Source: Limnohabitans sp. Rim8 (lineage in GTDB: Bacteria; Pseudomonadota; Gammaproteobacteria; Burkholderiales; Burkholderiaceae_C). From it: a DNA stretch of 62,251 bases. The stretch spans positions 1 through 62,251 of the forward strand of contig CAMDKK010000016.1 in assembly GCA_945901045.1 (NCBI GenBank). The letters are read 5' to 3'. Positions 1 through 62,251 of this stretch are shown piece by piece. The notes beneath the pieces are model-generated. The model made no database searches. It saw nothing but the letters and a program-made list of their open reading frames with translations, and was not told the origin of the DNA. Positions within the stretch are counted from its first letter, which is position 1, and each line of letters opens with the position of its first letter. Made by a program: the position numbers and the translations under genes.

Positions 1-516
1 GCGGCTGATTTGGGCGGCGTGGACATTCTGGTCAACAACGCCTCAGGTTTTGGCCGGACAGACGATGAGGCAGGCTGGGCCACCAGCATATCGGTAGATT
101 TGATGGCTGCGGTTCGTGCCAGCCAGGCCGCCATGCCATTCCTGCTGCAAAACGGCGGCAGTATCATTCATATTTCGTCCATTTCAGGTCTGAAAGCCAG
201 TGTGCGAACACCACCTTATGGTGCCGTGAAGGCCGCCATCATGGAATATGCGCAAACCCAGGCCTTGACCCATGCAGCGCACAAAATTCGGGTCAACTGC
301 ATCGCCCCCGGCTCCATCTTTTTTGAAGGCGGAACTTGGGATGTAGTGCAAAAGGAAAATCCCGCACTCTATGCACGGATTCTGTCCAGCATTCCTTCCG
401 GGCGCTTTGGGTCGCCCGAAGAGGTGGCCAAGGTGGCGCTATTTCTGGCGAGCGACTGTGCCTCTTGGGTCACCGGACAGACCTTGGTTGTCGACGGCGG
501 GCAATCCCTCAACTGA
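1..516 (+). CDS. SDR-family oxidoreductase, 5' end outside window
   Basis: C-terminal two thirds of a short-chain dehydrogenase/reductase. The frame is open from base 1, so the start and the N-terminal Rossmann glycine motif lie upstream of the window. Visible are the NNAS motif after strand 4, the catalytic Ser region (HISSISG), the Tyr-x3-Lys pair (YGAVK) and the C-terminal VTGQTLVVDGG that closes most FabG-like SDRs. It should be a cytoplasmic NAD(P)H-dependent oxidoreductase; the substrate cannot be read. The last 78 bases are antisense to the convergent gene ending at 439. Confidence 0.9.
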   Translation, partial: AADLGGVDILVNNASGFGRTDDEAGWATSISVDLMAAVRASQAAMPFLLQNGGSIIHISSISGLKASVRTPPYGAVKAAIMEYAQTQALTHAAHKIRVNCIAPGSIFFEGGTWDVVQKENPALYARILSSIPSGRFGSPEEVAKVALFLASDCASWVTGQTLVVDGGQSLN

Positions 517-990
517 AGCCCAATACAAGGACTTGACAATGGGCATGCGATTGAACATCTCAGTCCATTCGAAATCAAAGGGGGTCCCCATCCAGTCGCC
601 GGTTTGTTTGAGTTCGTCATTGCAACGTTTAATGGCGTCGCGGGCGGACTCCAATTGCTGCCGATCTTCCTCGGTTAAAGAGTCGCGTTTATTTTGCGTC
701 AATTCAACTTCCAGTAAAACCAAGCGGTCCTGAAAGGCTGCCCGTTCTTGCCGAATGACGTTAGGCGAACGCATGACCATTTGAGGTTGCAATTTGCCCA
801 CTCTGTCTGCAATATCCTTCAGTCGATTGAAAATACCGCCCTCTGCGCTGGACTCGTGCAATTTGCCCACTCTGTCTGCCAGATCCTTGAGGCTTTGCTG
901 CGTTTGAAAATAAAAAATAATCAAACCCATCATCACAAAAAACAAAATGAATACGATGGCAATAGAAAAATTATTCATACCGGGTTCCAT
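439..990 (-). CDS. Small membrane-anchored coiled-coil protein, unknown
   Basis: Unrecognised protein of up to 183 residues. One N-terminal transmembrane segment (about residues 8-27, rich in I, F, V, M) is followed by a charged, probably helical region. An 11-residue unit reading LKDLADRVGKL is repeated about 22 residues later as LKDIADRVGKL, and the two DNA copies (near 795 and 860) are almost identical. A cytoplasmic or periplasmic coiled coil anchored to the inner membrane is likely. The start could be the ATG at 990 or the one at 978. The last 26 codons lie antisense to the SDR gene, so the tail may be a recent read-through extension. Confidence 0.6.
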   Translation of the reverse strand: MEPGMNNFSIAIVFILFFVMMGLIIFYFQTQQSLKDLADRVGKLHESSAEGGIFNRLKDIADRVGKLQPQMVMRSPNVIRQERAAFQDRLVLLEVELTQNKRDSLTEEDRQQLESARDAIKRCNDELKQTGDWMGTPFDFEWTEMFNRMPIVKSLYWASVEGLPAVDNQGLSGDPRGTVARQK

Positions 991-1157
991 TTTTCATCTT
1001 TCAAAAGGTACACCTTCATATGCTAAACCTGAAAACGTCATACGACAAGTCTAACGACCTGAAAGGACTCTCGACAGGTGCGACAGACGATGCAGTCATC
1101 TCACGCTAAACTGATAGTCTGACATTGATCACCGTAAATCTACATCAGGAGACAGCC

Positions 1158-3467
1158 TTGGTTTCTTCCACACTTAAATTCGGCAGCGGGCAAGCAGTTG
1201 AGCGCCTTGAAGATGCGCAGTTGCTGCAAGGTAAGGGCATCTATACAGACGACGTGAACCTGCCTGAGCAGACCCGTTTATGTTTTGTCCGCTCGCCCTA
1301 CCCACACGCACGCATCGCTTCGATCGACACCTCGGCCGCGGCAGCCATGCCCGGCGTGCGCTTGATTGTGACCGGCCCTGAACTTTTTGCTGCCGGCCAA
1401 AAGCCCATGCCCCGGGCGGTGAACTTTAAACGCGCAGATGGGTCCCCTCTGGCCGCGCCCGAAAAGTACATTTTGGCCGCTGAACGCGTGCGCTACGTGG
1501 GTGAAGCCGTGGCCGCTGTGGTCGCCGATACAGAGCAACAGGCCCGTGATGCCGCTGAAGCCGTTGTGGTCGAGTACCAAGACTTGCCCCATGCAGTCAA
1601 TTTGCACGACGCCTTGGCTGACAACGCCCCACTGATCACAGAACACCCCGATAACCGTGTCGCTGAGACACGCTACGGTGATGCCCAAGCCACAGCGACT
1701 GCCTTTGCGCAAGCTGCCCATGTGGTGGAACTGGCCATTACCAACCAACGCTTGGTCGCTTTGACCATTGAACCGCGCAGTGTGCTGGCTTACCCTGAAG
1801 CCGGTCGCTTGTTTGTCCGCATGAGCACCCAAATGCCTACTGGCGTCAGGGGCATGGTGGCCGATCTGCTGGGCCTGCAACCTGATCAGGTCCGCGTGAT
1901 GGTGGGCGATGTGGGCGGTGGTTTTGGCATGAAAACCGGCGCCTACCCCGAAGACATCGTGGCGGCTTTTTGCGCCCACAAACTGCAGCGGCCTGTACGC
2001 TGGGTTGCTGACCGCAGTGAAGACTTTTTAACCAGCGCCCATGGCCGCGACATCGAAAGCAAAGCCGCTCTGGCATTGGACGCACAAGGCAAAATTCTGG
2101 CCCTGCGTATCCATTCTCTGGCCAACGTGGGCGCCTACCCAAGCATGACCGGTCTGGCGATTCAATTGCTCATCGGCCCTTGGGTGCAAACCAGCGTCTA
2201 TGACATCCAGACGGTTGATTTTCATTTCACCGGCGTCATGACCAACACCGCTTGCACAGGGGCTTACCGCGGCGCCGGTCGCCCTGAGGCCATCTACAAC
2301 ATGGAGCGCCTGATGGACGAGGCGGCGCGCCAAAGCGGCATCGACCGCATTGCGCTGCGCCGTATGAATTTTGTGCAACCCGCGCAAATGCCCTACAAAA
2401 ACCCGATGGGGCAGGTCTACGACACGGGCGCGTTTGAGTCCATCATGGACCAAGGCCTGGCCTTGGCCAACTGGGACAGTTTTGCCGACCGCGCTGCCGC
2501 ATCCAAGGCCAAAGGCCTGTGGCGTGGCTTGGGCATTTCAACCTTCCTGGAATGGACGGGCGGCAACGCCCTCGAAGAAAACGTCCACGTTCAGGTGCTG
2601 GCCGATGGCGTGATTGAAGTCTTCACGGCGGTTAATGCCATGGGGCAAGGGATTGCAACCTCCTTGGCGCAGTTGGTGGTCGACGTGTTTGACGTGCCGC
2701 TGTCCCAGGTGCGCGTGGTCATGGGCGACACCGACCGTGGCAATGGTTTTGGCAGCGCCGGGTCGCGCTCGATCTTTACAGGCGGTTCGGCTGTGAGCGT
2801 GGGTTCGACACAAACCTTAGACAAAGCCCGTGAATTGGCGGCCCAAGCCTTAGAGGCTGCGCCGCAAGACTTGGTGTACGAAACAGGACACTTCCAAGTG
2901 ACTGGTACTGACCTGAAAATTACCCTGGCTGAATTGGCCAGTCGGCAACCTGAACAACGCATTGAGTTGCGGTCGACTACCGCAGCCAAAGGGCCCACTT
3001 GGCCCAACGGCTGCCATATTTGCGAGGTTGAAATTGACCCGGCCACGGGCGAAACGCACTTGGCCTCCTATGTGTCTGTGAACGATGTCGGCCGCGTTAT
3101 CAACCCGATGATTGTTCGCGGACAACTCGACGGTGGTGCCGTACAGGGCTTGGGGCAAGCCTTGCTCGAAGAAGTGGCTTACGACCCGGAAAGCGGCCAA
3201 TTGCTGACCGGCAGCCTGATGGACTACGCCGTGCCGCACGCCGACATCATTCCCGCCATGTTTGAAACACGAATGGACGAAAGCATTCCCTGCAAGAACA
3301 ACGTTCTGGGCGTTAAAGGGGTTGGAGAGTTGGGCACCATTGGCGCCACACCGGCCTTGGTCAATGCGGTCGCCGACGCCTTGGCTCGCAATGGTGCATC
3401 CGCGGTATCACCGCGTCTGCAAATGCCTTTGACGGCTTTCCGTCTTTGGAGCCAGCTCCAGCAATGA
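1158..3467 (+). CDS. Xanthine dehydrogenase/CO dehydrogenase-family molybdopterin-binding subunit
   Basis: Large catalytic subunit of a molybdenum hydroxylase, about 769 residues, usual for CoxL/XdhB-like large subunits. I chose the TTG at 1158 because AGGAGA lies 5 bases upstream and the protein then begins close to the family pattern (KFGSGQAVERLEDAQLLQGKG). Molybdopterin-binding stretches include GGGFGMKTGAYPED, AYRGAGRPEA and TGGSAVSVGS; GVGELG near the C-terminus carries the expected catalytic Glu. AYRGAGR replaces the AYxCSFR loop of true form I CO dehydrogenase, so an aldehyde or N-heterocycle is a likelier substrate. No FAD or 2Fe-2S subunit gene lies beside it. Confidence 0.88.
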   Translation: MVSSTLKFGSGQAVERLEDAQLLQGKGIYTDDVNLPEQTRLCFVRSPYPHARIASIDTSAAAAMPGVRLIVTGPELFAAGQKPMPRAVNFKRADGSPLAAPEKYILAAERVRYVGEAVAAVVADTEQQARDAAEAVVVEYQDLPHAVNLHDALADNAPLITEHPDNRVAETRYGDAQATATAFAQAAHVVELAITNQRLVALTIEPRSVLAYPEAGRLFVRMSTQMPTGVRGMVADLLGLQPDQVRVMVGDVGGGFGMKTGAYPEDIVAAFCAHKLQRPVRWVADRSEDFLTSAHGRDIESKAALALDAQGKILALRIHSLANVGAYPSMTGLAIQLLIGPWVQTSVYDIQTVDFHFTGVMTNTACTGAYRGAGRPEAIYNMERLMDEAARQSGIDRIALRRMNFVQPAQMPYKNPMGQVYDTGAFESIMDQGLALANWDSFADRAAASKAKGLWRGLGISTFLEWTGGNALEENVHVQVLADGVIEVFTAVNAMGQGIATSLAQLVVDVFDVPLSQVRVVMGDTDRGNGFGSAGSRSIFTGGSAVSVGSTQTLDKARELAAQALEAAPQDLVYETGHFQVTGTDLKITLAELASRQPEQRIELRSTTAAKGPTWPNGCHICEVEIDPATGETHLASYVSVNDVGRVINPMIVRGQLDGGAVQGLGQALLEEVAYDPESGQLLTGSLMDYAVPHADIIPAMFETRMDESIPCKNNVLGVKGVGELGTIGATPALVNAVADALARNGASAVSPRLQMPLTAFRLWSQLQQ

Positions 3468-3504
3468 CAGCAGCCTGCGTAATTTTTTCTCACGCCCTGT
3501 CTCC

Positions 3505-3518
3505 ATACAGTACTGTAT
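3505..3518. promoter_or_regulatory. 14-bp perfect palindrome upstream of winged-helix gene A
   Basis: ATACAGTACTGTAT reads the same on both strands and ends 17 bases before the ATG at 3536. An AT-rich stretch (TTTTGATAAAATTAA) separates it from the gene. The position suits an operator for autoregulation or for the neighbouring photoreceptor-type regulator. The half-sites resemble those of LexA boxes but in inverted order, so I do not call it an SOS box. Confidence 0.45.
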
Positions 3519-3535
3519 TTTGATAAAATTAACAG

Positions 3536-3907
3536 ATGTCTGAATCAAAAAAAACCCCGTTAGCAGAAGCCTACTTCCGGTTTTTGCAATTGGCCAAGGC
3601 CTTTCAATCCGAGAATGCTGCCATTGAAATGGATGCCAATGAGCGGGCAATATTAGATGCCGTGGCTTTGTGTTGGTATGAGGGGCAACCCATGACCGTG
3701 CGCGAAGCCATCGCATTAGACCATTTGGGTTCGCCTGCGACTTTGCATAAGCGCATCAGCCGTTTGCGTGAAAAAGAATTGCTGATCGCCTTGAACCAGG
3801 ATGGCGATCGTCGCGCCAAATACCTGATTCCCTCCGATAAAACACTCGACTTCTTTGGTAATTTAGGCCTCAACATGCAAAAGGTTCAACCGTCAATCGC
3901 CCAGTGA
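3536..3907 (+). CDS. MarR-like winged-helix regulator (copy A)
   Basis: A 123-residue cytoplasmic protein with the layout of a small winged-helix DNA-binding protein. A helical N-terminus (about 8-40) precedes an HTH-like stretch (MTVREAIAL then GSPATLHKRISRLREKELL, about 55-85) and a wing with QDGDRRAKYLIPS. It matches the gene at 5142 at roughly three quarters of residues by hand count, with identical length, so the two are duplicates. They flank a CarH/LitR-type regulator on the opposite strand. The role is inferred: partner or target-gene regulators of that sensor. MarR membership rests on fold-like patterns only. Confidence 0.75.
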   Translation: MSESKKTPLAEAYFRFLQLAKAFQSENAAIEMDANERAILDAVALCWYEGQPMTVREAIALDHLGSPATLHKRISRLREKELLIALNQDGDRRAKYLIPSDKTLDFFGNLGLNMQKVQPSIAQ

Positions 3908-3913
3908 CCCAAG

Positions 3914-3933
3914 CCACCCGCCCGGGTGGTTTT
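3914..3933 (+). terminator. Intrinsic terminator after winged-helix copy A
   Basis: CCACCC and GGGTGG form a 6-bp GC stem with a 4-base loop, followed by TTTT. It starts seven bases after the stop codon of the regulator and would separate it from the convergent CarH-like gene. Confidence 0.6.
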
Positions 3934-4020
3934 CTCACAGGCGGTGACGGATCACCGCAGTTGTCTAGCCCTCACCAACTCACCCAGCGCTGTAATTGCT
4001 TCGTCAAAATGGGAAATGAT

Positions 4021-4863
4021 TCACACCCCCTTCAGCGCTCGCTTGACCTGCGATAAACCAGCCCCACCTGCCCAGATCAACATACTCTGAGGCAGTAAAC
4101 GCCGCAAATGCGCCAGCGTTGGGACCACATCGCGAGGAGGGTAAGAAAAACTGAACGTCAGCGCAACCACGTCTACTTTGCACTCAGTGGCCGCCAGCTT
4201 CAAACTGTTCAATGGAATATCGGTTCCAACATTAATGATGTAAGCACCCGCATCTGCCATCACGGCCTCCACCATAAGCAAGCCCAGTTGATGGCGCTCA
4301 CCGGGGGGCATGGCGAATAAGAAAACTGGAGAAAAAGCTTTGGGTATTGATTTGAGTGTTTCTGCAATCAAATAGCGCTCGATCATGGAGGAGCAAAGGT
4401 GTTCGTGGTGCACATCGATTTCACCGCCAGCCCAGGCATCTCCAATACCAATCATCAGTGGCGCGATCGTATCTTTGACAAAGTCCAACATGCTGCGCTT
4501 AGCGCGTTGTTTGCGAAGCAAGGCCTCAAATGCCTCGATGTCGAGGTGACTGAGCAGGCTGATCAAAGCATTCGTGGAGTCTGAGCGCTCTACATGAGGT
4601 TTGAAGAGGTTCAGATCCGCTGCAGTTTTTAAATTTTCGAGTACCGTCTTGGCTACGACATGACCGGGGCGAAATCCCGCTTCTAGCAAGCGTTTGATCA
4701 CCATGAGCCTATCGATGGTGTCGCGTGAATAAATGGCCCTGCCCCTGCCGTCGTATTGCGCTGGGGGAAAGCCAAATCGTTGGCGCCACTTACGCAGCTG
4801 TTCAATGCCAAAGCCCGTTATAAGCTCGATTTCCGACTGTAGAACATAGTTATTCTGTGGCAT
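4021..4863 (-). CDS. MerR-family regulator with B12-binding domain (CarH/LitR type)
   Basis: A 280-residue cytoplasmic transcription regulator. Residues 5-75 form a MerR-type HTH (ITGFGIEQLRKWRQRFGFPP). Residues about 95-160 form the four-helix B12 cap with the diagnostic W-x9-EH motif (W144, E154, H155). Residues about 178-280 form the cobalamin-binding Rossmann domain with E189-x-H191-x-x-G194, so H191 is the expected lower ligand. Known CarH/LitR proteins bind adenosylcobalamin, repress in the dark and release DNA when light breaks the Co-C bond. This protein probably works the same way, possibly on the two flanking winged-helix genes. The residue after W144 is Ala, where Thermus CarH has the His used in the light-state bis-His adduct. 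Confidence 0.9.
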   Translation of the reverse strand: MPQNNYVLQSEIELITGFGIEQLRKWRQRFGFPPAQYDGRGRAIYSRDTIDRLMVIKRLLEAGFRPGHVVAKTVLENLKTAADLNLFKPHVERSDSTNALISLLSHLDIEAFEALLRKQRAKRSMLDFVKDTIAPLMIGIGDAWAGGEIDVHHEHLCSSMIERYLIAETLKSIPKAFSPVFLFAMPPGERHQLGLLMVEAVMADAGAYIINVGTDIPLNSLKLAATECKVDVVALTFSFSYPPRDVVPTLAHLRRLLPQSMLIWAGGAGLSQVKRALKGV

Positions 4864-4907
4864 AGCCAGTCAGGGTAACAAAAAAAGAAACATTTGCCCC
4901 CCCTTTT

Positions 4908-4920
4908 TTGTCCCGGACAA
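4908..4920. promoter_or_regulatory. Palindrome upstream of the CarH-like gene
   Basis: TTGTCC-C-GGACAA is a perfect 13-bp inverted repeat located 45 bases upstream of the CarH-like start codon, in the 278-bp gap between divergent genes. Its position suits an operator for the CarH-like protein or for a winged-helix partner. A run of seven C and six T bases lies between it and the gene. Regulator identity is inferred. Confidence 0.4.
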
Positions 4921-5097
4921 GAGTCATACAATCTGAAAATATGCAGGTCTGACATACGCCATTCTTCGGTGTGTGCTGCTGATAAGCATATGCCCTGATG
5001 CCGACTGTGATTGATCCGAGGCAAAGCAATCATTGGCCTGAACGGGTTTCCCGACCGAGGCGGTGGATCAAGGTAATTCTGTTCTTTGAATGAAAAA

Positions 5098-5128
5098 TTG
5101 ACGGTTCTTAAAACATCCTGTGTTTAAT
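5098..5128 (+). promoter_or_regulatory. Possible promoter of winged-helix copy B
   Basis: TTGACG at 5098-5103 is followed after 17-19 bases by TGTTTA/TTTAAT, 14 bases or more before the ATG at 5142. The -35 is a good match to the housekeeping consensus and the -10 is weak, so the promoter may need an activator or another sigma factor. The rest of the 4864-5141 gap shows nothing further that I can name. Confidence 0.35.
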
Positions 5129-5141
5129 TGCGAAATAATAA

Positions 5142-5513
5142 ATGTACGTAGAAAAACAAAACCCGTTGAGCGAAGCCTACTTGCGCTTTTTGCAATTGGC
5201 CAAGGCATTTAAATTCGACAATGCTGAGGTTGAAATGGACGCCAATGAGCGGGCCTTGTTGGATGTCCTCGCTTTGTGCTGGTATGAGGGGCAACCCATG
5301 TCCGTGCGCGAAGCCATTGCACTAGACCATTTGGGTTCGCCTGCAACTTTGCACAAGCGCATTACCCGTTTGCGTCAAAAAGAATTGCTGATCGCCTTCA
5401 ACCAAGACGGCGATCGTCGCGCCAAATACCTGATTCCATCTGAAAAAACACTCGACTTTTATGGCTATTTAGGTCGTAACCTTCAAAAGGTTCAATCGCC
5501 AGTCAACGAGTGA
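5142..5513 (+). CDS. MarR-like winged-helix regulator (copy B)
   Basis: Second 123-residue copy of the regulator at 3536. The central part is almost unchanged (YEGQPMSVREAIALDHLGSP, then TLHKRITRLRQKELLIA and NQDGDRRAKYLIPS). Differences cluster in the first 15 and last 5 residues and around residues 24-31. DNA identity is also high through the HTH region, which suggests a recent duplication or continuing gene conversion. It is divergent from the CarH-like gene and shares its 278-bp control region, so direct regulation by that protein is plausible. No ligand-binding domain is visible. Confidence 0.75.
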   Translation: MYVEKQNPLSEAYLRFLQLAKAFKFDNAEVEMDANERALLDVLALCWYEGQPMSVREAIALDHLGSPATLHKRITRLRQKELLIAFNQDGDRRAKYLIPSEKTLDFYGYLGRNLQKVQSPVNE

Positions 5514-5537
5514 GCTGTGCTGCACGCCCAGATTTTT

Positions 5538-6779
5538 TCAGTTATCCGCTAAAAAGAGCGATTGCAAATCGCTCAAAAAATCAAACCCCAACGCGGTCGG
5601 CCAAACACGCGAAAAATCTCGCCCGATGAGGCCTTTTTGCTCAGCCAAGGCCAAGCCCTTTTGCAAGCTCGTGATGGCCAAGCCCGTGCGCTCGGTGTAG
5701 TCACTTAAATTGAATCCGTCTTTCAGGCGCAGCGCATTGAGCATGAACTCAAACGGAAGTTCCAGGCGAGTCACGTCCTCGCTGCGCGTGACGGGCAAGC
5801 CTTGGAGGGCTTGCTCCATGTACCTTTGGGGGTCTCGAAAGCGCACTTGCCGCACCACACGGTGGGCAAAAGTAAGCTTGCTGTGTGCGCCTGCGCCTAT
5901 CCCCAAATAATCTCCAAACTGCCAGTAATTCAGGTTATGCCAGCACAAATGATCTCGTTTGGCATAGGCTGACACTTCATAGCGCGCCAACCCATTAGCC
6001 GCCGTCATCTCGGTGATACGGTCCATCATGGCGTAGGCCGTATCGTCTTCGGGCAGAGCCGGGGGGTATTTGGCAAACACCGTGTTGGGCTCGATCGTGA
6101 GGTGGTAAATCGATACATGCGGCGGCTTGAAAGACAAAGCAGTTGCAACGTCCTTTTCAAGATCTTGCAAGTTTTGACCGGGCAACGCGTACATGATGTC
6201 CAAATTAAAAGTGTCAAACGCCATGGCCGCTTCTTCTACAGCGGCCATGGCCTGCGCACGGTCATGTACACGGCCTAGGGCTTTTAAATGCGCGTCATTG
6301 AAACTTTGCACGCCAATCGACAGACGCGTCACGCCTGCAGACCGAAAAGCCTTGAAACGATTTTTTTCGAAGGTGCCGGGGTTGGCTTCCAATGTGATCT
6401 CGCAGTCGGCCTCCAAACGCAATCGGGCGCGAATGCCGCCAATCAAACGGTCAACAGCGGATGGTGAAAACAGGCTGGGCGTGCCTCCGCCAAAGAAAAT
6501 GCTGTGCACCGGTCGGCCCCAAACCAATGGCAAACTGGCTTCAAGATCGGCCAACAAGGCATCGACATACGCATTCTCTGGAGGCTCAGAGGCGCCACCT
6601 CGCCATTCATGTGAATTGAAATCGCAGTAAGGGCATTTCTTCAAGCACCAAGGCAAGTGAACGTACAAAGACAAAGGCGGCAATGAAGCAAATTGCAATA
6701 CGCCCGGTCGCATGGCGTGCATCACATCCAGTGCCAGAGCAGCAGGGTGTTCTGCGCCTTCAGGGCGAATCGGAATCAT
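5538..6779 (-). CDS. hemW: Radical SAM heme chaperone HemW
   Basis: 413-residue HemW, a cytoplasmic radical SAM protein that binds heme and helps insert it into respiratory enzymes; it was formerly confused with coproporphyrinogen dehydrogenase HemN. The cluster motif C-x3-C-x2-C is at C45, C49 and C52 (CLKKCPYC), followed by FFGGGTPS and LSIGVQSFND. I chose the ATG at 6779 because it overlaps the rdgB stop (ATGA), which implies translational coupling. About 40 residues precede the radical SAM core, making the protein somewhat longer than the E. coli one. It is last in rph-rdgB-hemW. Confidence 0.95.
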   Translation of the reverse strand: MIPIRPEGAEHPAALALDVMHAMRPGVLQFASLPPLSLYVHLPWCLKKCPYCDFNSHEWRGGASEPPENAYVDALLADLEASLPLVWGRPVHSIFFGGGTPSLFSPSAVDRLIGGIRARLRLEADCEITLEANPGTFEKNRFKAFRSAGVTRLSIGVQSFNDAHLKALGRVHDRAQAMAAVEEAAMAFDTFNLDIMYALPGQNLQDLEKDVATALSFKPPHVSIYHLTIEPNTVFAKYPPALPEDDTAYAMMDRITEMTAANGLARYEVSAYAKRDHLCWHNLNYWQFGDYLGIGAGAHSKLTFAHRVVRQVRFRDPQRYMEQALQGLPVTRSEDVTRLELPFEFMLNALRLKDGFNLSDYTERTGLAITSLQKGLALAEQKGLIGRDFSRVWPTALGFDFLSDLQSLFLADN

Positions 6780-7378
6780 GCCAACCAACGCTCTTGCATC
6801 ATGGTCAGCATAATTTTGGCCGCAGCACCGCGGTGGCTGTTGGCATTTTTGACATCAGCGGGCAATTGGGCGAAGGTTTGACCGAATGCGGTTAGATACA
6901 TCACAGGGTCAAAACCGAAGCCATTGTGTCCGACACGCGCTTGCGTGATTTCGACCACCACACGGCCAACGGCAATCAGAGGCTCAGGGTCCTTGGGCGA
7001 ACGAACCGCCACCAAGGTGCTGACCATGGCGGCACGGCGGTTAGAGAGTCCCTGCATTTGCGCTAGCAACGCTGTGACGTTGTGGTCTTCGCCTTTGGGG
7101 TAGCCAAATTGCGTAGCGTAAAAAGCGGTGTCCACACCGGGTAAGCCACCAAAAGCATCCACGCACAAACCCGCGTCGTCGGCCAAGGCGGGCAGTCCGC
7201 TGGCCAAAGACGCGTGACGGGCTTTGGCCAAAGCGTTTTCGACAAAGGTATGGAAAGGCTCAGGCGCTTCAGGAATCCCCAATTCCTCTTGCTTGACCCA
7301 TTCCACATTCAAGGGGGCAAACATCGATTGCAACTCGGCCAACTTGCCAGGGTTGTTGGATGCCAGGACAATTTTCAT
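6776..7378 (-). CDS. rdgB: Non-canonical purine NTP pyrophosphatase (RdgB/HAM1)
   Basis: 200-residue homodimeric enzyme that hydrolyses dITP, ITP and XTP to monophosphate and pyrophosphate, keeping deaminated purines out of DNA and RNA. Family motifs are SNNPGK at residues 7-12, the metal-binding FVENALAKARH and ADDAGLCVDAFGG, and GHNGFGFDPV toward the C-terminus. Only three bases separate it from the upstream rph stop, and its own stop overlaps the hemW start, so the three genes form one transcription unit. Confidence 0.95.
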   Translation of the reverse strand: MKIVLASNNPGKLAELQSMFAPLNVEWVKQEELGIPEAPEPFHTFVENALAKARHASLASGLPALADDAGLCVDAFGGLPGVDTAFYATQFGYPKGEDHNVTALLAQMQGLSNRRAAMVSTLVAVRSPKDPEPLIAVGRVVVEITQARVGHNGFGFDPVMYLTAFGQTFAQLPADVKNANSHRGAAAKIMLTMMQERWLA

Positions 7379-7381
7379 GAA

Positions 7382-8116
7382 TCAAGCACGCGCCTGGATT
7401 TGCATCGCGATGAGCTCGCCAATGCCCTTGTCGGCCAAGGCCAACAAGCTGTCCATTTCTTTTCGGGTGAAGGCCACGCCCTCGGCCGTACCCTGCACCT
7501 CGACAAAATGACCTGCGCCCGTCATGACCACGTTCATGTCGGTATCACAAGCAGAATCTTCTACATAGTCCAGATCCAGTAAGGCCTGTCCGTCTTTGAG
7601 GCCGACCGAAATCGCCGCCACATGCGCTGTGATCGGCGACTCGGTCAATTTGCCTTGAGCAATCAGCCAAGCCACTGCATCTTGCACCGCCACAAAAGCA
7701 CCCGTGATGCTCGCCGTGCGTGTACCGCCATCAGCTTGCAACACATCACAATCAAGATGAATCGTGCGCTCGCCCAATTTCTTCAAATCAAATACGGCAC
7801 GCAAAGAGCGTCCAATCAGGCGTTGGATTTCTTGGGTGCGACCGCTTTGCTTACCGCGAGCGGCTTCACGGTCGCTGCGGGTATGGGTTGCGCGTGGCAG
7901 CATGCCGTATTCGGCCGTCACCCAGCCCTCGCCACTGCCTTTTTTGTGGCCAGGCACTTTTTCTTCAACAGAGGCGGTGCACAGCACCCGCGTGTTTCCA
8001 AATTCAATCAGGACCGAACCTTCGGCGTGAATGGTGAAACCGCGCGTGATGCGCACGGAACGCAGTTGGTCGTTGGCGCGCTGTGTGCGTACATAAGCAG
8101 GTGTGTGCAGGGTCAT
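7382..8116 (-). CDS. rph: Ribonuclease PH
   Basis: 244-residue phosphorolytic 3'-5' exoribonuclease that trims tRNA 3' ends, normally as a hexamer. The conserved [20 protein letters not shown] segment carries the Arg/Ser residues used for phosphate and RNA binding, and [12 protein letters not shown] follows. The ATG at 8116 gives the family's normal N-terminus ([15 protein letters not shown]); a further 14 in-frame codons upstream would give an atypical extension. It is the first gene of the minus-strand rph-rdgB-hemW operon and is divergent from yicC with 109 bases between. Confidence 0.95.
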
Positions 8117-8225
8117 GGTTCGAGTTTGAGATAATGGATTGTTTTGTGCTTTGCGCATGGGCTTTCACCATGGGCTTTTGCATGGGCACCGGACAAAGGT
8201 CTGGGCCGAACCAAGGAAAAGATTG

Positions 8226-9140
8226 ATGTCAGTTTACAGTATGACCGGTTACGCCAGCGTGCAGCTCAACAAGCCTGCCGCAGAGGGTGCAACCGAGTCG
8301 CGCAGCACCACGGCGCAGCGTTTGGGACTGGAAATCAGATCGGTCAACAGCCGTTTTCTGGACCTGAGTTTTCGCCTGCCAGATGAATTACGTCAATTCG
8401 AACCGGCCTTGCGCGAGCTGATTACGCAGCACATCAAACGGGGGAAAGTTGAAGTCCGCGCCGTAGCCGACAGCGCCGAAGGCGCCACTTTGGAGCCATC
8501 TGGCAGTGCATTGCAGCGCTTGTTGCATTTACAAGACAAAGTGCAAACTTGGTTGCCCGGTGCACGTGATTTGAGTGTTTTCGATGTGCTGCGTTTAGCC
8601 AGCCAAGAGCGAAGCAGCAGCCCAGTGACGGAATCGTCCTTGATGCCGCTGGCACTGCAAGCTGTCCAAGCCCTGTTGTCTGCCCGTGAGCGTGAAGGCG
8701 CTCGCCTGGCCACCATGTTGCAAGACCACATTCAACAATTGCGCGCCTTAACCAAGGCGGCAGCGCCCCTGATCCCTCAATTAGTCGAGCAGCAGCGGAA
8801 CCGTTTTCTGGATCGCTGGAAAGAAGCCATGGCCCTGACCGATGGGGCGACCTTGCCCGAAGCGGCGCAAGACAGGGCCTTGACAGAGGCCGCCGCCTTT
8901 GCGATCCGCATTGATGTGGCCGAAGAGTTGACGCGAACAGCCTCCCATCTGGATGAAATCAGCCGATTGATCTCCAAAGGGGGGGATATGGGCAAGCGTT
9001 TGGATTTTTTAATTCAGGAACTGCACCGCGAAGCCAACACCATGGGATCCAAGTCAGCGGCACTGGAGTTGACCAAAATTTCGGTCGATATGAAAGTTCT
9101 GATAGAGCAAATGCGTGAGCAAGTGCAAAACATTGAATAA
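8226..9140 (+). CDS. yicC: YicC-family endoribonuclease
   Basis: 304-residue protein of the YicC/YloC family, recently linked to RNA cleavage and small-RNA turnover in E. coli. The start is typical (MTGYAS after a five-residue lead), [15 protein letters not shown] is at about residues 37-51, and the C-terminal DUF1732-type region contains the conserved [19 protein letters not shown] and EANTMGSKS blocks. AAGGAA lies about seven bases before the ATG at 8226. It overlaps no gene but is only 22 bases from gmk, a pairing common in proteobacteria. Confidence 0.92.
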
Positions 9141-9162
9141 GCCCCGATTCAAGAAAAAAACT

Positions 9163-9783
9163 ATGGAATACCCAGGAAACCTCTACGTCGTGGCCGCCCC
9201 AAGTGGCGCCGGCAAATCGAGCTTGGTGAATGCGCTGCTTGAGCTCGACTCCAACGTGCAACCTTCGGTGTCCCATACCACCCGTGCGCCCCGCGGGCAG
9301 GAAAAACATGGGCGTGAATACTTTTTTGCTTCGCAGCAGGAGTTTGACGCCATGGTGCATGGCGACGCCTTTGTTGAATGGGCGCATGTCCATGGTCACC
9401 GCTACGGCACCTCCAAAAAGATGATTGAAGAGCGCATGCATCAAGGTTCTGACGTGGTCTTGGAAATTGACTACCAAGGTGGCTTGCAAATCAAAAAAAT
9501 GTACGCCAATGCCATTTTGATCTTCATTCTGCCGCCGAGTTGGGAAGAGCTACGCTCCCGCTTGGAGCGCAGGGGGGAAGACGCACCGGACACCATTGAT
9601 CTGCGCATGCAAAACGCCGCTTTGGAGATGGCGCAAGCCAAAGAATTCGACTTTGTTATAATCAACGAAGTTTTCGAGCGTGCTTTATTTGACCTCAAGA
9701 CCATTGTTCATGCCCAAAGGCTGAAATATCTGGCCCAGCGTCGCGCCAGGGCCGGCACATTCAAAGCCCTGCACATCGTTTAA
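9163..9783 (+). CDS. gmk: Guanylate kinase
   Basis: 206-residue cytoplasmic kinase converting GMP to GDP with ATP. The P-loop APSGAGKSS is at residues 11-19; the GMP-binding part ([19 protein letters not shown]) and the [11 protein letters not shown] strand follow. The ATG at 9163 gives the canonical [15 protein letters not shown] start. An upstream in-frame start inside the yicC end is less likely. The enzyme feeds the GDP/GTP pool that the SpoT-type protein encoded two genes downstream also draws on. Confidence 0.96.
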
Positions 9784-9827
9784 CGGCAGACCTTTCATTT
9801 TTTACCTCACTTTTTCCGGAGTACTTC

Positions 9828-10028
9828 ATGGCCCGCATCACTGTAGAAGATTGCCTGGAGCAAATCCCCAATCGCTTCCAACTCGTTTTGGCCGCCACTT
9901 ACCGTGCTCGCATGCTCAGTCAAGGCCACACACCGCGCGTAGAAAGCAAGAACAAGCCCGCTGTCACTGCATTGCGCGAAATTGCTGCTGGCAAAGTCGG
10001 CATTGAAATGCTGAAAAAAGTCCCCTGA
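9828..10028 (+). CDS. rpoZ: RNA polymerase omega subunit
   Basis: 66-residue omega subunit, which helps assemble beta' and forms part of the ppGpp site on RNA polymerase. The [20 protein letters not shown] start and the [17 protein letters not shown] segment are family hallmarks. A clear GGAG lies seven bases before the ATG. A strong terminator follows 53 bases after the stop, before spoT, so spoT may be read by partial read-through or from its own promoter. Confidence 0.97.
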
Positions 10029-10081
10029 TACGCGGCTCGGCCGATTCAGGCCGCCTCTCCATTTGGAAAAACAGCGATTAC

Positions 10082-10106
10082 AAAGCCCCTCTTGAGGGGC
10101 TTTTTT
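10082..10106 (+). terminator. Rho-independent terminator between rpoZ and spoT
   Basis: GCCCCT and AGGGGC form a stem with a CTTG loop, preceded by AAA and followed by six T. This is a canonical intrinsic terminator or attenuator sitting 56 bases before the spoT start. Confidence 0.85.
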
Positions 10107-10161
10107 GTGGGTTTTCCATTTCCAATCGCCAATCGTGCGGCCTGGCGTTACATTTGAGGGC

Positions 10162-12435
10162 ATGAGCGCAGTTACTTCATCCCTTTCACCCGCGCCCAAA
10201 AAGGGGGCGTCAGGGATGGTCATGCCTCAGCCCGGTCCTGCAGCGACAAATGCCGCGGCGGCCAGTTTTGCAGCGTTGACGGCCAAACTGAATTATCTGA
10301 GCCCTGCTGACTTTGAGTTGGTACGCCGAGCCTACCGCTTCGCCGATGAAGCGCATTTGGGCCAAATGCGAAAAAGCGGACAACCTTATATCACCCACCC
10401 GATATCTGTGGCCTCACAGTGCACAGAATGGAAATTAGATGCCCAAGCCTTGATGGCTGCTTTGTTGCACGATGCAATGGAAGACTGTGGTGTTTCAAAA
10501 TCCGAATTGATTGAGCGCTTTGGCTCTCCGGTGGCTGAACTGGTCGATGGTTTGACCAAATTGGAAAAGCTGGAATTCAACACACGCGAAGAAAACCAAG
10601 CCGAATCGTTCCGCAAAATGCTGCTGGCCATGGCACGTGATGTGCGTGTGATCCTGATCAAACTGGCAGACCGCACCCACAACATGCGCACCATGTCAGA
10701 CATGCCGCGTCACAAATGGGGCCGAATTTCATCTGAAACACTTGAAATTTATGCCCCCATTGCCCACCGATTGGGCTTGAATCAGACCTACCGTGAGCTG
10801 CAAGACTTGGCCTTCAAGCACTTGATGCCCTGGCGTTACGAGGTACTGTCAAAAGCCGTCTCCCGTGCACGCAATCGCCGACGCGACCTGATTCAAAAAG
10901 TGAAAATTGAACTGGAAAATACGTTCAGTAAAGCGGGGATGCAAACCCGCATCAGTGGACGTGAAAAAACCCTTTTTTCCATCTACCGAAAGATGGACGA
11001 CAAGCACCTGAGTTTTGCCCAAGTCACCGATATTTATGGCTTCAGGGTCATCTTGCCCACTGTCATTGAGTGCTACACCGCACTGGGCTTGCTGCATCAA
11101 CTTTACAAACCCGTTCCAGGTCGATTCAAAGACCACATTGCGATTGGCAAGGTCAACGGCTACCAATCGCTCCACACCACCTTGGTAGGCCCTTCTGGGG
11201 TGAGCGTCGAGTTTCAAATCCGAACCGAGCCCATGCATGTGGTGGCCGAATCCGGTGTGGCAGCCCATTGGCTTTACAAAGCAAATGTTCTGGGCGGGAT
11301 CAATGCAGAACGTTTGGGAACGCAGTGGCTCCAATCTTTGCTCGACATCCAAAAGGAAACACGCGACGCCGCCGAATTTTGGGACCACGTCAAGGTCGAT
11401 CTGTTTCCAGATGCGGTGTACGTGTTTACACCCAAAAGTAAAATCATGGCCTTGCCCCGAGGTGCCACGGTGGTTGATTTTGCCTATGCCATCCACAGCA
11501 ACATAGGCGATCATGCGGTCGCTGCCAAAATCAACAATGAGCAGGTGCCACTGCGCAGCGAGTTGAAAAACGGTGATGTGATTGAAGTAATCACAGCCCC
11601 AATCTCTGCGCCAAACCCTGCATGGCTGGGTTTTGTGAGGACCGGACGGGCCCGCTCCAAAATCAGGCATTACCTCAAAACCATGGCCCAAACAGAGTCG
11701 ATGGAACTGGGTGAAAGGTTGCTCACGCAGGCCCTGAGAGCCGAAGGCATCGACAAACAAATTGACGAGTTGAGCAAGCGACGACCGTTGTGGGACAAGT
11801 TGATGCGATTTACGGGCAACCGCAACCGACAAGACCTGCTCACTGATATTGGTTTGGGTAAGCGCATTGCCAGCATCGTGGCCAAACGCATGGCGACCTT
11901 GTTGTCCGAGATCGGCGAAAAACCCGATGCGCTTTTAATGACGCGTGAGCGCTTCATGGCTCACGAATCGGTCTCACAAGGCGCAATCACATTGGATGGC
12001 AGCGAGAACGCTTCCGTAACCTATGCCAAATGTTGTCACCCGATTCCAGGCGATCCCATTTTGGGCTACTTAGGTCGCGGAGAAGGCTTGGTCGTTCACA
12101 CCAACACATGTGGGGTAGGCAATAAGCTGCAGCAAAAGGACAGCGAACGATTTATTGGTGTCGAATGGTCAGATGAGCTTGTGCGCAATTTTGAAACAGG
12201 TATCGAAGTTACCGTCGTCAATGGCAAAGGCGTATTGGCACGTGTGGCCGGTGCCTTGGCCGCAGCTGAATCCGACATCATTCACGTGGACATGGGCCAA
12301 GAAGCAGCCCAAGACAGTGCGGTGTTGCGTTTTGTCATTTCAGTCACCGATTTAAGTCACTTGCAGACTGCCCTGCGGCATCTTAAACGCACGCCATCCG
12401 TGGTTCGAGCTGAGCGAATGTCCAGCACCAGCTGA
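10162..12435 (+). CDS. spoT: Bifunctional (p)ppGpp synthetase/hydrolase SpoT
   Basis: About 757-residue RelA/SpoT homolog that makes and degrades (p)ppGpp in the stringent response. The HD hydrolase domain is intact (HDAMED, then DRTHNMRT). The synthetase domain (RISGREKTLFSIYRKM, YGFRVI, YQSLHTT, EFQIRTEPMH), a TGS domain (VFTPKSKIMALPRG), a zinc-finger-like region (YAKCCHPIPGD) and a C-terminal ACT/RRM domain follow. I chose the ATG at 10162, which has GAGG just upstream; 10216 is possible. The gmk-rpoZ-spoT order is as in many proteobacteria. Confidence 0.95.
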   Translation: MSAVTSSLSPAPKKGASGMVMPQPGPAATNAAAASFAALTAKLNYLSPADFELVRRAYRFADEAHLGQMRKSGQPYITHPISVASQCTEWKLDAQALMAALLHDAMEDCGVSKSELIERFGSPVAELVDGLTKLEKLEFNTREENQAESFRKMLLAMARDVRVILIKLADRTHNMRTMSDMPRHKWGRISSETLEIYAPIAHRLGLNQTYRELQDLAFKHLMPWRYEVLSKAVSRARNRRRDLIQKVKIELENTFSKAGMQTRISGREKTLFSIYRKMDDKHLSFAQVTDIYGFRVILPTVIECYTALGLLHQLYKPVPGRFKDHIAIGKVNGYQSLHTTLVGPSGVSVEFQIRTEPMHVVAESGVAAHWLYKANVLGGINAERLGTQWLQSLLDIQKETRDAAEFWDHVKVDLFPDAVYVFTPKSKIMALPRGATVVDFAYAIHSNIGDHAVAAKINNEQVPLRSELKNGDVIEVITAPISAPNPAWLGFVRTGRARSKIRHYLKTMAQTESMELGERLLTQALRAEGIDKQIDELSKRRPLWDKLMRFTGNRNRQDLLTDIGLGKRIASIVAKRMATLLSEIGEKPDALLMTRERFMAHESVSQGAITLDGSENASVTYAKCCHPIPGDPILGYLGRGEGLVVHTNTCGVGNKLQQKDSERFIGVEWSDELVRNFETGIEVTVVNGKGVLARVAGALAAAESDIIHVDMGQEAAQDSAVLRFVISVTDLSHLQTALRHLKRTPSVVRAERMSSTS

Positions 12436-13002
12436 TCAAGCCTTCTGTCCAGCAGCTTGTGGGTACTCGACGTGCAATACCTCGATGGCGATCACGCCAG
12501 AGGGGGTGACCAATTTCAATACATCGTCAGTTCGTGCTTTTAACAGCGTGCGGGCAATGGGTGAAACCCAGCTCACCTCACCTTGGCTGCTGTCAGACTC
12601 ATCGATACCTTTGATGGTGACCTTCCTTTCGACTCCGTCGTTTTCCAGGTATGTCACTGTGGCACCAAAGAATATTTGATCGTTCCCGAAATGCTGGGAA
12701 GGCTCCACAATTTCCGCGATCTCCAATCGCTGGGTCAAAAATCGGATCCGACGGTCAATTTCACGCAAGCGTTTTTTGCCGTAATGGTAGTCACCGTTTT
12801 CAGAACGATCACCGTTGCTTGCAGCCCAATGCACAATGTCCACGATCTTGGGGCGCTCATCGTCCATTAATGTGAACAATTCAGCACGTAAACGGGCGTA
12901 ACCGGCAGGAGTTATGTAGTTTCGCGCACCCAATGGCAATGAAGGCAATACGATTTCGTCGTCATCTTCACCATCTGATTCACGTGTGAATGCTTTGCTC
13001 AT
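12436..13002 (-). CDS. greB: Transcription elongation factor GreB
   Basis: 188-residue GreB, which rescues backtracked RNA polymerase by stimulating transcript cleavage. It has the N-terminal coiled coil with the acidic tip (NGDRSENGDYHYGKKRLREID, about 65-85) and the FKBP-like C-terminal domain (VSWVSPIARTLLKA). An acidic lead of about 25 residues precedes the coiled coil and makes the protein somewhat longer than E. coli GreB. The ATG at 13002 is chosen over a TTG one codon upstream. It converges on spoT with no base between the two stop codons. Confidence 0.95.
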   Translation of the reverse strand: MSKAFTRESDGEDDDEIVLPSLPLGARNYITPAGYARLRAELFTLMDDERPKIVDIVHWAASNGDRSENGDYHYGKKRLREIDRRIRFLTQRLEIAEIVEPSQHFGNDQIFFGATVTYLENDGVERKVTIKGIDESDSSQGEVSWVSPIARTLLKARTDDVLKLVTPSGVIAIEVLHVEYPQAAGQKA

Positions 13003-13058
13003 CAAGCACCCTCAGTCTTTACGGCACGGGTTGTGCTGCATGATAAATACACAAATTA

Positions 13059-13088
13059 AAAAGCCCGCAACTTGTGTGGCGGGCTTTT
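13059..13088 (-). terminator. Terminator downstream of tRNA-Arg
   Basis: AAAAGCCCGC and GCGGGCTTTT form a perfect 10-bp stem with a 10-base loop. It lies seven bases beyond the CCA end of the tRNA-Arg gene on the minus strand. It is symmetrical and would also work in the other direction. Confidence 0.85.
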
Positions 13089-13094
13089 CAAAGT

Positions 13095-13171
13095 TGGTGC
13101 GGCTGGCAGGAATTGAACCCACGACCCCTTGGTTCGTAGCCAAGTACTCTATCCAACTGAGCTACAGCCGC
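13095..13171 (-). tRNA. tRNA-Arg (anticodon ACG)
   Basis: A 77-nt gene including an encoded CCA. The acceptor stem GCGGCTG pairs with CAGCCGC; the anticodon arm is CTTGG-CTACGAA-CCAAG, giving ACG, which becomes ICG after TadA editing and reads CGU, CGC and CGA codons. The T-arm GTGGGTTCAATTCCTGC is slightly atypical in the stem but keeps the GTTCAA loop. It sits between greB and the serine hydrolase gene. Confidence 0.95.
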
Positions 13172-13224
13172 TAAGCTTTAAATTATAGCACAAGAATAGA
13201 CAAGGCTTTCTTCAAGATTCGGTA

Positions 13225-14274
13225 TCAAGCGAGCGCTTCACAAACACGCTCGCAAAAACCATTTATTTGTGAACCCTCTGTCCAGCGCACGACCGCCACC
13301 AACTCTTTTTCCGGGTCTGTCCAGACAAAGGATGTGCCAGCGCCAATGCAAAAGTAACTCGAATCTGACGCAGCTTGGCTAATGTCCCTTTGTGTGTTGA
13401 GCCATACCAACATGCCGTACCAAGGTGCAATGTTGCAAGGCTCTTGTAGCTTTTGCACCCAATCGGCAGACAAAACTTGACGCGAGCCCACGCGCCCTTT
13501 GTTGAGCAGCATTTGACCTATCAAGGCTTGGTCGACGCTCGAGATGGACATTCCACCGCCCCAGTGCGTACCACCAGGTACCGACTGCATGCGCAGTCCA
13601 TCAATGTCGACCCAACTGTTAGCGTAGCCCTCCCACTTCCAGTTATCGCTCAGACCGCATGGCTGCGCAATGCGTTCTTTGAACACTTCGGGTAAAGGAC
13701 GGCGAAACAGATGCAACAGGGCCAGTGCCAACTGGTTGATGCGCACATCGTTGTACTCCCAATAGCTTCCAGGTCTTTGCAAAGGTCTTGCTTCGCCCTT
13801 GACACCCGTGGCAGGCGTAGCTTGGTATTGCAAATGACGGTAGCGGTCCACTTGATCAGGAATGCCAAAGCAACTGCCTTCCCATTCACTGGTTTGCTGC
13901 AACAAATGCAGCCATGTCACTTGCGCATTGTGCGTATCTTCAAAACCAATCCCTGGAACTTGCAGGTGCACCGGTTGGTGAATGTCTTTCAGCAAGCCGG
14001 TGTCGCAGGCGACGCCAGCAAGCATTGCCAAATAGGTCTTGGCAATCGAGAAGGTCAAGTCCGCGCGTTGTGGTTCTCCCCATTCGCAGACCTTGCGCCC
14101 AGACACATGAATGACACCGCTCACACCCCCACGCGGGTGAATGGGGCCAAGCAGTTGATTCCACGGCGGTGGATCCGCTTTGTGGATGCCGAAGTTGTCT
14201 AGGTTCTCGCGGCTCCAACTGGTTTCATGCGCACAGACGAAATCAATCGCATCTTGAAATTGGAGGGTCATCAT
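13225..14274 (-). CDS. Beta-lactamase-family serine hydrolase
   Basis: About 349-residue protein of the class C beta-lactamase/esterase family. The nucleophile motif S-x-x-K is seen as SIAK within ADLTFSIAKTYLAML (about residue 78), and a Tyr-containing motif YWEYNDVRIN matches the family YSN position (YND). No signal peptide is visible, so a cytoplasmic esterase or amidase is more likely than a cell-wall enzyme. The start codons ATGATG at 14274/14271 overlap the stop of the upstream Bug-receptor gene, so the two are probably co-translated. Confidence 0.85.
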   Translation of the reverse strand: MMTLQFQDAIDFVCAHETSWSRENLDNFGIHKADPPPWNQLLGPIHPRGGVSGVIHVSGRKVCEWGEPQRADLTFSIAKTYLAMLAGVACDTGLLKDIHQPVHLQVPGIGFEDTHNAQVTWLHLLQQTSEWEGSCFGIPDQVDRYRHLQYQATPATGVKGEARPLQRPGSYWEYNDVRINQLALALLHLFRRPLPEVFKERIAQPCGLSDNWKWEGYANSWVDIDGLRMQSVPGGTHWGGGMSISSVDQALIGQMLLNKGRVGSRQVLSADWVQKLQEPCNIAPWYGMLVWLNTQRDISQAASDSSYFCIGAGTSFVWTDPEKELVAVVRWTEGSQINGFCERVCEALA

Positions 14275-15239
14275 TCCGCTGTTGCACCCGAAGCAATCAC
14301 GGCTTTGCCCCATCTGTCGGTTTCAAGTGCAATGGTTTTAGCAAAGTCTTCAGCTGTGCCCGGAGTGGGCAAACCGCCAAGTTCAGCCAGTCGCTCGCGC
14401 ATTTTGGGATCGGCCAGGATGCGGTTGATTTCTTGATTGATGCGATCCACAGCTTCACGGGGGACGCCCTTGGGCATGCCAACGCCAAACCATGCAGTGG
14501 CCTCATAACCCGAGACCGTATCCCCCACCGTGGGAGTCTCTGGCATGGAGGGTTCACGGTTTTTGGATGTGACCGCCAAAGCCCGAATACGTCCCGATTT
14601 GATGTGCGGCACAGACGACGGCAGGTTATCGAATAAAACATGCACTTGCCCTGCAATCAAATCGGTCAATGCGGGGCCTGCGCCTTTGTAGGGAATATGC
14701 GCCATAGTGCAGCCGGTCATGTATTTGAAAAGCTCACCTGACAAATGCACCGAGGTACCGTTTCCGGAAGATGCCATGTTCACTTTGGTGGGGTTCGCTT
14801 TGCAGTAAGCAATAAATTCGGCCACGTTTTTAACTGGCAAGCTGTTGGTGATTACCATCACATTGGGGGTGCGCACAAGGCCGGCAACAGGCGTGATGTC
14901 GCGAATGAAATTGAAATTCAATTTTTTGTACAGCGTGGCGTTGATCCCGTTCGCAGGATTGACCAGCAGCATGGTGTAACCATCGGCTGGTGCGTTGACC
15001 ACAAATTCCGTCCCAATGTTGTTGCCGCCACCCGCCTTGTTCTCAACGATCACCTGCTGACCCAGGCGCTCACTCAAGGCTTGCGCCACGATGCGCGCGA
15101 GCACATCAGTGGTACCCGCAGGCGGGTAAGGAACCACCCATTTAATGGATCGGTTGGGATAGTCAGCCGCCCAACTGCTGGCCATGCTGACTGTCAAACC
15201 AACGAGCAAGGCTGCGGCCCATGCAAATCTGCGTTTCAT
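14271..15239 (-). CDS. Bug-family periplasmic substrate-binding protein
   Basis: 322-residue tripartite-tricarboxylate-type receptor. The signal peptide MKRRFAWAAALLVGLTVSMASSWA is followed by DYPNRSIKWVVPYPPAGTTDVLAR, the hallmark of Bug proteins, then GGGNNIGTEFV and ASSGNGTSVHLSGELF. Such receptors bind small carboxylates, nicotinate or amino acids in the periplasm. I chose the ATG at 15239 because the signal peptide begins there. No TctA/TctB membrane genes lie nearby, which is common for Burkholderiales Bug genes. The overlap with the serine hydrolase gene suggests a shared pathway. Confidence 0.93.
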   Translation of the reverse strand: MKRRFAWAAALLVGLTVSMASSWAADYPNRSIKWVVPYPPAGTTDVLARIVAQALSERLGQQVIVENKAGGGNNIGTEFVVNAPADGYTMLLVNPANGINATLYKKLNFNFIRDITPVAGLVRTPNVMVITNSLPVKNVAEFIAYCKANPTKVNMASSGNGTSVHLSGELFKYMTGCTMAHIPYKGAGPALTDLIAGQVHVLFDNLPSSVPHIKSGRIRALAVTSKNREPSMPETPTVGDTVSGYEATAWFGVGMPKGVPREAVDRINQEINRILADPKMRERLAELGGLPTPGTAEDFAKTIALETDRWGKAVIASGATAE

Positions 15240-15391
15240 ATCAAGGTCCTTTCTGTAGATGTTAAAAAAATGTGCTGAATACAAGCGCTCGTTACACAAC
15301 AATGGGGTGCAACTGCCAAGACATTTTTTCTTGGCGTTCATCAACACTACCGATCATTTGCAATGTAGCAATGGGATCACGCTTGTAAAAC

Positions 15392-16480
15392 TTAGCGGGG
15401 CAAGAGTCCATTTTGCTGCATGCGTTCGATCCAATAGATTAATGCGTCTTCGGTGTCCATGCAGCCATGAAAACCATGCTGATGCAACTTAATTGGGCTC
15501 AGTACGGCATTCGCAGGATGCGCCAATCCAAAGGCAAGAGAACGATCGGTAAACTGCCACGAGCTGCCAATCAGCTGCTCAAGCGAAAGAGTGCGTAAAC
15601 CGTGTTTTTGAACCACCTTTTGCCACAATGCTTCGTGTTTGGGCATCTCGCTGGCCAGCGCCATAGGCACACTGGGCCCCGCCTGCATACCAAATTTTTG
15701 CGCAATTGAACCCCAGATGTCATGCCAGACCAGCGTGTCGCCATTCACAACGTTGTAAGTTTCATTGGCCGCAATTTCATGGGTTGCTGTGAAGTGCGCG
15801 GCTTGCGCGATCAGCCGGCTGTCGCTTGCGGCATTGACGCATCGCCCCCCACCAGGGAAATTCAAGGGCTGCCCCATTTCCCGCATCAAGGCTGCATAGG
15901 CGCCAATTGCCGGCACGATATTCATGGGACTCGACACTGCGTATCCGAGGACCAATTGAGGACGCAAAATAGAGAAAGTCCAACTGGACTCCGGTTGCCG
16001 GGTACGCAACAAATCCTCTTGTAACCAATAAAAGTTCTCATGCCAGTGTCGCGGCCAGCGCTCTTTGGCAGGAACAGGTGCGGGTTCTACATGGCCACCG
16101 TAGGCTTTGGTCCCTTGCAAGATGGTGATGTGTCGCAAGCCCTTGGCTTTCGGCGTGAGCGCGTCCAATAAATTTTTCAACATGGCTTCGTTGACAGCCA
16201 TTTGCCTTGGATCTCGCCATCCTGCCACGAGTTCGGGTAACTCATACAAGGCGGCAAACAACACGTGTGTGACCCCCGTTAAGTTGGCCGCAGCAGATTC
16301 ACAGGCCGTCAGATCACAAAGGTCTACCGGAACATGAACAACCCCATCAGGAAGCGAGACAGGTCGTCTGGACAAGGCCATCACTTGCCAATCAGGCAAA
16401 GATGCAAAGTACTCCGTAGCCGCCATGCCAACAACACCACTGGCACCCGCAATCAGGATTGTGTGTTTTTTGCTCGACAT
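15392..16480 (-). CDS. PRISE-type SDR (progesterone 5-beta-reductase/iridoid synthase-like)
   Basis: 362-residue atypical SDR. The N-terminal NADP-binding motif is GASGVVGMAATEYF (residues 12-25), followed by LSRRPV, and the catalytic segment NFYWLQEDLL matches the NFYYxxED signature of PRISE enzymes, with the Tyr kept. Known members reduce enones and other activated C=C bonds. The real substrate here is unknown. The gene lies upstream of the Bug receptor with a 152-base gap, so it may belong to the same small catabolic set. Confidence 0.82.
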   Translation of the reverse strand: MSSKKHTILIAGASGVVGMAATEYFASLPDWQVMALSRRPVSLPDGVVHVPVDLCDLTACESAAANLTGVTHVLFAALYELPELVAGWRDPRQMAVNEAMLKNLLDALTPKAKGLRHITILQGTKAYGGHVEPAPVPAKERWPRHWHENFYWLQEDLLRTRQPESSWTFSILRPQLVLGYAVSSPMNIVPAIGAYAALMREMGQPLNFPGGGRCVNAASDSRLIAQAAHFTATHEIAANETYNVVNGDTLVWHDIWGSIAQKFGMQAGPSVPMALASEMPKHEALWQKVVQKHGLRTLSLEQLIGSSWQFTDRSLAFGLAHPANAVLSPIKLHQHGFHGCMDTEDALIYWIERMQQNGLLPR

Positions 16481-16852
16481 ACTTGTGCCCTTTGTTTTTT
16501 CTTAAATTCTCGGCCATGCAACTTCTCAAGCAAGGCATCAGGCACTTCGATTTCAACGCCTGATGCAGACGCAGGCAAAGCCAAGCCACAATCAACTGAA
16601 CATAAACTTCGTGGATCGCCACCTCTGACGCCATGGAGACAAACTTGAACAGTGTTATCCCTAGGTTTTCAAGGTGCTTGGTCAGATGATTCTGCTTCAC
16701 AAGACCATGGTTAATTTGACTGTTGAGTTGCGAACAAATAACCCATCATGCCGCCAGATGGACTGTCGCTCAGTTGTCTGGCATCTGCCCGACACCTCTG
16801 AATAATGGTTCCGAACTCTGACAAACTTGAAACAACTTGGAAGGTCTTTGTT
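16481..16852. other. Divergent intergenic region with no supported gene
   Basis: The 372 bases between the PRISE-type gene and the cyclase gene hold short open frames on both strands, but none has a convincing start, composition or domain. The region must contain the promoters of both neighbours. I see no clear terminator or palindrome. Confidence 0.5.
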
Positions 16853-17914
16853 ATGCCTCAATCTTCACGATGGAAGCAACGTCCACCCGGGTCTAATTGG
16901 GGCGACTTTGGTCCCGATGACCAATATGGCCGAATGAACCTGTTGACCCCAGAAAAAGTAAAACAAGGTATTCAAGAAGTACGAGAAGGCTTGACCTTTA
17001 ATCTGAGCTTACCTTTGGACTTCCCCGGCGGCAACGTTTTAAATCCGCGCAGACTGCCACCTGTTTTGCGACCCACTGTTCGAAATGGAAAACCGAACCT
17101 GAATTACCAACTCTGGTGTGATGACCCGGCTTGTACAGACGTTATCAGTGACGATCTCGTCATCATGCATTTGCAATACAGCACGCAGTGGGACAGCTTG
17201 GCGCATGTGGGGTCCATGTTTGATGCCAACCAGGATGGCAAGCCAGAGCCTTTCTACTACAACGGCTATCGCGCGGGTATTGACGTGGTTGGACCCGATA
17301 AGCCAGAGGGTGCTGGTATTTTTGATTTCGCCAAAATCCCAAGGGAATCTACATCAAATGCAAAGGCGTTAGGCATCGAAAAAATGTCTGAACGGTGCGT
17401 GCAAGGACGAGCCGTGATGATCGATTTGCACGCACATGTCGGTCGCCAGCGGGTCAATATTGACCATGATATTTTGATGGACATACTGAAAAAAGACCAT
17501 GTTTCAGTCGAGTCTGGCGACATGGTGTGCCTTCACACAGGCTTTGCTGACATGCTTTTAGAAATGGACAAAAAACCCGATAGCCACTTGCTAGAAAAAA
17601 GTTGCGCCGTTTTAGAAGGACGTGACCCCAAGCTTCTGCAATGGATAACGGACTCAGGACTCATCGCATTGATCGCAGACAACTACGCTGTTGAAGCGCA
17701 CCCTGCCTCAGCGCATCCGGGTGCTTGCGCCAGCCTGCCTCTTCATGAGCATTGCCTCTTCAAACTTGGCATCCACTTAGGCGAAATCTGGCACTTATCC
17801 CCCTTGGCACATTGGCTAAGGGCCCATCAACGCTCTCGGTTTCTCTTAACTGCACCGCCACTGCGACTGCCCGGGGCTATAGGCTCTCCTGCGACCCCTA
17901 TCGCTACAGTGTGA
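16853..17914 (+). CDS. Cyclase-family (kynurenine formamidase-like) hydrolase
   Basis: About 353-residue protein of the cyclase family (PF04199), metal-dependent amidohydrolases that include KynB and isatin hydrolase. The segment LQYSTQWDSLAHVGSMFD carries the Asp and His expected to bind metal; in this subfamily Gln replaces the first His of the classical HGTHxD motif. SVESGDMVCLHTGFAD and ADNYAVEAHP match later family blocks, and LPLHEHCLFKLGIHLGE is the usual C-terminal signature. I chose the ATG at 16853; an upstream ATG at 16805 would add a poorly matching lead. The substrate is unknown. Confidence 0.82.
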   Translation: MPQSSRWKQRPPGSNWGDFGPDDQYGRMNLLTPEKVKQGIQEVREGLTFNLSLPLDFPGGNVLNPRRLPPVLRPTVRNGKPNLNYQLWCDDPACTDVISDDLVIMHLQYSTQWDSLAHVGSMFDANQDGKPEPFYYNGYRAGIDVVGPDKPEGAGIFDFAKIPRESTSNAKALGIEKMSERCVQGRAVMIDLHAHVGRQRVNIDHDILMDILKKDHVSVESGDMVCLHTGFADMLLEMDKKPDSHLLEKSCAVLEGRDPKLLQWITDSGLIALIADNYAVEAHPASAHPGACASLPLHEHCLFKLGIHLGEIWHLSPLAHWLRAHQRSRFLLTAPPLRLPGAIGSPATPIATV

Positions 17915-17941
17915 TATTGATTTTTACCTCTTAACTCAGCA

Positions 17942-17971
17942 AAAAGCCACTGACCGAAATCAGTGGCTTTT
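17942..17971. terminator. Bidirectional terminator between cyclase gene and tRNA-Ile
   Basis: AAAAGCCACTGA and TCAGTGGCTTTT form a 12-bp stem with a six-base loop. It can end the plus-strand cyclase transcript and the minus-strand tRNA transcript, whose CCA end is six bases away. Confidence 0.85.
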
Positions 17972-17977
17972 CATTGT

Positions 17978-18305
17978 TGGTGGGCCCACCAGGACTTGAA
18001 CCTGGGACCAAAGGATTATGCTTACTACTACAGTTTTCACTGCCTGTTTCCAGTTTGTAGTCTGGACTGTCTCTTGTCTTTACGACCTACCCGTACAGTC
18101 TCTACACCTTCCAAATATCGCTATTTGGCTTGGCTCGGGATTACCACGCGTTAAAGCACAGGCTTCCCCGAATTTGAGTAGTTCTACATGAGGGCAGAGT
18201 TAACTTGCTCACATGCAACCCAATTGCAAGCAGCCATGACACTCAGCGTGCTTTAGGCTTTCTGCTCTTTAAGTCCTCTGCTCTAACCAACTGAGCTATA
18301 GGCCC
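17978..18305 (-). tRNA. tRNA-Ile (CAU), split by a group I intron
   Basis: The two exons assemble into a standard 77-nt tRNA with encoded CCA. The acceptor stem is GGGCCTA/TGGGCCC, the D-arm TAGCTCAGTTGGTTAGAGC, the anticodon arm GAGGA-CTCATAA-TCCTT and the T-arm CCAGGTTCAAGTCCTGG. The CAT anticodon together with AAT after it and the overall sequence match tRNA-Ile2, whose C34 is changed to lysidine by TilS to read AUA. Exon 1 is 18272-18305 and exon 2 is 17978-18020; the break falls between U33 and C34. A TACAAT box lies about 10 bases upstream of the 5' end. The gene lies 93 bases downstream of hrcA. Confidence 0.93.
18021..18271 (-). ncRNA. Group I intron (IC3-like) in the tRNA-Ile anticodon loop
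   Basis: 251 nt, without an open frame for a homing endonuclease. The P4 strands TCGGG (18167-18171) and CCCGA (18135-18139) lie in CTCAAATTCGGGGAAGCC and AATCCCGAGCCAAGCC, both close to the consensus of bacterial tRNA introns. The P7 strands GACTGT (18095-18100) and ACAGTC (18065-18070) are perfectly complementary, next to the AAGGTGTAGAGACTGTACGG R-like segment. CTTGC/GCAAG forms a P2-like stem. The intron ends in G, as group I introns do. The boundaries follow from restoring a normal anticodon loop; the P1 pairing is not fully resolved. Self-splicing is expected but inferred. Confidence 0.9.
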
Positions 18306-18398
18306 TGATCGGTGATTGTACTTGACCCCTTTTAACGCAGGTTTCGCAACTGAAAATTTTCTTAAATTAAGAGAATTTGGCTGCGGTTCGGTATTTTC

Positions 18399-19403
18399 TT
18401 ACTTGGACTTGCTCAGCGCATTGCCAATCAAACGCGAAGTGATGTCCACGATTTGGATCATGCGTTCATAGGGCATTCGGGTGGGGCCAATGACACCCAA
18501 AGTACCAACCACATGTCCGTCCACCTCGTAGGGGGCGGTAACAACCGACAGCTCTTGCATGGGCACAATTTGGCTTTCACTTCCGATGTAAATTCGCACT
18601 CCTGCGGCCTGGCTGGAGACATCCAGCAAGCGCATGATTTGCGTTTTTTGCTCAAACAAATCGAAAGCTCTGCGCAAATGCCCCATGTCACCAGAAAAAT
18701 CGCTGACCGAAAGCAAATTACGCTCTCCCGAAATGACCACCTCATCGCGGTCTTGTGTTATCGCTTCTGAGCTGATTTGAACGGCCGCTTGCATCAAACT
18801 GGCGATCTCACTTTGCAGGCTCAGCAATTCTTGTTTGACACGTGTACGTACTTCTTCAATGGCCATGCCCGCATAATGAGAGTTCAAAAAATTTGAAGCT
18901 TCGATCAACTGATTCTGTGCAAAATCACTTTCAGTAAAAATAACGCGGTTTTGCACGTCCCCCTCGGGAGAAACGATGATGACCAAAATCCGTTTTTCAG
19001 ACAATCGCAAAAATTCAATGTGCCTGAATACCGATGACCTTTTGGGCGCCATCACCACCCCCACAAACTGAGACAAGCTCGACAGCAAATGGGCAGCGTT
19101 AGCAATCACCTTTTGTGGCTGATCGGGGGCCAGACTCGGCGTAAGAAGTGATTCACGTTGGGCCGTCAACATGGTGTCAACAAAAAGTCTGTACCCTAGG
19201 GTGGTCGGGATGCGGCCAGCCGAAGTATGTGGACTGGCAATCAGCCCCATCTCCTCTAGGTCCGACATGACATTGCGGATGGTGGCTGGCGACAAATCCA
19301 GGCCGGAGGCTTTGGAAAGCGTGCGTGATCCTACCGGCTGTCCCTCAGCAATGTAGCGCTCGACCAGCGCTTTGAGTAATAACTTGGCACGATCGTCCAG
19401 CAT
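18399..19403 (-). CDS. hrcA: Heat-inducible transcription repressor HrcA
   Basis: 334-residue repressor of class I heat-shock genes, which binds CIRCE elements upstream of groESL or dnaK and is helped by GroEL. The N-terminal winged helix ([39 protein letters not shown]) and the C-terminal [20 protein letters not shown] block are typical. I find no CIRCE inverted repeat in its own upstream region. It is divergent from nadK with only 28 bases between the start codons, so promoters must overlap the neighbouring coding sequence. Confidence 0.95.
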
Positions 19404-19431
19404 GAGGCCATTTTAATGATGTAATTTGATT

Positions 19432-20328
19432 ATGAAACCCAAATTCCGTCATGTTGCGCTATTTGGCAAGCACCACACCACCATTTCGGGGGCTGCGCTG
19501 GAGAGTTCGCGCAGGGTGCTCGACGATGTCGCGCATTTTTTAAGCCGCCAAGGTTGCGATGTCGTGCTCGACCCGGACACGGCCTTGTATGCGGGTTTGT
19601 CACAATACCCCAGCATGACTATCGCAGAAATAGGCGCCCAATGTGATGCCGGCTTGGTCATCGGCGGGGACGGCACCATGCTCGGCATTGGGCGGCAAAT
19701 TGCCCGCTACGGCTTGCCGCTCATTGGCATCAACCAAGGCCGATTGGGATTCATCACCGATATCCCCATCGACAAATACCAAGAAACGCTTCAGCCCATA
19801 TTGAATGGCCAGTTCGAGTCTGAAGAACGTTGTGTTTTACAAGCCAAAGTCCTACGTGACAGCGACTGTGTTTTTGATGCCTTGGCTTTGAACGACGTGG
19901 TTGTGTACCGTGGCGGCACATCAGGCATGGTTGAATTGCGCGTCGAAGTGGATGGGCGATTTGTGTCCAACCAGCGCGCTGACGGTTTGATTATCGCCAC
20001 ACCCACAGGCTCTACGGCCTACTCCTTGTCTGCGGGGGGCCCCTTGATGCACCCCTCGATTGGCGGCTGGGTGATGGCACCCATTGCCCCGCACACGCTT
20101 TCCAACCGTCCGATTGTCCTATCGGACAGCTCAGAAATCAGCATCGAGGTCGTTTCAGGGCGCAATGCCAGCGCGAACTTTGACATGCAGTCATTGGCTT
20201 CTTTGCTGATCGGCGACCGTGTCATGGTGCGTCGGTCTGAACACCGTGTACGTTTTTTGCATCCCGCAGGCTGGAATTATTTTGATACCTTGAGAAAAAA
20301 AATGCATTGGAACGAGGGAGGCTCCTGA
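19432..20328 (+). CDS. nadK: NAD kinase
   Basis: 298-residue ATP-dependent NAD kinase, the source of NADP. It has GGDGTMLG at about residues 77-84, LND with [15 protein letters not shown], and [15 protein letters not shown], the nucleotide-binding block of the family. The ATG at 19432 is preferred to a TTG two codons upstream. It is followed after three bases by recN, giving the nadK-recN order common in proteobacteria. Confidence 0.96.
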
Positions 20329-20331
20329 ACC

Positions 20332-22020
20332 GTGGCGCTCAGAAACATCAGCCTGCGCGACTTTGTGATCGTGCGCGAATTGGACTTGGATTTAGCTGAC
20401 GGGTTTACCGTGCTCACCGGCGAAACCGGGGCTGGAAAATCCATCCTGATCGATGCACTGCAACTGGCTCTTGGCGTGCGCGCCGATGCCGGCGTTGTTC
20501 GCGAAAATGCCAACCGTTGTGAAGTCTGTGCGCAGTTCACCCCCCCCGCATCAGCTCAAGCATGGCTGAACAATGCCGGTTTTGAGACTTCGGAAACATT
20601 GCTGCTCAAAAGAACCGTGGATTCCTTAGGTAAAAGTCGGGCCTGGATCAACGGCAGTCCGGCTACTGCTTCGCAGTTGCGTGAATTGGGTGAACTTTTG
20701 GTGGATATTCACGGCCAGCATGCATGGCAAAGCATGACCCGACCCGACGCCGTGCGGGGTTTGCTCGACGCCTATGCACGCATTGACAGCAACACACTCA
20801 AGGATTTGTGGTCGCAATGGCGTTCTGCGCAACAAGCGCACGCGCTTGCCCTTGGTGCTCAAGACAATCTCATGCGTGAGCGTGAACGTTTAAGCTGGCA
20901 AATTGGTGAGCTTGAAAAGCTGTCCCCTGGCCTTGACGAATGGGCCAATTTGAATGCAGAACACACCCGCCTTTCCAATGCGCAAGCTTTGATAGACGGC
21001 TCGCAGTTGGCACTGAATGCCCTCGAATCAGAAGATTCTGGTGGCGCTTTGAATTCACTTTCTCGGGCTGTGAATGCTTTAGTGGCGCAGACCCACGTCG
21101 AACCCGAATTTCAAGCGCTGGCTGATGTTCTTTCATCCAGCCTTGCCCAGGCCGAAGATGCTGCACACTCCCTGCACGCGTATTTACGCAAGACTGATTT
21201 GGATCCGCAGCGCTTGGCGCAGTTGGACGAACGCATGGGCCTGTGGATCTCCTTATCGCGTCGCTACAAGCGGCAGCCCGAAGATTTGGCTGTTATGTTG
21301 CAGGGGTGGCGCGCTGAACTGACCGCTCTAGACGCCGCCAGTGATCTTGAAAAATTGGACACAGCAGAAAAAGCCGCTCTGAAGGCCTGCCTTAAGGAGG
21401 CGCGCAAAATAACGCAACTTCGCACCCAAGCAGCCCCCAAACTTGCCTTGAACGTGACGCAAGCCATGCAACAATTAGGCATGCAGGGCGGACGTCTCGA
21501 AGTCTTCTTGGAAACACATCTGCTGCCCAGCATGCACGGACTCGAAGATGTGGCTTTTCTGGTTGCAGGCCACGCAGGCAGCACACCCAAACCCGTCGGA
21601 AAAGTAGCTTCTGGTGGCGAACTCTCACGCATTGCTTTGGCCATCGCCGTGACCACCAGCGAATTGGGCGAAGCCGGTACTTTGATATTCGATGAAGTCG
21701 ACTCTGGCGTTGGCGGCGCAGTGGCAGAGGCGGTTGGCCGCTTGATGAAAAAATTGGGCCAGCACCGACAGGTCTTGGCAGTGACCCACTTACCCCAAGT
21801 GGCCTCCTGCGCCGACCATCATTTGCTGGTGGCCAAAGCCGCCTTGGTTGATGGCGTGGCCAGCCAAGTAGCAACTCTTGTTAGCGAACAACGCGTCAAT
21901 GAAATCGCGCGCATGTTAGGTGGTGAGAAGTTGTCTGAAACCACCATGGCGCATGCGCGTGAAATGTTAAGCTATCCGCCAAAAGCGGCACCTGACAGCC
22001 CCCCCAAGAAAAGGACCTGA
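20332..22020 (+). CDS. recN: DNA repair protein RecN
   Basis: 562-residue SMC-like ATPase acting in recombinational repair of double-strand breaks. The Walker A motif [14 protein letters not shown] is at residues about 30-43, a central coiled coil spans about 150-360, and the C-terminal head has [14 protein letters not shown] (ABC signature) and [13 protein letters not shown] (Walker B). It starts with GTG three bases after the nadK stop. I see no clear LexA box, although recN is SOS-induced in many bacteria. Confidence 0.96.
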
Positions 22021-22022
22021 GC

Positions 22023-22883
22023 ATGGAAATCGTTTTGATCACCGGCATGTCAGGCTCAGGGAAATCTGTTGCGTTGCATGCATTGGAGGATGCCCACTTT
22101 TACTGCGTTGACAACCTGCCACCAGCGCTTTTAATTCCATTTGTCAACCTCGAGCTTGAACAAAAAGAAGAGCGATTGGCGATTGCTATCGATGTGCGCA
22201 GTGCAACTTCTTTGCCCTTGATGCCCGAGCAGTTGGCTATTCTGCGCGCAATGGGCATGACAGTGAAATCCATTTTTTTGGATGCTACAACCGACACACT
22301 GTTGCGCCGCTACTCCGAAACCCGTAGACGCCATCCCTTGTCTGGCAAAGCCAAGCTCGAGGGCGAGCGCGCTTTGATAGAAACCATCGAATACGAGCGC
22401 GACTTGTTGTCCGAATTGCGGGAGCAAGCCCACGTCATCGATACCAGTTTATTCCGCTCCGCTCAATTGCAAAGCTACGTGAAATCGATGGTCAGCGCCC
22501 CTGCGGCAAAACTGACATTGGTGTTTGAATCGTTCGGCTTCAAGCGCGGTATTCCCATGGATGCTGATTTTGTTTTTGATGTCCGCATGCTGCCTAACCC
22601 GCACTATGAAAGTGAGCTGCGCCCTCTGACTGGACAAGACATACAGGTTCAAGACTATCTGGGGAAATTTGCAGAAGTCGCACAAATGAAGCAACAAATT
22701 CATGACTTCATTGCCCATTGGCTGGTGGCATTAGAAAGAGACCATCGCAGTTACATCACTGTGGCGATTGGGTGCACCGGTGGACAGCATCGGTCCGTCT
22801 ATTTGGTGGAACAACTCAGTCAGGCTTTTGCAAACCAATGGCTCACCCTTAAACGTCACCGCGAGCTGGATGCAATGCGCTGA
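22023..22883 (+). CDS. rapZ: RNase adapter protein RapZ
   Basis: 286-residue P-loop protein. In E. coli RapZ binds the small RNA GlmZ and directs it to RNase E, tuning GlmS synthesis; it also senses glucosamine-6-phosphate. The Walker A motif GMSGSGKS is at residues 8-15, [20 protein letters not shown] follows, and the C-terminal domain has [16 protein letters not shown]. Here it sits two bases after recN rather than in the rpoN-pts region usual in enterobacteria. Confidence 0.93.
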
Positions 22884-23951
22884 TCAAACCCCGTCGAGCA
22901 ATTTTCGTATGGGCGCAGGCAGGCCCAAAATATGCCATTGCTGCCTCGACATCCAAGACCCTTGGATTCCCGTTTGAGGTTGCTCTTCTCCATTCCAAAC
23001 TGCGCGCACGGGGTGCAAATGTAAATCCTTGTGCGTCAGCACGTGGACAAAAGAGGCGTCATGGTGGCAAGCCAGCCCTTCCGGTAAAGCCAGCGCCAAC
23101 GCTTCGGCAGTGCCAAAAATGGGGAAGCAGTACAGACTGGCCCAAACTCCTTTGGGTGGGCGCTTTTCCAACCAAACTTCACCATGGCTGTTGGTCAAAC
23201 ACAGCAACCAAATGGCCTCGCTGCTGCGTTTCAACTTGCGTGTTTTGACGGGAAATCGCAAAGGATCTCCTTCTTGCGCCGCCGCACACAATTTGTTGAC
23301 TGGACAAATCAAACAATCGGCATTGCGGGGTAAGCACGCTGAAGATCCCAAATCCATCAGTGCCTGGGTATAACTCGGCATGGCTGAAGCCAAGTCATCA
23401 GTGGGTAACAATTGGTCAGCCAAGTCCCATAAAACCCGCTCACTGGCGGCGATGGACAGGTCTGCGCTGTATCCCAAAACACGTGTCAAAACTCGCTTGA
23501 CATTGCCGTCCAGAATGGCCGCACGCTTGCCAAAACAAAATGCAGCAATAGCCGCAGCAGTCGACCGTCCAATGCCGGGCAAACTCTGAAGATCAATGGG
23601 TTCTTCGGGAAAAGAGCCGCCAAATCGGCGCATGACATCCTGAGCGCATTGGTGCATATTTCGCGCACGACTGTAATAACCCAGCCCACTCCACAGACCC
23701 AAGACCTCGTCTTGCGAGGCCTCAGCCAAGGCTTTGACATCTGGAAATTCACGCAAGAACCGTGGAAAATAATCCAGCACCGTGCTGACCTGTGTTTGCT
23801 GGAGCATGATCTCTGACAGCCATACACGGTAAGGATCGCGGGTATTTTGCCAAGGCAATTCATGGCGGCCATATTGCTTTTGCCACTGAATCATGGTGAC
23901 GGCAAATTGAGCCACCACATCAGGCTGCAATCCCCTCAGTATTTTTGACAT
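22884..23951 (-). CDS. mutY: A/G-specific adenine glycosylase MutY
   Basis: 355-residue base-excision enzyme removing adenine mispaired with 8-oxoguanine. [10 protein letters not shown] carries the catalytic Glu (E47), the HhH motif is [12 protein letters not shown], and the C-terminal 4Fe-4S cluster is bound by four Cys in [23 protein letters not shown]-like domain follows that recognises 8-oxoguanine. The ATG at 23951 lies inside the end of mutM (frame-shifted overlap), so the two GO-system genes are coupled. It converges on rapZ with no spacer. Confidence 0.95.
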
Positions 23952-24751
23952 ACAGGACAGAAAAAAGTAGAACGTTGACCCTGCAAGATTTGTTTGATTG
24001 GGGTTGTGCAAACCCGGCAAGCGAGTCCGGCTCGGCCGTACACACCAGCCTCCAACTGGAAGTAGCCATTTTTACCCTCCGCGCTCACAAAGTCTCGCAA
24101 ACTACTGCCGCCTTTGGCCACGGCAAGCGCCAGCACCTCACGAATAGCCTGGTGCAACTTGGCCACACGGGGTTTGGTCAATTTGGCGGCTTTAGTGGTG
24201 GGTCGAATGCCAGACAGAAACAAAGCTTCTGAAGCGTAAATATTTCCCACACCAACGACCACATCGCCTGCCAGCAAAACTTGCTTAATAGGTGAGTTTC
24301 TGCGCTTCAAGCCCGCCTGAAATGCTGCAAGATCAAAACCAGCACCCAAGGGCTCAACACCCAAATGACCCAGCAATTTGAAAGCTTGAGGCGACTGTTC
24401 CGAGGGAGCCCAAACCACAGCACCGAAGCGACGCGGATCGTGCAAACGCAAAATACCTTGCGTGGTCACCAAATCCATGTGGTCGTGTGGGCCCGGGGAG
24501 CCTTGGGTTTCAGAGAAATTCAAACTCCCTGACATCCCCAAATGGATCAACAGCAATCCTGTCTCCAAATCAACCAAAAGGTATTTCCCACGCCTTCGCA
24601 CACCGGTTACTTGACAAGAAACCAGCGCCTGGGGCTCCAAACCCAAAGGCCAACGCAAAGGTTTGCCCATGCGCATGGACACGATGTGTGCGCCCGTAAT
24701 CCGGGCAGCAAAACTCAGCCGCGTAACTTCAACTTCTGGTAATTCAGGCAT
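23936..24751 (-). CDS. mutM: Formamidopyrimidine-DNA glycosylase (Fpg/MutM)
   Basis: 271-residue bifunctional glycosylase/AP lyase that excises 8-oxoguanine and formamidopyrimidines. The start [11 protein letters not shown] supplies the catalytic Pro2 and Glu3. [22 protein letters not shown] is the H2TH region, and the C-terminal zinc finger uses [20 protein letters not shown] followed by CPVC. Pro2 must be the mature N-terminus, so the ATG at 24751 is certain over longer in-frame starts. Together with mutY it forms a GO repair operon. Confidence 0.97.
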
Positions 24752-24802
24752 GGGGGAAGGGCATGGCCCGCAATAAATGAGCTGCTCGATTATGATCTGA
24801 CC

Positions 24803-26560
24803 ATGAATTTCAGGATCTTTTGCTCTGTCTTGTCCGCTTGCTCCCTCGGTGCATGGGCTCAATCATTGCCTGCTCCTAAGGCCATGCCAGTCCATCCTAC
24901 GTCGTCGCAAACCGCATCCAACCCCGTACCCCAAGCCTCTGCTTTGGATGCGGTGATGTTCTACCAACTGCTCCTGGGTGAACTTAAGGTCCAAAACGGT
25001 GAAAGCAACACGGGTTTTTCATTGATTCTGGATGCAGCACGCAAATCCAAAGACCCGGAACTGTTTCAACGCGCAATCGATCTGGCGCTGCAATCACGCT
25101 CCGCAGAGGCTGCGCTGCAAGTGGCCCGTACCTGGAAACAAGTGATCCCAGCTTCCAAACAAGCCAATCTCTATATTGTGCAAATTTTACTGGCCCTGAA
25201 CAAAGTCGAAGAGGCGGGTTTAGCGCTCAAAACCACACTCAATAGCTTGCCTGCTGACGAGCTTCCTGCTGCCATCGCTTCTGTCCCTCGTATTTTTGGG
25301 CGGGTTAACGACAAATTACTGGCGGCCAATACGGTCGAGTCAGCGCTCTCCCAAGCACTCACTCAGCCTGGTAGCCAAGCCAGTGCATGGACCACGATTG
25401 GCCGCATGCGCCGAGATGCAGGTCAAGGCCGAGCGGCCGCTCAAGCCGCACAAAAAGGGTATGCTGCTGACAACAAATCGCAAGGCCCAGTGATGTTGGC
25501 TCTGTCGCTTTTGGAGCAAGAACCTGACTTGGTAAGACCGCTCATACTGAGTTACATGTCCGGACCTGCAAATCCGGAGTTGCGACTCGGTTATGCAAGA
25601 ACACTGATTTCTGATCAACAAAGTTCTGCCGCATTGGCTCAACTGCTCAAGTTGAATCAAGATAACCCTGAGTTTGTACCTGGATGGCTTTTCAGCGGTC
25701 TTTTATTGACCGACCTGGATCAACCCCTGCTTGCTGAAAAAGCACTCCTTCGTTTTGTGAGTATGGCCGCCTCAAGTCAAGATCCAGAGCTGAAAAGCGG
25801 TTTGTCTGACGCTTATTTTTCCCTCTCACAAATTGCCCAAAAGCAAGGTCAAATTACACAAGCTGAAGATTACCTCAGCAAGATTCCAGCGCAATCGGAA
25901 CCGGTGAAAGTGGGGCTTCGCCGTGCCAACTTATTGGCCGAACAAGGCAAGCTGCCACAAGCTCGCCAATTGCTTGAAAACATTCAAACCAGCAGCCCCG
26001 AACAGGCGCGTCAAAAAACCTTGGCCTTGGGGATGTTTTTGCGCGAACATAAAGAATACCAAGCAGCATATGACCTGCTCAATCAAGCACCGAAGGCCGG
26101 TTTCGATTACGAAATCCAATCCGAATTGGCCATGGCCGCAGAGCGACTGGGCAAATTTGATGTCATGGAGTCGCTTTTGCGCGAGCTTATTTCTGCGAAA
26201 CCCAAAGAAGCGCATGCTTACAACGCGCTGGGGTTTTCTTTAGCGGACCGCAATATTCGACTCTCCGAAGCCAAACAATTGATCGAGCAAGCTGTGACTC
26301 TTGCACCCAATGATCCGTTCATCAGGGACAGCCTGGCTTGGGTTGCGTTCCGTCAAGGTGATAAGGTTTTAGCCCTTCAATTGCTCGAATCGGCCTACAA
26401 GGCCAAACCCGATGCTGAAATCGCTGCGCACTTGGGCGAGGTGCTTTGGGTCACAGGCAGGACAAGCGAAGCCAGCACTGTCTGGCGCGAAGGATTACTG
26501 CTCAAATCAGACAACGAAACTTTGCGCGAGACGCTCAAACGCTTCAACTTCAAACCATGA
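24803..26560 (+). CDS. Exported tetratricopeptide-repeat protein
   Basis: 585-residue protein with a signal peptide (cleavage near AWAQ, residue 20) followed by many helical TPR-like repeats to the C-terminus; the last, [26 protein letters not shown], is the clearest. It is probably periplasmic or attached to the outer membrane and acts as a scaffold. The stop overlaps the lolB start as ATGA. The TPR-lolB-ispE order is conserved in Burkholderiales, which suggests an envelope role, but no specific partner can be read. Confidence 0.9.
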
Positions 26561-27060
26561 ATTCCCTCCGACGCTTGACCTGGAAAGGATTGACAGCAAG
26601 CGGATGGATGGCCTTGACCGCCTGCGCCTCGAGGCCCGCGCAAATTCTGTCCTCCAATGAGTTTTTCAGGGCAGGTCGTCTGGCTCTGCAGATTGCCAGC
26701 GCCCCGCCTCAATCCTTGAGCGCTGGGTTCGAACTGAAAAGTCAACAACAAAGTGGTGAGCTCAAGTTGTTCAATCCATTCGGCGGTCAGTTAGCCATCC
26801 TTCAATGGGAGCCCGGTCTTGCCCGGTTGGAACAAGGGGGGCAAACCTGGCAAAACAAATCCTTGGACGCCTTGATGATTCAATTGACTGGAACAACTTT
26901 GCCTGTCATTTCACTGATTGATTGGTTGCAATCACGCCCTACCGAGACGCCGGGGTGGGTAGCTGACCTGAGTCGCATTCAAGAAGGTCGACTGAGCGTT
27001 CAAAATACCCCCACATCAACCCAGCCAGCCGTGTCCCTGCGTTTGATCTTAGAGCCTTGA
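26557..27060 (+). CDS. lolB: Outer-membrane lipoprotein LolB
   Basis: 167-residue lipoprotein, shorter than E. coli LolB. The signal peptide ends in the lipobox LTAC, with acylated Cys at about residue 23. LolB accepts lipoproteins from LolA and inserts them in the outer membrane. The conserved NPFGGQLAIL and IDWLQSRP stretches support the call; overall similarity within the family is low. The start ATG overlaps the preceding TGA and ispE follows one base after the stop. Confidence 0.85.
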   Translation: MNSLRRLTWKGLTASGWMALTACASRPAQILSSNEFFRAGRLALQIASAPPQSLSAGFELKSQQQSGELKLFNPFGGQLAILQWEPGLARLEQGGQTWQNKSLDALMIQLTGTTLPVISLIDWLQSRPTETPGWVADLSRIQEGRLSVQNTPTSTQPAVSLRLILEP

Positions 27061-27061
27061 A

Positions 27062-27913
27062 ATGAAGTCACTTTACGATGTGCCAGCGCCTGCCAAATTG
27101 AATTTATTCCTGCACATCACGGGACGACGCGCCGACGGATATCACCTGCTCCAATCCGTTTTCATGCTGATAGATTGGCAAGACACCTTGCACTTCGAGC
27201 GTCGATCTGGCGGACAGATTGACAGGGAGGACTTGACTGTCGCCTTACCCACAGACGATCTGATAACGAAAGCAGCCCACCTCCTGCAGGCAGAAACCGG
27301 ATGCACTTGGGGGGCACACATCAGCGTTCAAAAAGAAATACCTGCGCAGGCAGGTATGGGCGGGGGCTCCTCCGATGCCGCCACCTGCCTATTGGCGCTG
27401 AATCGCCTGTGGGGCTTGGGTTTAAGCATCCAACAACTTGCCACCGTCGGTGTCAAGCTGGGGGCAGATGTACCGTTTTTTCTGCACGGCCAAAACGCTT
27501 GGGTTGAAGGGATCGGCGACAAAATAAGCCCCGTCCCATTGCCGCATGCCCAGTTTGTGGTGATCAAGCCGAAAATTGGCTTGGAAACCGCGCATATTTT
27601 TGCAGATCTCAGACTGAAACGGGATACAAAACCTGCTATAGTCGATGGCTTAGCAAGAACGCCCTATGACTTCGGTCATAACGACTTGCAAGCCGTAGCC
27701 GAGCAAATTTGCCCCCCTGTAAGTCAAGCCATCCAACGGCTTGCTGCGCAAGGACTTAAAGGCAAAATGACCGGTTCAGGCAGTGCAGTGTTTGCGCTTT
27801 TGCCGCAAGGTCAAATTTGGCAGCAAGATCCTGATCTCGCAAATTGCCAGGTACGAGTTTGCAGCAATTTGGCTGTTCATCCTTTATCAGGTTGGGCAAC
27901 CAGCGACAATTAA
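27062..27913 (+). CDS. ispE: 4-diphosphocytidyl-2-C-methyl-D-erythritol kinase
   Basis: 283-residue GHMP kinase of the non-mevalonate isoprenoid pathway; it phosphorylates CDP-ME at the 2-hydroxyl. The start has PAPAKLNLFLHITGRRADGYH, the ATP-binding loop is QAGMGGGSSDAATCLLALN (about 96-114) and the C-terminal motif is KMTGSGSAVFAL. It lies between lolB and tRNA-Gln in the arrangement usual for betaproteobacteria. Confidence 0.96.
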   Translation: MKSLYDVPAPAKLNLFLHITGRRADGYHLLQSVFMLIDWQDTLHFERRSGGQIDREDLTVALPTDDLITKAAHLLQAETGCTWGAHISVQKEIPAQAGMGGGSSDAATCLLALNRLWGLGLSIQQLATVGVKLGADVPFFLHGQNAWVEGIGDKISPVPLPHAQFVVIKPKIGLETAHIFADLRLKRDTKPAIVDGLARTPYDFGHNDLQAVAEQICPPVSQAIQRLAAQGLKGKMTGSGSAVFALLPQGQIWQQDPDLANCQVRVCSNLAVHPLSGWATSDN

Positions 27914-27944
27914 CGGTGAGTTGCTTTCAGTAACTTACCTGTGT

Positions 27945-28021
27945 AGGGGAGTCGCCAAGTTGGTTAAGGCACTGGATTTTGATTCCAGCATGCGAAGGTT
28001 CGAGTCCTTCTTCCCCTGCCA
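27945..28021 (+). tRNA. tRNA-Gln (anticodon TTG)
   Basis: 77 nt with encoded CCA. The acceptor stem AGGGGAG pairs with TTCCCCT; the anticodon arm is CTGGA-TTTTGAT-TCCAG with anticodon TTG; the T-arm is GAAGGTTCGAGTCCTTC. It lies between ispE and prs, 31 bases after the ispE stop, and is probably processed from a longer transcript. Confidence 0.95.
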
Positions 28022-28068
28022 AATACGTTCATTCGTACAGGCCCATTTTTTTGATCGCTGAAATGCTC

Positions 28069-29037
28069 ATGCAGCCTTCTTCTCCTCCCATTCCCGACTT
28101 CATGGTTTTCACAGGCAATGCCAACCCTGTGTTGGCCGCCGACATAGCCAACAACCTGGGTATTAACTTGGGTTCGGCCGATGTTGGCCGTTTTTCAGAC
28201 GGCGAAGTAACTGTCGAGCTCAAGCAAAACGTGCGTACACGTGATGTGTATGTGATCCAGTCCACCTGCGCACCCACCAACGAAAACTTGATGGAATTGC
28301 TGATCATGGTCGATGCACTCAAGCGCGCATCGGCTGAGCGAATCACCGCAGTTATTCCCTATTTTGGCTATGCGAGGCAGGATCGCCGTCCGCGCTCTAC
28401 CCGCGTGCCGATCTCTGCCAAAGTGGTCGCCAACATGATCCAAGCGGTCGGCGTCGACCGTTTGTTGACCATGGACCTGCATGCAGATCAGATCCAAGGC
28501 TTTTTCGATATCCCAGTAGACAATATTTATGCATCGCCCGTTTTGTTGGGCGATCTGCGCCAAAAGAACTATGACGATTTGATCGTGGTTTCGCCTGACG
28601 TAGGTGGCGTAGTCCGTGCACGTGCCCTGGCCAAGCAACTCGGTTGTGATCTGGCCATCATCGACAAACGCCGGCCCAAGCCCAATGTCAGTGAAGTGAT
28701 GCACGTGATTGGTGAAATCGAAGGCCGTAACTGCGTGATCATGGACGACATGATTGATACTGCAGGCACCTTGGTTAAAGCCGCCGAAGTCCTGAAAGAC
28801 CGTGGTGCCAAAAAAGTGTATGCCTATTGCACGCACCCCATTTTTTCGGGTCCTGCCATCGACCGCATCGCCAAAGGCGACGCTCTTGATGAAGTGATTG
28901 TCACCAACACCATCCCCTTGTCACAGGCGGCTGCCGCTTGCGCCAAAATTCGCCAACTCTCCGTAGCACCGCTGATCGCTGAAACGATTGCGCGGATTGC
29001 CACCGGTGAGTCGGTCATGAGTTTGTTCTCGGATTAA
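28069..29037 (+). CDS. prs: Ribose-phosphate pyrophosphokinase (PRPP synthetase)
   Basis: 322-residue enzyme making PRPP from ribose-5-phosphate and ATP. Motifs are [10 protein letters not shown] near the start, [30 protein letters not shown] (divalent-metal His), the KRRPKPN flexible loop and the PRPP-binding [14 protein letters not shown]. The ATG at 28069 gives the family start; one at 28063 is equally possible. A terminator lies just after the stop, yet rplY follows within 102 bases. Confidence 0.95.
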
Positions 29038-29055
29038 CCTCCGGGAGCACGTCCC

Positions 29056-29091
29056 AGGTCTGCAGGTCCAATGGACTCGCAGACCTTTTTT
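29056..29091 (+). terminator. Terminator between prs and rplY
   Basis: AGGTCTGC and GCAGACCT pair, with an inner GTCC/GGAC pair, and run into six T. rplY begins 48 bases later, so this may attenuate rather than fully stop transcription. Confidence 0.8.
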
Positions 29092-29138
29092 AATCAGAGT
29101 CACACTGGTCGCGGTGGACTCTCAGTCAGGAGTTAGTT

Positions 29139-29768
29139 ATGAAATTCGTCGCTTTTGAGCGCTCATTGCAAGGTACGGGTGCGAGCCGCCGTCTGCGCAA
29201 TTCTGGCCGTACACCCGGCATCGTCTATGGCGGTAACAATCAACCCCAGTTGATTGAACTCGACCACAACGCCCTGTGGCATGCTGTGAAGAAAGAAGCC
29301 TTCCACGGCTCCATTTTAGAGATGGAAGTTGCCGGCAAGTCCAGTAAAGTGCTGCTGCGTGACTACCAGATGCACCCCTTCAAGCAATTGGTGTTGCACA
29401 TTGACTTCCAGCGCGTGGAAGCCGATACGGTCTTGCACATGAAAGTTCAATTGCATTACAGCGGTGAGGAAGAGTCCCCTGCATTCAAGGTCGACAAATG
29501 CTTGATCACGCACGTGGCCAACGAAATCGAAGTGGCTTGCCTGCCTGCTGACTTGCCAGAATTCATCAAAGTGGATTTGTCTGGTCTGCAAAAGGGTGTT
29601 TCCTTGCACGTTAATGACATCGCTTTGCCCCAAGGTGTCAAAATCGTCACCCACGGCAAAGCCAACCCCGTCCTGGTGGCTGTCGTGACGCCGCCTGCAG
29701 AAGTAGAAGCCCCTGTCGCCGCACCTGCGGCCGCAGCGCCAGCTAAAGGCAAAGGCAAAAAGAAGTAA
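29139..29768 (+). CDS. rplY: 50S ribosomal protein L25/general stress protein Ctc
   Basis: 209-residue long form of L25. The N-terminal 5S-rRNA-binding domain ([29 protein letters not shown]) is followed by the TL5/CTC-type beta domain and an Ala/Pro/Lys-rich tail ending in KGKGKKK. A clear AGGAG lies seven bases before the ATG. Its place between prs and pth is conserved across betaproteobacteria. Confidence 0.96.
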
Positions 29769-29780
29769 TTCTTTGTCTCC

Positions 29781-29816
29781 ATGAAAAACGGCTCGCTTTT
29801 GCGGGCCGTTTTTCAT
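29781..29816. terminator. Terminator after rplY
   Basis: ATGAAAAACGGC and GCCGTTTTTCAT form a perfect 12-bp stem with further partial pairing inside (CGC/GCG). The T-rich arm makes it a typical rho-independent terminator 13 bases after the rplY stop. Confidence 0.85.
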
Positions 29817-29840
29817 GCGAAGCACAGATAATGATCTCCC

Positions 29841-31650
<1,810 letters not shown>

Positions 31651-31654
<4 letters not shown>

Positions 31655-32547
31655 CCTTTAAAGCGAACAAGGTACTGGGGGGAGTCGGCTTTGGTTTGCT
31701 CGCGGTGGCCTGTTTTTCCATGCTGGACACCACCACCAAACACATCAGTTCCAGCTTGTCCTTGCTGATGGCCTTGTGGTTTCGGTACTTTTTTCAAGCG
31801 CTCGCGACCACCTTGGTGGTACTCCCAACCCGCGGCATGCGTATTTTGCAGACCCACCATCCGCGGTTCCAAATTTTGCGAGGTTTTCTGCTATTTTGCA
31901 GCAGCCTGTTGGCCTTTTTCAGCCTCAAATACATGCCAGTTGCGGAGTTCACGTCTATCGTGTTGATGGCGCCCTTGGTGATCACTTTATGGGCCACCAA
32001 ATCCTTGGGTGAAAAAGTTTCACCTCTTCGATGGTCCTTGGTGATTGGCGGCTTCATTGGCACGTTGGTGATCATTCGACCAAGCAGCCAGCATTTTGAC
32101 TGGACAGTCATATTGCCTGTGATTTTGGTCACCACCAACTCTGGCTTTCAAGTTCTGACCAGCAAGATGGCGCGAACCGAAGACCCGATGACCATGCATT
32201 TGTACACGGGCTGGATTGGCACCGGCTTGGCCACACTGGCACTCCCTTTTGTCTGGGAGATGCCGCAGGACTGGACCTTGTGGGCTCAACTGCTCATCAT
32301 GGGTTTCCTGGCCACGGTGGGGCATTTCTTTTTGATTTTGGCTTACATGCGCGCACCTGCTGCCACATTGACACCCTATCTTTATGCCCAAATCGGTTTT
32401 GCCTTGCTGGGCGGATGGCTTGTCTTTAACCATGTCCCAGACCAATGGACTTTGGTCGGTATGGGCTTGGTGACACTCTGTGGTGCCTTGGGCGCATGGC
32501 TCACGGTTCGTGAAGGTCGCGTCACGGTTCAACCTGCCGAATCCTGA
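31651..32547 (+). CDS. EamA/DMT-family transporter
   Basis: 298-residue inner-membrane protein with about ten transmembrane helices arranged as two EamA repeats. The first repeat begins GVGFGLLAVACFSMLDTTTK; the second ends with LVFNHVPDQWTLVGMGLVTL. Such carriers export amino acids, metabolites or drugs; the substrate is unknown. The GTG start overlaps the preceding stop codon, so it is translated from the same message as the PHP phosphatase gene. Confidence 0.9.
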
Positions 32548-32566
32548 TTGCAATTCAAAATCCGCC

Positions 32567-33205
32567 ATGGCGCAGTTTTTCTCAGTCCATCCAGACAACC
32601 CACAACCTCGCCTGCTCAAACAAGCCGTAGCACTTCTCCAACAAGGCGGTATTTTGGCTGTTCCGACCGACTCCAGCTATGCGTTGGTCTGCCATTTGGA
32701 CGACAAAGCCGCCGCCGATCAACTTCGCCGCGTACGCGGGGTAGATGACAAACACCACTTGACACTTTTGTGCCGTGACCTTCGCGAGTTGGCCAACTAT
32801 GCGAAAGTCGACAATCGGCAATTTCGCTTGATCAAGCAAGCCACTCCCGGTGCTTTTACTTTTATTCTGCAAGCCACCAAAGAAGTGCCACGCCGCGTCA
32901 GCCACCCGCAACGAAAAACCATCGGCCTGCGGGTGCCAGAGCATGCAGTTTTGCAACAACTCCTGACTTTTCATGCAGAACCCTTGCTCGCCACCACCTT
33001 GATCTTGCCCGGCGAGCAAGAGCCCTTGAATGACCCCAAAAACATTCGCCAACAACTGGAACATCAGATTGCAGGCGTGATTGACTCTGGTGCCTGTGTG
33101 CTTGCACCCACTACAGTAGTGGATTTGTGCGGTGACAGCCCTGTCATCCTGCGCCTCGGACAAGGCGACATCGCCCGACTCGGACTCTCATCCCTTGGCA
33201 TCTGA
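32567..33205 (+). CDS. YciO-type Sua5/YrdC-family protein
   Basis: 212-residue protein with the YrdC fold. GGILAVPTDSSYALVCHL, the KHHLTLLCRDLRELANYA strand and TPGAFTFILQAT match the YciO subfamily rather than TsaC itself. TsaC makes threonylcarbamoyl-AMP for the t6A modification of tRNA; YciO proteins are suspected to bind RNA or make a similar adenylate, but the role is not settled. The ATG at 32567 is 17 bases after the transporter stop. Confidence 0.88.
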   Translation: MAQFFSVHPDNPQPRLLKQAVALLQQGGILAVPTDSSYALVCHLDDKAAADQLRRVRGVDDKHHLTLLCRDLRELANYAKVDNRQFRLIKQATPGAFTFILQATKEVPRRVSHPQRKTIGLRVPEHAVLQQLLTFHAEPLLATTLILPGEQEPLNDPKNIRQQLEHQIAGVIDSGACVLAPTTVVDLCGDSPVILRLGQGDIARLGLSSLGI

Positions 33206-33217
33206 GACAATCGGCAG

Positions 33218-33886
33218 GTGGACATCTCAAACCTGATTCAAACAGTTCTCACTTACGCGCTGCCCGTGATCTTTGCAATCACATTGCACGAAGCGGCGCA
33301 TGGCTACGCCGCACTGTATTTTGGTGACAACACGGCCGCCATGATGGGGCGCGTAACCCTGAACCCCTTTCCGCACATTGACCCCATAGGCACCGTCTTG
33401 ATGCCATTGCTGCTGTATTTCAGTACCGGTGGGGCATTTTTGTTTGGCTACGCCAAACCGGTTCCGGTTCGCTTTGATCGACTTCGCCATCCCAAGCGCC
33501 AGATGATTTGGGTTGCCTTGGCGGGGCCGGCTTCTAATCTTGTTCAAGCCTTGGTCTGGGGGGTGGTACTGTATCTGTTGGTTGGCAACGGCTTGACGGA
33601 GCGCTTCTTTCTTGAAATGTGCAAAGCAGGCATGCTCACCAACGTGGTGATGTTTGTCTTCAATTTATTTCCTTTGCCTCCACTGGACGGCGGCCGCATC
33701 TTGGTGGGGCTGTTGCCTTGGCGGCAAGCGGTTTGGGTTTCTCGCATCGAGCCCTGGGGGTTTTTCATCGTCATGGGGTTGGTCATTACCGGTGTGGTGA
33801 GCGCCTTGTGGATGCAGCCCCTGATGCACTTGACTTTCGGCTTGATCGAAGGCGTCTTGTCACCCTTAGCGCAGTGGCTTCGTTGA
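33218..33886 (+). CDS. Site-2-protease-family (M50) membrane peptidase
   Basis: 222-residue compact intramembrane metalloprotease-like protein with about five to six membrane segments. The zinc motif is HEAAH (about residue 22), and the third ligand lies in NLFPLPPLDGGRIL. PDZ domains and other additions are absent, as in the short S2P-like group found in most proteobacteria. Substrate unknown. It starts with GTG, 12 bases after the YciO-like gene, and is followed by trpS. Confidence 0.9.
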   Translation: MDISNLIQTVLTYALPVIFAITLHEAAHGYAALYFGDNTAAMMGRVTLNPFPHIDPIGTVLMPLLLYFSTGGAFLFGYAKPVPVRFDRLRHPKRQMIWVALAGPASNLVQALVWGVVLYLLVGNGLTERFFLEMCKAGMLTNVVMFVFNLFPLPPLDGGRILVGLLPWRQAVWVSRIEPWGFFIVMGLVITGVVSALWMQPLMHLTFGLIEGVLSPLAQWLR

Positions 33887-33914
33887 TTTATTTTTCGCTG
33901 TATTTGTGAACACC

Positions 33915-35222
33915 ATGAAATTTGAACGCACCCGCGTCTTGACCGGCATCACCACGACCGGCACACCCCATTTGGGCAATTATGTGGGCGCCATACGGCC
34001 AACCGTGCAAGCCAGCCGGAACCCAGAGACAGAAGGTTTTTACTTCTTGGCTGACTACCATGCGTTGATCAAATGCGACGAGCCCTCTCGCATTCAAAGG
34101 TCCACATTGGAGATTGCTGCCAGTTGGATAGCCTCGGGCTTGGACCCCGACCAAGTGACTTTCTATCGGCAATCGGACATTCCTGAAATTCCTGAACTGA
34201 CTTGGTTCTTGACCTGCGTCTCGGGCAAAGGCCTGCTCAACCGGGCACACGCCTACAAAGCGGCCACGGACAAAAACCATGCAGCCGGCCATGACACCGA
34301 CGCCGATGTGACCGCTGGCTTGTTCATGTACCCGGTTCTCATGGGCGCCGACATTTTGATGTTCAAGGCGCACAAAGTGCCCGTGGGTCGCGACCAGATA
34401 CAACACATTGAAATGGCCCGCGACATGGCGGCCAGTTTCAACCATTTGTATGGCGAGCACTTTGTACTGCCCGAAGCCGTGGTTGAAGAGTCCGTCGCGC
34501 TTTTGCCTGGGCTTGACGGCCGCAAAATGAGCAAAAGCTACGACAACACGATTCCCCTTTTTGCCCCCAGAGCGCAAATTCGCAAACAAATCAACGGCAT
34601 CGTCACTGACTCTCGTGCACCCGGTGAGCCCAAGGCCACCCAAGGCTCGGCACTGTTTCAAATCTACCAAGCCTTTGCCAGTGCCGACGAGACGGCTCAA
34701 TTGGCCAAAGCATTTTCTGAAGGCATTGCTTGGGGCGAAGCCAAACAAATGTTGTTTGAGCGCGTGGACAGGGAAGTAGCCCCCATGCGAGCCACTTACG
34801 AAGACCTGGTCCAGAATCCGATCAAAGTAGAAAAGATATTGCGCGCGGGCGCAGACAAAGCCCGCATCAGATCGGCGGCCTTCATGGCCGAATTACGCCA
34901 TGCAGTGGGCTTGAGGCCCTTATCAGCTGAAGTGACGGCCAAGCAGGTCAAGGCCTCCAAGGCGGCAACGGCCAGCTTCAAGCAATACCGAGACAAAGAT
35001 GGTCAGTTTTACTTCAAACTGGTGGATCCGCAGGGGGCCATCATGCTGCAAAGCAGAGGCTTCACGTCCGCACGGGATGCAGGCCTGGCCATTGGGCAAC
35101 TGATTGAAAATGGGATCTCGGCATTGCTGACACTTGAATCGCAGCTTGAAATACCCCCCCTTGCGGCCCCTGCCGATATCCATGAAACATTGAATTTGTT
35201 GCGAGAAACCAGCAAAAAATAG
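33915..35222 (+). CDS. trpS: Tryptophan--tRNA ligase with C-terminal YegP-like extension
   Basis: 435 residues, about 100 longer than E. coli TrpS. The class I motif HIGH appears as TPHLGNYVG and the KMSKS motif as GRKMSKSYDN. The catalytic core ends near residue 340. The last part contains SFKQYRDKDGQFYFKLVDPQ followed by GAIMLQSRGFTSARDAG, which resembles one DUF1508/YegP unit, a small alpha-beta domain of unknown role. I prefer the ATG at 33915 to the GTG three codons upstream. Confidence 0.94.
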   Translation: MKFERTRVLTGITTTGTPHLGNYVGAIRPTVQASRNPETEGFYFLADYHALIKCDEPSRIQRSTLEIAASWIASGLDPDQVTFYRQSDIPEIPELTWFLTCVSGKGLLNRAHAYKAATDKNHAAGHDTDADVTAGLFMYPVLMGADILMFKAHKVPVGRDQIQHIEMARDMAASFNHLYGEHFVLPEAVVEESVALLPGLDGRKMSKSYDNTIPLFAPRAQIRKQINGIVTDSRAPGEPKATQGSALFQIYQAFASADETAQLAKAFSEGIAWGEAKQMLFERVDREVAPMRATYEDLVQNPIKVEKILRAGADKARIRSAAFMAELRHAVGLRPLSAEVTAKQVKASKAATASFKQYRDKDGQFYFKLVDPQGAIMLQSRGFTSARDAGLAIGQLIENGISALLTLESQLEIPPLAAPADIHETLNLLRETSKK

Positions 35223-35322
35223 ATAAAAGTGATTTATTTGCTATTTTTGTCAAAATTATGATTGCAAGTATGAATAAGTTACTGGTATCCTTGTACTTTT
35301 AGATTAATTCAAAACCAAAACC

Positions 35323-35925
35323 ATGACCGTCTACGTCATTGATGACCACCCCCTCATGCGCGATGCGATCACTATGCTGGTCCATCGAGTTCGTCCCGGC
35401 CTGAAAGTAGTTTCGGTTCCTAAACTGAACGTACTCGACTCCACTGTCGAAAGACAGGGACTACCTGAATTGTTTTGTCTGGATTTAAAACTACCAGACA
35501 CCTTGGGCTTGTCTGGTCTGCATTCCATCAAGGCCAAATACCCCAACATTCCTTTGGTCATCGTCACCGGTTCAGAAGCCAGTGACTACGAGGCGGCCTG
35601 TCTTGAGGCCGGCGCTGACTTGTTCCTGGAAAAAGCCAGTAACCCTAACGTGATCATCGAAGGACTGCGCAGTTTGCTCCCCGCGGACGAAGCCGTCGAT
35701 ACCGCGGATGCTGCGGCCCCCGTGCCCACCAAGCTTTCCAAGCGTCAAAAACAATTGATCTTGATGCTGGATCAAGGTTTGAGCAACCGCGACATTGCCG
35801 AAAAGCTGAGTATCAGCGAACATACCGTGAAGGTTCACTTTTGGCGACTCTTCAGGCGCTTGGGTGTCAACAGCCGAACGCAAGCACTGCACTTTGCACG
35901 CACCAACGGTTGGTTGGGAATATAA
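35323..35925 (+). CDS. LuxR/NarL-type response regulator, orphan
   Basis: 200-residue two-domain regulator. The receiver domain has the acidic pair IDDHP (about residue 7-9), the phospho-acceptor Asp in CLDLKLPDT (about residue 52), Thr in VIVTGSEAS and Lys in FLEKAS. The C-terminal LuxR HTH is seen in LSKRQKQLILMLDQGLSNRD and the following IAEKLSISEHTVKVHFWRLF. No histidine kinase gene is adjacent. The 100-base upstream region is strongly AT-rich, which suits a regulated promoter. Confidence 0.92.
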   Translation: MTVYVIDDHPLMRDAITMLVHRVRPGLKVVSVPKLNVLDSTVERQGLPELFCLDLKLPDTLGLSGLHSIKAKYPNIPLVIVTGSEASDYEAACLEAGADLFLEKASNPNVIIEGLRSLLPADEAVDTADAAAPVPTKLSKRQKQLILMLDQGLSNRDIAEKLSISEHTVKVHFWRLFRRLGVNSRTQALHFARTNGWLGI

Positions 35926-35952
35926 AAAAAGGGGCTTCAAGCCCCTTTTTTT
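35924..35952. terminator. Bidirectional terminator shared by response regulator and lipoprotein genes
   Basis: AAAAAAAGGGGC and GCCCCTTTTTTT form a perfect 12-bp stem with a TTCAA loop. The response-regulator stop codon overlaps its left arm and the stop codon of the convergent small lipoprotein gene overlaps its right arm, so two genes use it. Confidence 0.9.
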
Positions 35953-36115
35953 AATCCTTCTTTTTCTTGTTGATGATGTCGGGTGTCACGGCATCCAACA
36001 CATTCACCGCAGTTTTAGCACCGTACACGACCGCTGAGCCTGCCGCATCCGCGATGGCCAGGATCGTACAGCCTTGCAAATTGAACAAAATAACCAGGGT
36101 GAAAAGGGTTTTCAT
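35951..36115 (-). CDS. Small lipoprotein, 54 residues
   Basis: Short gene too small for routine calling. The N-terminus MKTLFTLVILFNLQGC is a lipoprotein signal with Cys16 as the acylation site. The mature part begins CTILAIADAAGSAVVYGAKT and ends with a basic DIINKKKKD tail. It is probably anchored in the inner or outer membrane; no function is known to me. It converges on the response regulator and shares its terminator; the DUF1800 gene starts 65 bases upstream on the other strand. Confidence 0.7.
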   Translation of the reverse strand: MKTLFTLVILFNLQGCTILAIADAAGSAVVYGAKTAVNVLDAVTPDIINKKKKD

Positions 36116-36180
36116 AAAATCTCAAAACAAGAGGTGTAACTTAGCGCAGATTTTAACCAGCTTGAAGAGGAATATGGCGC

Positions 36181-37527
36181 ATGCATGCAAGCAACCTGGC
36201 ATCTCATCGATTCGGTTATTCGGAACCTAAGCTGCACAAGCTCGCTCACGATCCAAGATCTTGGGTACTTGCGCAGTTCGAGCGTCCTGCCGAGTTTGAC
36301 AGTCAAGGCCTGATTGACGGTGCGAAAGCCTGGCAAATCACACGTGATGTGTTGCAAGCAGCACTCAACCCCACCCCCTCACCTGACAACAGCCAGCCCC
36401 AGGATGCCCTGGGCGGCATGACCCCGGCGCGCCAACTGCTTCGTAAAACCAATCTCCACGTGCTGAGCAAACGCTGGCAGCACATGACGCAAACACCCAC
36501 ACCCGTTGCTGAACGTTGGGTTCAGTTTTGGGCCAATCATTTTTGTGTTGCAGCGACCAAAGGGACCACCTTGGCCTTGGTCTGGCCGCACGAATACGAA
36601 GCCATTCGTCCGCACGCAATGGGTCACTACAAAGATCTGCTGCGTGCAGCCATCTTGCACCCCGGCATGCTCTTGTATTTGGACAATGCGCAATCGATTG
36701 GCCCGCAATCCATCGCAGGGCGACGGCGCGAAAAGGGCTTGAACGAAAACTTGGCCCGTGAGTTGCTCGAATTGCACACCTTGGGAGTGAATGCGGGCTA
36801 TACCCAAGACGATGTGACCCAAACCGCCAAACTTTTAACAGGTTGGACCGTGGGTCAAAACACCGCAGGACTGACTCGGTTCGTTGATAACTTGCACCAA
36901 CCCGGGAAAAAAACCATCCTTGGAAACATTTATCCTGAAGGTCCTCAGGCTCTGGATTTACTGCTCACCGATCTGGCAAGACATCCCGCATGCGCTCACT
37001 TCATGGCGACCAAACTGTGTCGTCACTTTGTCACCGATACGCCACCGGCTGCACTGGTCCAATCCATAGCAGGGCATTTTCGGCAAACCGATGGCGATCT
37101 TAAAGCCGTTGCCGTGGCCTTGTTCAGCCACGACTTGGCATGGCGAGAAGATCATCTGCCCAAATTCAAACGTCCCGAAGAATGCCTGATCTCTGCCCAT
37201 CGACTGATGCAAAAGACTGTCATCAACATGGAGGCTTCTGTGTATTGGGTGCAGTCCATGGGGCAAGCATTGGCTCGCGCGCCTTCACCGCAGGGCTGGC
37301 CAGACCTGAGTGCAGATTGGCTCTCGCCAGACGCTGTCCTCAAGCGCATTCAGTGGGCAGAGCGTTATGGCGAGATGTACAGCAAAGACCTGGATGCGAG
37401 AGACTTGATGCAACAAGCTTTCGGCCCCAACTTGAGCACAAGTACCGCGCAAACCATAGCGCGCGCCGAAAGTGGTGCCCAAGCCCTGGCGTTTGCCTTG
37501 GCCAGTCCAGAACATTTGCGGAGATAG
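36181..37527 (+). CDS. DUF1800 domain protein
   Basis: 448-residue protein of the DUF1800 family. Family blocks are VQFWANHFCV, HPGMLLYLDNAQSIGP, KGLNENLARELLELHTLGV, YTQDDVTQTAKLLTGWTV and FMATKLCRHFVTD. No obvious signal peptide is seen. AGAGGAA precedes the ATG at 36181. DUF1800 genes are almost always paired with a DUF1501 gene, as here; a role in an exported or surface process has been suggested, but none is established. Confidence 0.9.
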   Translation: MHASNLASHRFGYSEPKLHKLAHDPRSWVLAQFERPAEFDSQGLIDGAKAWQITRDVLQAALNPTPSPDNSQPQDALGGMTPARQLLRKTNLHVLSKRWQHMTQTPTPVAERWVQFWANHFCVAATKGTTLALVWPHEYEAIRPHAMGHYKDLLRAAILHPGMLLYLDNAQSIGPQSIAGRRREKGLNENLARELLELHTLGVNAGYTQDDVTQTAKLLTGWTVGQNTAGLTRFVDNLHQPGKKTILGNIYPEGPQALDLLLTDLARHPACAHFMATKLCRHFVTDTPPAALVQSIAGHFRQTDGDLKAVAVALFSHDLAWREDHLPKFKRPEECLISAHRLMQKTVINMEASVYWVQSMGQALARAPSPQGWPDLSADWLSPDAVLKRIQWAERYGEMYSKDLDARDLMQQAFGPNLSTSTAQTIARAESGAQALAFALASPEHLRR

Positions 37528-37530
37528 CCC

Positions 37531-38697
37531 ATGACAAACCCCAGCTTATCGCGCCGAGCGTATCTTCACCAACTGGCTTTGGGCGCTGGGCTTGCTGTCT
37601 CGGGTCTCATACCGGCTCGACTGACCATGGCCGGGCAAGCGGATCAAAAACCCGCCACCGAGCAGCGCTTGGTTGTGGTTTTGTTGCGAGGCGCCTTGGA
37701 CGGCTTGGCTGCTGTCCCTGCCTGGGGTGACCCGGCATGGGCGGCACTGCGCGGCAGTGCAGAAACACCCACCGCATTGGCCTTGGACAACACCTTTGGA
37801 ATGCACCCGGGCTTGGCGCATTTGCACCGTTGGTATCAAAACAAAGAATTGAGCGTCGTGCACGCTGTGGCCAGTTCTTACCGTGAACGGTCTCATTTTG
37901 ATGCCCAGCAACAGCTTGAAAGTGGTGGTGACCGCCCCTTTGCATTAAGCACCGGTTGGTTAGGACGCGCACTTCAAGCCAGCAACCATTCCGCTGTCGC
38001 CTTGTCAGCCACCATGCCCTTGGCGCTGCGGGGCGCTGACCGCGCCATGACCTGGACGCCCAGCCGCCGTCCGAACAAGTCGCAAGAGTTGCTCGAACGT
38101 ATGGCCAACATGTATGCCGACGATATGGCGTTGACCACTGCGTTGGCACAAGCCATGGAACAGCAAGACAAGTCCATGCGCGCAGAACCTTCAGCGGGCG
38201 CAGGCTTAAGCGCATTGGCCAAACAAGCAGGAAGCTTCCTGTCAGCGCCGCTAGGCCCTCGCGTCGCCTGGCTTGAAGTAGGTGGGTGGGACACGCACAG
38301 CCAACAAACAGCGCGCCTGAGTCGGATGCTGCCTGCATTGGATGAGGCGCTCGCTGGATTGCGCGAATCCCTCTCCGTTCACTGGGCCACGACCACGGTG
38401 TTGGTGATGACTGAATTCGGCCGTTCCGCGACGTGGAATGGCACCCAAGGCACTGACCACGGCACAGGGGGCGTCGCATTTTTAGCGGGCGGTCAAATTG
38501 ACGGAGGTCGAGTCCTGACCGATTGGCCAGGCCTGGGGCACCGTCACATGCTCGATGGCAGGGACTTGCGTCCAACCCAGGACATACGTGCTGTGATCCT
38601 GCCACTGGTGCAAAGACAATTTGGACTCGGTTCTTCCGCGATGCAAAGCGTACTTCCCGGCGCAACAGCGTGCCTTGACAATGTGTGGCGCGTCTAA
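37531..38697 (+). CDS. DUF1501 domain protein with Tat-like signal
   Basis: 388-residue protein related to sulfatases/alkaline phosphatases. The N-terminus SRRAYLHQLALGAGLAVSGL resembles a Tat signal (SRR plus a hydrophobic stretch), so it is probably exported folded. Later blocks VVLLRGALDGLAAVPAWGDP, WLEVGGWDTHSQQ, TTVLVMTEFGRSATWNGTQG and TDHGTGG are typical; the Asp/His residues in them could bind metal. It begins three bases after the DUF1800 stop and forms a two-gene operon. Confidence 0.9.
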   Translation: MTNPSLSRRAYLHQLALGAGLAVSGLIPARLTMAGQADQKPATEQRLVVVLLRGALDGLAAVPAWGDPAWAALRGSAETPTALALDNTFGMHPGLAHLHRWYQNKELSVVHAVASSYRERSHFDAQQQLESGGDRPFALSTGWLGRALQASNHSAVALSATMPLALRGADRAMTWTPSRRPNKSQELLERMANMYADDMALTTALAQAMEQQDKSMRAEPSAGAGLSALAKQAGSFLSAPLGPRVAWLEVGGWDTHSQQTARLSRMLPALDEALAGLRESLSVHWATTTVLVMTEFGRSATWNGTQGTDHGTGGVAFLAGGQIDGGRVLTDWPGLGHRHMLDGRDLRPTQDIRAVILPLVQRQFGLGSSAMQSVLPGATACLDNVWRV

Positions 38698-38770
38698 AGA
38701 GACCCTGCAAAAAACCACCCTTCACCATTCAGCGTTCTGTTTTCTGTATTCTGTTTTCTGTGAGGATCAC

Positions 38771-38809
38771 TTGACAGAAGTGTACGGAAAAAAGTACGAT
38801 CGTTCTTTT
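38771..38809 (+). promoter_or_regulatory. Promoter and overlapping palindromic operator of the acyl-CoA cluster
   Basis: TTGACA (38771-38776) and TACGAT (38795-38800) are 18 bases apart, a good sigma-70 promoter. The palindrome AAAAGTACGATCGTTCTTTT (38790-38809) covers the -10 box; its arms match except for one T/T position on each side of the ACGATCGT core. A repressor binding here would block RNA polymerase. A TetR-type regulator of lipid catabolism is a reasonable guess, but no such gene is in the window. Confidence 0.6.
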
Positions 38810-38863
38810 ATTGTCTGTACATCCTTGTTCAACTTGTCTATTTTTCTACAGAATCGAATCTGA

Positions 38864-40273
38864 ATGAGCGACTCCTATCTGAACTTTGCCACTTCGCCAT
38901 GGGGCGGCAAGCTGACCGACACCCTGGGGCTGCCCAAGCCCTTGGTACTGGAGCGCTATGAGGCCGGACAGCCTGTGGTCCGTGGCAGCATTCTGGTGGG
39001 GGGGACGACCGATTCCGCTTTGCTGCCGGCATTGGCTCAGATCTTTAAATCCATGGGGGCCCACACTTTGGCGCACCGGCAATTGCCGCATTGGATGGGT
39101 GCTGCCAACCATGCGGGACTCATGACCGGTCGATGGGGCCATGAGGATCAACCAGGCGAAAAAGTCAAAGCCCTTGTTTTTGATGCCACGGGCTTGACCG
39201 ACAGTACCCAGGCGCATGCCTTGTATCAATTTTTTCACGACACCGCACGTTCCATCTTGTCGTGTGGCCGTGTGCTGGTGCTGGGACGGCCACCAGAGTC
39301 TTGTTCGACTGTGCGGCAAGCTACCGTGCAACGTGCATTAGAAGGCTTGACGCGGTCATTGGCCAAAGAACTCAAAAAGGCCATTACGGTTCAACTCGTT
39401 TATGTGGCCGAACAGGCGCAAGACGAATTGGAATCCACACTGCGTTTCTTGCTGTCGCCACGCAGCACCTATGTCTCGGCGCAAGTCATTCGGGTCGGGC
39501 AAGTTGTCGACACCCACACCATCCCCGCGGATTGGGCGCAGCCACTGGCCGGTAAAAAGGTGCTGGTCACCGGTGCGTCGCGTGGCATTGGCGCGGCCAT
39601 TGCACAGGTGATGGCTCGCGAAGGTGCCGACGTCATTTGTCTTGACGTCCCGCAGGCACAGGACAGCCTGAATGACATTGCCAGCCAAGTCGCTGGACGT
39701 GCCCTTGCCATGGACATCGGCTCGCCTGAGGCACCCCAGGCTTTGGTGCAAGCCGCGCTGGCCGATGGGGGCTGGGACGTCATCGTGCACAACGCAGGCA
39801 TCACCCGTGACAAGACCATTGCCAACATGAAAGAACAATTTTGGGATTCGGTCATCAACATCAACTTGTCTACCCAGGAGCGCATCAACGAGGCACTGGT
39901 CGACAACGGCGCCTTGCGAAGAGGTGCGCGGATCGTGTGCGTATCGTCCATCTCGGGCATCGCGGGGAATGTGGGACAAACCAATTACGCACTGTCTAAA
40001 GCCGGCGTGGTGGGTATGGTGCAAAGTTTGGCGCCTCATTTGGCCAAGCACGGCATCACCATCAACGCGGTAGCCCCCGGATTCATCGAAACGGCCATGA
40101 CGGCAGCGGTTCCTTTTGCCATGCGTGAAGCAGGGCGCCGCATGAATTCATTGAGCCAAGGGGGACTGCCGCAAGATGTCGCCGAAACAATCTGCTGGTT
40201 GGCCTCGCCCGCCTCGGGCGGCGTCACAGGCAACGTAGTGCGTGTCTGCGGTCAAAGCATCATGGGCGCTTGA
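38864..40273 (+). CDS. 3-oxoacyl-ACP/CoA reductase, high-molecular-weight FabG4 type
   Basis: 469-residue SDR with an extra N-terminal domain of about 220 residues, as in mycobacterial FabG4. The catalytic SDR half has TGASRGIGAAIAQVM (NADP/NAD site), HNAGITRD, the Ser motif VSSISGIAGN and the YALSKAG Tyr/Lys pair. It reduces 3-oxoacyl thioesters, or runs in reverse during beta-oxidation. It is the first gene of the lipid cluster, 55 bases after the operator, and is followed by a MaoC-like dehydratase three bases downstream. Confidence 0.92.
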   Translation: MSDSYLNFATSPWGGKLTDTLGLPKPLVLERYEAGQPVVRGSILVGGTTDSALLPALAQIFKSMGAHTLAHRQLPHWMGAANHAGLMTGRWGHEDQPGEKVKALVFDATGLTDSTQAHALYQFFHDTARSILSCGRVLVLGRPPESCSTVRQATVQRALEGLTRSLAKELKKAITVQLVYVAEQAQDELESTLRFLLSPRSTYVSAQVIRVGQVVDTHTIPADWAQPLAGKKVLVTGASRGIGAAIAQVMAREGADVICLDVPQAQDSLNDIASQVAGRALAMDIGSPEAPQALVQAALADGGWDVIVHNAGITRDKTIANMKEQFWDSVININLSTQERINEALVDNGALRRGARIVCVSSISGIAGNVGQTNYALSKAGVVGMVQSLAPHLAKHGITINAVAPGFIETAMTAAVPFAMREAGRRMNSLSQGGLPQDVAETICWLASPASGGVTGNVVRVCGQSIMGA

Positions 40274-40276
40274 CCC

Positions 40277-41170
40277 ATGTCACAGATTCCGATCCTCGAA
40301 ATCACATCCACCCCCAGCAGCTTGGCGGGCTTGATGGCTGTTCTTAAGGCCAGTCGCAAACGTCCAGGCACCGTCGAATCTCTGGAACCTGTGATATTTG
40401 TTCGCCCCGCTGTTTCACTGGACACGCGGGCCATGGCGGCTTATGCCCAGGTCTGCGCCGGCACGCCGGACCAAGGCGTGCCCCTGCTGTATCCGCAAAT
40501 GCTTACATTTCCTTTGGCAATGGCCTACTTTGCTTCCAGTTACTGCCCTTGGCCCGCCTTGGGTACCGTCCACCTGGCCAACAGTGTGCAGCAACACGCC
40601 CCGCTCCATGCCAGTGATGTGTTGCGCGTTGAAATGCAAACGGGGCAGCTTCTGGCACATGACAAAGGCCAGGTGTTCAAGCTTGCGTTTCGCGTTTTGA
40701 AAGACGACCAACTGCTCTGGGAGGCCACGCAGACTCTGCTTCGCCTGGGCGTCAAAAATCCCGTCGGCCCCGCCTATGCCAGTGCACTGAACAACGACAA
40801 CCCCTTGTCGCTGCAAACGAGTTTTGTGGCAGACAGTGGCATCGGCCGTCGCTACGGCCGAATTTCGGGCGACTTGAATCCCATCCACCTCAGCGCGTTG
40901 TCGGCCCGCATTTTTGGCTTTCGCCGGGCCATCGCGCACGGCATGTGGACCCAGGCCCGCGCTTTGTCGGCGATGTTGCCGCGCCAAGCCATCGCACAAG
41001 CGCAAGTTCACGTCGAATTCAAGACCCCACTGTTCTTGCCGGCACGCCCCACGCTCTGGAGTACCCGCGCCATTGAAGGCGATTTGAACCACAACGCATT
41101 GTTTGAAGTTCGCAATGCAAAAGGCGACAAACCCCATCTTCGCGCCAGCCTGAGTTACAACTTGGCTTGA
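40277..41170 (+). CDS. MaoC-like (R)-enoyl-CoA hydratase/acyl dehydratase
   Basis: 297-residue protein with two hot-dog halves. The active-site motif YGRISGDLNPIHLSALSARI (about residues 193-212) has the Asp and His of MaoC hydratases, followed by AIAHGMWTQARAL. It should hydrate enoyl thioesters or dehydrate 3-hydroxyacyl ones, pairing with the reductase encoded upstream. The thiolase gene follows after 29 bases. Confidence 0.9.
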   Translation: MSQIPILEITSTPSSLAGLMAVLKASRKRPGTVESLEPVIFVRPAVSLDTRAMAAYAQVCAGTPDQGVPLLYPQMLTFPLAMAYFASSYCPWPALGTVHLANSVQQHAPLHASDVLRVEMQTGQLLAHDKGQVFKLAFRVLKDDQLLWEATQTLLRLGVKNPVGPAYASALNNDNPLSLQTSFVADSGIGRRYGRISGDLNPIHLSALSARIFGFRRAIAHGMWTQARALSAMLPRQAIAQAQVHVEFKTPLFLPARPTLWSTRAIEGDLNHNALFEVRNAKGDKPHLRASLSYNLA

Positions 41171-41199
41171 CCGCTGCCCCTTCATACCCACAAGCCATG

Positions 41200-42498
41200 A
41201 CACAAACTCTTCCTGCCATTCGCCGCGTGGCCATCTTGGGCGGCAATCGGATTCCGTTTGCCCGCTCCAACACGGTGTATGCCAACGCCAGCAACCACGA
41301 CATGATGACCACCACCCTGCAAGGTTTGGTCGACCGCTTCAATCTGCATGGGGAGCGCTTGGGCGAGGTCGTGGGCGGTGCGGTCATGAAGCATGCGCGC
41401 GACTTCAACTTGATACGGGAAAGTGTGCTGTCCACCACCTTGGCGCCTGAGACCCCCGCTTTCGACATTCAGCAAGCCTGCGGCACGGGCTTGGAAGCGG
41501 CCATGTTGGTGGCCAACAAGATTGCCTTGAGCCAGATCGAATGCGGCATTGCGGGCGGCGTGGACACGACCTCCGACGCGCCCATGGGCCTGAACGAGGC
41601 GTTGCGCAAAATTTTGTTGCGCCTCAGCCGGGCCAAAACAACAGCTCAGCGGCTTGCCGCACTGAGCCAGTTCAGACCCCAGATGTTGGTCAAGCCCGCC
41701 TTACCGCGCAATGGCGAACCGCGTACCGGCTACGCCATGGGAGAGCACTGTGAATTGATGGCCCAGGAATGGGAGATTGCCCGCGAAGACCAAGATGCCT
41801 TGGCCTTGCAAAGCCATCAGAACTTGGCCCGCGCTTTTGCAGACGGCTTCTTTACCGACCTGATGAGCCCTTACAAAGGCGTCACCCAGGACAACAATTT
41901 GCGTGCCGATTTGAGTCTTGAAAAATTACGCAGCCTGCGGCCTTGCTTTGACAAAAAAGTGCGCCCCGAACAAGGCACACTGACCCCTGGTAACTCAACG
42001 CCACTGACCGACGGTGCCTCCGCCGTATTGCTGTCCAGCGAAGCTTGGGCTGCGGCACATCAGCTTCCGGTGCTGGCCTATTTGACGTTCAGTGAAGTGG
42101 CCGCAGTGGATTTCTTTGACAAGAAAGAAGGACTGCTGATGGCACCCGCTTACGCGGTTCCCCGCATGCTCGCGCGAGCGCAGTTGAGCTTGCAGGATTT
42201 TGACTTTTACGAAATTCACGAAGCCTTTGCGGCCCAAGTGCTGTGCACCCTCAAGTCATGGGAAGACGCCAATTTTTGTCGTGACAAATTAGGCCTCGCC
42301 AAGCCTTTAGGTGCGATTGACAAAAGCAAACTCAATGTCAACGGAAGTTCCTTGGCCGCAGGTCACCCGTTTGCTGCAACAGGCGGTCGCATCGTGGCCA
42401 CGCTGGCCAAAATGCTGGCCCAAAAAGGCAGTGGCCGCGGTCTTATCTCCATCTGCGCTGCCGGCGGCCAAGGCGTTGTGGCCATCCTCGAGCGCTGA
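41200..42498 (+). CDS. Acetyl-CoA C-acyltransferase (thiolase)
   Basis: About 432-residue thiolase. The nucleophilic Cys lies in DIQQACGTGLEAAM (about residue 91); the GHPFAATGGR His and the second Cys in SICAAGGQG complete the active site. NGEPRTGYAMGEHCELMA is typical of the FadI/trifunctional-associated type. The ATG at 41200 is chosen; an upstream TTG overlapping the MaoC stop is possible. It cleaves 3-ketoacyl-CoA or condenses acyl-CoAs. Confidence 0.93.
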   Translation, partial: TQTLPAIRRVAILGGNRIPFARSNTVYANASNHDMMTTTLQGLVDRFNLHGERLGEVVGGAVMKHARDFNLIRESVLSTTLAPETPAFDIQQACGTGLEAAMLVANKIALSQIECGIAGGVDTTSDAPMGLNEALRKILLRLSRAKTTAQRLAALSQFRPQMLVKPALPRNGEPRTGYAMGEHCELMAQEWEIAREDQDALALQSHQNLARAFADGFFTDLMSPYKGVTQDNNLRADLSLEKLRSLRPCFDKKVRPEQGTLTPGNSTPLTDGASAVLLSSEAWAAAHQLPVLAYLTFSEVAAVDFFDKKEGLLMAPAYAVPRMLARAQLSLQDFDFYEIHEAFAAQVLCTLKSWEDANFCRDKLGLAKPLGAIDKSKLNVNGSSLAAGHPFAATGGRIVATLAKMLAQKGSGRGLISICAAGGQGVVAILER

Positions 42499-42499
42499 A

Positions 42500-42547
42500 C
42501 CCCATTACCTCTTTACCCCATTACCTCTTTACCCCATTACCTCTTTA
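42500..42547 (+). repeat. Three perfect 16-bp tandem repeats between thiolase and acyl-CoA dehydrogenase
   Basis: CCCCATTACCTCTTTA occurs three times head to tail, followed by degenerate pieces (CCTCTGAACCTCTTCAACCC then ATTACCCC) up to the ATG at 42576. The whole 77-base spacer is pyrimidine-rich and lacks a normal purine-rich ribosome site. It probably arose by slippage. Confidence 0.9.
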
Positions 42548-42575
42548 CCTCTGAACCTCTTCAACCCATTACCCC

Positions 42576-44399
42576 ATGATCACTTACAAAGCCCCGCTGC
42601 GCGACATGCGCTTTATCTTGAACGAAGTGCTGGATTTTCCCAAGCACTATGCCAGCTTGCCCCGCGGCAACGAAGCCGATGTCGACACCGTCAACGCCAT
42701 TTTGGAAGGCGCTGCGCAACTGTGTGAAGACGTCCTCGCACCCCTCAATGCCTCGGGCGACCGCGAAGGCTGCCACTTTGAGCAAGGTGTGGTCACCACA
42801 CCTGAAGGCTTCAAGCAAGCCTACCAACAATACCAGGCAGGTGGTTGGCAGGGCATTTCCTTTCCGCTCGAATACGGCGGGCAAGGACTGCCGGCCTCTT
42901 TGAATTTGTTCAAATCCGAAATGATTGGCACCGCCAATTGGTCGTTTTCCATGTACCCCGGCTTGAGTGTAGGTTGCATCAACACCTTGCTGCGCTATGG
43001 CACCGCGGCGCAAAAGCACCAGTACCTGCCTAAACTGGTGTCGGGCGAATGGTCTGGCACCATGTGCCTGACCGAGCCGCAATGCGGCAGCGATCTGGCG
43101 CAAATCACCACCAAAGCGGTGCCGCAACCCGATGGCAGCTACGCCATGACCGGCACCAAAATCTACATCTCTGCGGGTGAGCACGATTTGACGGACAACA
43201 TCATTCACATCGTGCTGGCGCGGCTGCCCGATGCGCCCGAGGGCACGCGCGGCATCTCGCTGTTTGTGGTGCCCAAAGTCCTGGTTGATGAGCAAGGCCA
43301 ACTGACCGAGCGCAATGGCGTGCTCTGCGGCTCAATTGAACACAAGATGGGCATTCGCGCATCGGCCACTGCGGTCTTGCATTTTGATGCAGCCAAAGCC
43401 TTCTTGATCTCTGAGCCTAACCGTGGCCTGGAGGCCATGTTCACCTTCATGAACACCGCCCGCATCGGCACCGCGATCCAAGGCGTTTGTCACGCCGAAG
43501 CGGCCTACCAAGGCGCCCTGCCTTATGCTCTGGAGCGCCGTTCCATGCGGGCCTTGTCGGGGAAAAAAGAACCTCAACACAAAGCCGATGCCTTGATCTG
43601 GCACCCCGATGTGCGCCGCATGCTGCTGACGCAAAAAGCCATCGCCGAAGGCGGCCGCTACATGGTGTACGACGCGCTCAAAATTGCCGATTACATGTTC
43701 CATGCCAGCACGGTGGGAGATGAAGCCGGCTACAAAGCCAGTGACCTGCGGCTGGGGTTTTTCACCCCCATCCTGAAGGGCTTTTTAACGGAACTTGGCC
43801 TAGAGGCGGCCAACCTGGGCATCCAAGTGTATGGCGGCCATGGCTATGTGCAAGACCACGGCATGGAACAAAACGCGCGAGATGCCCGCATCTCCACCTT
43901 GTACGAAGGCACCACCGGCATCCAGGCACTGGACCTGCTTGGCCGCAAAGTGCTTTTGGCCAGCAAGGGACAATGTGTGCGGGACTACACGGCAGAGATG
44001 CTGAAATTTGCCAAACCCTATCTGCTCAAATCGGGGCCCCTCGGCACCATGTCACGCAGCCTGGCACGCAAAGCTTTGGAGTGGAATGTGATGACCTTGG
44101 CCATCATGCTGCGTGCCCCAAAGGACCGCGAATTGGTCGGCTCGGCCAGTGTCGACTACCTGATGTACAGCGGCTATGTGATGATGGCGCTGGCCTGGGC
44201 TCAACAAGCCGCCACCGCGCAATCCCATTTGGACAAAGCCCAAGGCGCTGAGTCCCCCGAGTTCTACCGCGCCAAAATCCAGACGGCCGAGTTTTACTTT
44301 GCCCGCTTGCTACCGCGCACCCATGGCCACCGCAAAGCAGCCCTGGCTTCGACACAGTCGGTGATGCAAATGGACAAAGACCATTTCTCTTTTTCTTGA
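42576..44399 (+). CDS. Acyl-CoA dehydrogenase, long (about 600-residue) type
   Basis: 607-residue flavoprotein of the type with an extra C-terminal domain, related to DmdC and FadE-like enzymes. MCLTEPQCGSDLAQI is the FAD/substrate signature; YGGHGYVQDHGMEQNARDAR followed by ISTLYEGTTGIQALDLLGRK contains the catalytic Glu (YEG). It oxidises an acyl-CoA to the 2-enoyl-CoA, passing electrons to ETF. The Shine-Dalgarno site is not evident; translation may depend on coupling or on the repeat-filled leader. Confidence 0.93.
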   Translation: MITYKAPLRDMRFILNEVLDFPKHYASLPRGNEADVDTVNAILEGAAQLCEDVLAPLNASGDREGCHFEQGVVTTPEGFKQAYQQYQAGGWQGISFPLEYGGQGLPASLNLFKSEMIGTANWSFSMYPGLSVGCINTLLRYGTAAQKHQYLPKLVSGEWSGTMCLTEPQCGSDLAQITTKAVPQPDGSYAMTGTKIYISAGEHDLTDNIIHIVLARLPDAPEGTRGISLFVVPKVLVDEQGQLTERNGVLCGSIEHKMGIRASATAVLHFDAAKAFLISEPNRGLEAMFTFMNTARIGTAIQGVCHAEAAYQGALPYALERRSMRALSGKKEPQHKADALIWHPDVRRMLLTQKAIAEGGRYMVYDALKIADYMFHASTVGDEAGYKASDLRLGFFTPILKGFLTELGLEAANLGIQVYGGHGYVQDHGMEQNARDARISTLYEGTTGIQALDLLGRKVLLASKGQCVRDYTAEMLKFAKPYLLKSGPLGTMSRSLARKALEWNVMTLAIMLRAPKDRELVGSASVDYLMYSGYVMMALAWAQQAATAQSHLDKAQGAESPEFYRAKIQTAEFYFARLLPRTHGHRKAALASTQSVMQMDKDHFSFS

Positions 44400-44426
44400 A
44401 ACGAACACCACCCCACTCAACGGCCC

Positions 44427-45902
44427 ATGACTGAAAGCACGCCTCATCTGTATGAAGTCATTGTGGTGGGTGCGGGCTTTGCGGGCATCGGATCGGCCAT
44501 CAAGCTGCAGCAAATGGGGTCTGATTTTGTAGTGCTTGAAAAAGCCTCCGAGATTGGCGGCGTCTGGCGCGACAACACCTACCCCGACTGTGGCTGCGAT
44601 GTGCCCGCAGCGTTCTACTCTTACAGCTTTGCACCCAATCCGCGCTGGAGTCGCTTGTTTGCCAAGCAAGAAGAAATCAAAACCTACACCGTTGACACCG
44701 CACGCCATTTTGGCGTGCTTGACAAGGTCAAGCTGAACACAAACATGCTTGAAGCTCGCTGGCATGAAGCCCAGCAGTGCTGGCATTTGCAAACCAATAA
44801 TGGCCTGTTTACCGCCCGCTTTGTGATCATGGCCTGTGGTCCGATGCATGTCCCCATTCAACCCGCCCTGCCTGGCTTGGAGACCTTCACAGGCCATCAA
44901 TTTCATTCCTCGCATTGGGACCACAGCATTGACTTGAAAGGCCAACTCATTGGCGTGATCGGAACGGGCGCATCGGCCATTCAGTTCGTGCCTGAGATCG
45001 CCAAGCAAGTGGCAAGCCTCAGCTTGTTTCAGCGGACCGCGCCTTGGGTTTTGCCCAAAATGGACAGCCCCGTCTCTGCTGATTGGCAAGGGCGGTTTGC
45101 ACGCCATCCCTGGTTACAAGGCTTGCTGCGCAAAGCCTTGTACCTGCAATTTGAAATTCTCAACAGCGGTTTGCGCTTTCCCTTTTTTGTCAAACGACTG
45201 CAAAAGGCAGGCCTGAAAAATTTAGCACGAGGCGTGAAAGACCCGAGCCTCCGCCAGCGGCTCACGCCCAACTTCGCGCTGGGTTGCAAGCGCATTTTGT
45301 TGTCCAACACCTGGTACCGGACCTTGGCCCAAACACATGTCACCGTCATGGGGGGTGTCCGCGAGATCCAAGGCAACCAGGTCATCGACAGTGAAGGCCG
45401 CAGCGCGCAAGTCGATGTTCTCATTTTTGCCACTGGCTTTGAGGTCGCGCACCCACCCATTGCCGACGCCATTGTGGGCGCGTCTGGTCAAAAGTTGACC
45501 ACTGTATGGCAAGGCTCTGCGCAAGCTTACATGGGCACGATGCTGCCCGATTGCCCCAACCTGTTTTTGACTTTCGGGCCCAACCTCTATACCTTTTCTT
45601 CGGCGTTTGTGATGATCGAAGCCCAACTTCAGTTCATCCAGTCGGCATTGAAATTTGCACGTCAAAAAGCTGTGTCTCAGATCGCTGTCGACCCTGTTCG
45701 CTTGGCCCTGTATAACCAGCAGGTGCAAGCCGCCTTGCAAAGCACCGTGTGGAACAGCGGTTGTGCCAGCTACTTTTTGGACCGTAACGGGCGCAACAGC
45801 ACCAATTGGCCATGGACGACGATGTACATGCGTTGGCGCTTGCGTCGCTTTCAGCCCACCGAGTTTGTCCTGACAAGGCAAGCCCATTCAACCAACACAT
45901 AA
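44427..45902 (+). CDS. Flavin monooxygenase, Baeyer-Villiger type
   Basis: 491-residue NAD(P)H/FAD monooxygenase. The first Rossmann motif is GAGFAGIGSAIKL (residues 12-24), the second is GTGASAIQFVPEI (about 182-194), and between them FTGHQFHSSHWD fits the FxGxxxHxxxW(P/D) fingerprint of type I Baeyer-Villiger monooxygenases. It would insert oxygen next to a ketone to give an ester or lactone. Placement inside an acyl-CoA cluster suggests a ketone or terpenoid/steroid-like substrate feeding beta-oxidation; this is inference. Confidence 0.9.
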   Translation: MTESTPHLYEVIVVGAGFAGIGSAIKLQQMGSDFVVLEKASEIGGVWRDNTYPDCGCDVPAAFYSYSFAPNPRWSRLFAKQEEIKTYTVDTARHFGVLDKVKLNTNMLEARWHEAQQCWHLQTNNGLFTARFVIMACGPMHVPIQPALPGLETFTGHQFHSSHWDHSIDLKGQLIGVIGTGASAIQFVPEIAKQVASLSLFQRTAPWVLPKMDSPVSADWQGRFARHPWLQGLLRKALYLQFEILNSGLRFPFFVKRLQKAGLKNLARGVKDPSLRQRLTPNFALGCKRILLSNTWYRTLAQTHVTVMGGVREIQGNQVIDSEGRSAQVDVLIFATGFEVAHPPIADAIVGASGQKLTTVWQGSAQAYMGTMLPDCPNLFLTFGPNLYTFSSAFVMIEAQLQFIQSALKFARQKAVSQIAVDPVRLALYNQQVQAALQSTVWNSGCASYFLDRNGRNSTNWPWTTMYMRWRLRRFQPTEFVLTRQAHSTNT

Positions 45903-45912
45903 TCTGTAAGCC

Positions 45913-47829
45913 ATGAGCAAAAGCCTTCGCTATTTATTCTTCGGCTTGCTGCTGTTGGTGGCCGCGGCGGTGATGGTTTTTTGGTTTTGGCTGACCGCCA
46001 CCCCTCAAGTGCGCACGTTTCCAACACCGCCCTTGTCACTTTGGACGCCACAAGGCGTCCGAGAGACTGGACCGCCTGCTTCTGCGGTTTTGCCAGCGCC
46101 CGATGCGTTTCACACCATGCACGTCAACACGGTCAACAGCGATGAAATTTGGAGTGCAATTGCGCCCACCTTTGAAGCCGATTGGGTGGCAGAAACCGGT
46201 TTTTACATTGCCGAAGGACCGACCTTTGACAACGCAGGCAATTTGTACTTCTCGCCCAGTTGGAGCCCCGAAGATGTGTCTCTGGTCGCGCTGGACCGTG
46301 TCACGGGCAAGCGTCGCTGGACCATTCCAGGCAAAGGTGCAGGCGCCGGTGCCCCACTCGTGCTGAACGATCCTGCGCACCCCGGACAGCAACTGATCTA
46401 CCACAGCACCTACACCACGGCCATGGCATTGCGTCCTGACGGCTCCACCGTCTGGAGCGTCCCTACTGGGCTGAAACTGCCACCCGTTGTTCCAGGCCAA
46501 CGCTCGCAAACCCATATGTGGGGCATGAACTACATGCCGAACGCAGATGCGCTGGTGGCCGTCAGCATGGACGGTTGGGTCACTCTCTTTGACCGCAAAA
46601 CCGGCTCGCCTTTATTGACCCAAGCCTTTCAGTTACCCGGTGCACCCGCAGCGCGTATTGAGGCGCGGATTCCAAAATTTTTGGCCCGCTTGGCCAACCG
46701 TGAAATGGCTGCTGCTTTTGGCAACACCGATGACGGGCTGGGCCTCTTTGACACTATTCTCGATGTCATTTACGGCAACGGCGTCAATGTGGCCAATTAC
46801 TATGCGGTCGATCCAAGCGATGACAGCATTGTCATAGCGGCTACAGCACCCGATGCGCAAGATGGCAAAACCGATGGCGTTTCTGATAACGGCGCACTGT
46901 ACCGGCTGCGCCTGCAAACCGCTGCCAGCGGCCACGGCAGTTTGCAGATTGCCAATCAATTTTATTTTTCTGGCGGCACCGGCTCCACGCCCACGCTGTC
47001 GGCCAACGGTCGTTATGTGGTGGTCTCGGATGACAACGGCAACGTCATCACACTGGACCGCCAATTCAAGGAGTTATGGCGTTTAAATATAGGCGACCAA
47101 GTCGCTGCATCCGTGGCAGTGGCCGCCGATGGCGATGAGATGTTTGCCGTCACCAAATCTGATATTTTCAAGCTGCACAATGCGGGCACATCAGGGCGCA
47201 TTGTCTGGCGGGCTCAGCTCGATGCGTACCCCGGCTTTAGCAATTTCAACGCACTGACGCCCACCATTGTGGCCAATGGTGTGGTCGTCAGCGTAGGGGC
47301 AGGTCGACAACTGGGCCGTTCACAAATCGGCACGCAATTCGGTATGGGGCTGCTCGACCGCCAAACTGGTCAATTGCGCTGGTTTGCGCAAGGGCGCGAA
47401 GAGTCCATTGCTGTCACCAGCATCGGGCCGGATGGCGCAATTTATGTGGCGCACTCGCCAGTCAGGCGGGCTGTGGCCAGAGGGGTGATGGGCGACAAAA
47501 TTGCGCCCTTGATCGGCGGCATCCAGCGTTACCGCCCCACCCGCTTTGACTTGCTGGCCCGTGATGCCTCTTGCGCCGCGGCACGTTTGGCCCAGCGCTG
47601 GCAAGCCACTGGCCTTGAACACGCAGCCTCACGCCGGGACGACGAAGCGCAAATCCACATGCTGCTCAAACAGGCCCGGGAAGCCACCTCCCGTGCGCTG
47701 GAACGCGGCGAGATTTCAATACCGCTGCATGCGGCTCAAGCCAATCTTTTTGTCAAGGCCCTTGCGAGCGGGCCTTTTGCGGCAACGCATCAGCAAGCCA
47801 CGCAGTCACTGTGCCAGGCAGCGCAATAA
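45913..47829 (+). CDS. Membrane-anchored PQQ-like beta-propeller protein
   Basis: 638-residue protein with one N-terminal membrane segment (about 7-29) and a periplasmic part made of beta-propeller repeats. Blades include GNLYFSPSWSPEDVSLVALD, DGWVTLFDRKTGSPLL, GNVITLDRQFKELWRL and GLLDRQTGQLRWFAQGRE, which resemble PQQ-dehydrogenase or BamB-like WD/PQQ repeats. I see no full PQQ- or metal-binding set, so catalysis is uncertain. It follows the monooxygenase by 10 bases and is the last gene of the cluster. It might bind or deliver a hydrophobic substrate. Confidence 0.75.
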   Translation: MSKSLRYLFFGLLLLVAAAVMVFWFWLTATPQVRTFPTPPLSLWTPQGVRETGPPASAVLPAPDAFHTMHVNTVNSDEIWSAIAPTFEADWVAETGFYIAEGPTFDNAGNLYFSPSWSPEDVSLVALDRVTGKRRWTIPGKGAGAGAPLVLNDPAHPGQQLIYHSTYTTAMALRPDGSTVWSVPTGLKLPPVVPGQRSQTHMWGMNYMPNADALVAVSMDGWVTLFDRKTGSPLLTQAFQLPGAPAARIEARIPKFLARLANREMAAAFGNTDDGLGLFDTILDVIYGNGVNVANYYAVDPSDDSIVIAATAPDAQDGKTDGVSDNGALYRLRLQTAASGHGSLQIANQFYFSGGTGSTPTLSANGRYVVVSDDNGNVITLDRQFKELWRLNIGDQVAASVAVAADGDEMFAVTKSDIFKLHNAGTSGRIVWRAQLDAYPGFSNFNALTPTIVANGVVVSVGAGRQLGRSQIGTQFGMGLLDRQTGQLRWFAQGREESIAVTSIGPDGAIYVAHSPVRRAVARGVMGDKIAPLIGGIQRYRPTRFDLLARDASCAAARLAQRWQATGLEHAASRRDDEAQIHMLLKQAREATSRALERGEISIPLHAAQANLFVKALASGPFAATHQQATQSLCQAAQ

Positions 47830-47870
47830 GCTAAAGCCACAAGGGGGCGGGGCCTGAAGCCCGCGCCTGC

Positions 47871-48860
47871 TCAATCCAGCTTGATATCGGCCTTGGTGAT
47901 GATGGCACCCCATTTGCGGGACTCACTGTCAATGAAGGCCTTGAACTTGGCGGCAGTACCGCCACCGATGATCAAGCCCTGCTTGGCCATGTTTTGTTTG
48001 AACGCCACATCGTTCATGGCCGCATTCACATCGGCGTTGATGCGGTTGACAACATCCACCGGTGTGCCGGTGGGCGCAAACAAACCGTTCCAGGCCAAGG
48101 CATCAAAACCCGCAAAGCCTGACTCGGCCACCGTCAGCAAATCAGGCCGCGAAGGCAGACGCTGCGGGCTGGTGACCGCAATCAATTTCAGACGCCCACC
48201 TTGCACCAGTGACAACAGGGCAGGCTCGACCGCCAACAAGGCTTGCGTTTCTCCTTGTGCAACAGACAAAGCGGCAGGCGGTGAACCATTGAAAGGGACA
48301 TGGGTGGCCTCAAAGCCCGCCGTGGTTTTGAGCAACTCCATGGACAGATGGGAGGAACTGCCCAGTCCCACCGAGGCATAACTTACTTTGTTGCCCTGCG
48401 ACTTGGCCCAGGCCACAAACTCGCGCAAATTGTTGGCCGGGTGATTGGCCGGCACGGCCAACACATTGGGTTGCGAAGTAGTCAAAACAATGGGCAGCAG
48501 GTCCTTGGCAGGGTCGTAAGGCATTTTTTTGAACATGAAGGGGCCAAAGGCAATCGGGCCATTGAAGCCGATACCCAGCGTATAACCATCGGGTGCGGCT
48601 TTGGCCACTGCGTCCATGCCGATCGTGCCGCCCGCGCCCGGTTTGTTTTCAACCACCAAAGGCTGGCCCCACTTGGCCTTTAAAGGCTCAGCCATGCCGC
48701 GCACAATCACATCCAAAGAACTACCGGCAGGCGCTGGCACGACGACGCGAACCGGTTTGTCGGGCCATTCGGCATGGGCAGAAAACGACACCAGAGACAA
48801 AGCAGTGCAGGCAGTGGCCAATGCCTTGGTGAATAAACGTTTAGCAGGTAGGTGAATCAT
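47871..48860 (-). CDS. Bug-family periplasmic substrate-binding protein
   Basis: 329-residue receptor. The N-terminus has LPAKRLFTKALATACTALSL with cleavage after SAHA; EWPDKPVRVVVPAPAGSSLD follows, then GGTIGMDAVAKAAPDGYTL and ASVGLGSSSHLSMELL, all Bug hallmarks. The ATG at 48860 is preferred to a TTG two codons upstream. It converges on the beta-propeller gene and lies downstream of a DMT transporter gene. No TctAB partner is adjacent. Confidence 0.93.
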   Translation of the reverse strand: MIHLPAKRLFTKALATACTALSLVSFSAHAEWPDKPVRVVVPAPAGSSLDVIVRGMAEPLKAKWGQPLVVENKPGAGGTIGMDAVAKAAPDGYTLGIGFNGPIAFGPFMFKKMPYDPAKDLLPIVLTTSQPNVLAVPANHPANNLREFVAWAKSQGNKVSYASVGLGSSSHLSMELLKTTAGFEATHVPFNGSPPAALSVAQGETQALLAVEPALLSLVQGGRLKLIAVTSPQRLPSRPDLLTVAESGFAGFDALAWNGLFAPTGTPVDVVNRINADVNAAMNDVAFKQNMAKQGLIIGGGTAAKFKAFIDSESRKWGAIITKADIKLD

Positions 48861-48911
48861 GAACAAGTCCTTCAGCAGTGTGTGCAGGTTACAGCGTTGC
48901 CATCATACCCA

Positions 48912-49799
48912 TCAGGCCAATTGACGCGCTTTGCCTTGCCAACCAATGTACAGGCCTGCCCCGATCACGATCGCGCAACCCAGCAGCATGGGCAGATCGG
49001 GGCGCTCGCCAAAAACGAGCACACCCAAAGACACACCGAACAGCAAACGGGTGTACCGGAATGGCGTGACTGCAGCAAGGGTTCCAGTGCGCATGGCCGT
49101 GACCAACGCGATGTAAGCCAAAACACTGGCCACTAAGGCCACACCCAGGTTCACCAAATGATGTGGGGTCAACATGACAAAGGCTTGCGCATCCCAGACC
49201 GCAAAGCTGGCACCGGCCAAGAACATGGTTGAAAAGCCGTAAAAGCCCAAGGCCTCCATGCTCACCGTCATGGCTGTTGCACGGGTGGCCAAGTCACGCC
49301 CGACAAAGCCCACCGTGCCAATCACCGCCAACAAGGATAAAAAAGAAAAGTCCTGCGCCGATGGCCTAACGATGACCAGCACGCCGAACAAACCGATCCA
49401 AATCGCCAACCAAACGCGCCATTCAATACGTTCTTTGAAAAATACTTTGGCCCCAAGAACCACCAGAATCGGCGCTGCCTGCAAGATGGCGGTGGCTGAA
49501 GACATGGGCGTGAACACAACCGCCAGCACGTAAAAAAGTCGTCCCATTAATTCACAAACAGCCCGCAAAAGCATCAAGGGTGTCAAGACTGCTTTGTTGA
49601 ACAACACCAGTTTTTTACGCCGCGCCAGCCCTGCAAACACAAGCGCCCCACCGACACCGAACAACATTAAAATTTGCCCGAGGGGTAACTGGCGAGTCAA
49701 GGTTTTGATGAACACATCTTCCACGGCAAATGCCGCCATGGACAAGGTCATCCACAAAATTCCAGCCAGGTTGGGGCGTTGAAGGCTGGATGGGTTCAT
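48912..49799 (-). CDS. EamA/DMT-family transporter
   Basis: 295-residue inner-membrane carrier with about ten helices in two EamA repeats (LAGILWMTLSMAAFAVEDVF at the start, LLFGVSLGVLVFGERPDLPM toward the end). Substrate unknown. It differs strongly from the other DMT gene at 31651. It is the last gene of the ordinary chromosomal type before the accessory island that begins with hipB. Confidence 0.9.
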   Translation of the reverse strand: MNPSSLQRPNLAGILWMTLSMAAFAVEDVFIKTLTRQLPLGQILMLFGVGGALVFAGLARRKKLVLFNKAVLTPLMLLRAVCELMGRLFYVLAVVFTPMSSATAILQAAPILVVLGAKVFFKERIEWRVWLAIWIGLFGVLVIVRPSAQDFSFLSLLAVIGTVGFVGRDLATRATAMTVSMEALGFYGFSTMFLAGASFAVWDAQAFVMLTPHHLVNLGVALVASVLAYIALVTAMRTGTLAAVTPFRYTRLLFGVSLGVLVFGERPDLPMLLGCAIVIGAGLYIGWQGKARQLA

Positions 49800-49992
49800 A
49801 AGCTGATTTTAGCGTTCGCTTGACATCACATTCGAGAAGGCCTGCCCGGGCTCCACTCACTGGGACATCCCTTTAACTGACTTGATTGACGAGGGATGCA
49901 AGACTTCTGGAAAATTCCGCGCACCATGCGATTTGCGAGCGATGGTGAGCCTGACCGGTTGCCGACAGAAAAGACACTTGCGCCTCAAAAAC

Positions 49993-50094
49993 AGTCTTAT
50001 TTAACCGATTAAAAATGAAAAACAGTCTAATAGGGGCGATAGGGACTTGCAATTCTTAAATTAACAATGCTACACTTAAAAATAAGTCTTATTT
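49993..50094 (+). promoter_or_regulatory. Promoter and operator array of hipBA
   Basis: TTGCAA (50047-50052) and TACACT (50071-50076), 18 bases apart, form a likely promoter. Just downstream, AAATAAG-T-CTTATTT (50080-50094) is a perfect inverted repeat. Half-site copies AGTCTTATTT at 49993 and AGTCTAAT at 50024 precede it; start-to-start distances are about 31 and 62 bases, close to whole turns of DNA. This layout suits cooperative autorepression by HipB. The rest of the 324-base gap (49800-50123) shows no other feature I can support. Confidence 0.55.
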
Positions 50095-50123
50095 GTCTTT
50101 TTATCCTAAACAAACAATCAAAT

Positions 50124-50453
50124 ATGTCCGAAATTAAAAGCCATCTGCCCTTTGAGGTTGCGAAACTAGCCCGCGAGCTTGGCATGAATGTACGCGTCGC
50201 GCGCAAGCGCCGCCGAATGCTCCAGGGCGAACTCGCGCAGAAGGCCGGGGTTGGCGAGAAAACGATCCGTCGCTTGGAGAAGGGTGACGGCGGGGTCTCG
50301 ATCGGCTATGTGCTGAGCGTCCTCTGGGCACTGGGTCTGCTGCCTACGGCCAGAGCACTGGCCAATCCCGAAACGGATGAGCACGGCAAAACACTGGAGC
50401 TTGCTCGCTTGCCTGAGCGCGTGCGTGGATCAGCACCCAACAACGACTTCTGA
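50124..50453 (+). CDS. HipB-like antitoxin/XRE-family repressor
   Basis: 109-residue HTH protein. RKRRRMLQGELAQKAGVGEK followed by TIRRLEKGDGGVSIG is a Cro/CI-type helix-turn-helix (about residues 28-60). It would bind the array upstream and the HipA partner encoded 11 bases downstream. The ATG at 50124 is preferred because an in-frame upstream start adds an unrelated AT-coded hydrophobic stretch. The short Ala/Pro/Glu-rich C-terminal tail could be the protease-sensitive part. Confidence 0.85.
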   Translation: MSEIKSHLPFEVAKLARELGMNVRVARKRRRMLQGELAQKAGVGEKTIRRLEKGDGGVSIGYVLSVLWALGLLPTARALANPETDEHGKTLELARLPERVRGSAPNNDF

Positions 50454-50464
50454 ACGGAGCCTGA

Positions 50465-51739
50465 ATGCCCGCCAAGAACCAAACCTGTTACGCCTTTATT
50501 CAACTGCCCGGCAGCTTCGAGTGGGTGATTTGCGGCGTCTTGAGCGTGAACGATGTGGGCCAAAACGCCTATCGCGGGATCTTCCAGTACGGCCGCTCGT
50601 ATTTGGCGCGCCAGAACGTCCCGTCACTGGACCCTTACAACCTGCCCCTGAGCGATCGGCCGCAGGAGTTCACCAAGCTCAGGGGTATCCCCGGCGCACT
50701 GCGTGACGCGAGCCCGGATGCTTGGGGCCGCAGGGTGATCCAGGCCAAGCTGGGCCTGCAAGAAGCTGATTTGTCCGAGGTCGACTACCTTCTCAATGGC
50801 CCCGATGATGGGGCCGGCAATCTGCGCTTTGGTCCATCGACAAAGCCGCCAACCGCTGCGCGCCCCTTCAATCGAACCCATCAACTCCGAGCGCTCACCG
50901 ATGCAACCCAGACGCTGGAGGAAAGCGGCAAGCTTGCGCACGAGGTCCTGGAGCAGCTGGAGCCTGGCACCAGCATGGGCGGTGCACGACCCAAGGTGTC
51001 CATCGAGGACAACAACACAATCTGGCTGGCCAAGTTACCGGAAAAAAACGACAAGCTGAACATGCAGCGCGTCGAGTATGCAACGCTAGAGCTCGCCAGG
51101 TTCGCAGGTCTGGACGTGTGTGAAACGCGTCTTGAGAAGGTGGGTGGCCGGGATGCCCTGTTGCTCGCTCGATTTGACCGACAATGGCATCCCGACGCAA
51201 AGGCTTACGCGCGTTTTGGAATGGTCTCAGCCCTCACGGTCCTTGATGCCGAGGATGGCTATCTGGGTCGCGATCGCTGGTCGTACCTGCTGCTGGCCGA
51301 CGAACTTCACCGCTGGTCTTCGCATCCGGAAAAGGACCAGCTGGAGCTCTTTCGCAGAATGGTCTTCAACGCGATGGTCACCAACAACGACGATCACCCC
51401 CGTAACCATGCACTGCTTCAGGTAGAAGGAGCTTGGCGGCTATCTCCAGCTTACGACATCGTCCCCGTTCCGGCGATGTCCAAGGAGCGTCGAGACCTGG
51501 CTCTTCAGGTGGGTGCATTTGGACGCTCGGCCAGTGTCTACAACTTACTGTCGCAGCCCGAAGTGTTTGGCCTGTCGGCGCAAGGCGCGCGTGCCGAGAT
51601 CGATCGGATGCGCGAAAAGGTTTCACATTGGCAGGCTATTTTTAAGAAGTACGGGGTCTGCGAAGTCGACATCGTTGCCATCGCACCCGCCATGCTGCCG
51701 CAGAGCTTCGAGCGAATCGAGCCGCCTGGTCCGATCTAA
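50465..51739 (+). CDS. HipA-family serine/threonine kinase toxin
   Basis: 424 residues, the normal length for HipA. SMGGARPKVSI (about residues 175-185) is the HipA ATP-binding loop, NAMVTNNDDHPRNHALL holds the catalytic NxDDHxRNH motif, and AYDIVPVPA the metal-binding DFG-like Asp. E. coli HipA phosphorylates GltX and drives persistence. The catalytic residues all appear intact, so it may be active. GC content and codon use look higher and different from the genes to the left, consistent with acquisition. Confidence 0.92.
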   Translation: MPAKNQTCYAFIQLPGSFEWVICGVLSVNDVGQNAYRGIFQYGRSYLARQNVPSLDPYNLPLSDRPQEFTKLRGIPGALRDASPDAWGRRVIQAKLGLQEADLSEVDYLLNGPDDGAGNLRFGPSTKPPTAARPFNRTHQLRALTDATQTLEESGKLAHEVLEQLEPGTSMGGARPKVSIEDNNTIWLAKLPEKNDKLNMQRVEYATLELARFAGLDVCETRLEKVGGRDALLLARFDRQWHPDAKAYARFGMVSALTVLDAEDGYLGRDRWSYLLLADELHRWSSHPEKDQLELFRRMVFNAMVTNNDDHPRNHALLQVEGAWRLSPAYDIVPVPAMSKERRDLALQVGAFGRSASVYNLLSQPEVFGLSAQGARAEIDRMREKVSHWQAIFKKYGVCEVDIVAIAPAMLPQSFERIEPPGPI

Positions 51740-51858
51740 GCGCCTTGGACAGCCAGCCGTTTTTTTGAATCAGTGGCCAGCTCCGGACAGCAGCGCAGCG
51801 TGACCTTCAGTGCATCGTTTCAATTGGGTGCGTGGCTCGCGCATTCCCCATAAATGTG

Positions 51859-52254
51859 TCACTCGGCCAACCAAGGCTGCACAAACGCAAACCAAGCACC
51901 AATGAGGTAAAACGCCACGCTGACCAAGTACACCGCAAACGACACTTTGCGAGTGCGCAGGCAAGCATCGAGCAGTGCAGGGTCAGTCGGGCAAGGTGCA
52001 TGGCGGTTGCGCCACTGCAGCACACCACTGCCCGCCATCATGAAGCCGGCCATGGCAAAGACCACTTCCTTGTGTTCGCTGAGCCAGACGACTTGCGGGA
52101 ACACCGCGACTAAAGACGACAGCGCAGCCCCTGCCCCCAGCGCGACCAGCAGTGCGGGGATGGCGCAGCACACCAAGGTACTGGATGTAGCAAACAGGCT
52201 GGCAACCGAGGTCCAGAAACTGCCGCGCGATTCAGCGATGCCGTCCGGGCTCAT
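51859..52254 (-). CDS. MerT-like mercuric/heavy-metal transport membrane protein
   Basis: 131-residue inner-membrane protein with about three to four helices. The first membrane segment contains the Cys pair C29-C30 (LVCCAIPALLVALGAGAA), as in MerT, and a loop has C88 and C98 (APCPTDPALLDAC), matching the second MerT Cys pair in position. MerT passes Hg(II) from MerP to the cytoplasm. Its start overlaps the MerP-like stop as ATGA. No merA reductase or merR is in the window, so the metal and direction remain open. Confidence 0.78.
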   Translation of the reverse strand: MSPDGIAESRGSFWTSVASLFATSSTLVCCAIPALLVALGAGAALSSLVAVFPQVVWLSEHKEVVFAMAGFMMAGSGVLQWRNRHAPCPTDPALLDACLRTRKVSFAVYLVSVAFYLIGAWFAFVQPWLAE

Positions 52255-52577
52255 TTGCGCGCCCTGACTTCAGCCTTGATCTCCTCAACGGATTTCTGCA
52301 CAGTTTCGAGTTTCACTACGTCGTAGCCGGCGTCGGTGATTTCGGCCTTAATGGCATTTCCATCCAAGGTCTGACCCTCCTTGGCCTCGATGGCAACGGT
52401 CTTTTTCTTCAGGTCGACGAACACCGCTTTGGCAGCGGGCATGCTGGAGATGCGCTTTTCTATGCCCTGGGCACAAAAAGCACACACCATGCCATTGACG
52501 GTGGCCTTGATGCTGGTTGCCGCGAATGAGGGCCAAGTGGCCAATGCGAGCGCCACAGTAATAACCAGTTTTTTCAT
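52251..52577 (-). CDS. MerP-like periplasmic heavy-metal-binding protein
   Basis: 108-residue protein with a signal peptide (cleavage after FAA, about residue 20) and one HMA domain; the metal motif is GMVCAFC (C32, C35). The C-terminal tail of about 25 residues (TVQKSVEEIKAEVRARK) is longer than in classical MerP and helical. It should bind Hg, Cu or a similar soft metal in the periplasm and hand it to the MerT-like protein encoded by the overlapping downstream gene. Confidence 0.85.
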   Translation of the reverse strand: MKKLVITVALALATWPSFAATSIKATVNGMVCAFCAQGIEKRISSMPAAKAVFVDLKKKTVAIEAKEGQTLDGNAIKAEITDAGYDVVKLETVQKSVEEIKAEVRARK

Positions 52578-52587
52578 GGTGAAGTTC

Positions 52588-53247
52588 TCAAAAAATATAC
52601 ATCAAGTTGACGCGGCCTTGGGTGCTGTTGCTCACGCCAAGTTCTAGAAAATAACGGTTATGGATAAGCCGCAACATCGGCGTTACTTCCGTCCTGTTGG
52701 TCAGACCCGTCATGCGTCTCGCTTCTACGACCAACCAGGGTTGGGTCTCGTCGTAATCCACTTCGTAGAAAGAAAATCCCAGCCGCGCTGAGGCGAAGTC
52801 GTGGTTGATGCCATCGGCCCGGTACAGCCTGGCGGTGGCAGATGCGTAGACACGGGTGGTTTCGTAGTCCACCTGAACACCGGGTGACGCCATGAGTTTA
52901 GAACCCGCAAAATCATTGCCAGTCAGATAGCCCAGGCCCCCTAAAAACCAGATATTGGCCTGCGCTTGAGGCATATTCCAGCGTTTAAGCAAGCGGGTGT
53001 AAGTCACATCGGCTAAGTGGCGGTTTTTGCTCTCGTCGTCAGAGCGCATGTAAAGCGTTGAAGCGCCCAGGGCATCTCGCGGCGTCAGGGCGTAGTTGAC
53101 AAAAGACTCTTGCCAGTTAGGACTGAAATCGCCCATCGCCATCCAACTTTCCTTGAACCCCATGGGGCCGCAAAAGGCCGGCAGCGCAAGCGCGCAAGTG
53201 AGGAAAGCGAGGCAAGCCAATACCTTGTTGCGTAAACGTCCGCTCAT
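52588..53247 (-). CDS. Outer-membrane beta-barrel-like protein of the metal operon
   Basis: 219 residues with a signal peptide (cleavage near AFCG, about residue 27). Alternating strands such as ANIWFLGGLGYLTG, TTRVYASATARLYRAD, SARLGFSFYEVDYD and RYFLELGVSNSTQGRVNLMYIF suggest an eight-or-so-strand barrel, and the final Phe is the usual outer-membrane barrel end. No family name is clear to me. Its start overlaps the CusF-like stop (ATGA), so it is part of the metal operon. Confidence 0.7.
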   Translation of the reverse strand: MSGRLRNKVLACLAFLTCALALPAFCGPMGFKESWMAMGDFSPNWQESFVNYALTPRDALGASTLYMRSDDESKNRHLADVTYTRLLKRWNMPQAQANIWFLGGLGYLTGNDFAGSKLMASPGVQVDYETTRVYASATARLYRADGINHDFASARLGFSFYEVDYDETQPWLVVEARRMTGLTNRTEVTPMLRLIHNRYFLELGVSNSTQGRVNLMYIF

Positions 53248-53525
53248 TTGGCTGGCTCCATCTGATCCACCACCAAGTGGCCATTTTTTTCTGTGACGGT
53301 AAATCGAACCTTCTGTCCCACTTTGAATGGCGCGAGTTTGACCGCCTCATCCACTTTGAAAGGCATGGTCATTGCCTCCATGCCAATGCTTTTGATGCGC
53401 TGGTGATCAAGGGTGACGCGTGCTTTCTCGGGCTCAATCTTGACAATGCGTGCCGGTGTCCAATCAGGTCCTGCCCAGGCGGAAGTCGTGCAGGCCAGCA
53501 GCAAGGCCCAAATGCCATGTTTCAT
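53244..53525 (-). CDS. CusF-like periplasmic copper/silver-binding protein
   Basis: 93-residue exported OB-fold protein (signal peptide to about AWA, residue 18). Against the E. coli CusF ligand spacing (His36, Trp44, Met47, Met49) the matching residues are H41, M49, M52 and M54 in DHQRIKSIGMEAMTMPF. The Trp that stacks on the metal in CusF is therefore Met here. It probably carries Cu(I) or Ag(I) to the RND pump encoded in the same operon. Confidence 0.85.
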   Translation of the reverse strand: MKHGIWALLLACTTSAWAGPDWTPARIVKIEPEKARVTLDHQRIKSIGMEAMTMPFKVDEAVKLAPFKVGQKVRFTVTEKNGHLVVDQMEPAK

Positions 53526-53599
53526 TTAAAACCCTTGTCAGCGGGGCAATATGCCCCCACAAAACCCGCATATTGCGGACGCACTCCAGGCAGGCGACC

Positions 53600-53980
53600 T
53601 TATTTGATCGTGAATCGCACGGTCATGCTCTTGCCACCGACATTGCTCAGGGCAGCGACGAGCTTGTCACCTTTGCCCAGCTTGACGCCCATGACGAGCA
53701 AGGTGTTGTCGCTGGCTTCCTTGATGTCTGCTTCGACCTTGTTGCTGCCTTGCAAAACGGTGAGCTTGCCGGTGATGCCTTTGGAGGCCAGCGGCTTGCC
53801 ATGGTCCATGAGGTAAATCATGGCGCCATCGGCCTGTGCGACCAGCTCAAAACTCAGGTCATTGGCCTTTTGCACGATGCCGCCATGCTGGGGTTTGGCG
53901 TCGCCATGGGCCTGGGCCGGATTCATACTCAGGCAGGACAGGACCAAGCCAGTCACTGAAATTAAATGCTTCATCTTCAT
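53600..53980 (-). CDS. Small periplasmic protein of the metal operon
   Basis: 126-residue protein, signal peptide cleaved after PAQA (about residue 24), so the mature chain begins HGDAKPQHGG, a His-containing N-terminus that could bind metal. The rest is beta-rich (GITGKLTVLQGSNKVEADIK, KGDKLVAALSNVGGKSMTVR). AAGGAG lies nine bases before the ATG. Similar small proteins often accompany heavy-metal RND genes; a metallochaperone role is inferred. Confidence 0.72.
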   Translation of the reverse strand: MKMKHLISVTGLVLSCLSMNPAQAHGDAKPQHGGIVQKANDLSFELVAQADGAMIYLMDHGKPLASKGITGKLTVLQGSNKVEADIKEASDNTLLVMGVKLGKGDKLVAALSNVGGKSMTVRFTIK

Positions 53981-54047
53981 ATTTCTTAACTCCTTGTAGG
54001 GCGTGGTGCACTTGAAGGCGGCACCACCAAGCCTGTCGATCCACCCG

Positions 54048-57000
54048 TCAAAATGCTTCTTGCACCGGCTGCTTTGCGTCCTCGTCGGTACTACTTTGTT
54101 TCAGCAGCCGGTCCGTGGCCTCGGCTCCAAAGTGCCAAAAAAGCAGTGGTGTGAGCAAGGTGTCCAGCAACGTGGAACTGATCAATCCGCCAAAGATAAC
54201 CACCGCCACAGGGTGCAGGATCTCTTTGCCCGGCGCATCACCGGCCATCAGTAGCGGCGTCAATGCGAAGGCCGCCACCAGCGCCGTCATCAGCACCGGT
54301 GTCAGCCGCTCGATCGAGCCGCGCACGATCATGGCCTGGCTGAAGGTTTCACCCTCAAAACGGCACAGGTTAATGTAATGACTGATCTTCAGGATGCCGT
54401 TGCGCGTGGCAATGCCCGCCAAGGTGATGAAGCCCACCATGGTGGCCACCGACAGCGTCACGCCCGCCAGGCACATCGCGACCACGCTGCCAATCAAAGC
54501 CAACGGAATGTTGGCCATGATGATGCCCGCCAGCACCGCCGAGCGATAGCGCGAGTAAAGCACCAAGAACATGAGCGCCAGCGATACCAGCGACAAGCCT
54601 ACGATCTGGCCGGTAGCCTGCTCCTGTGCCTGGAATTGACCCTCCAGGTTAATGAAGCTGCCGCTGGGTAACGCAGTGGCTGCGATGGCTTGGCGGATTT
54701 CGGCCACTATACGGCCCATGTCGGAGCCGTCGCTGTTGGCATAGACAACGATACGCCGACGGCCATTCTCGCGCCCAATTTGGTTGGGACCATCGGATTC
54801 CGTCACCGTGGCGAAGCTGGACACTGGCAGGCGTCCGGCAGGCGTGTCAATCAGTGTGCGTGCCAGATCCTGCGGACTGCGCTTGTCATCGGGCAGTCGC
54901 AGCACCAAGTCGTAGCGCCTGGCCCCGTCCACAATTTGCGAGCCGTGGGCACCATCCGTCAAGGCCTTCAGGATGCGCAGGGCCTCACCCGGCGGCAGAC
55001 CTGTCTGCGCCAGCCGCTGCGGGTCAAGCCGGACCATGATCTGCGGGATCAGCACCTGCTTCTCGACAGTCAGGTCGACCAAGCCAGGAATGGTGGCCAG
55101 TTTGCCGCGCATCTGCTCGGCCAGCCCGCGCAGGGTGTCGGTATCGTCGCCGTAAATCTTGACCGCAATTTGCGCCCGGACGCCCGAGAGCAGATGGTCC
55201 AGCCGGTGCGAGATGGGCTGACCGATAGCCACTTGGGCGGGCAATACGACCAGTTGGGCGCGGATGCGGGCCATCACTTGCTCCCGATCGACCGGCTTGC
55301 CATCGCGATGCAAGTCCACATCGATCTCGGTGGAATGCACGCCTTCGGCATGCTCGTCGAGTTCAGCTCGTCCGGTACGCCGGCCCACCTGACTGACGCC
55401 AGGCACCTGGCCAATCAGTTGTTCGGCCACCGCCCCCATGCGGTTGGCCTCGGCCAGCGAGGTGCCGGGGTTGAACAACAGGGACAGCACCAGCGAGCCC
55501 TCGTTAAAGGCCGGCAGAAATGCGCGAGGAAAAAAGGGCACGCTGGCAGCGGCCAAGGCGACCGCCACAACCGCGGCACTGATCAGGACCCGGGCCCGCG
55601 TAAAGGACCAGTTGAGCAACCTTCGGTCCCAAGCCTTCAGGCGCTTCACCACGGGGCTGTCCCCGTGACCCAGTTGTTTCATCCTGGGAAGCAGGTAACT
55701 GCACAGGACCGGGGTCACTGTCATGGACACCGCCATCGACGCCAAGATGGAGACGATGTAGGCAATACCCAGTGGCGCAAACAAACGGCCTTCGATGCCC
55801 GGCAAGGCGAACAAGGGCACGAACACCAGCACCACGATCACCGTGGCGTAGACAATGCCTGAGCGCACCTCGACGCTGGCCTGCTGCACGACCGCCATCA
55901 CCGAGCGCGGCTGGGCCAGGGCCCGGTTCTCTTTGAGCCGACGCAAAATGTTTTCAACGTCCACCACCGCATCGTCCACCAACTCACCAATCGCAATCGC
56001 CAAGCCGCCCAGGGTCATGACGTTGATCGACTGGTCCAGCCAGCGAAAGACCAAAGCCGTGACCGCCAGCGACAGGGGGATGGCAATTAAGGAGATCAGC
56101 GTGGTGCGTACGGACAGCAAAAACGCGAACAGCACGATGGCCACAATCACCGCGCCGTCGCGCAGCGCCTGCGTCACATTGCCGACGGAGGCCTTGATGA
56201 AATCGGCCTGACGAAACAGCACTTGGGGTTTAGCAAGCCCTTTTGGTAAGCCTGCCTGAAGATCACCCAAGGCTTGCTCAATCTGCCGGCTGAGCTTGAC
56301 GGTATCGGCCGCCGGCTGCTTTTGCACACTCAGGATCACGGCAGCTTGCCCTTGGTAACCCGCATCGCCGCGCTTGAGGCCAGCGGCAAAGCGCACTTGC
56401 GCCACCTGCTGCAGCAGCACGGGTCGACCGTCCTTCCAAGCCACGGCCATGCCTTGCAAATCCTCCAGCCGCTGGGTACGGCCCATGTGACGAATCAGGT
56501 ATTCACGGCTGTTCAGGTCAATGAAGCCGCCCCCAGCGTTGCCGGCATAACCGCGCAGGGCCTGCTCAACTTGGCTGAGTGTTATGCCCAGTTGGGCCAT
56601 GCGCGCCGGATCTGGCTCCACACGCAGCTGGCGCACCTCACCGCCGATGGGAATGACTTGGGAGACTCCCGCGATGCCTAGCAAGCGCGGGCGCAGCACA
56701 AAGTCGGCGTATTCACGGGCCTGCATGGGCGTGGCTGCGCCCTCACCGCCTTGAAGCGGTAATGCAATCAGCATGATCTCGCCCATGATGGACGAGACGG
56801 GTCCCATCACGGGCGTGATGTCGGCAGGCAGTTGACTGCGCAGTTGCGCCAATCGCTCGGCGACCAACTGGCGGTTGCGGTAAATATCAGTGCCCCAGTC
56901 AAACTCGGCGTACACCACCGACAGGCCAATACCCGAGGTGGAGCGCACCCGGGTGACACCGGGCATGCCGTTGAGGGCCGTCTCGATGGGGAAGCTGACC

Positions 57001-57191
57001 AGTTGCTCGACCTCCTCCGGCGCCATGCCGCCTGCTTCAGTCAGCACCGTTACCAGCGGTTTATTGAGGTCAGGAAACACGTCGACCGGCGTGCGCCAGG
57101 CGGTCAATGCCCCATAGACCATGAGCAAAGCCGCAAAGGCCAGAACGAATAACCGGTTGCGCAGGCTGTATTGAACGATCCAGTTGAACAT
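54048..57191 (-). CDS. Heavy-metal efflux RND permease (CusA/CzcA family)
   Basis: 1047-residue inner-membrane proton/metal antiporter with 12 helices and two large periplasmic loops. Typical parts are [20 protein letters not shown] near the N-terminus, the proton-relay helix [20 protein letters not shown] with the two Asp residues, and [20 protein letters not shown] in the second half. The Asp-helix sequence differs from classical CzcA (DFGxxVDGAVV) and CusA (AIAIGAMVDAAIV), so I do not assign the metal. I chose the ATG at 57191, 16 bases after the adaptor stop. Confidence 0.93.
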
Positions 57192-57207
57192 GATGTGCAG
57201 CCTCGGT

Positions 57208-58335
57208 TCAGCGGATCTGCGCGACCAGCGCCGCGCCTTGAACCAACACACGGTTGTCAGCGGACAGTCCCTGGGTGACCAACACCGTCACCGCGTCCAG
57301 CGGCTGGACCTGAACCGGCTGCGGCATGAAGCGCTCAGCGCCCGTCTTGATCCAGACGATGGGTTCGTTAGCCGGGCTGCGCACGACAGCAGAGGCCGGC
57401 AAAACAATGCCCTTGCGCCGCTCCTTGAGCGCCGCGACCAGTGTCACGGTTTGACCTACCGCCAAGGGTGCTGCGCCAGCAGCGACCGAAGCTCGGAAGT
57501 TCAGCGGCAGCATGCCGTCACGCAAGGACCGGGCGGCGCCAACGAGTTGCAGCTTGACGCCCTCGAGCCCGGCCAAATGGGCTGCGCCCAAACGACTGCC
57601 CAGCGACACATCGGGTGTGCTGGCCTCCACCATCAGCCGCGCAGGGTCGATGACCTCGATCAGCACCTCGCGTGGGTCCACAATCTGGCCCGCCTTCACA
57701 TCGGCACGTGCAATCACACCCGAGACCGGTGCGCGCAAGGGCTCACGCACATCCAAACTCGCGGCGATGCGTTGTTCGCGCTCGGTCAGTGACTGGACAT
57801 CGATACGGGCGGCGTCGATGTCCTTGCGTGGCACCGTGCCTTCAAGCATCTCCAAGCGGCGCAGGCGCTGCTCAGCCAAGTCCCGCGCAGCCTTCAATTC
57901 GGCACGCTGTGACTGTTGGGCCGCCAAGGCAAATGGATCAGCATGATGGCGCACCCACACCAGCACCTCGCCTTGCTTGACGGCTTGGCCCGCCATCGGC
58001 AATCCGCGCGGCCCAGGCTCAACACGTCCGCCATGCGTCGCCTGCACTTGGCCGCTCGCATTAGGGTCTGCCACGACCCGGCCGGGCAACTGAATGGTCG
58101 AGGCAGCCTCCGACTCGGGAGCTATCTGGGTACGCAGCCCCATGCGCCGCTGCGCAAGTTTGGGCACATTCACACTGCCATCTGCTAAGCGGGCGAGCCC
58201 ACCCGCAGTCGGCGAAGACGCTTGATCCAAGTGTTCGCCATTCGGGCCGTGCGCACCCGGGCCAGCCCAAGCAGAAAGGGCACTGGCCATCGCCAGAATC
58301 GCCACTTGAAGGCCAAAATAAGACAGCCGTTTCAT
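57208..58335 (-). CDS. Efflux RND periplasmic adaptor subunit
   Basis: 375-residue membrane-fusion protein. The signal peptide ends at AWA; the mature chain starts with [13 protein letters not shown] (residues 25-37), an unusual His-containing lead also found in the protein encoded just upstream. A lipoyl/hairpin region ([40 protein letters not shown]) and beta-barrel domains ([19 protein letters not shown]) follow. It links the RND pump to TolC. The ATG at 58335 overlaps the previous stop. Confidence 0.93.
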
Positions 58336-58931
58336 GCTTGACCTCCGAGAGAGAACCGACGCTGGCGCTGCTTGCGCAGGCGCGCGACCGACATGCCGAG
58401 CAATACCAAAGTGGCCAAGGCCCCAAGGGCCCACCACTCCCAGTGGAAGTGGTGATCATCAACGGCCAAAGCAGCTGGCACCCGCAACACCGCGTCAAGC
58501 AGGTCACTGTCCTTGCCCGCAAGCACGGTGATCACCAGCGGGTGCTCACCCGGGGTAGAGAGCTTTTGGAGCATGGCCCGGTCATCGATCGCGTAATGGC
58601 CCCTATCGGCATGGAATTTGGCCTGCGCCTTCAGACCGCCAGACTCCACTTCAACCTGCGCCTGCAGCACAGGCTCATTGCTCGCAAAGCGGTCAATGAA
58701 AATAGACAATTCGCCACTGGTCAGCGTTGCAACCAGCTCGAAGAGATCGGAATTGGCTTCAACTTGAAGACTGGCCTGCATGGCGTTGGCTTTGCCCGTC
58801 ATTGGCGCATCCAAGTGTTCGCCATTGGGGCCATGCGCGCCAGGGCCAGCCCAGGCGGGCAAAGGCATCAGTACCAGCAGGCTGGCCGTCAAGCCGGCAC
58901 ACACGAATCTGGAAATAAAGAGGTGAATCAT
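58332..58931 (-). CDS. Exported single-span protein with His-rich mature N-terminus
   Basis: 199-residue protein: signal peptide to AWA (residue 28), then [13 protein letters not shown] (29-41), a beta-rich periplasmic domain, the His patch DDHHFHWEWW, one C-terminal membrane helix (WALGALATLVLLGMSVA) and a basic tail. It is probably a membrane-tethered metal sensor or chaperone for the pump. Both ends overlap neighbouring genes as ATGA, so it is translated with tolC and the adaptor. I do not recognise a named family. Confidence 0.75.
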   Translation of the reverse strand: MIHLFISRFVCAGLTASLLVLMPLPAWAGPGAHGPNGEHLDAPMTGKANAMQASLQVEANSDLFELVATLTSGELSIFIDRFASNEPVLQAQVEVESGGLKAQAKFHADRGHYAIDDRAMLQKLSTPGEHPLVITVLAGKDSDLLDAVLRVPAALAVDDHHFHWEWWALGALATLVLLGMSVARLRKQRQRRFSLGGQA

Positions 58932-60205
58932 GGCAGTAATCCCAAAGCTTGTTCGAGGCGAGCCATCGCCGTTTGATGGTTGATCTGCTGACGCGCCAAG
59001 GCACTCTTGGCGTTAACGGCTGCGGCCATGGCGCGCAGCATGTCGGGCAGCGCCGTTTCACCGGCACGGAAGGACTTTTCAATCAAGCGGGCGCGCTCGG
59101 CCAGCAATTGCGCTCGCTCTTGCTCCGCTTGCAGTTGCGCCTGACTCAAGCCCAGCTGGCTCTGCGCCAGTGCCACTTCAGCCCTTAAGCGCTCGCGGGT
59201 TCGCTGCGCCTGGGTTTGTGCCATGTCCAGTTCACCGACCGCCGCGGCGATGCGAGGCTGCTGATAGACCTGTCCACCCACTGGCACACGCAGCGCCACC
59301 ACCACACTGCTTTGCGAAGCGGCCCCTTGCCCCGGGTGCTCTTGCCGCAAACCCAGAGTCAGCTGTGGCGAATCCGAGCGTTGAACCCGCGCTAAATCCA
59401 CCTGGCGCTGGCCCAAGTCCACCGCTGCGTTTACAAGGACGAGTTCGGGGTGGGTGTCCGGCAATTGCGCCAAGGCCGGGGCAACGCTCGTCTTTAATTT
59501 CAAGGGTGCGAGGCCTGTGAGCAGGTGCCAATGGGACTGCTGGATACCCAAGGCTTGACGCGCTGCGCTCGATTGCGCCTGGGCTGCGAGCCACTCGGCC
59601 CGAGCTGCAAGCGCATCGGCGGGGGCGAGATCACCTGCACGCACGCGCCTTTCGACATCCTGCGTCAATTGGGCGAGGTCTTGGACTTGCTGTTCCAGCT
59701 GGTACAGATCGGCCTCAGCCAGATGCAGGGCGCCCATCACTTCGCGCAGCCGCCCCGCCAAGCGCAAGCGCTCGGCTTGCTCTGTGGCCTGAACCCAAGC
59801 CGACTGAGATTGAGCTGCCTGCCCTCCAGCGGCACGCTGTCCGGGCCGCCAAAGAGGCAGCGCCAGCCCAAGCTCAGTCTCACGGCTTGCGGCAGGCGCA
59901 CCTGCGCGCCCCTCGCGTTGGCCAAAGCTCACGGCCGGTGCTGCAGCCAGCCAGCTTTGCGTGACTGCCTGGTCGGCCTGAGCGCGAGCAGAACGACCGC
60001 GCGATTCGGATACCTCTAATGAGCGTTGCCAAGCAGCCTCAAGCGCTTGGTTGAGCGTATGCGTGCCCGCCGCGGCATGGGATACAGCGCGCGTACTTTC
60101 TTGCGCCTGTCCCGACGTTGGAGCAGCAAGAGCCATGGACAGCAGCGCGCAAGACATCAAAGCGTACGCCGACGGCCATGGCCCATACCATGTCATTATT
60201 TTCAT
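58928..60205 (-). CDS. TolC-family outer-membrane efflux channel
   Basis: 425-residue CusC/CzcC-type channel protein with a signal peptide (cleavage near GQAQ, about residue 34). Long helical stretches rich in Ala, Gln and Arg (LNQALEAAWQRSLEVSESRG, SQLGLSQAQLQAEQERAQLL) repeat in two halves, as expected. The ending KSFRAGETALPDMLRAMAAA is typical of the family. It is the second gene of the metal operon and overlaps the next gene by four bases. Confidence 0.92.
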   Translation of the reverse strand: MKIMTWYGPWPSAYALMSCALLSMALAAPTSGQAQESTRAVSHAAAGTHTLNQALEAAWQRSLEVSESRGRSARAQADQAVTQSWLAAAPAVSFGQREGRAGAPAASRETELGLALPLWRPGQRAAGGQAAQSQSAWVQATEQAERLRLAGRLREVMGALHLAEADLYQLEQQVQDLAQLTQDVERRVRAGDLAPADALAARAEWLAAQAQSSAARQALGIQQSHWHLLTGLAPLKLKTSVAPALAQLPDTHPELVLVNAAVDLGQRQVDLARVQRSDSPQLTLGLRQEHPGQGAASQSSVVVALRVPVGGQVYQQPRIAAAVGELDMAQTQAQRTRERLRAEVALAQSQLGLSQAQLQAEQERAQLLAERARLIEKSFRAGETALPDMLRAMAAAVNAKSALARQQINHQTAMARLEQALGLLP

Positions 60206-60315
60206 AGTGTTGATCGCTCATTTGCGCCCAGTCACATGCGCCAAAAAAAGACGCAGCGAAAGGGGCGGAACCAAAAAACGCGCTGCGCAAGTTCAAACGC
60301 AGGCAAGGCCGAAAG

Positions 60316-60671
60316 TCAGGCCCTTGGTTTCGGGGGTCGATCGAGTCCGTCGGGCAGCAACTGGCCCCTGGAGAAGTAACGCTCTGCAGAAAGGTGATAA
60401 GTGCCAGACAGCAAAGGTAAAGAACATTGCGGGGTAGGCAAGGCCGAAGAAAACTGGCTGGCTTCGGACAGGCCGTGCACGGTGGATGCCATGGACTTGT
60501 CCTCATGAAAGTCATCGGCATGATCATCATGGTGATGGGCGACACCCTGGAAGTGAAGCAGCTCATGCTGCTCTTGCTCTTCATGCGCCCCAAGCGCACC
60601 AAAGCCAGCAAAGGCCAGCGACTGCCAGCCCATGCAAAGGACTAAAAAAAAGTGCCTAATTTTCTCGCCAT
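60316..60671 (-). pseudogene. CzcI-like His-rich protein, signal peptide broken at a T8 tract
   Basis: From 60633 the frame reads MGWQSLAFAGFGALGA and then a His/Asp-rich segment (HHHDDHADDFHEDKS) and a Pro/Arg-rich end (GLDRPPKPRA), similar in style to CzcI-type proteins that head Czc/Cus operons. A better start, ATG at 60671, gives MARKLGTF and would join this frame if the T8 tract at 60644-60651 had nine T; together they make a standard signal peptide. With eight T it stops. It may be a real off-state, a sequencing error, or the gene may simply begin at 60633. It heads the metal operon. Confidence 0.6.
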
Positions 60672-60729
60672 ATACTTAAATGTAACAGTGATCAGCAGTC
60701 AATCAATGAAGAGTAAAGGAACGCAAAAT

Positions 60730-61206
60730 ATGACTTCCAAAATGAAATCCCTCAATCTTAAAAGACGATCACTGCTGTCATGTCTGCTTGCACTGAGCTC
60801 TGGTGCTGTCGCAGTCGCAGCAAGCCCTGTGTCTGTGCAAGTTTGGAAAGATCCGAACTGCGGTTGCTGCAAAGACTGGATTGATCATTTGGAGAAAAAT
60901 AATTTCTCCATCAAAGTCATGGGCCAAGGAAATAACGCTGCGCGTGCAAGGCTGGGCATTCCAAAGACTTTTGCGTCGTGCCACACCGCACTTGTCCAGG
61001 GGTATGTAATCGAAGGTCATGTGCCAGCCTCAGATATCCAACGTCTCCTCAAAGAAAAACCCCAAGCTTTAGGATTGGCTGTTCCTGGGATGCCGATTGG
61101 ATCCCCGGGGATGGATGGCCCTGTCTATGGCGGCAAGCGTGATGCCTACCAAGTCTTACTGATTCAAAAAGACGGGACATCCAAGGTTTTTCAAGCCCAT
61201 GCATGA
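60730..61206 (+). CDS. DUF411 metal-binding protein
   Basis: About 158-residue exported protein. The N-terminus KRRSLLSCLLALSSGAVAVA is a signal peptide; the mature part has WKDPNCGCCKDWIDHL, the CxCC motif of DUF411, then ASCHTALVQGYVIEGHVPA and LAVPGMPIGSPGMDGP. DUF411 proteins occur beside copper-resistance genes and probably bind Cu in the periplasm. AAAGGA lies ten bases before the ATG at 60730. It is divergent from the CzcI-like gene, with a shared control region. Confidence 0.88.
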   Translation: MTSKMKSLNLKRRSLLSCLLALSSGAVAVAASPVSVQVWKDPNCGCCKDWIDHLEKNNFSIKVMGQGNNAARARLGIPKTFASCHTALVQGYVIEGHVPASDIQRLLKEKPQALGLAVPGMPIGSPGMDGPVYGGKRDAYQVLLIQKDGTSKVFQAHA

Positions 61207-61278
61207 TTACCTTATGAATCAAAGCCGGTGAATCCGTCTGATCATCTTGAAATTAAACCACCAAGGCAGGAGAGTTCG

Positions 61279-61638
61279 ATGTCGATAAAACGCATGATTG
61301 ACGTGACTGAAAAGTGTTTTCTGGTCACGATCGCCCTTTTTACGGTCGGCGCCATGGCGCAAGAAGTGATGGAGCTGATCGAACAGCGCAGCGTCGCCCT
61401 GAAGGATCTTCTGCTGATGTTCATCTATGCGGAAGTTTTGGGGATGCTCAGCGCTTTCTACAGCAGTCACAAAATTCCAATCACTATTCCACTGATCATT
61501 GCCATGACGGCTTTAAGTCGATTGATCATCCTTCAAGGCAAAGACGGAGACCCCTCCATCCTTTTATACGAGAGTGGCTCTATTTTGATGATCGCTGTGG
61601 CCTGCTGGGTCATTAGCCAGCTGCGCGACTCCGATTGA
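61279..61638 (+). CDS. PsiE-family membrane protein
   Basis: About 119-residue inner-membrane protein with four helices (CFLVTIALFTVGAMA, LLLMFIYAEVLGMLSAFY, ITIPLIIAMTALSRLIIL, SILMIAVACWVISQL), the layout of the phosphate-starvation-inducible PsiE family. AGGAG lies seven bases before the ATG at 61279. Function is unknown in the family. It follows the DUF411 gene by 72 bases and may share its promoter. An IS21-like end starts eight bases after its stop. Confidence 0.85.
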   Translation: MSIKRMIDVTEKCFLVTIALFTVGAMAQEVMELIEQRSVALKDLLLMFIYAEVLGMLSAFYSSHKIPITIPLIIAMTALSRLIILQGKDGDPSILLYESGSILMIAVACWVISQLRDSD

Positions 61639-61645
61639 ATCAGCC

Positions 61646-61833
61646 TGTCACGGATCGGCGTATTGGAGCCACCCAATGATCGGCGTATTGAAGCCACGTC
61701 GTGATCGCCGTATTGGAGCCACTTAGGCGGAGCATTTAGGGCATTTCGAATCCATTGCTGTCTTTATTCTCAGAACTTTTAAGTTCTGGGAGTAGAGATG
61801 GCTAGAAGGACAATCGAGATGCATCATTACCGA
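61646..61833 (+). mobile_element. IS21-family left-end remnant with three repeats and the istA start
   Basis: Three copies of GATCGGCGTATTGGAGCCAC (the second with A for G, the third with C for G) lie at 61653, 61678 and 61703, a 25-base period, after a TGTCA end at 61646. IS21 elements have such multiple terminal transposase-binding repeats. An ATG at 61798 reads MARRTIEMHHYR, like the IstA N-terminus, and then stops at 61834. The rest of the element is missing, so this is a deletion remnant. Confidence 0.72.
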
Positions 61834-61982
61834 TAGCCCGCAGGGTTGAGAAAAATCTTTTCGCAATGCGCGCGCAATTCAGCCACGAAACTTCCCGCAA
61901 GAACCGGATTGTCTTGAGCAATGTTGCCACCGATCTCCTCAAAATCTAACGCTACCAAGCGCGTGATCAGTAACTGGATTAG
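61827..61982 (-). pseudogene. ParE/RelE-type toxin fragment
   Basis: The minus strand reads LITRLVALDFEEIGGNIAQD followed by NPVLAGSFVAELRAHCEKIF and LNPAGYR, then a stop. The pattern matches the first half of ParE-family toxins (xxALxDLEEIGxYIAxDNP..SFVxELR). It lacks a clear ATG and is cut off where the IS21 remnant begins, so it is inactive. A small open frame lies just upstream (61979-62065), perhaps an antitoxin relic. Confidence 0.6.
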
Positions 61983-62102
61983 CGCGTTTGGCTAGACGCT
62001 GGCTGTGCGTATTTGGCTTGCAGTCGTTCAAACAATGCCAAGAATGACAGAATGCCCACAGCCATTTGGTTCTGATGATTGGCAAAGCAACCCAACTCAC
62101 CC

Positions 62103-62251
62103 TACTCGGTCCTCTCTGAGATCACCACCATCACGCGCGACCCAGCGACAGTCACTAGCACCTGCAAAGGAAATGCACCTGTCGGTACGGCTTGGGCTTC
62201 GAAACGCAAAGTGCTCACATCAAAGCTCAACCAGGCCGGCAAAGGTGATCC
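62103..62251 (-). CDS. C-terminal end of an adhesin-like protein, 5' part outside window
   Basis: The minus-strand frame is open to the edge of the window and ends with PLPAWLSFDVSTLRFEAQAV and PTGAFPLQVLVTVAGSR before the stop. The LPAWLSFD..TLxF pattern is typical of cadherin-like/putative-Ig (He_PIG) repeats of large surface or RTX adhesins. Only 49 codons are visible, so size, start and function are unknown. Confidence 0.55.

Follow-up and report, generated by a model that had tools for sequence, protein, structure and literature searches.

A tRNA gene of Limnohabitans sp. Rim8 becomes complete only when 251 nt are taken out of its anticodon loop, which raises the questions of what interrupts the gene, whether the interruption is spliced and why it sits in this loop. 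The gene lies on the minus strand of the window, by which we mean the whole stretch of 62,251 nucleotides analyzed here. We consider it very probable that the interruption is a group I intron that would have to be spliced from what appears to be the only tRNA-Ile2(CAU) gene of the genome, and that it belongs to a lineage inserted between positions 33 and 34, whose intron-bearing tRNA genes are carried by integrative elements in relatives; the window copy may share this history.

The split tRNA-Ile2(CAU) gene and its intron

Exon 1 (G1 to U33; 18272–18305, minus strand) and exon 2 (C34 to CCA; 17978–18020, minus strand) were delimited through intron-less relatives and ARAGORN on the spliced gene, and the intron between them (18021–18271, minus strand; 251 nt, U...AAG) by an Rfam E-value search, alignment and covariation. 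When the exons 18305-18272 and 18020-17978 were joined, ARAGORN returned a 77-nt cloverleaf with the anticodon CAU, so that the tRNA is rebuilt by removing the 251 nt, as an earlier note on this DNA had proposed. The first base of exon 2 is presumably the C that TilS would turn into lysidine. The gene was absent from the ARAGORN list of the unspliced window, which held only tRNA-Arg and tRNA-Gln, and Rfam at the gathering score over the whole window likewise listed just these two. Gene finders can thus miss the sole tRNA-Ile2 of such genomes because it is split by an intron.

The same tRNA is uninterrupted in four genomes of the genus (G003, G012, G031 and G027), where the matches to exon 1 and exon 2 meet without a gap, at query bases 34 and 286; the length of 251 nt and the U33/C34 site given in the earlier note are thereby fixed. 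The intron was found at the identical site, with 87–90% identity, in G001, G020 and G034. The upstream flanks of G020 (L032) and G003 (L037) are alike, with the intron present in the former and absent from the latter, and the two look like a plus/minus intron pair at one locus. Comparison with relatives confirmed the window observation of an intron-split tRNA-Ile2. Upstream, the gene is neighbored by hrcA (18399–19403, minus strand), and a −10-like TACAAT (18315–18320, minus strand) lies inside the promoter-like stretch AAAAGGGGTCAAGTACAATCA, while a sigma-70 promoter scan at the split gene gave no promoter. On the 3′ side, a terminator-like hairpin with a T run (17942–17971) was reported by the scan on the plus strand, and the palindrome also serves the minus strand.

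Next, we analyzed the group I nature of the intron. RF00028 matched 18239-18040 with 24.5 bits and E = 3e-4 (451 bases searched), below the gathering score of 50 bits, which is a curated threshold and no biological feature. At E <= 0.01, 10 of 15 homologous 33/34 loci scanned were matched, L035, L036, L055, L064 and L068 were without a match, and none of the 15 exceeded the gathering score. The lack of a group I covariance hit, which the earlier note had named as evidence against its reading, is therefore real at the gathering score and disappears in the E-value search and in covariation. Comparative covariation gave much stronger support than the RF00028 score. From 82 distinct 33/34 introns extracted (loci L157-L195 left out), four longer than 300 nt and the window copy were set aside, and the remaining 77 were thinned to 54, which together with the window intron formed the alignment A1 (n = 55). 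The structure, comprising P1, a P1 extension, P2, P3–P9 and the P3/P7 pseudoknot, was hand-written. In A1, 89.7% of its cells were paired compared to 73.2% after shuffling, which related sequences can also beat, and at most 43.9% when slid by 1–3 columns, a control that favours the structure on paired cells since it was drawn on one member. Double-change cells numbered 683 against 232 shuffled and at most 201 slid by 1–3 columns, and the covariation score was 0.430 against 0.156 shuffled and at most 0.097 slid. The group I assignment of the earlier note was borne out by this covariation over 55 introns and the E-value of RF00028.

All of the following elements are on the minus strand. The 5′ strand of P1 (18269–18275) is formed by G30, A31, C32 and U33 followed by the intron bases U (+1), A and A, and its 3′ strand with the guide sequence (UUGGGUU) occupies 18217–18223. 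The 5′ strands of P3 (CUACUC, 18176–18181), P4 (UCGGGG, 18166–18171) and P7 (GACUGU, 18095–18100) have their partners at 18087-18092, 18135-18140 and 18065-18070, with P7 pseudoknotted with P3. In A1, P3 was paired in 95.8% of cells with both-side changes in 6/6 pairs, and P7 in 94.2% with both-side changes in 2/6 pairs. The P1 pairs A31-U, C32-G and U33.G were kept in 55/55 introns. Pairing was weakest at the base of P1, where the 17-63 pair is broken in 35/48, at two pairs of P5 and in the extension of P1 (74.1% paired). A plain fold of the intron alone, to which the pseudoknot is invisible, was modestly stable (z −2.15). A P1 of the form CUU/GAG with a 3-nt loop, modelled on cyanobacterial tRNA-Leu introns, was rejected, as the GGGUY guide is conserved and fits the homologues. 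The terminal (omega) G at 18021 and the exon start CATAATCC were invariant across the 55 aligned introns, although for the G this is partly built in: the pattern used to retrieve the named loci required this G and all introns were cut before G, whereas the order-survey loci were found by BLAST with no terminal G demanded.

From these elements a splicing path can be proposed. A guanosine would attack after U33, which the guide GGUU would hold in P1 as a U.G pair, and U33 would then attack after the terminal G, so that U33 is joined to C34. The anticodon loop would form only after splicing, upon which TilS would convert C34 and AUA could be read. Since U33 and the +1 base both face G in P1, a 5′ splice site shifted by one base is compatible with the pairing alone; it is excluded because of the tRNA and not by P1 pairing. 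It is very improbable that splicing occurs one base later at the 5′ site and after the C at the 3′ site, giving tRNA-Ile(UAU), or that it yields another loop, even though ARAGORN interprets the unspliced L031 as a Leu TAA gene whose intron lies at 38: a G closes the intron directly before CAT in 55/55, +1 is C in 3/55 with U33 invariant, intron-less genes read CAT, and TilS is present. We give the same very low weight to a decayed gene whose intron no longer splices. The Rfam score under gathering would fit decay; against it, the core pairs are intact, no second copy was found, and the arrangement is kept in G020, G001 and G034.

The dependence of AUA reading on this gene, also claimed by the earlier note, was then examined. 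A second tRNA-Ile2 was not found among 31 tRNA matches in the genome, of which 30 were read; the other CAT tRNAs among these 30 are one elongator-type Met and one initiator. The claim of a single copy thus stands for the assembly, which is 94% complete, so that a missed second tRNA-Ile2 is possible. The lysidine synthase TilS on which AUA decoding would depend is present at G000:C41 (140.9 bits against a cut-off of 93.6), and in ten ORFs close to the gene 17 of the 174 Ile codons are AUA. Across the order, the intron-less pattern GGACTCATAATCCNTTGGT was matched in 317 of 399 genomes, and 18 of the 19 genomes with a 33/34 intron had no such match, the exception being G164 (Fisher 1e-12, relatedness ignored). 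The 33/34-intron copy is, by these matches, usually the sole tRNA-Ile2 of its genome. Splicing should be essential for AUA reading, because the gene appears to be the sole tRNA-Ile2, TilS is present and AUA is used; its loss may then be lethal, as the earlier note expected. The site, core, guide pairing, conservation and single copy in the assembly are read directly from sequence, and from them we infer the splicing chemistry and its necessity.

Spread and lineages of the anticodon-loop introns

The insertion turned out not to be a local oddity. A BLAST query with the intron gave a match in 25 of 399 genomes of the order, and reading of the exons placed a 33/34 intron in tRNA-Ile2 in 19 of the 399, the window included, a minimum given that the search relied on a BLAST query. 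The six other matches were to tRNA-Leu (L070, L071), tRNA-Arg (L073), tRNA-Thr (L072), a 36/37 tRNA-Ile (L075) and a non-tRNA place (L074); in G258, a second place (L076) lies at the edge of a contig. The collection genome_contigs, with one genome per species for 84,980 species, was searched with a 3′-junction pattern and gave at least 119 stretches. Among the 119 matches listed, 101 had both exons and a P7 motif, nine had P7 and no visible 5′ exon, and nine had neither. Taxa named in the titles of these 101 records include Burkholderiales, Neisseriales, Rhodocyclales, Pseudomonas and Halotalea, as well as Acidobacteria, Pyrinomonadaceae, Opitutia and a Thermoflexus MAG, with binning errors possible for MAG-derived taxa. 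By these matches, the 33/34 intron class is widespread in several phyla.

Several individual introns and matches were also observed. In G450 (L233, 1713-2019), the 33/34 intron is 307 nt long with an apparently tandem-repeated P3/P7-P9 stretch. Acidobacterial 33/34 introns reach 642 nt (L099, 5196-5837) and 594 nt (L149, 4541-5134), and contain antisense open frames of 143 and 137 aa, respectively, counted stop to stop. Of three viral-contig matches, one, on the viral-classed contig IMGVR_UViG_3300021963_000097 (L244), is a short 33/34 intron in tRNA-Ile2; L245 holds only the 3′ end and L246 no intron. None of the 78 matching records of the phage collection and none of the six of the plasmid collection covered 80% of the query in one place. 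In Pelagibacter phage HTVC120P, positions 19653-19801 (L247), between two CDS both named capsid protein, are 72% identical in DNA to part of the intron core; this stretch is perhaps an unannotated intron, and Rfam gave no match to it at E <= 0.01.

Several genomes of the same genus carry a shorter intron after CAU in the same tRNA (L043 and others). This 36/37 site is the position of the Azoarcus intron. A core tree was calculated from 71 introns over 165 columns. In this tree, all 14 tRNA-Ile 36/37 introns formed one clade (UFBoot 100), outside which 52 33/34 introns fell, in agreement with the separate origin that the earlier note had considered. The tree thus supported separate intron lineages at the two sites, whereas a single origin of all 33/34 introns was not supported: seven Opitutia 33/34 introns formed their own clade (100) on the side of the 36/37, Leu and Arg introns (support 89), and may represent a further arrival. 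The tRNA-Thr(UGU) gene L072 (G309:C9:5269-5351), whose group I intron follows the anticodon and scored 57.7 bits with RF00028, above gathering, was a long branch.

The window intron and the Azoarcus-type intron of pre-tRNA-Ile(CAU) share the tRNA, a small size and a core of the same kind. However, the Azoarcus-type introns, represented here by relatives (L043, L075, L218 and others), are inserted after the anticodon, whereas the window intron precedes it; the former form their own clade and the 33/34 introns lie outside it. The window intron thus shows neither the site after the anticodon nor the grouping with 36/37 introns, and the earlier note was right that its site is distinct. Introns of tRNA-Leu(UAA) (34/35) and tRNA-Arg(CCU) (36/37), met in L070, L071, L044 and L073, are similar in core and also lie in the anticodon loop, but differ in tRNA and site. 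In the tRNA-Arg(CCU) genes L044, which is in the genus of the window, and L073, the group I intron follows CCU. With tRNAscan-SE 2.0 (PMC8450103), group I introns had already been reported for tRNA-Ile2 in Acidovorax and Burkholderia; they are in the same gene and order and possibly of the same class, and the accessible part of that paper gives no insertion position, structure or link to islands. According to the portion available of a 2014 review (PMC4033280), most bacterial tRNA group I introns are placed at 37/38; parts of Hausner 2014 (PMC3984707) were among the literature drawn on. Introns in the tmRNA T-loop (PMC11915505) also sit inside a frequent island target gene, but they concern another RNA and another loop, and replacement copies are not described in the text consulted.

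Integrative elements at tRNA-Ile2 in relatives

The earlier note did not mention any link to integrative elements targeting this anticodon loop. In relatives, the native tRNA-Ile2 is split by such elements at CTCATAA in the anticodon loop. Their attL consists of the native 5′ half ending in CTCATAA followed by non-tRNA DNA, and their attR of element DNA followed by CTCATAA and the native 3′ half. They carry a complete replacement tRNA-Ile2, mostly intron-bearing. The clearest case, on one contig, is G006, in which 17,717 bp lie between the CTCATAA repeats. Joining of its flanks gave an intact tRNA-Ile2, and the upstream flank matched that of G031 at 190 of 200 positions. The tRNA within this element is a different tRNA-Ile2 species (GGGGCGT..ACGCCCT) with a 36/37 intron. 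In many element loci hrcA lies upstream, as in the window, and in many relatives it is a marker of the native tRNA-Ile2 locus.

Near the G006 element, a 466-aa protein (L200:2534-3934) matched a PHROGs integrase (6e-10) and had no match in Pfam; a short phage-integrase-family gene and a type III restriction-modification pair were also found. By tblastn, homologues of this integrase were detected in L119, L127 and L155, three of the 18 named loci with a truncated native half, in several of which the sequence available downstream is short. The island of G001 showed neither a Phage_integrase match among the 10 proteins of the region scanned nor a homologue of the 466-aa integrase; thus, it may move in trans or be decayed. 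Elsewhere, such tRNAs are followed, among others, by acyl-CoA dehydrogenase and ETF genes (G001) and by the defence candidates Lamassu LmuB (L128), PDC-M68 (L174) and PDC-S54 (L155).

These elements resemble the tRNA islands of Islander and the tycheposons in having an integrase gene, a tRNA att site and metabolic or defence cargo, as far as the accessible text of the two sources goes (PMC4383910, PMC10872708). In the Islander scheme, as its available part describes it (PMC4383910), the target is restored by a piece of the tRNA that attP brings in, whereas the elements of the relatives leave the halves broken and supply a whole, separate tRNA. The classical island pattern, in which an unbroken intron-less tRNA is followed at a distance by 3′ halves, was seen in G003 and G012; in G006 and G001 no fragment restores the tRNA, both native halves are broken and the whole replacement lies inside the element. 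In L202 (G003:C3) and L199 (G001), tandem cassettes about 0.8 to 14 kb apart each end in the att-like CTCATAATCC and a tRNA-Ile2 3′ half. L204 (G027:C25) holds an intact intron-less tRNA-Ile2 at 2211 and, at 4235, a 36/37-type intron 3′ end with exon 2, which looks like the remainder of a split intron gene.

Within the window itself, neither a truncated half nor a second 3′ half of this tRNA was found. The hrcA relatives L239 and L243, which are 91–92% identical and island-bearing, have a native tRNA of GGGGCGT type, in contrast to the GGGCCTA type of the window, and the promoter-like AAAAGGGGTCAAGTACAATCA is similar to the promoter of copies carried by elements (AAAAGGGGCAAAGTACAATCA in L243). 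On account of the tRNA type and this element-like promoter, the window copy may have stayed behind as a replacement when its element was lost. This reading is weakened by the same promoter core standing before intron-less copies in G003 (L037) and G027 (L204).

Introns in replacement copies

We then counted introns in element-borne and stand-alone copies; relatedness inflates all of these counts. The truncation pattern TTAGAGCAGNGGACTCATAAV, which misses truncations continuing with T, was found in 14 of 90 genus genomes. Eleven of these were resolved, and all 11 replacements carried an intron (six at 33/34, five at 36/37); the remaining three end at a contig edge. A wider pattern was applied to the 90 genomes, the matches listed being classed by eye and tRNA-Lys, non-tRNA rows and the copy-less truncations of G452, G465 and G473 being left out. 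Among the matches listed, an intron was present in 14/14 element-borne copies and 12/39 stand-alone ones (Fisher 4e-6, relatedness ignored). In the order, TTAGAGCAGNGGACTCATAAV gave 12 places in 11 of 399 genomes. L218, L223 and L224 among them are 36/37 introns and no truncations, and the other places are in eight genomes. The replacement bears an intron in G077 and G297 (33/34) and in G428 and G066 (36/37), and is intron-less in G403 and G386; no replacement was seen within 1.2 kb in G314, and the place in G324 is cut off by the contig edge. Outside the genus, therefore, 4/6 replacements have an intron, compared to 21/336 for the rest (Fisher 3e-4, a rough value, as 36/37 introns were outside the survey and genomes stand in for copies).

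Among the 119 named loci listed, 18 have a truncated native half about 140–240 nt before the intron tRNA (L139, 'intact' upstream by the rule though its letters look truncated, was left out), and 77 have no other tRNA half in the upstream stretch read. The replacement is of another tRNA species in L088, L116, L126, L127, L142, L146, L155 and L170. In the Pseudomonas loci L093 and L104, the native tRNA looks intact, 17 nt of its 3′ half being visible, and a foreign copy with an intron follows about 90 nt past its 5′ half.

Two explanations of the association have to be weighed. In the first, the intron would mask the replacement: the target loop of the integrase is split in DNA and would be whole again after self-splicing. 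Elements would break the native gene at CTCATAA while providing a replacement that bears an intron. An integrase cut at the anticodon loop would destroy the only AUA-reading gene of a host, but an intron-split copy would be untouchable by the element's own integrase, because both intron sites cut the 7-nt core and leave no contiguous target. The host could then lose the element by exact excision only. Separate 33/34 and 36/37 lineages would have been recruited, and stand-alone intron genes would be leftovers. We regard masking as a tentative explanation, somewhat short of an even chance, because of the intron-less exceptions and relatedness, and as the reading is based on sequence comparison.

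In the second explanation, selfish, formerly homing introns hitch-hike: captured copies would have spread on islands with no role in integration. A homing past would fit the antisense frames of L099 and L149, in which paired Cys and HNH-like motifs were seen by eye, with a match to PF21368 (AI2M-like_HNH; E 0.0084, below cut-off) in L099 only and a weak PLATZ match in both. The intron-less replacements of G403 and G386 (two of the six resolvable truncations outside the genus), the 77 of 119 listed loci lacking an upstream half and the inflation of intron/element counts by relatedness are in line with it as well. However, the replacements span the separate 33/34 and 36/37 lineages and different tRNA species, so one capture does not explain them, and the 14/14 against 12/39 in the genus, among the matches listed, also speaks against it. 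This second explanation is a serious possibility on which we would nonetheless not bet.

Bacterial tRNA group I introns are usually regarded as neutral parasites. Among the papers listed, none was found to link them with island replacement in its title or the start of its abstract, most subscription papers lying outside this search, which is no proof of novelty for the intron/island link. If masking applies, tRNA introns may have a selective role in shielding an essential tRNA from anticodon-loop integrases, and AUA decoding in these bacteria would depend on a ribozyme. The question of why such introns favour anticodon loops would thereby become addressable by experiment.
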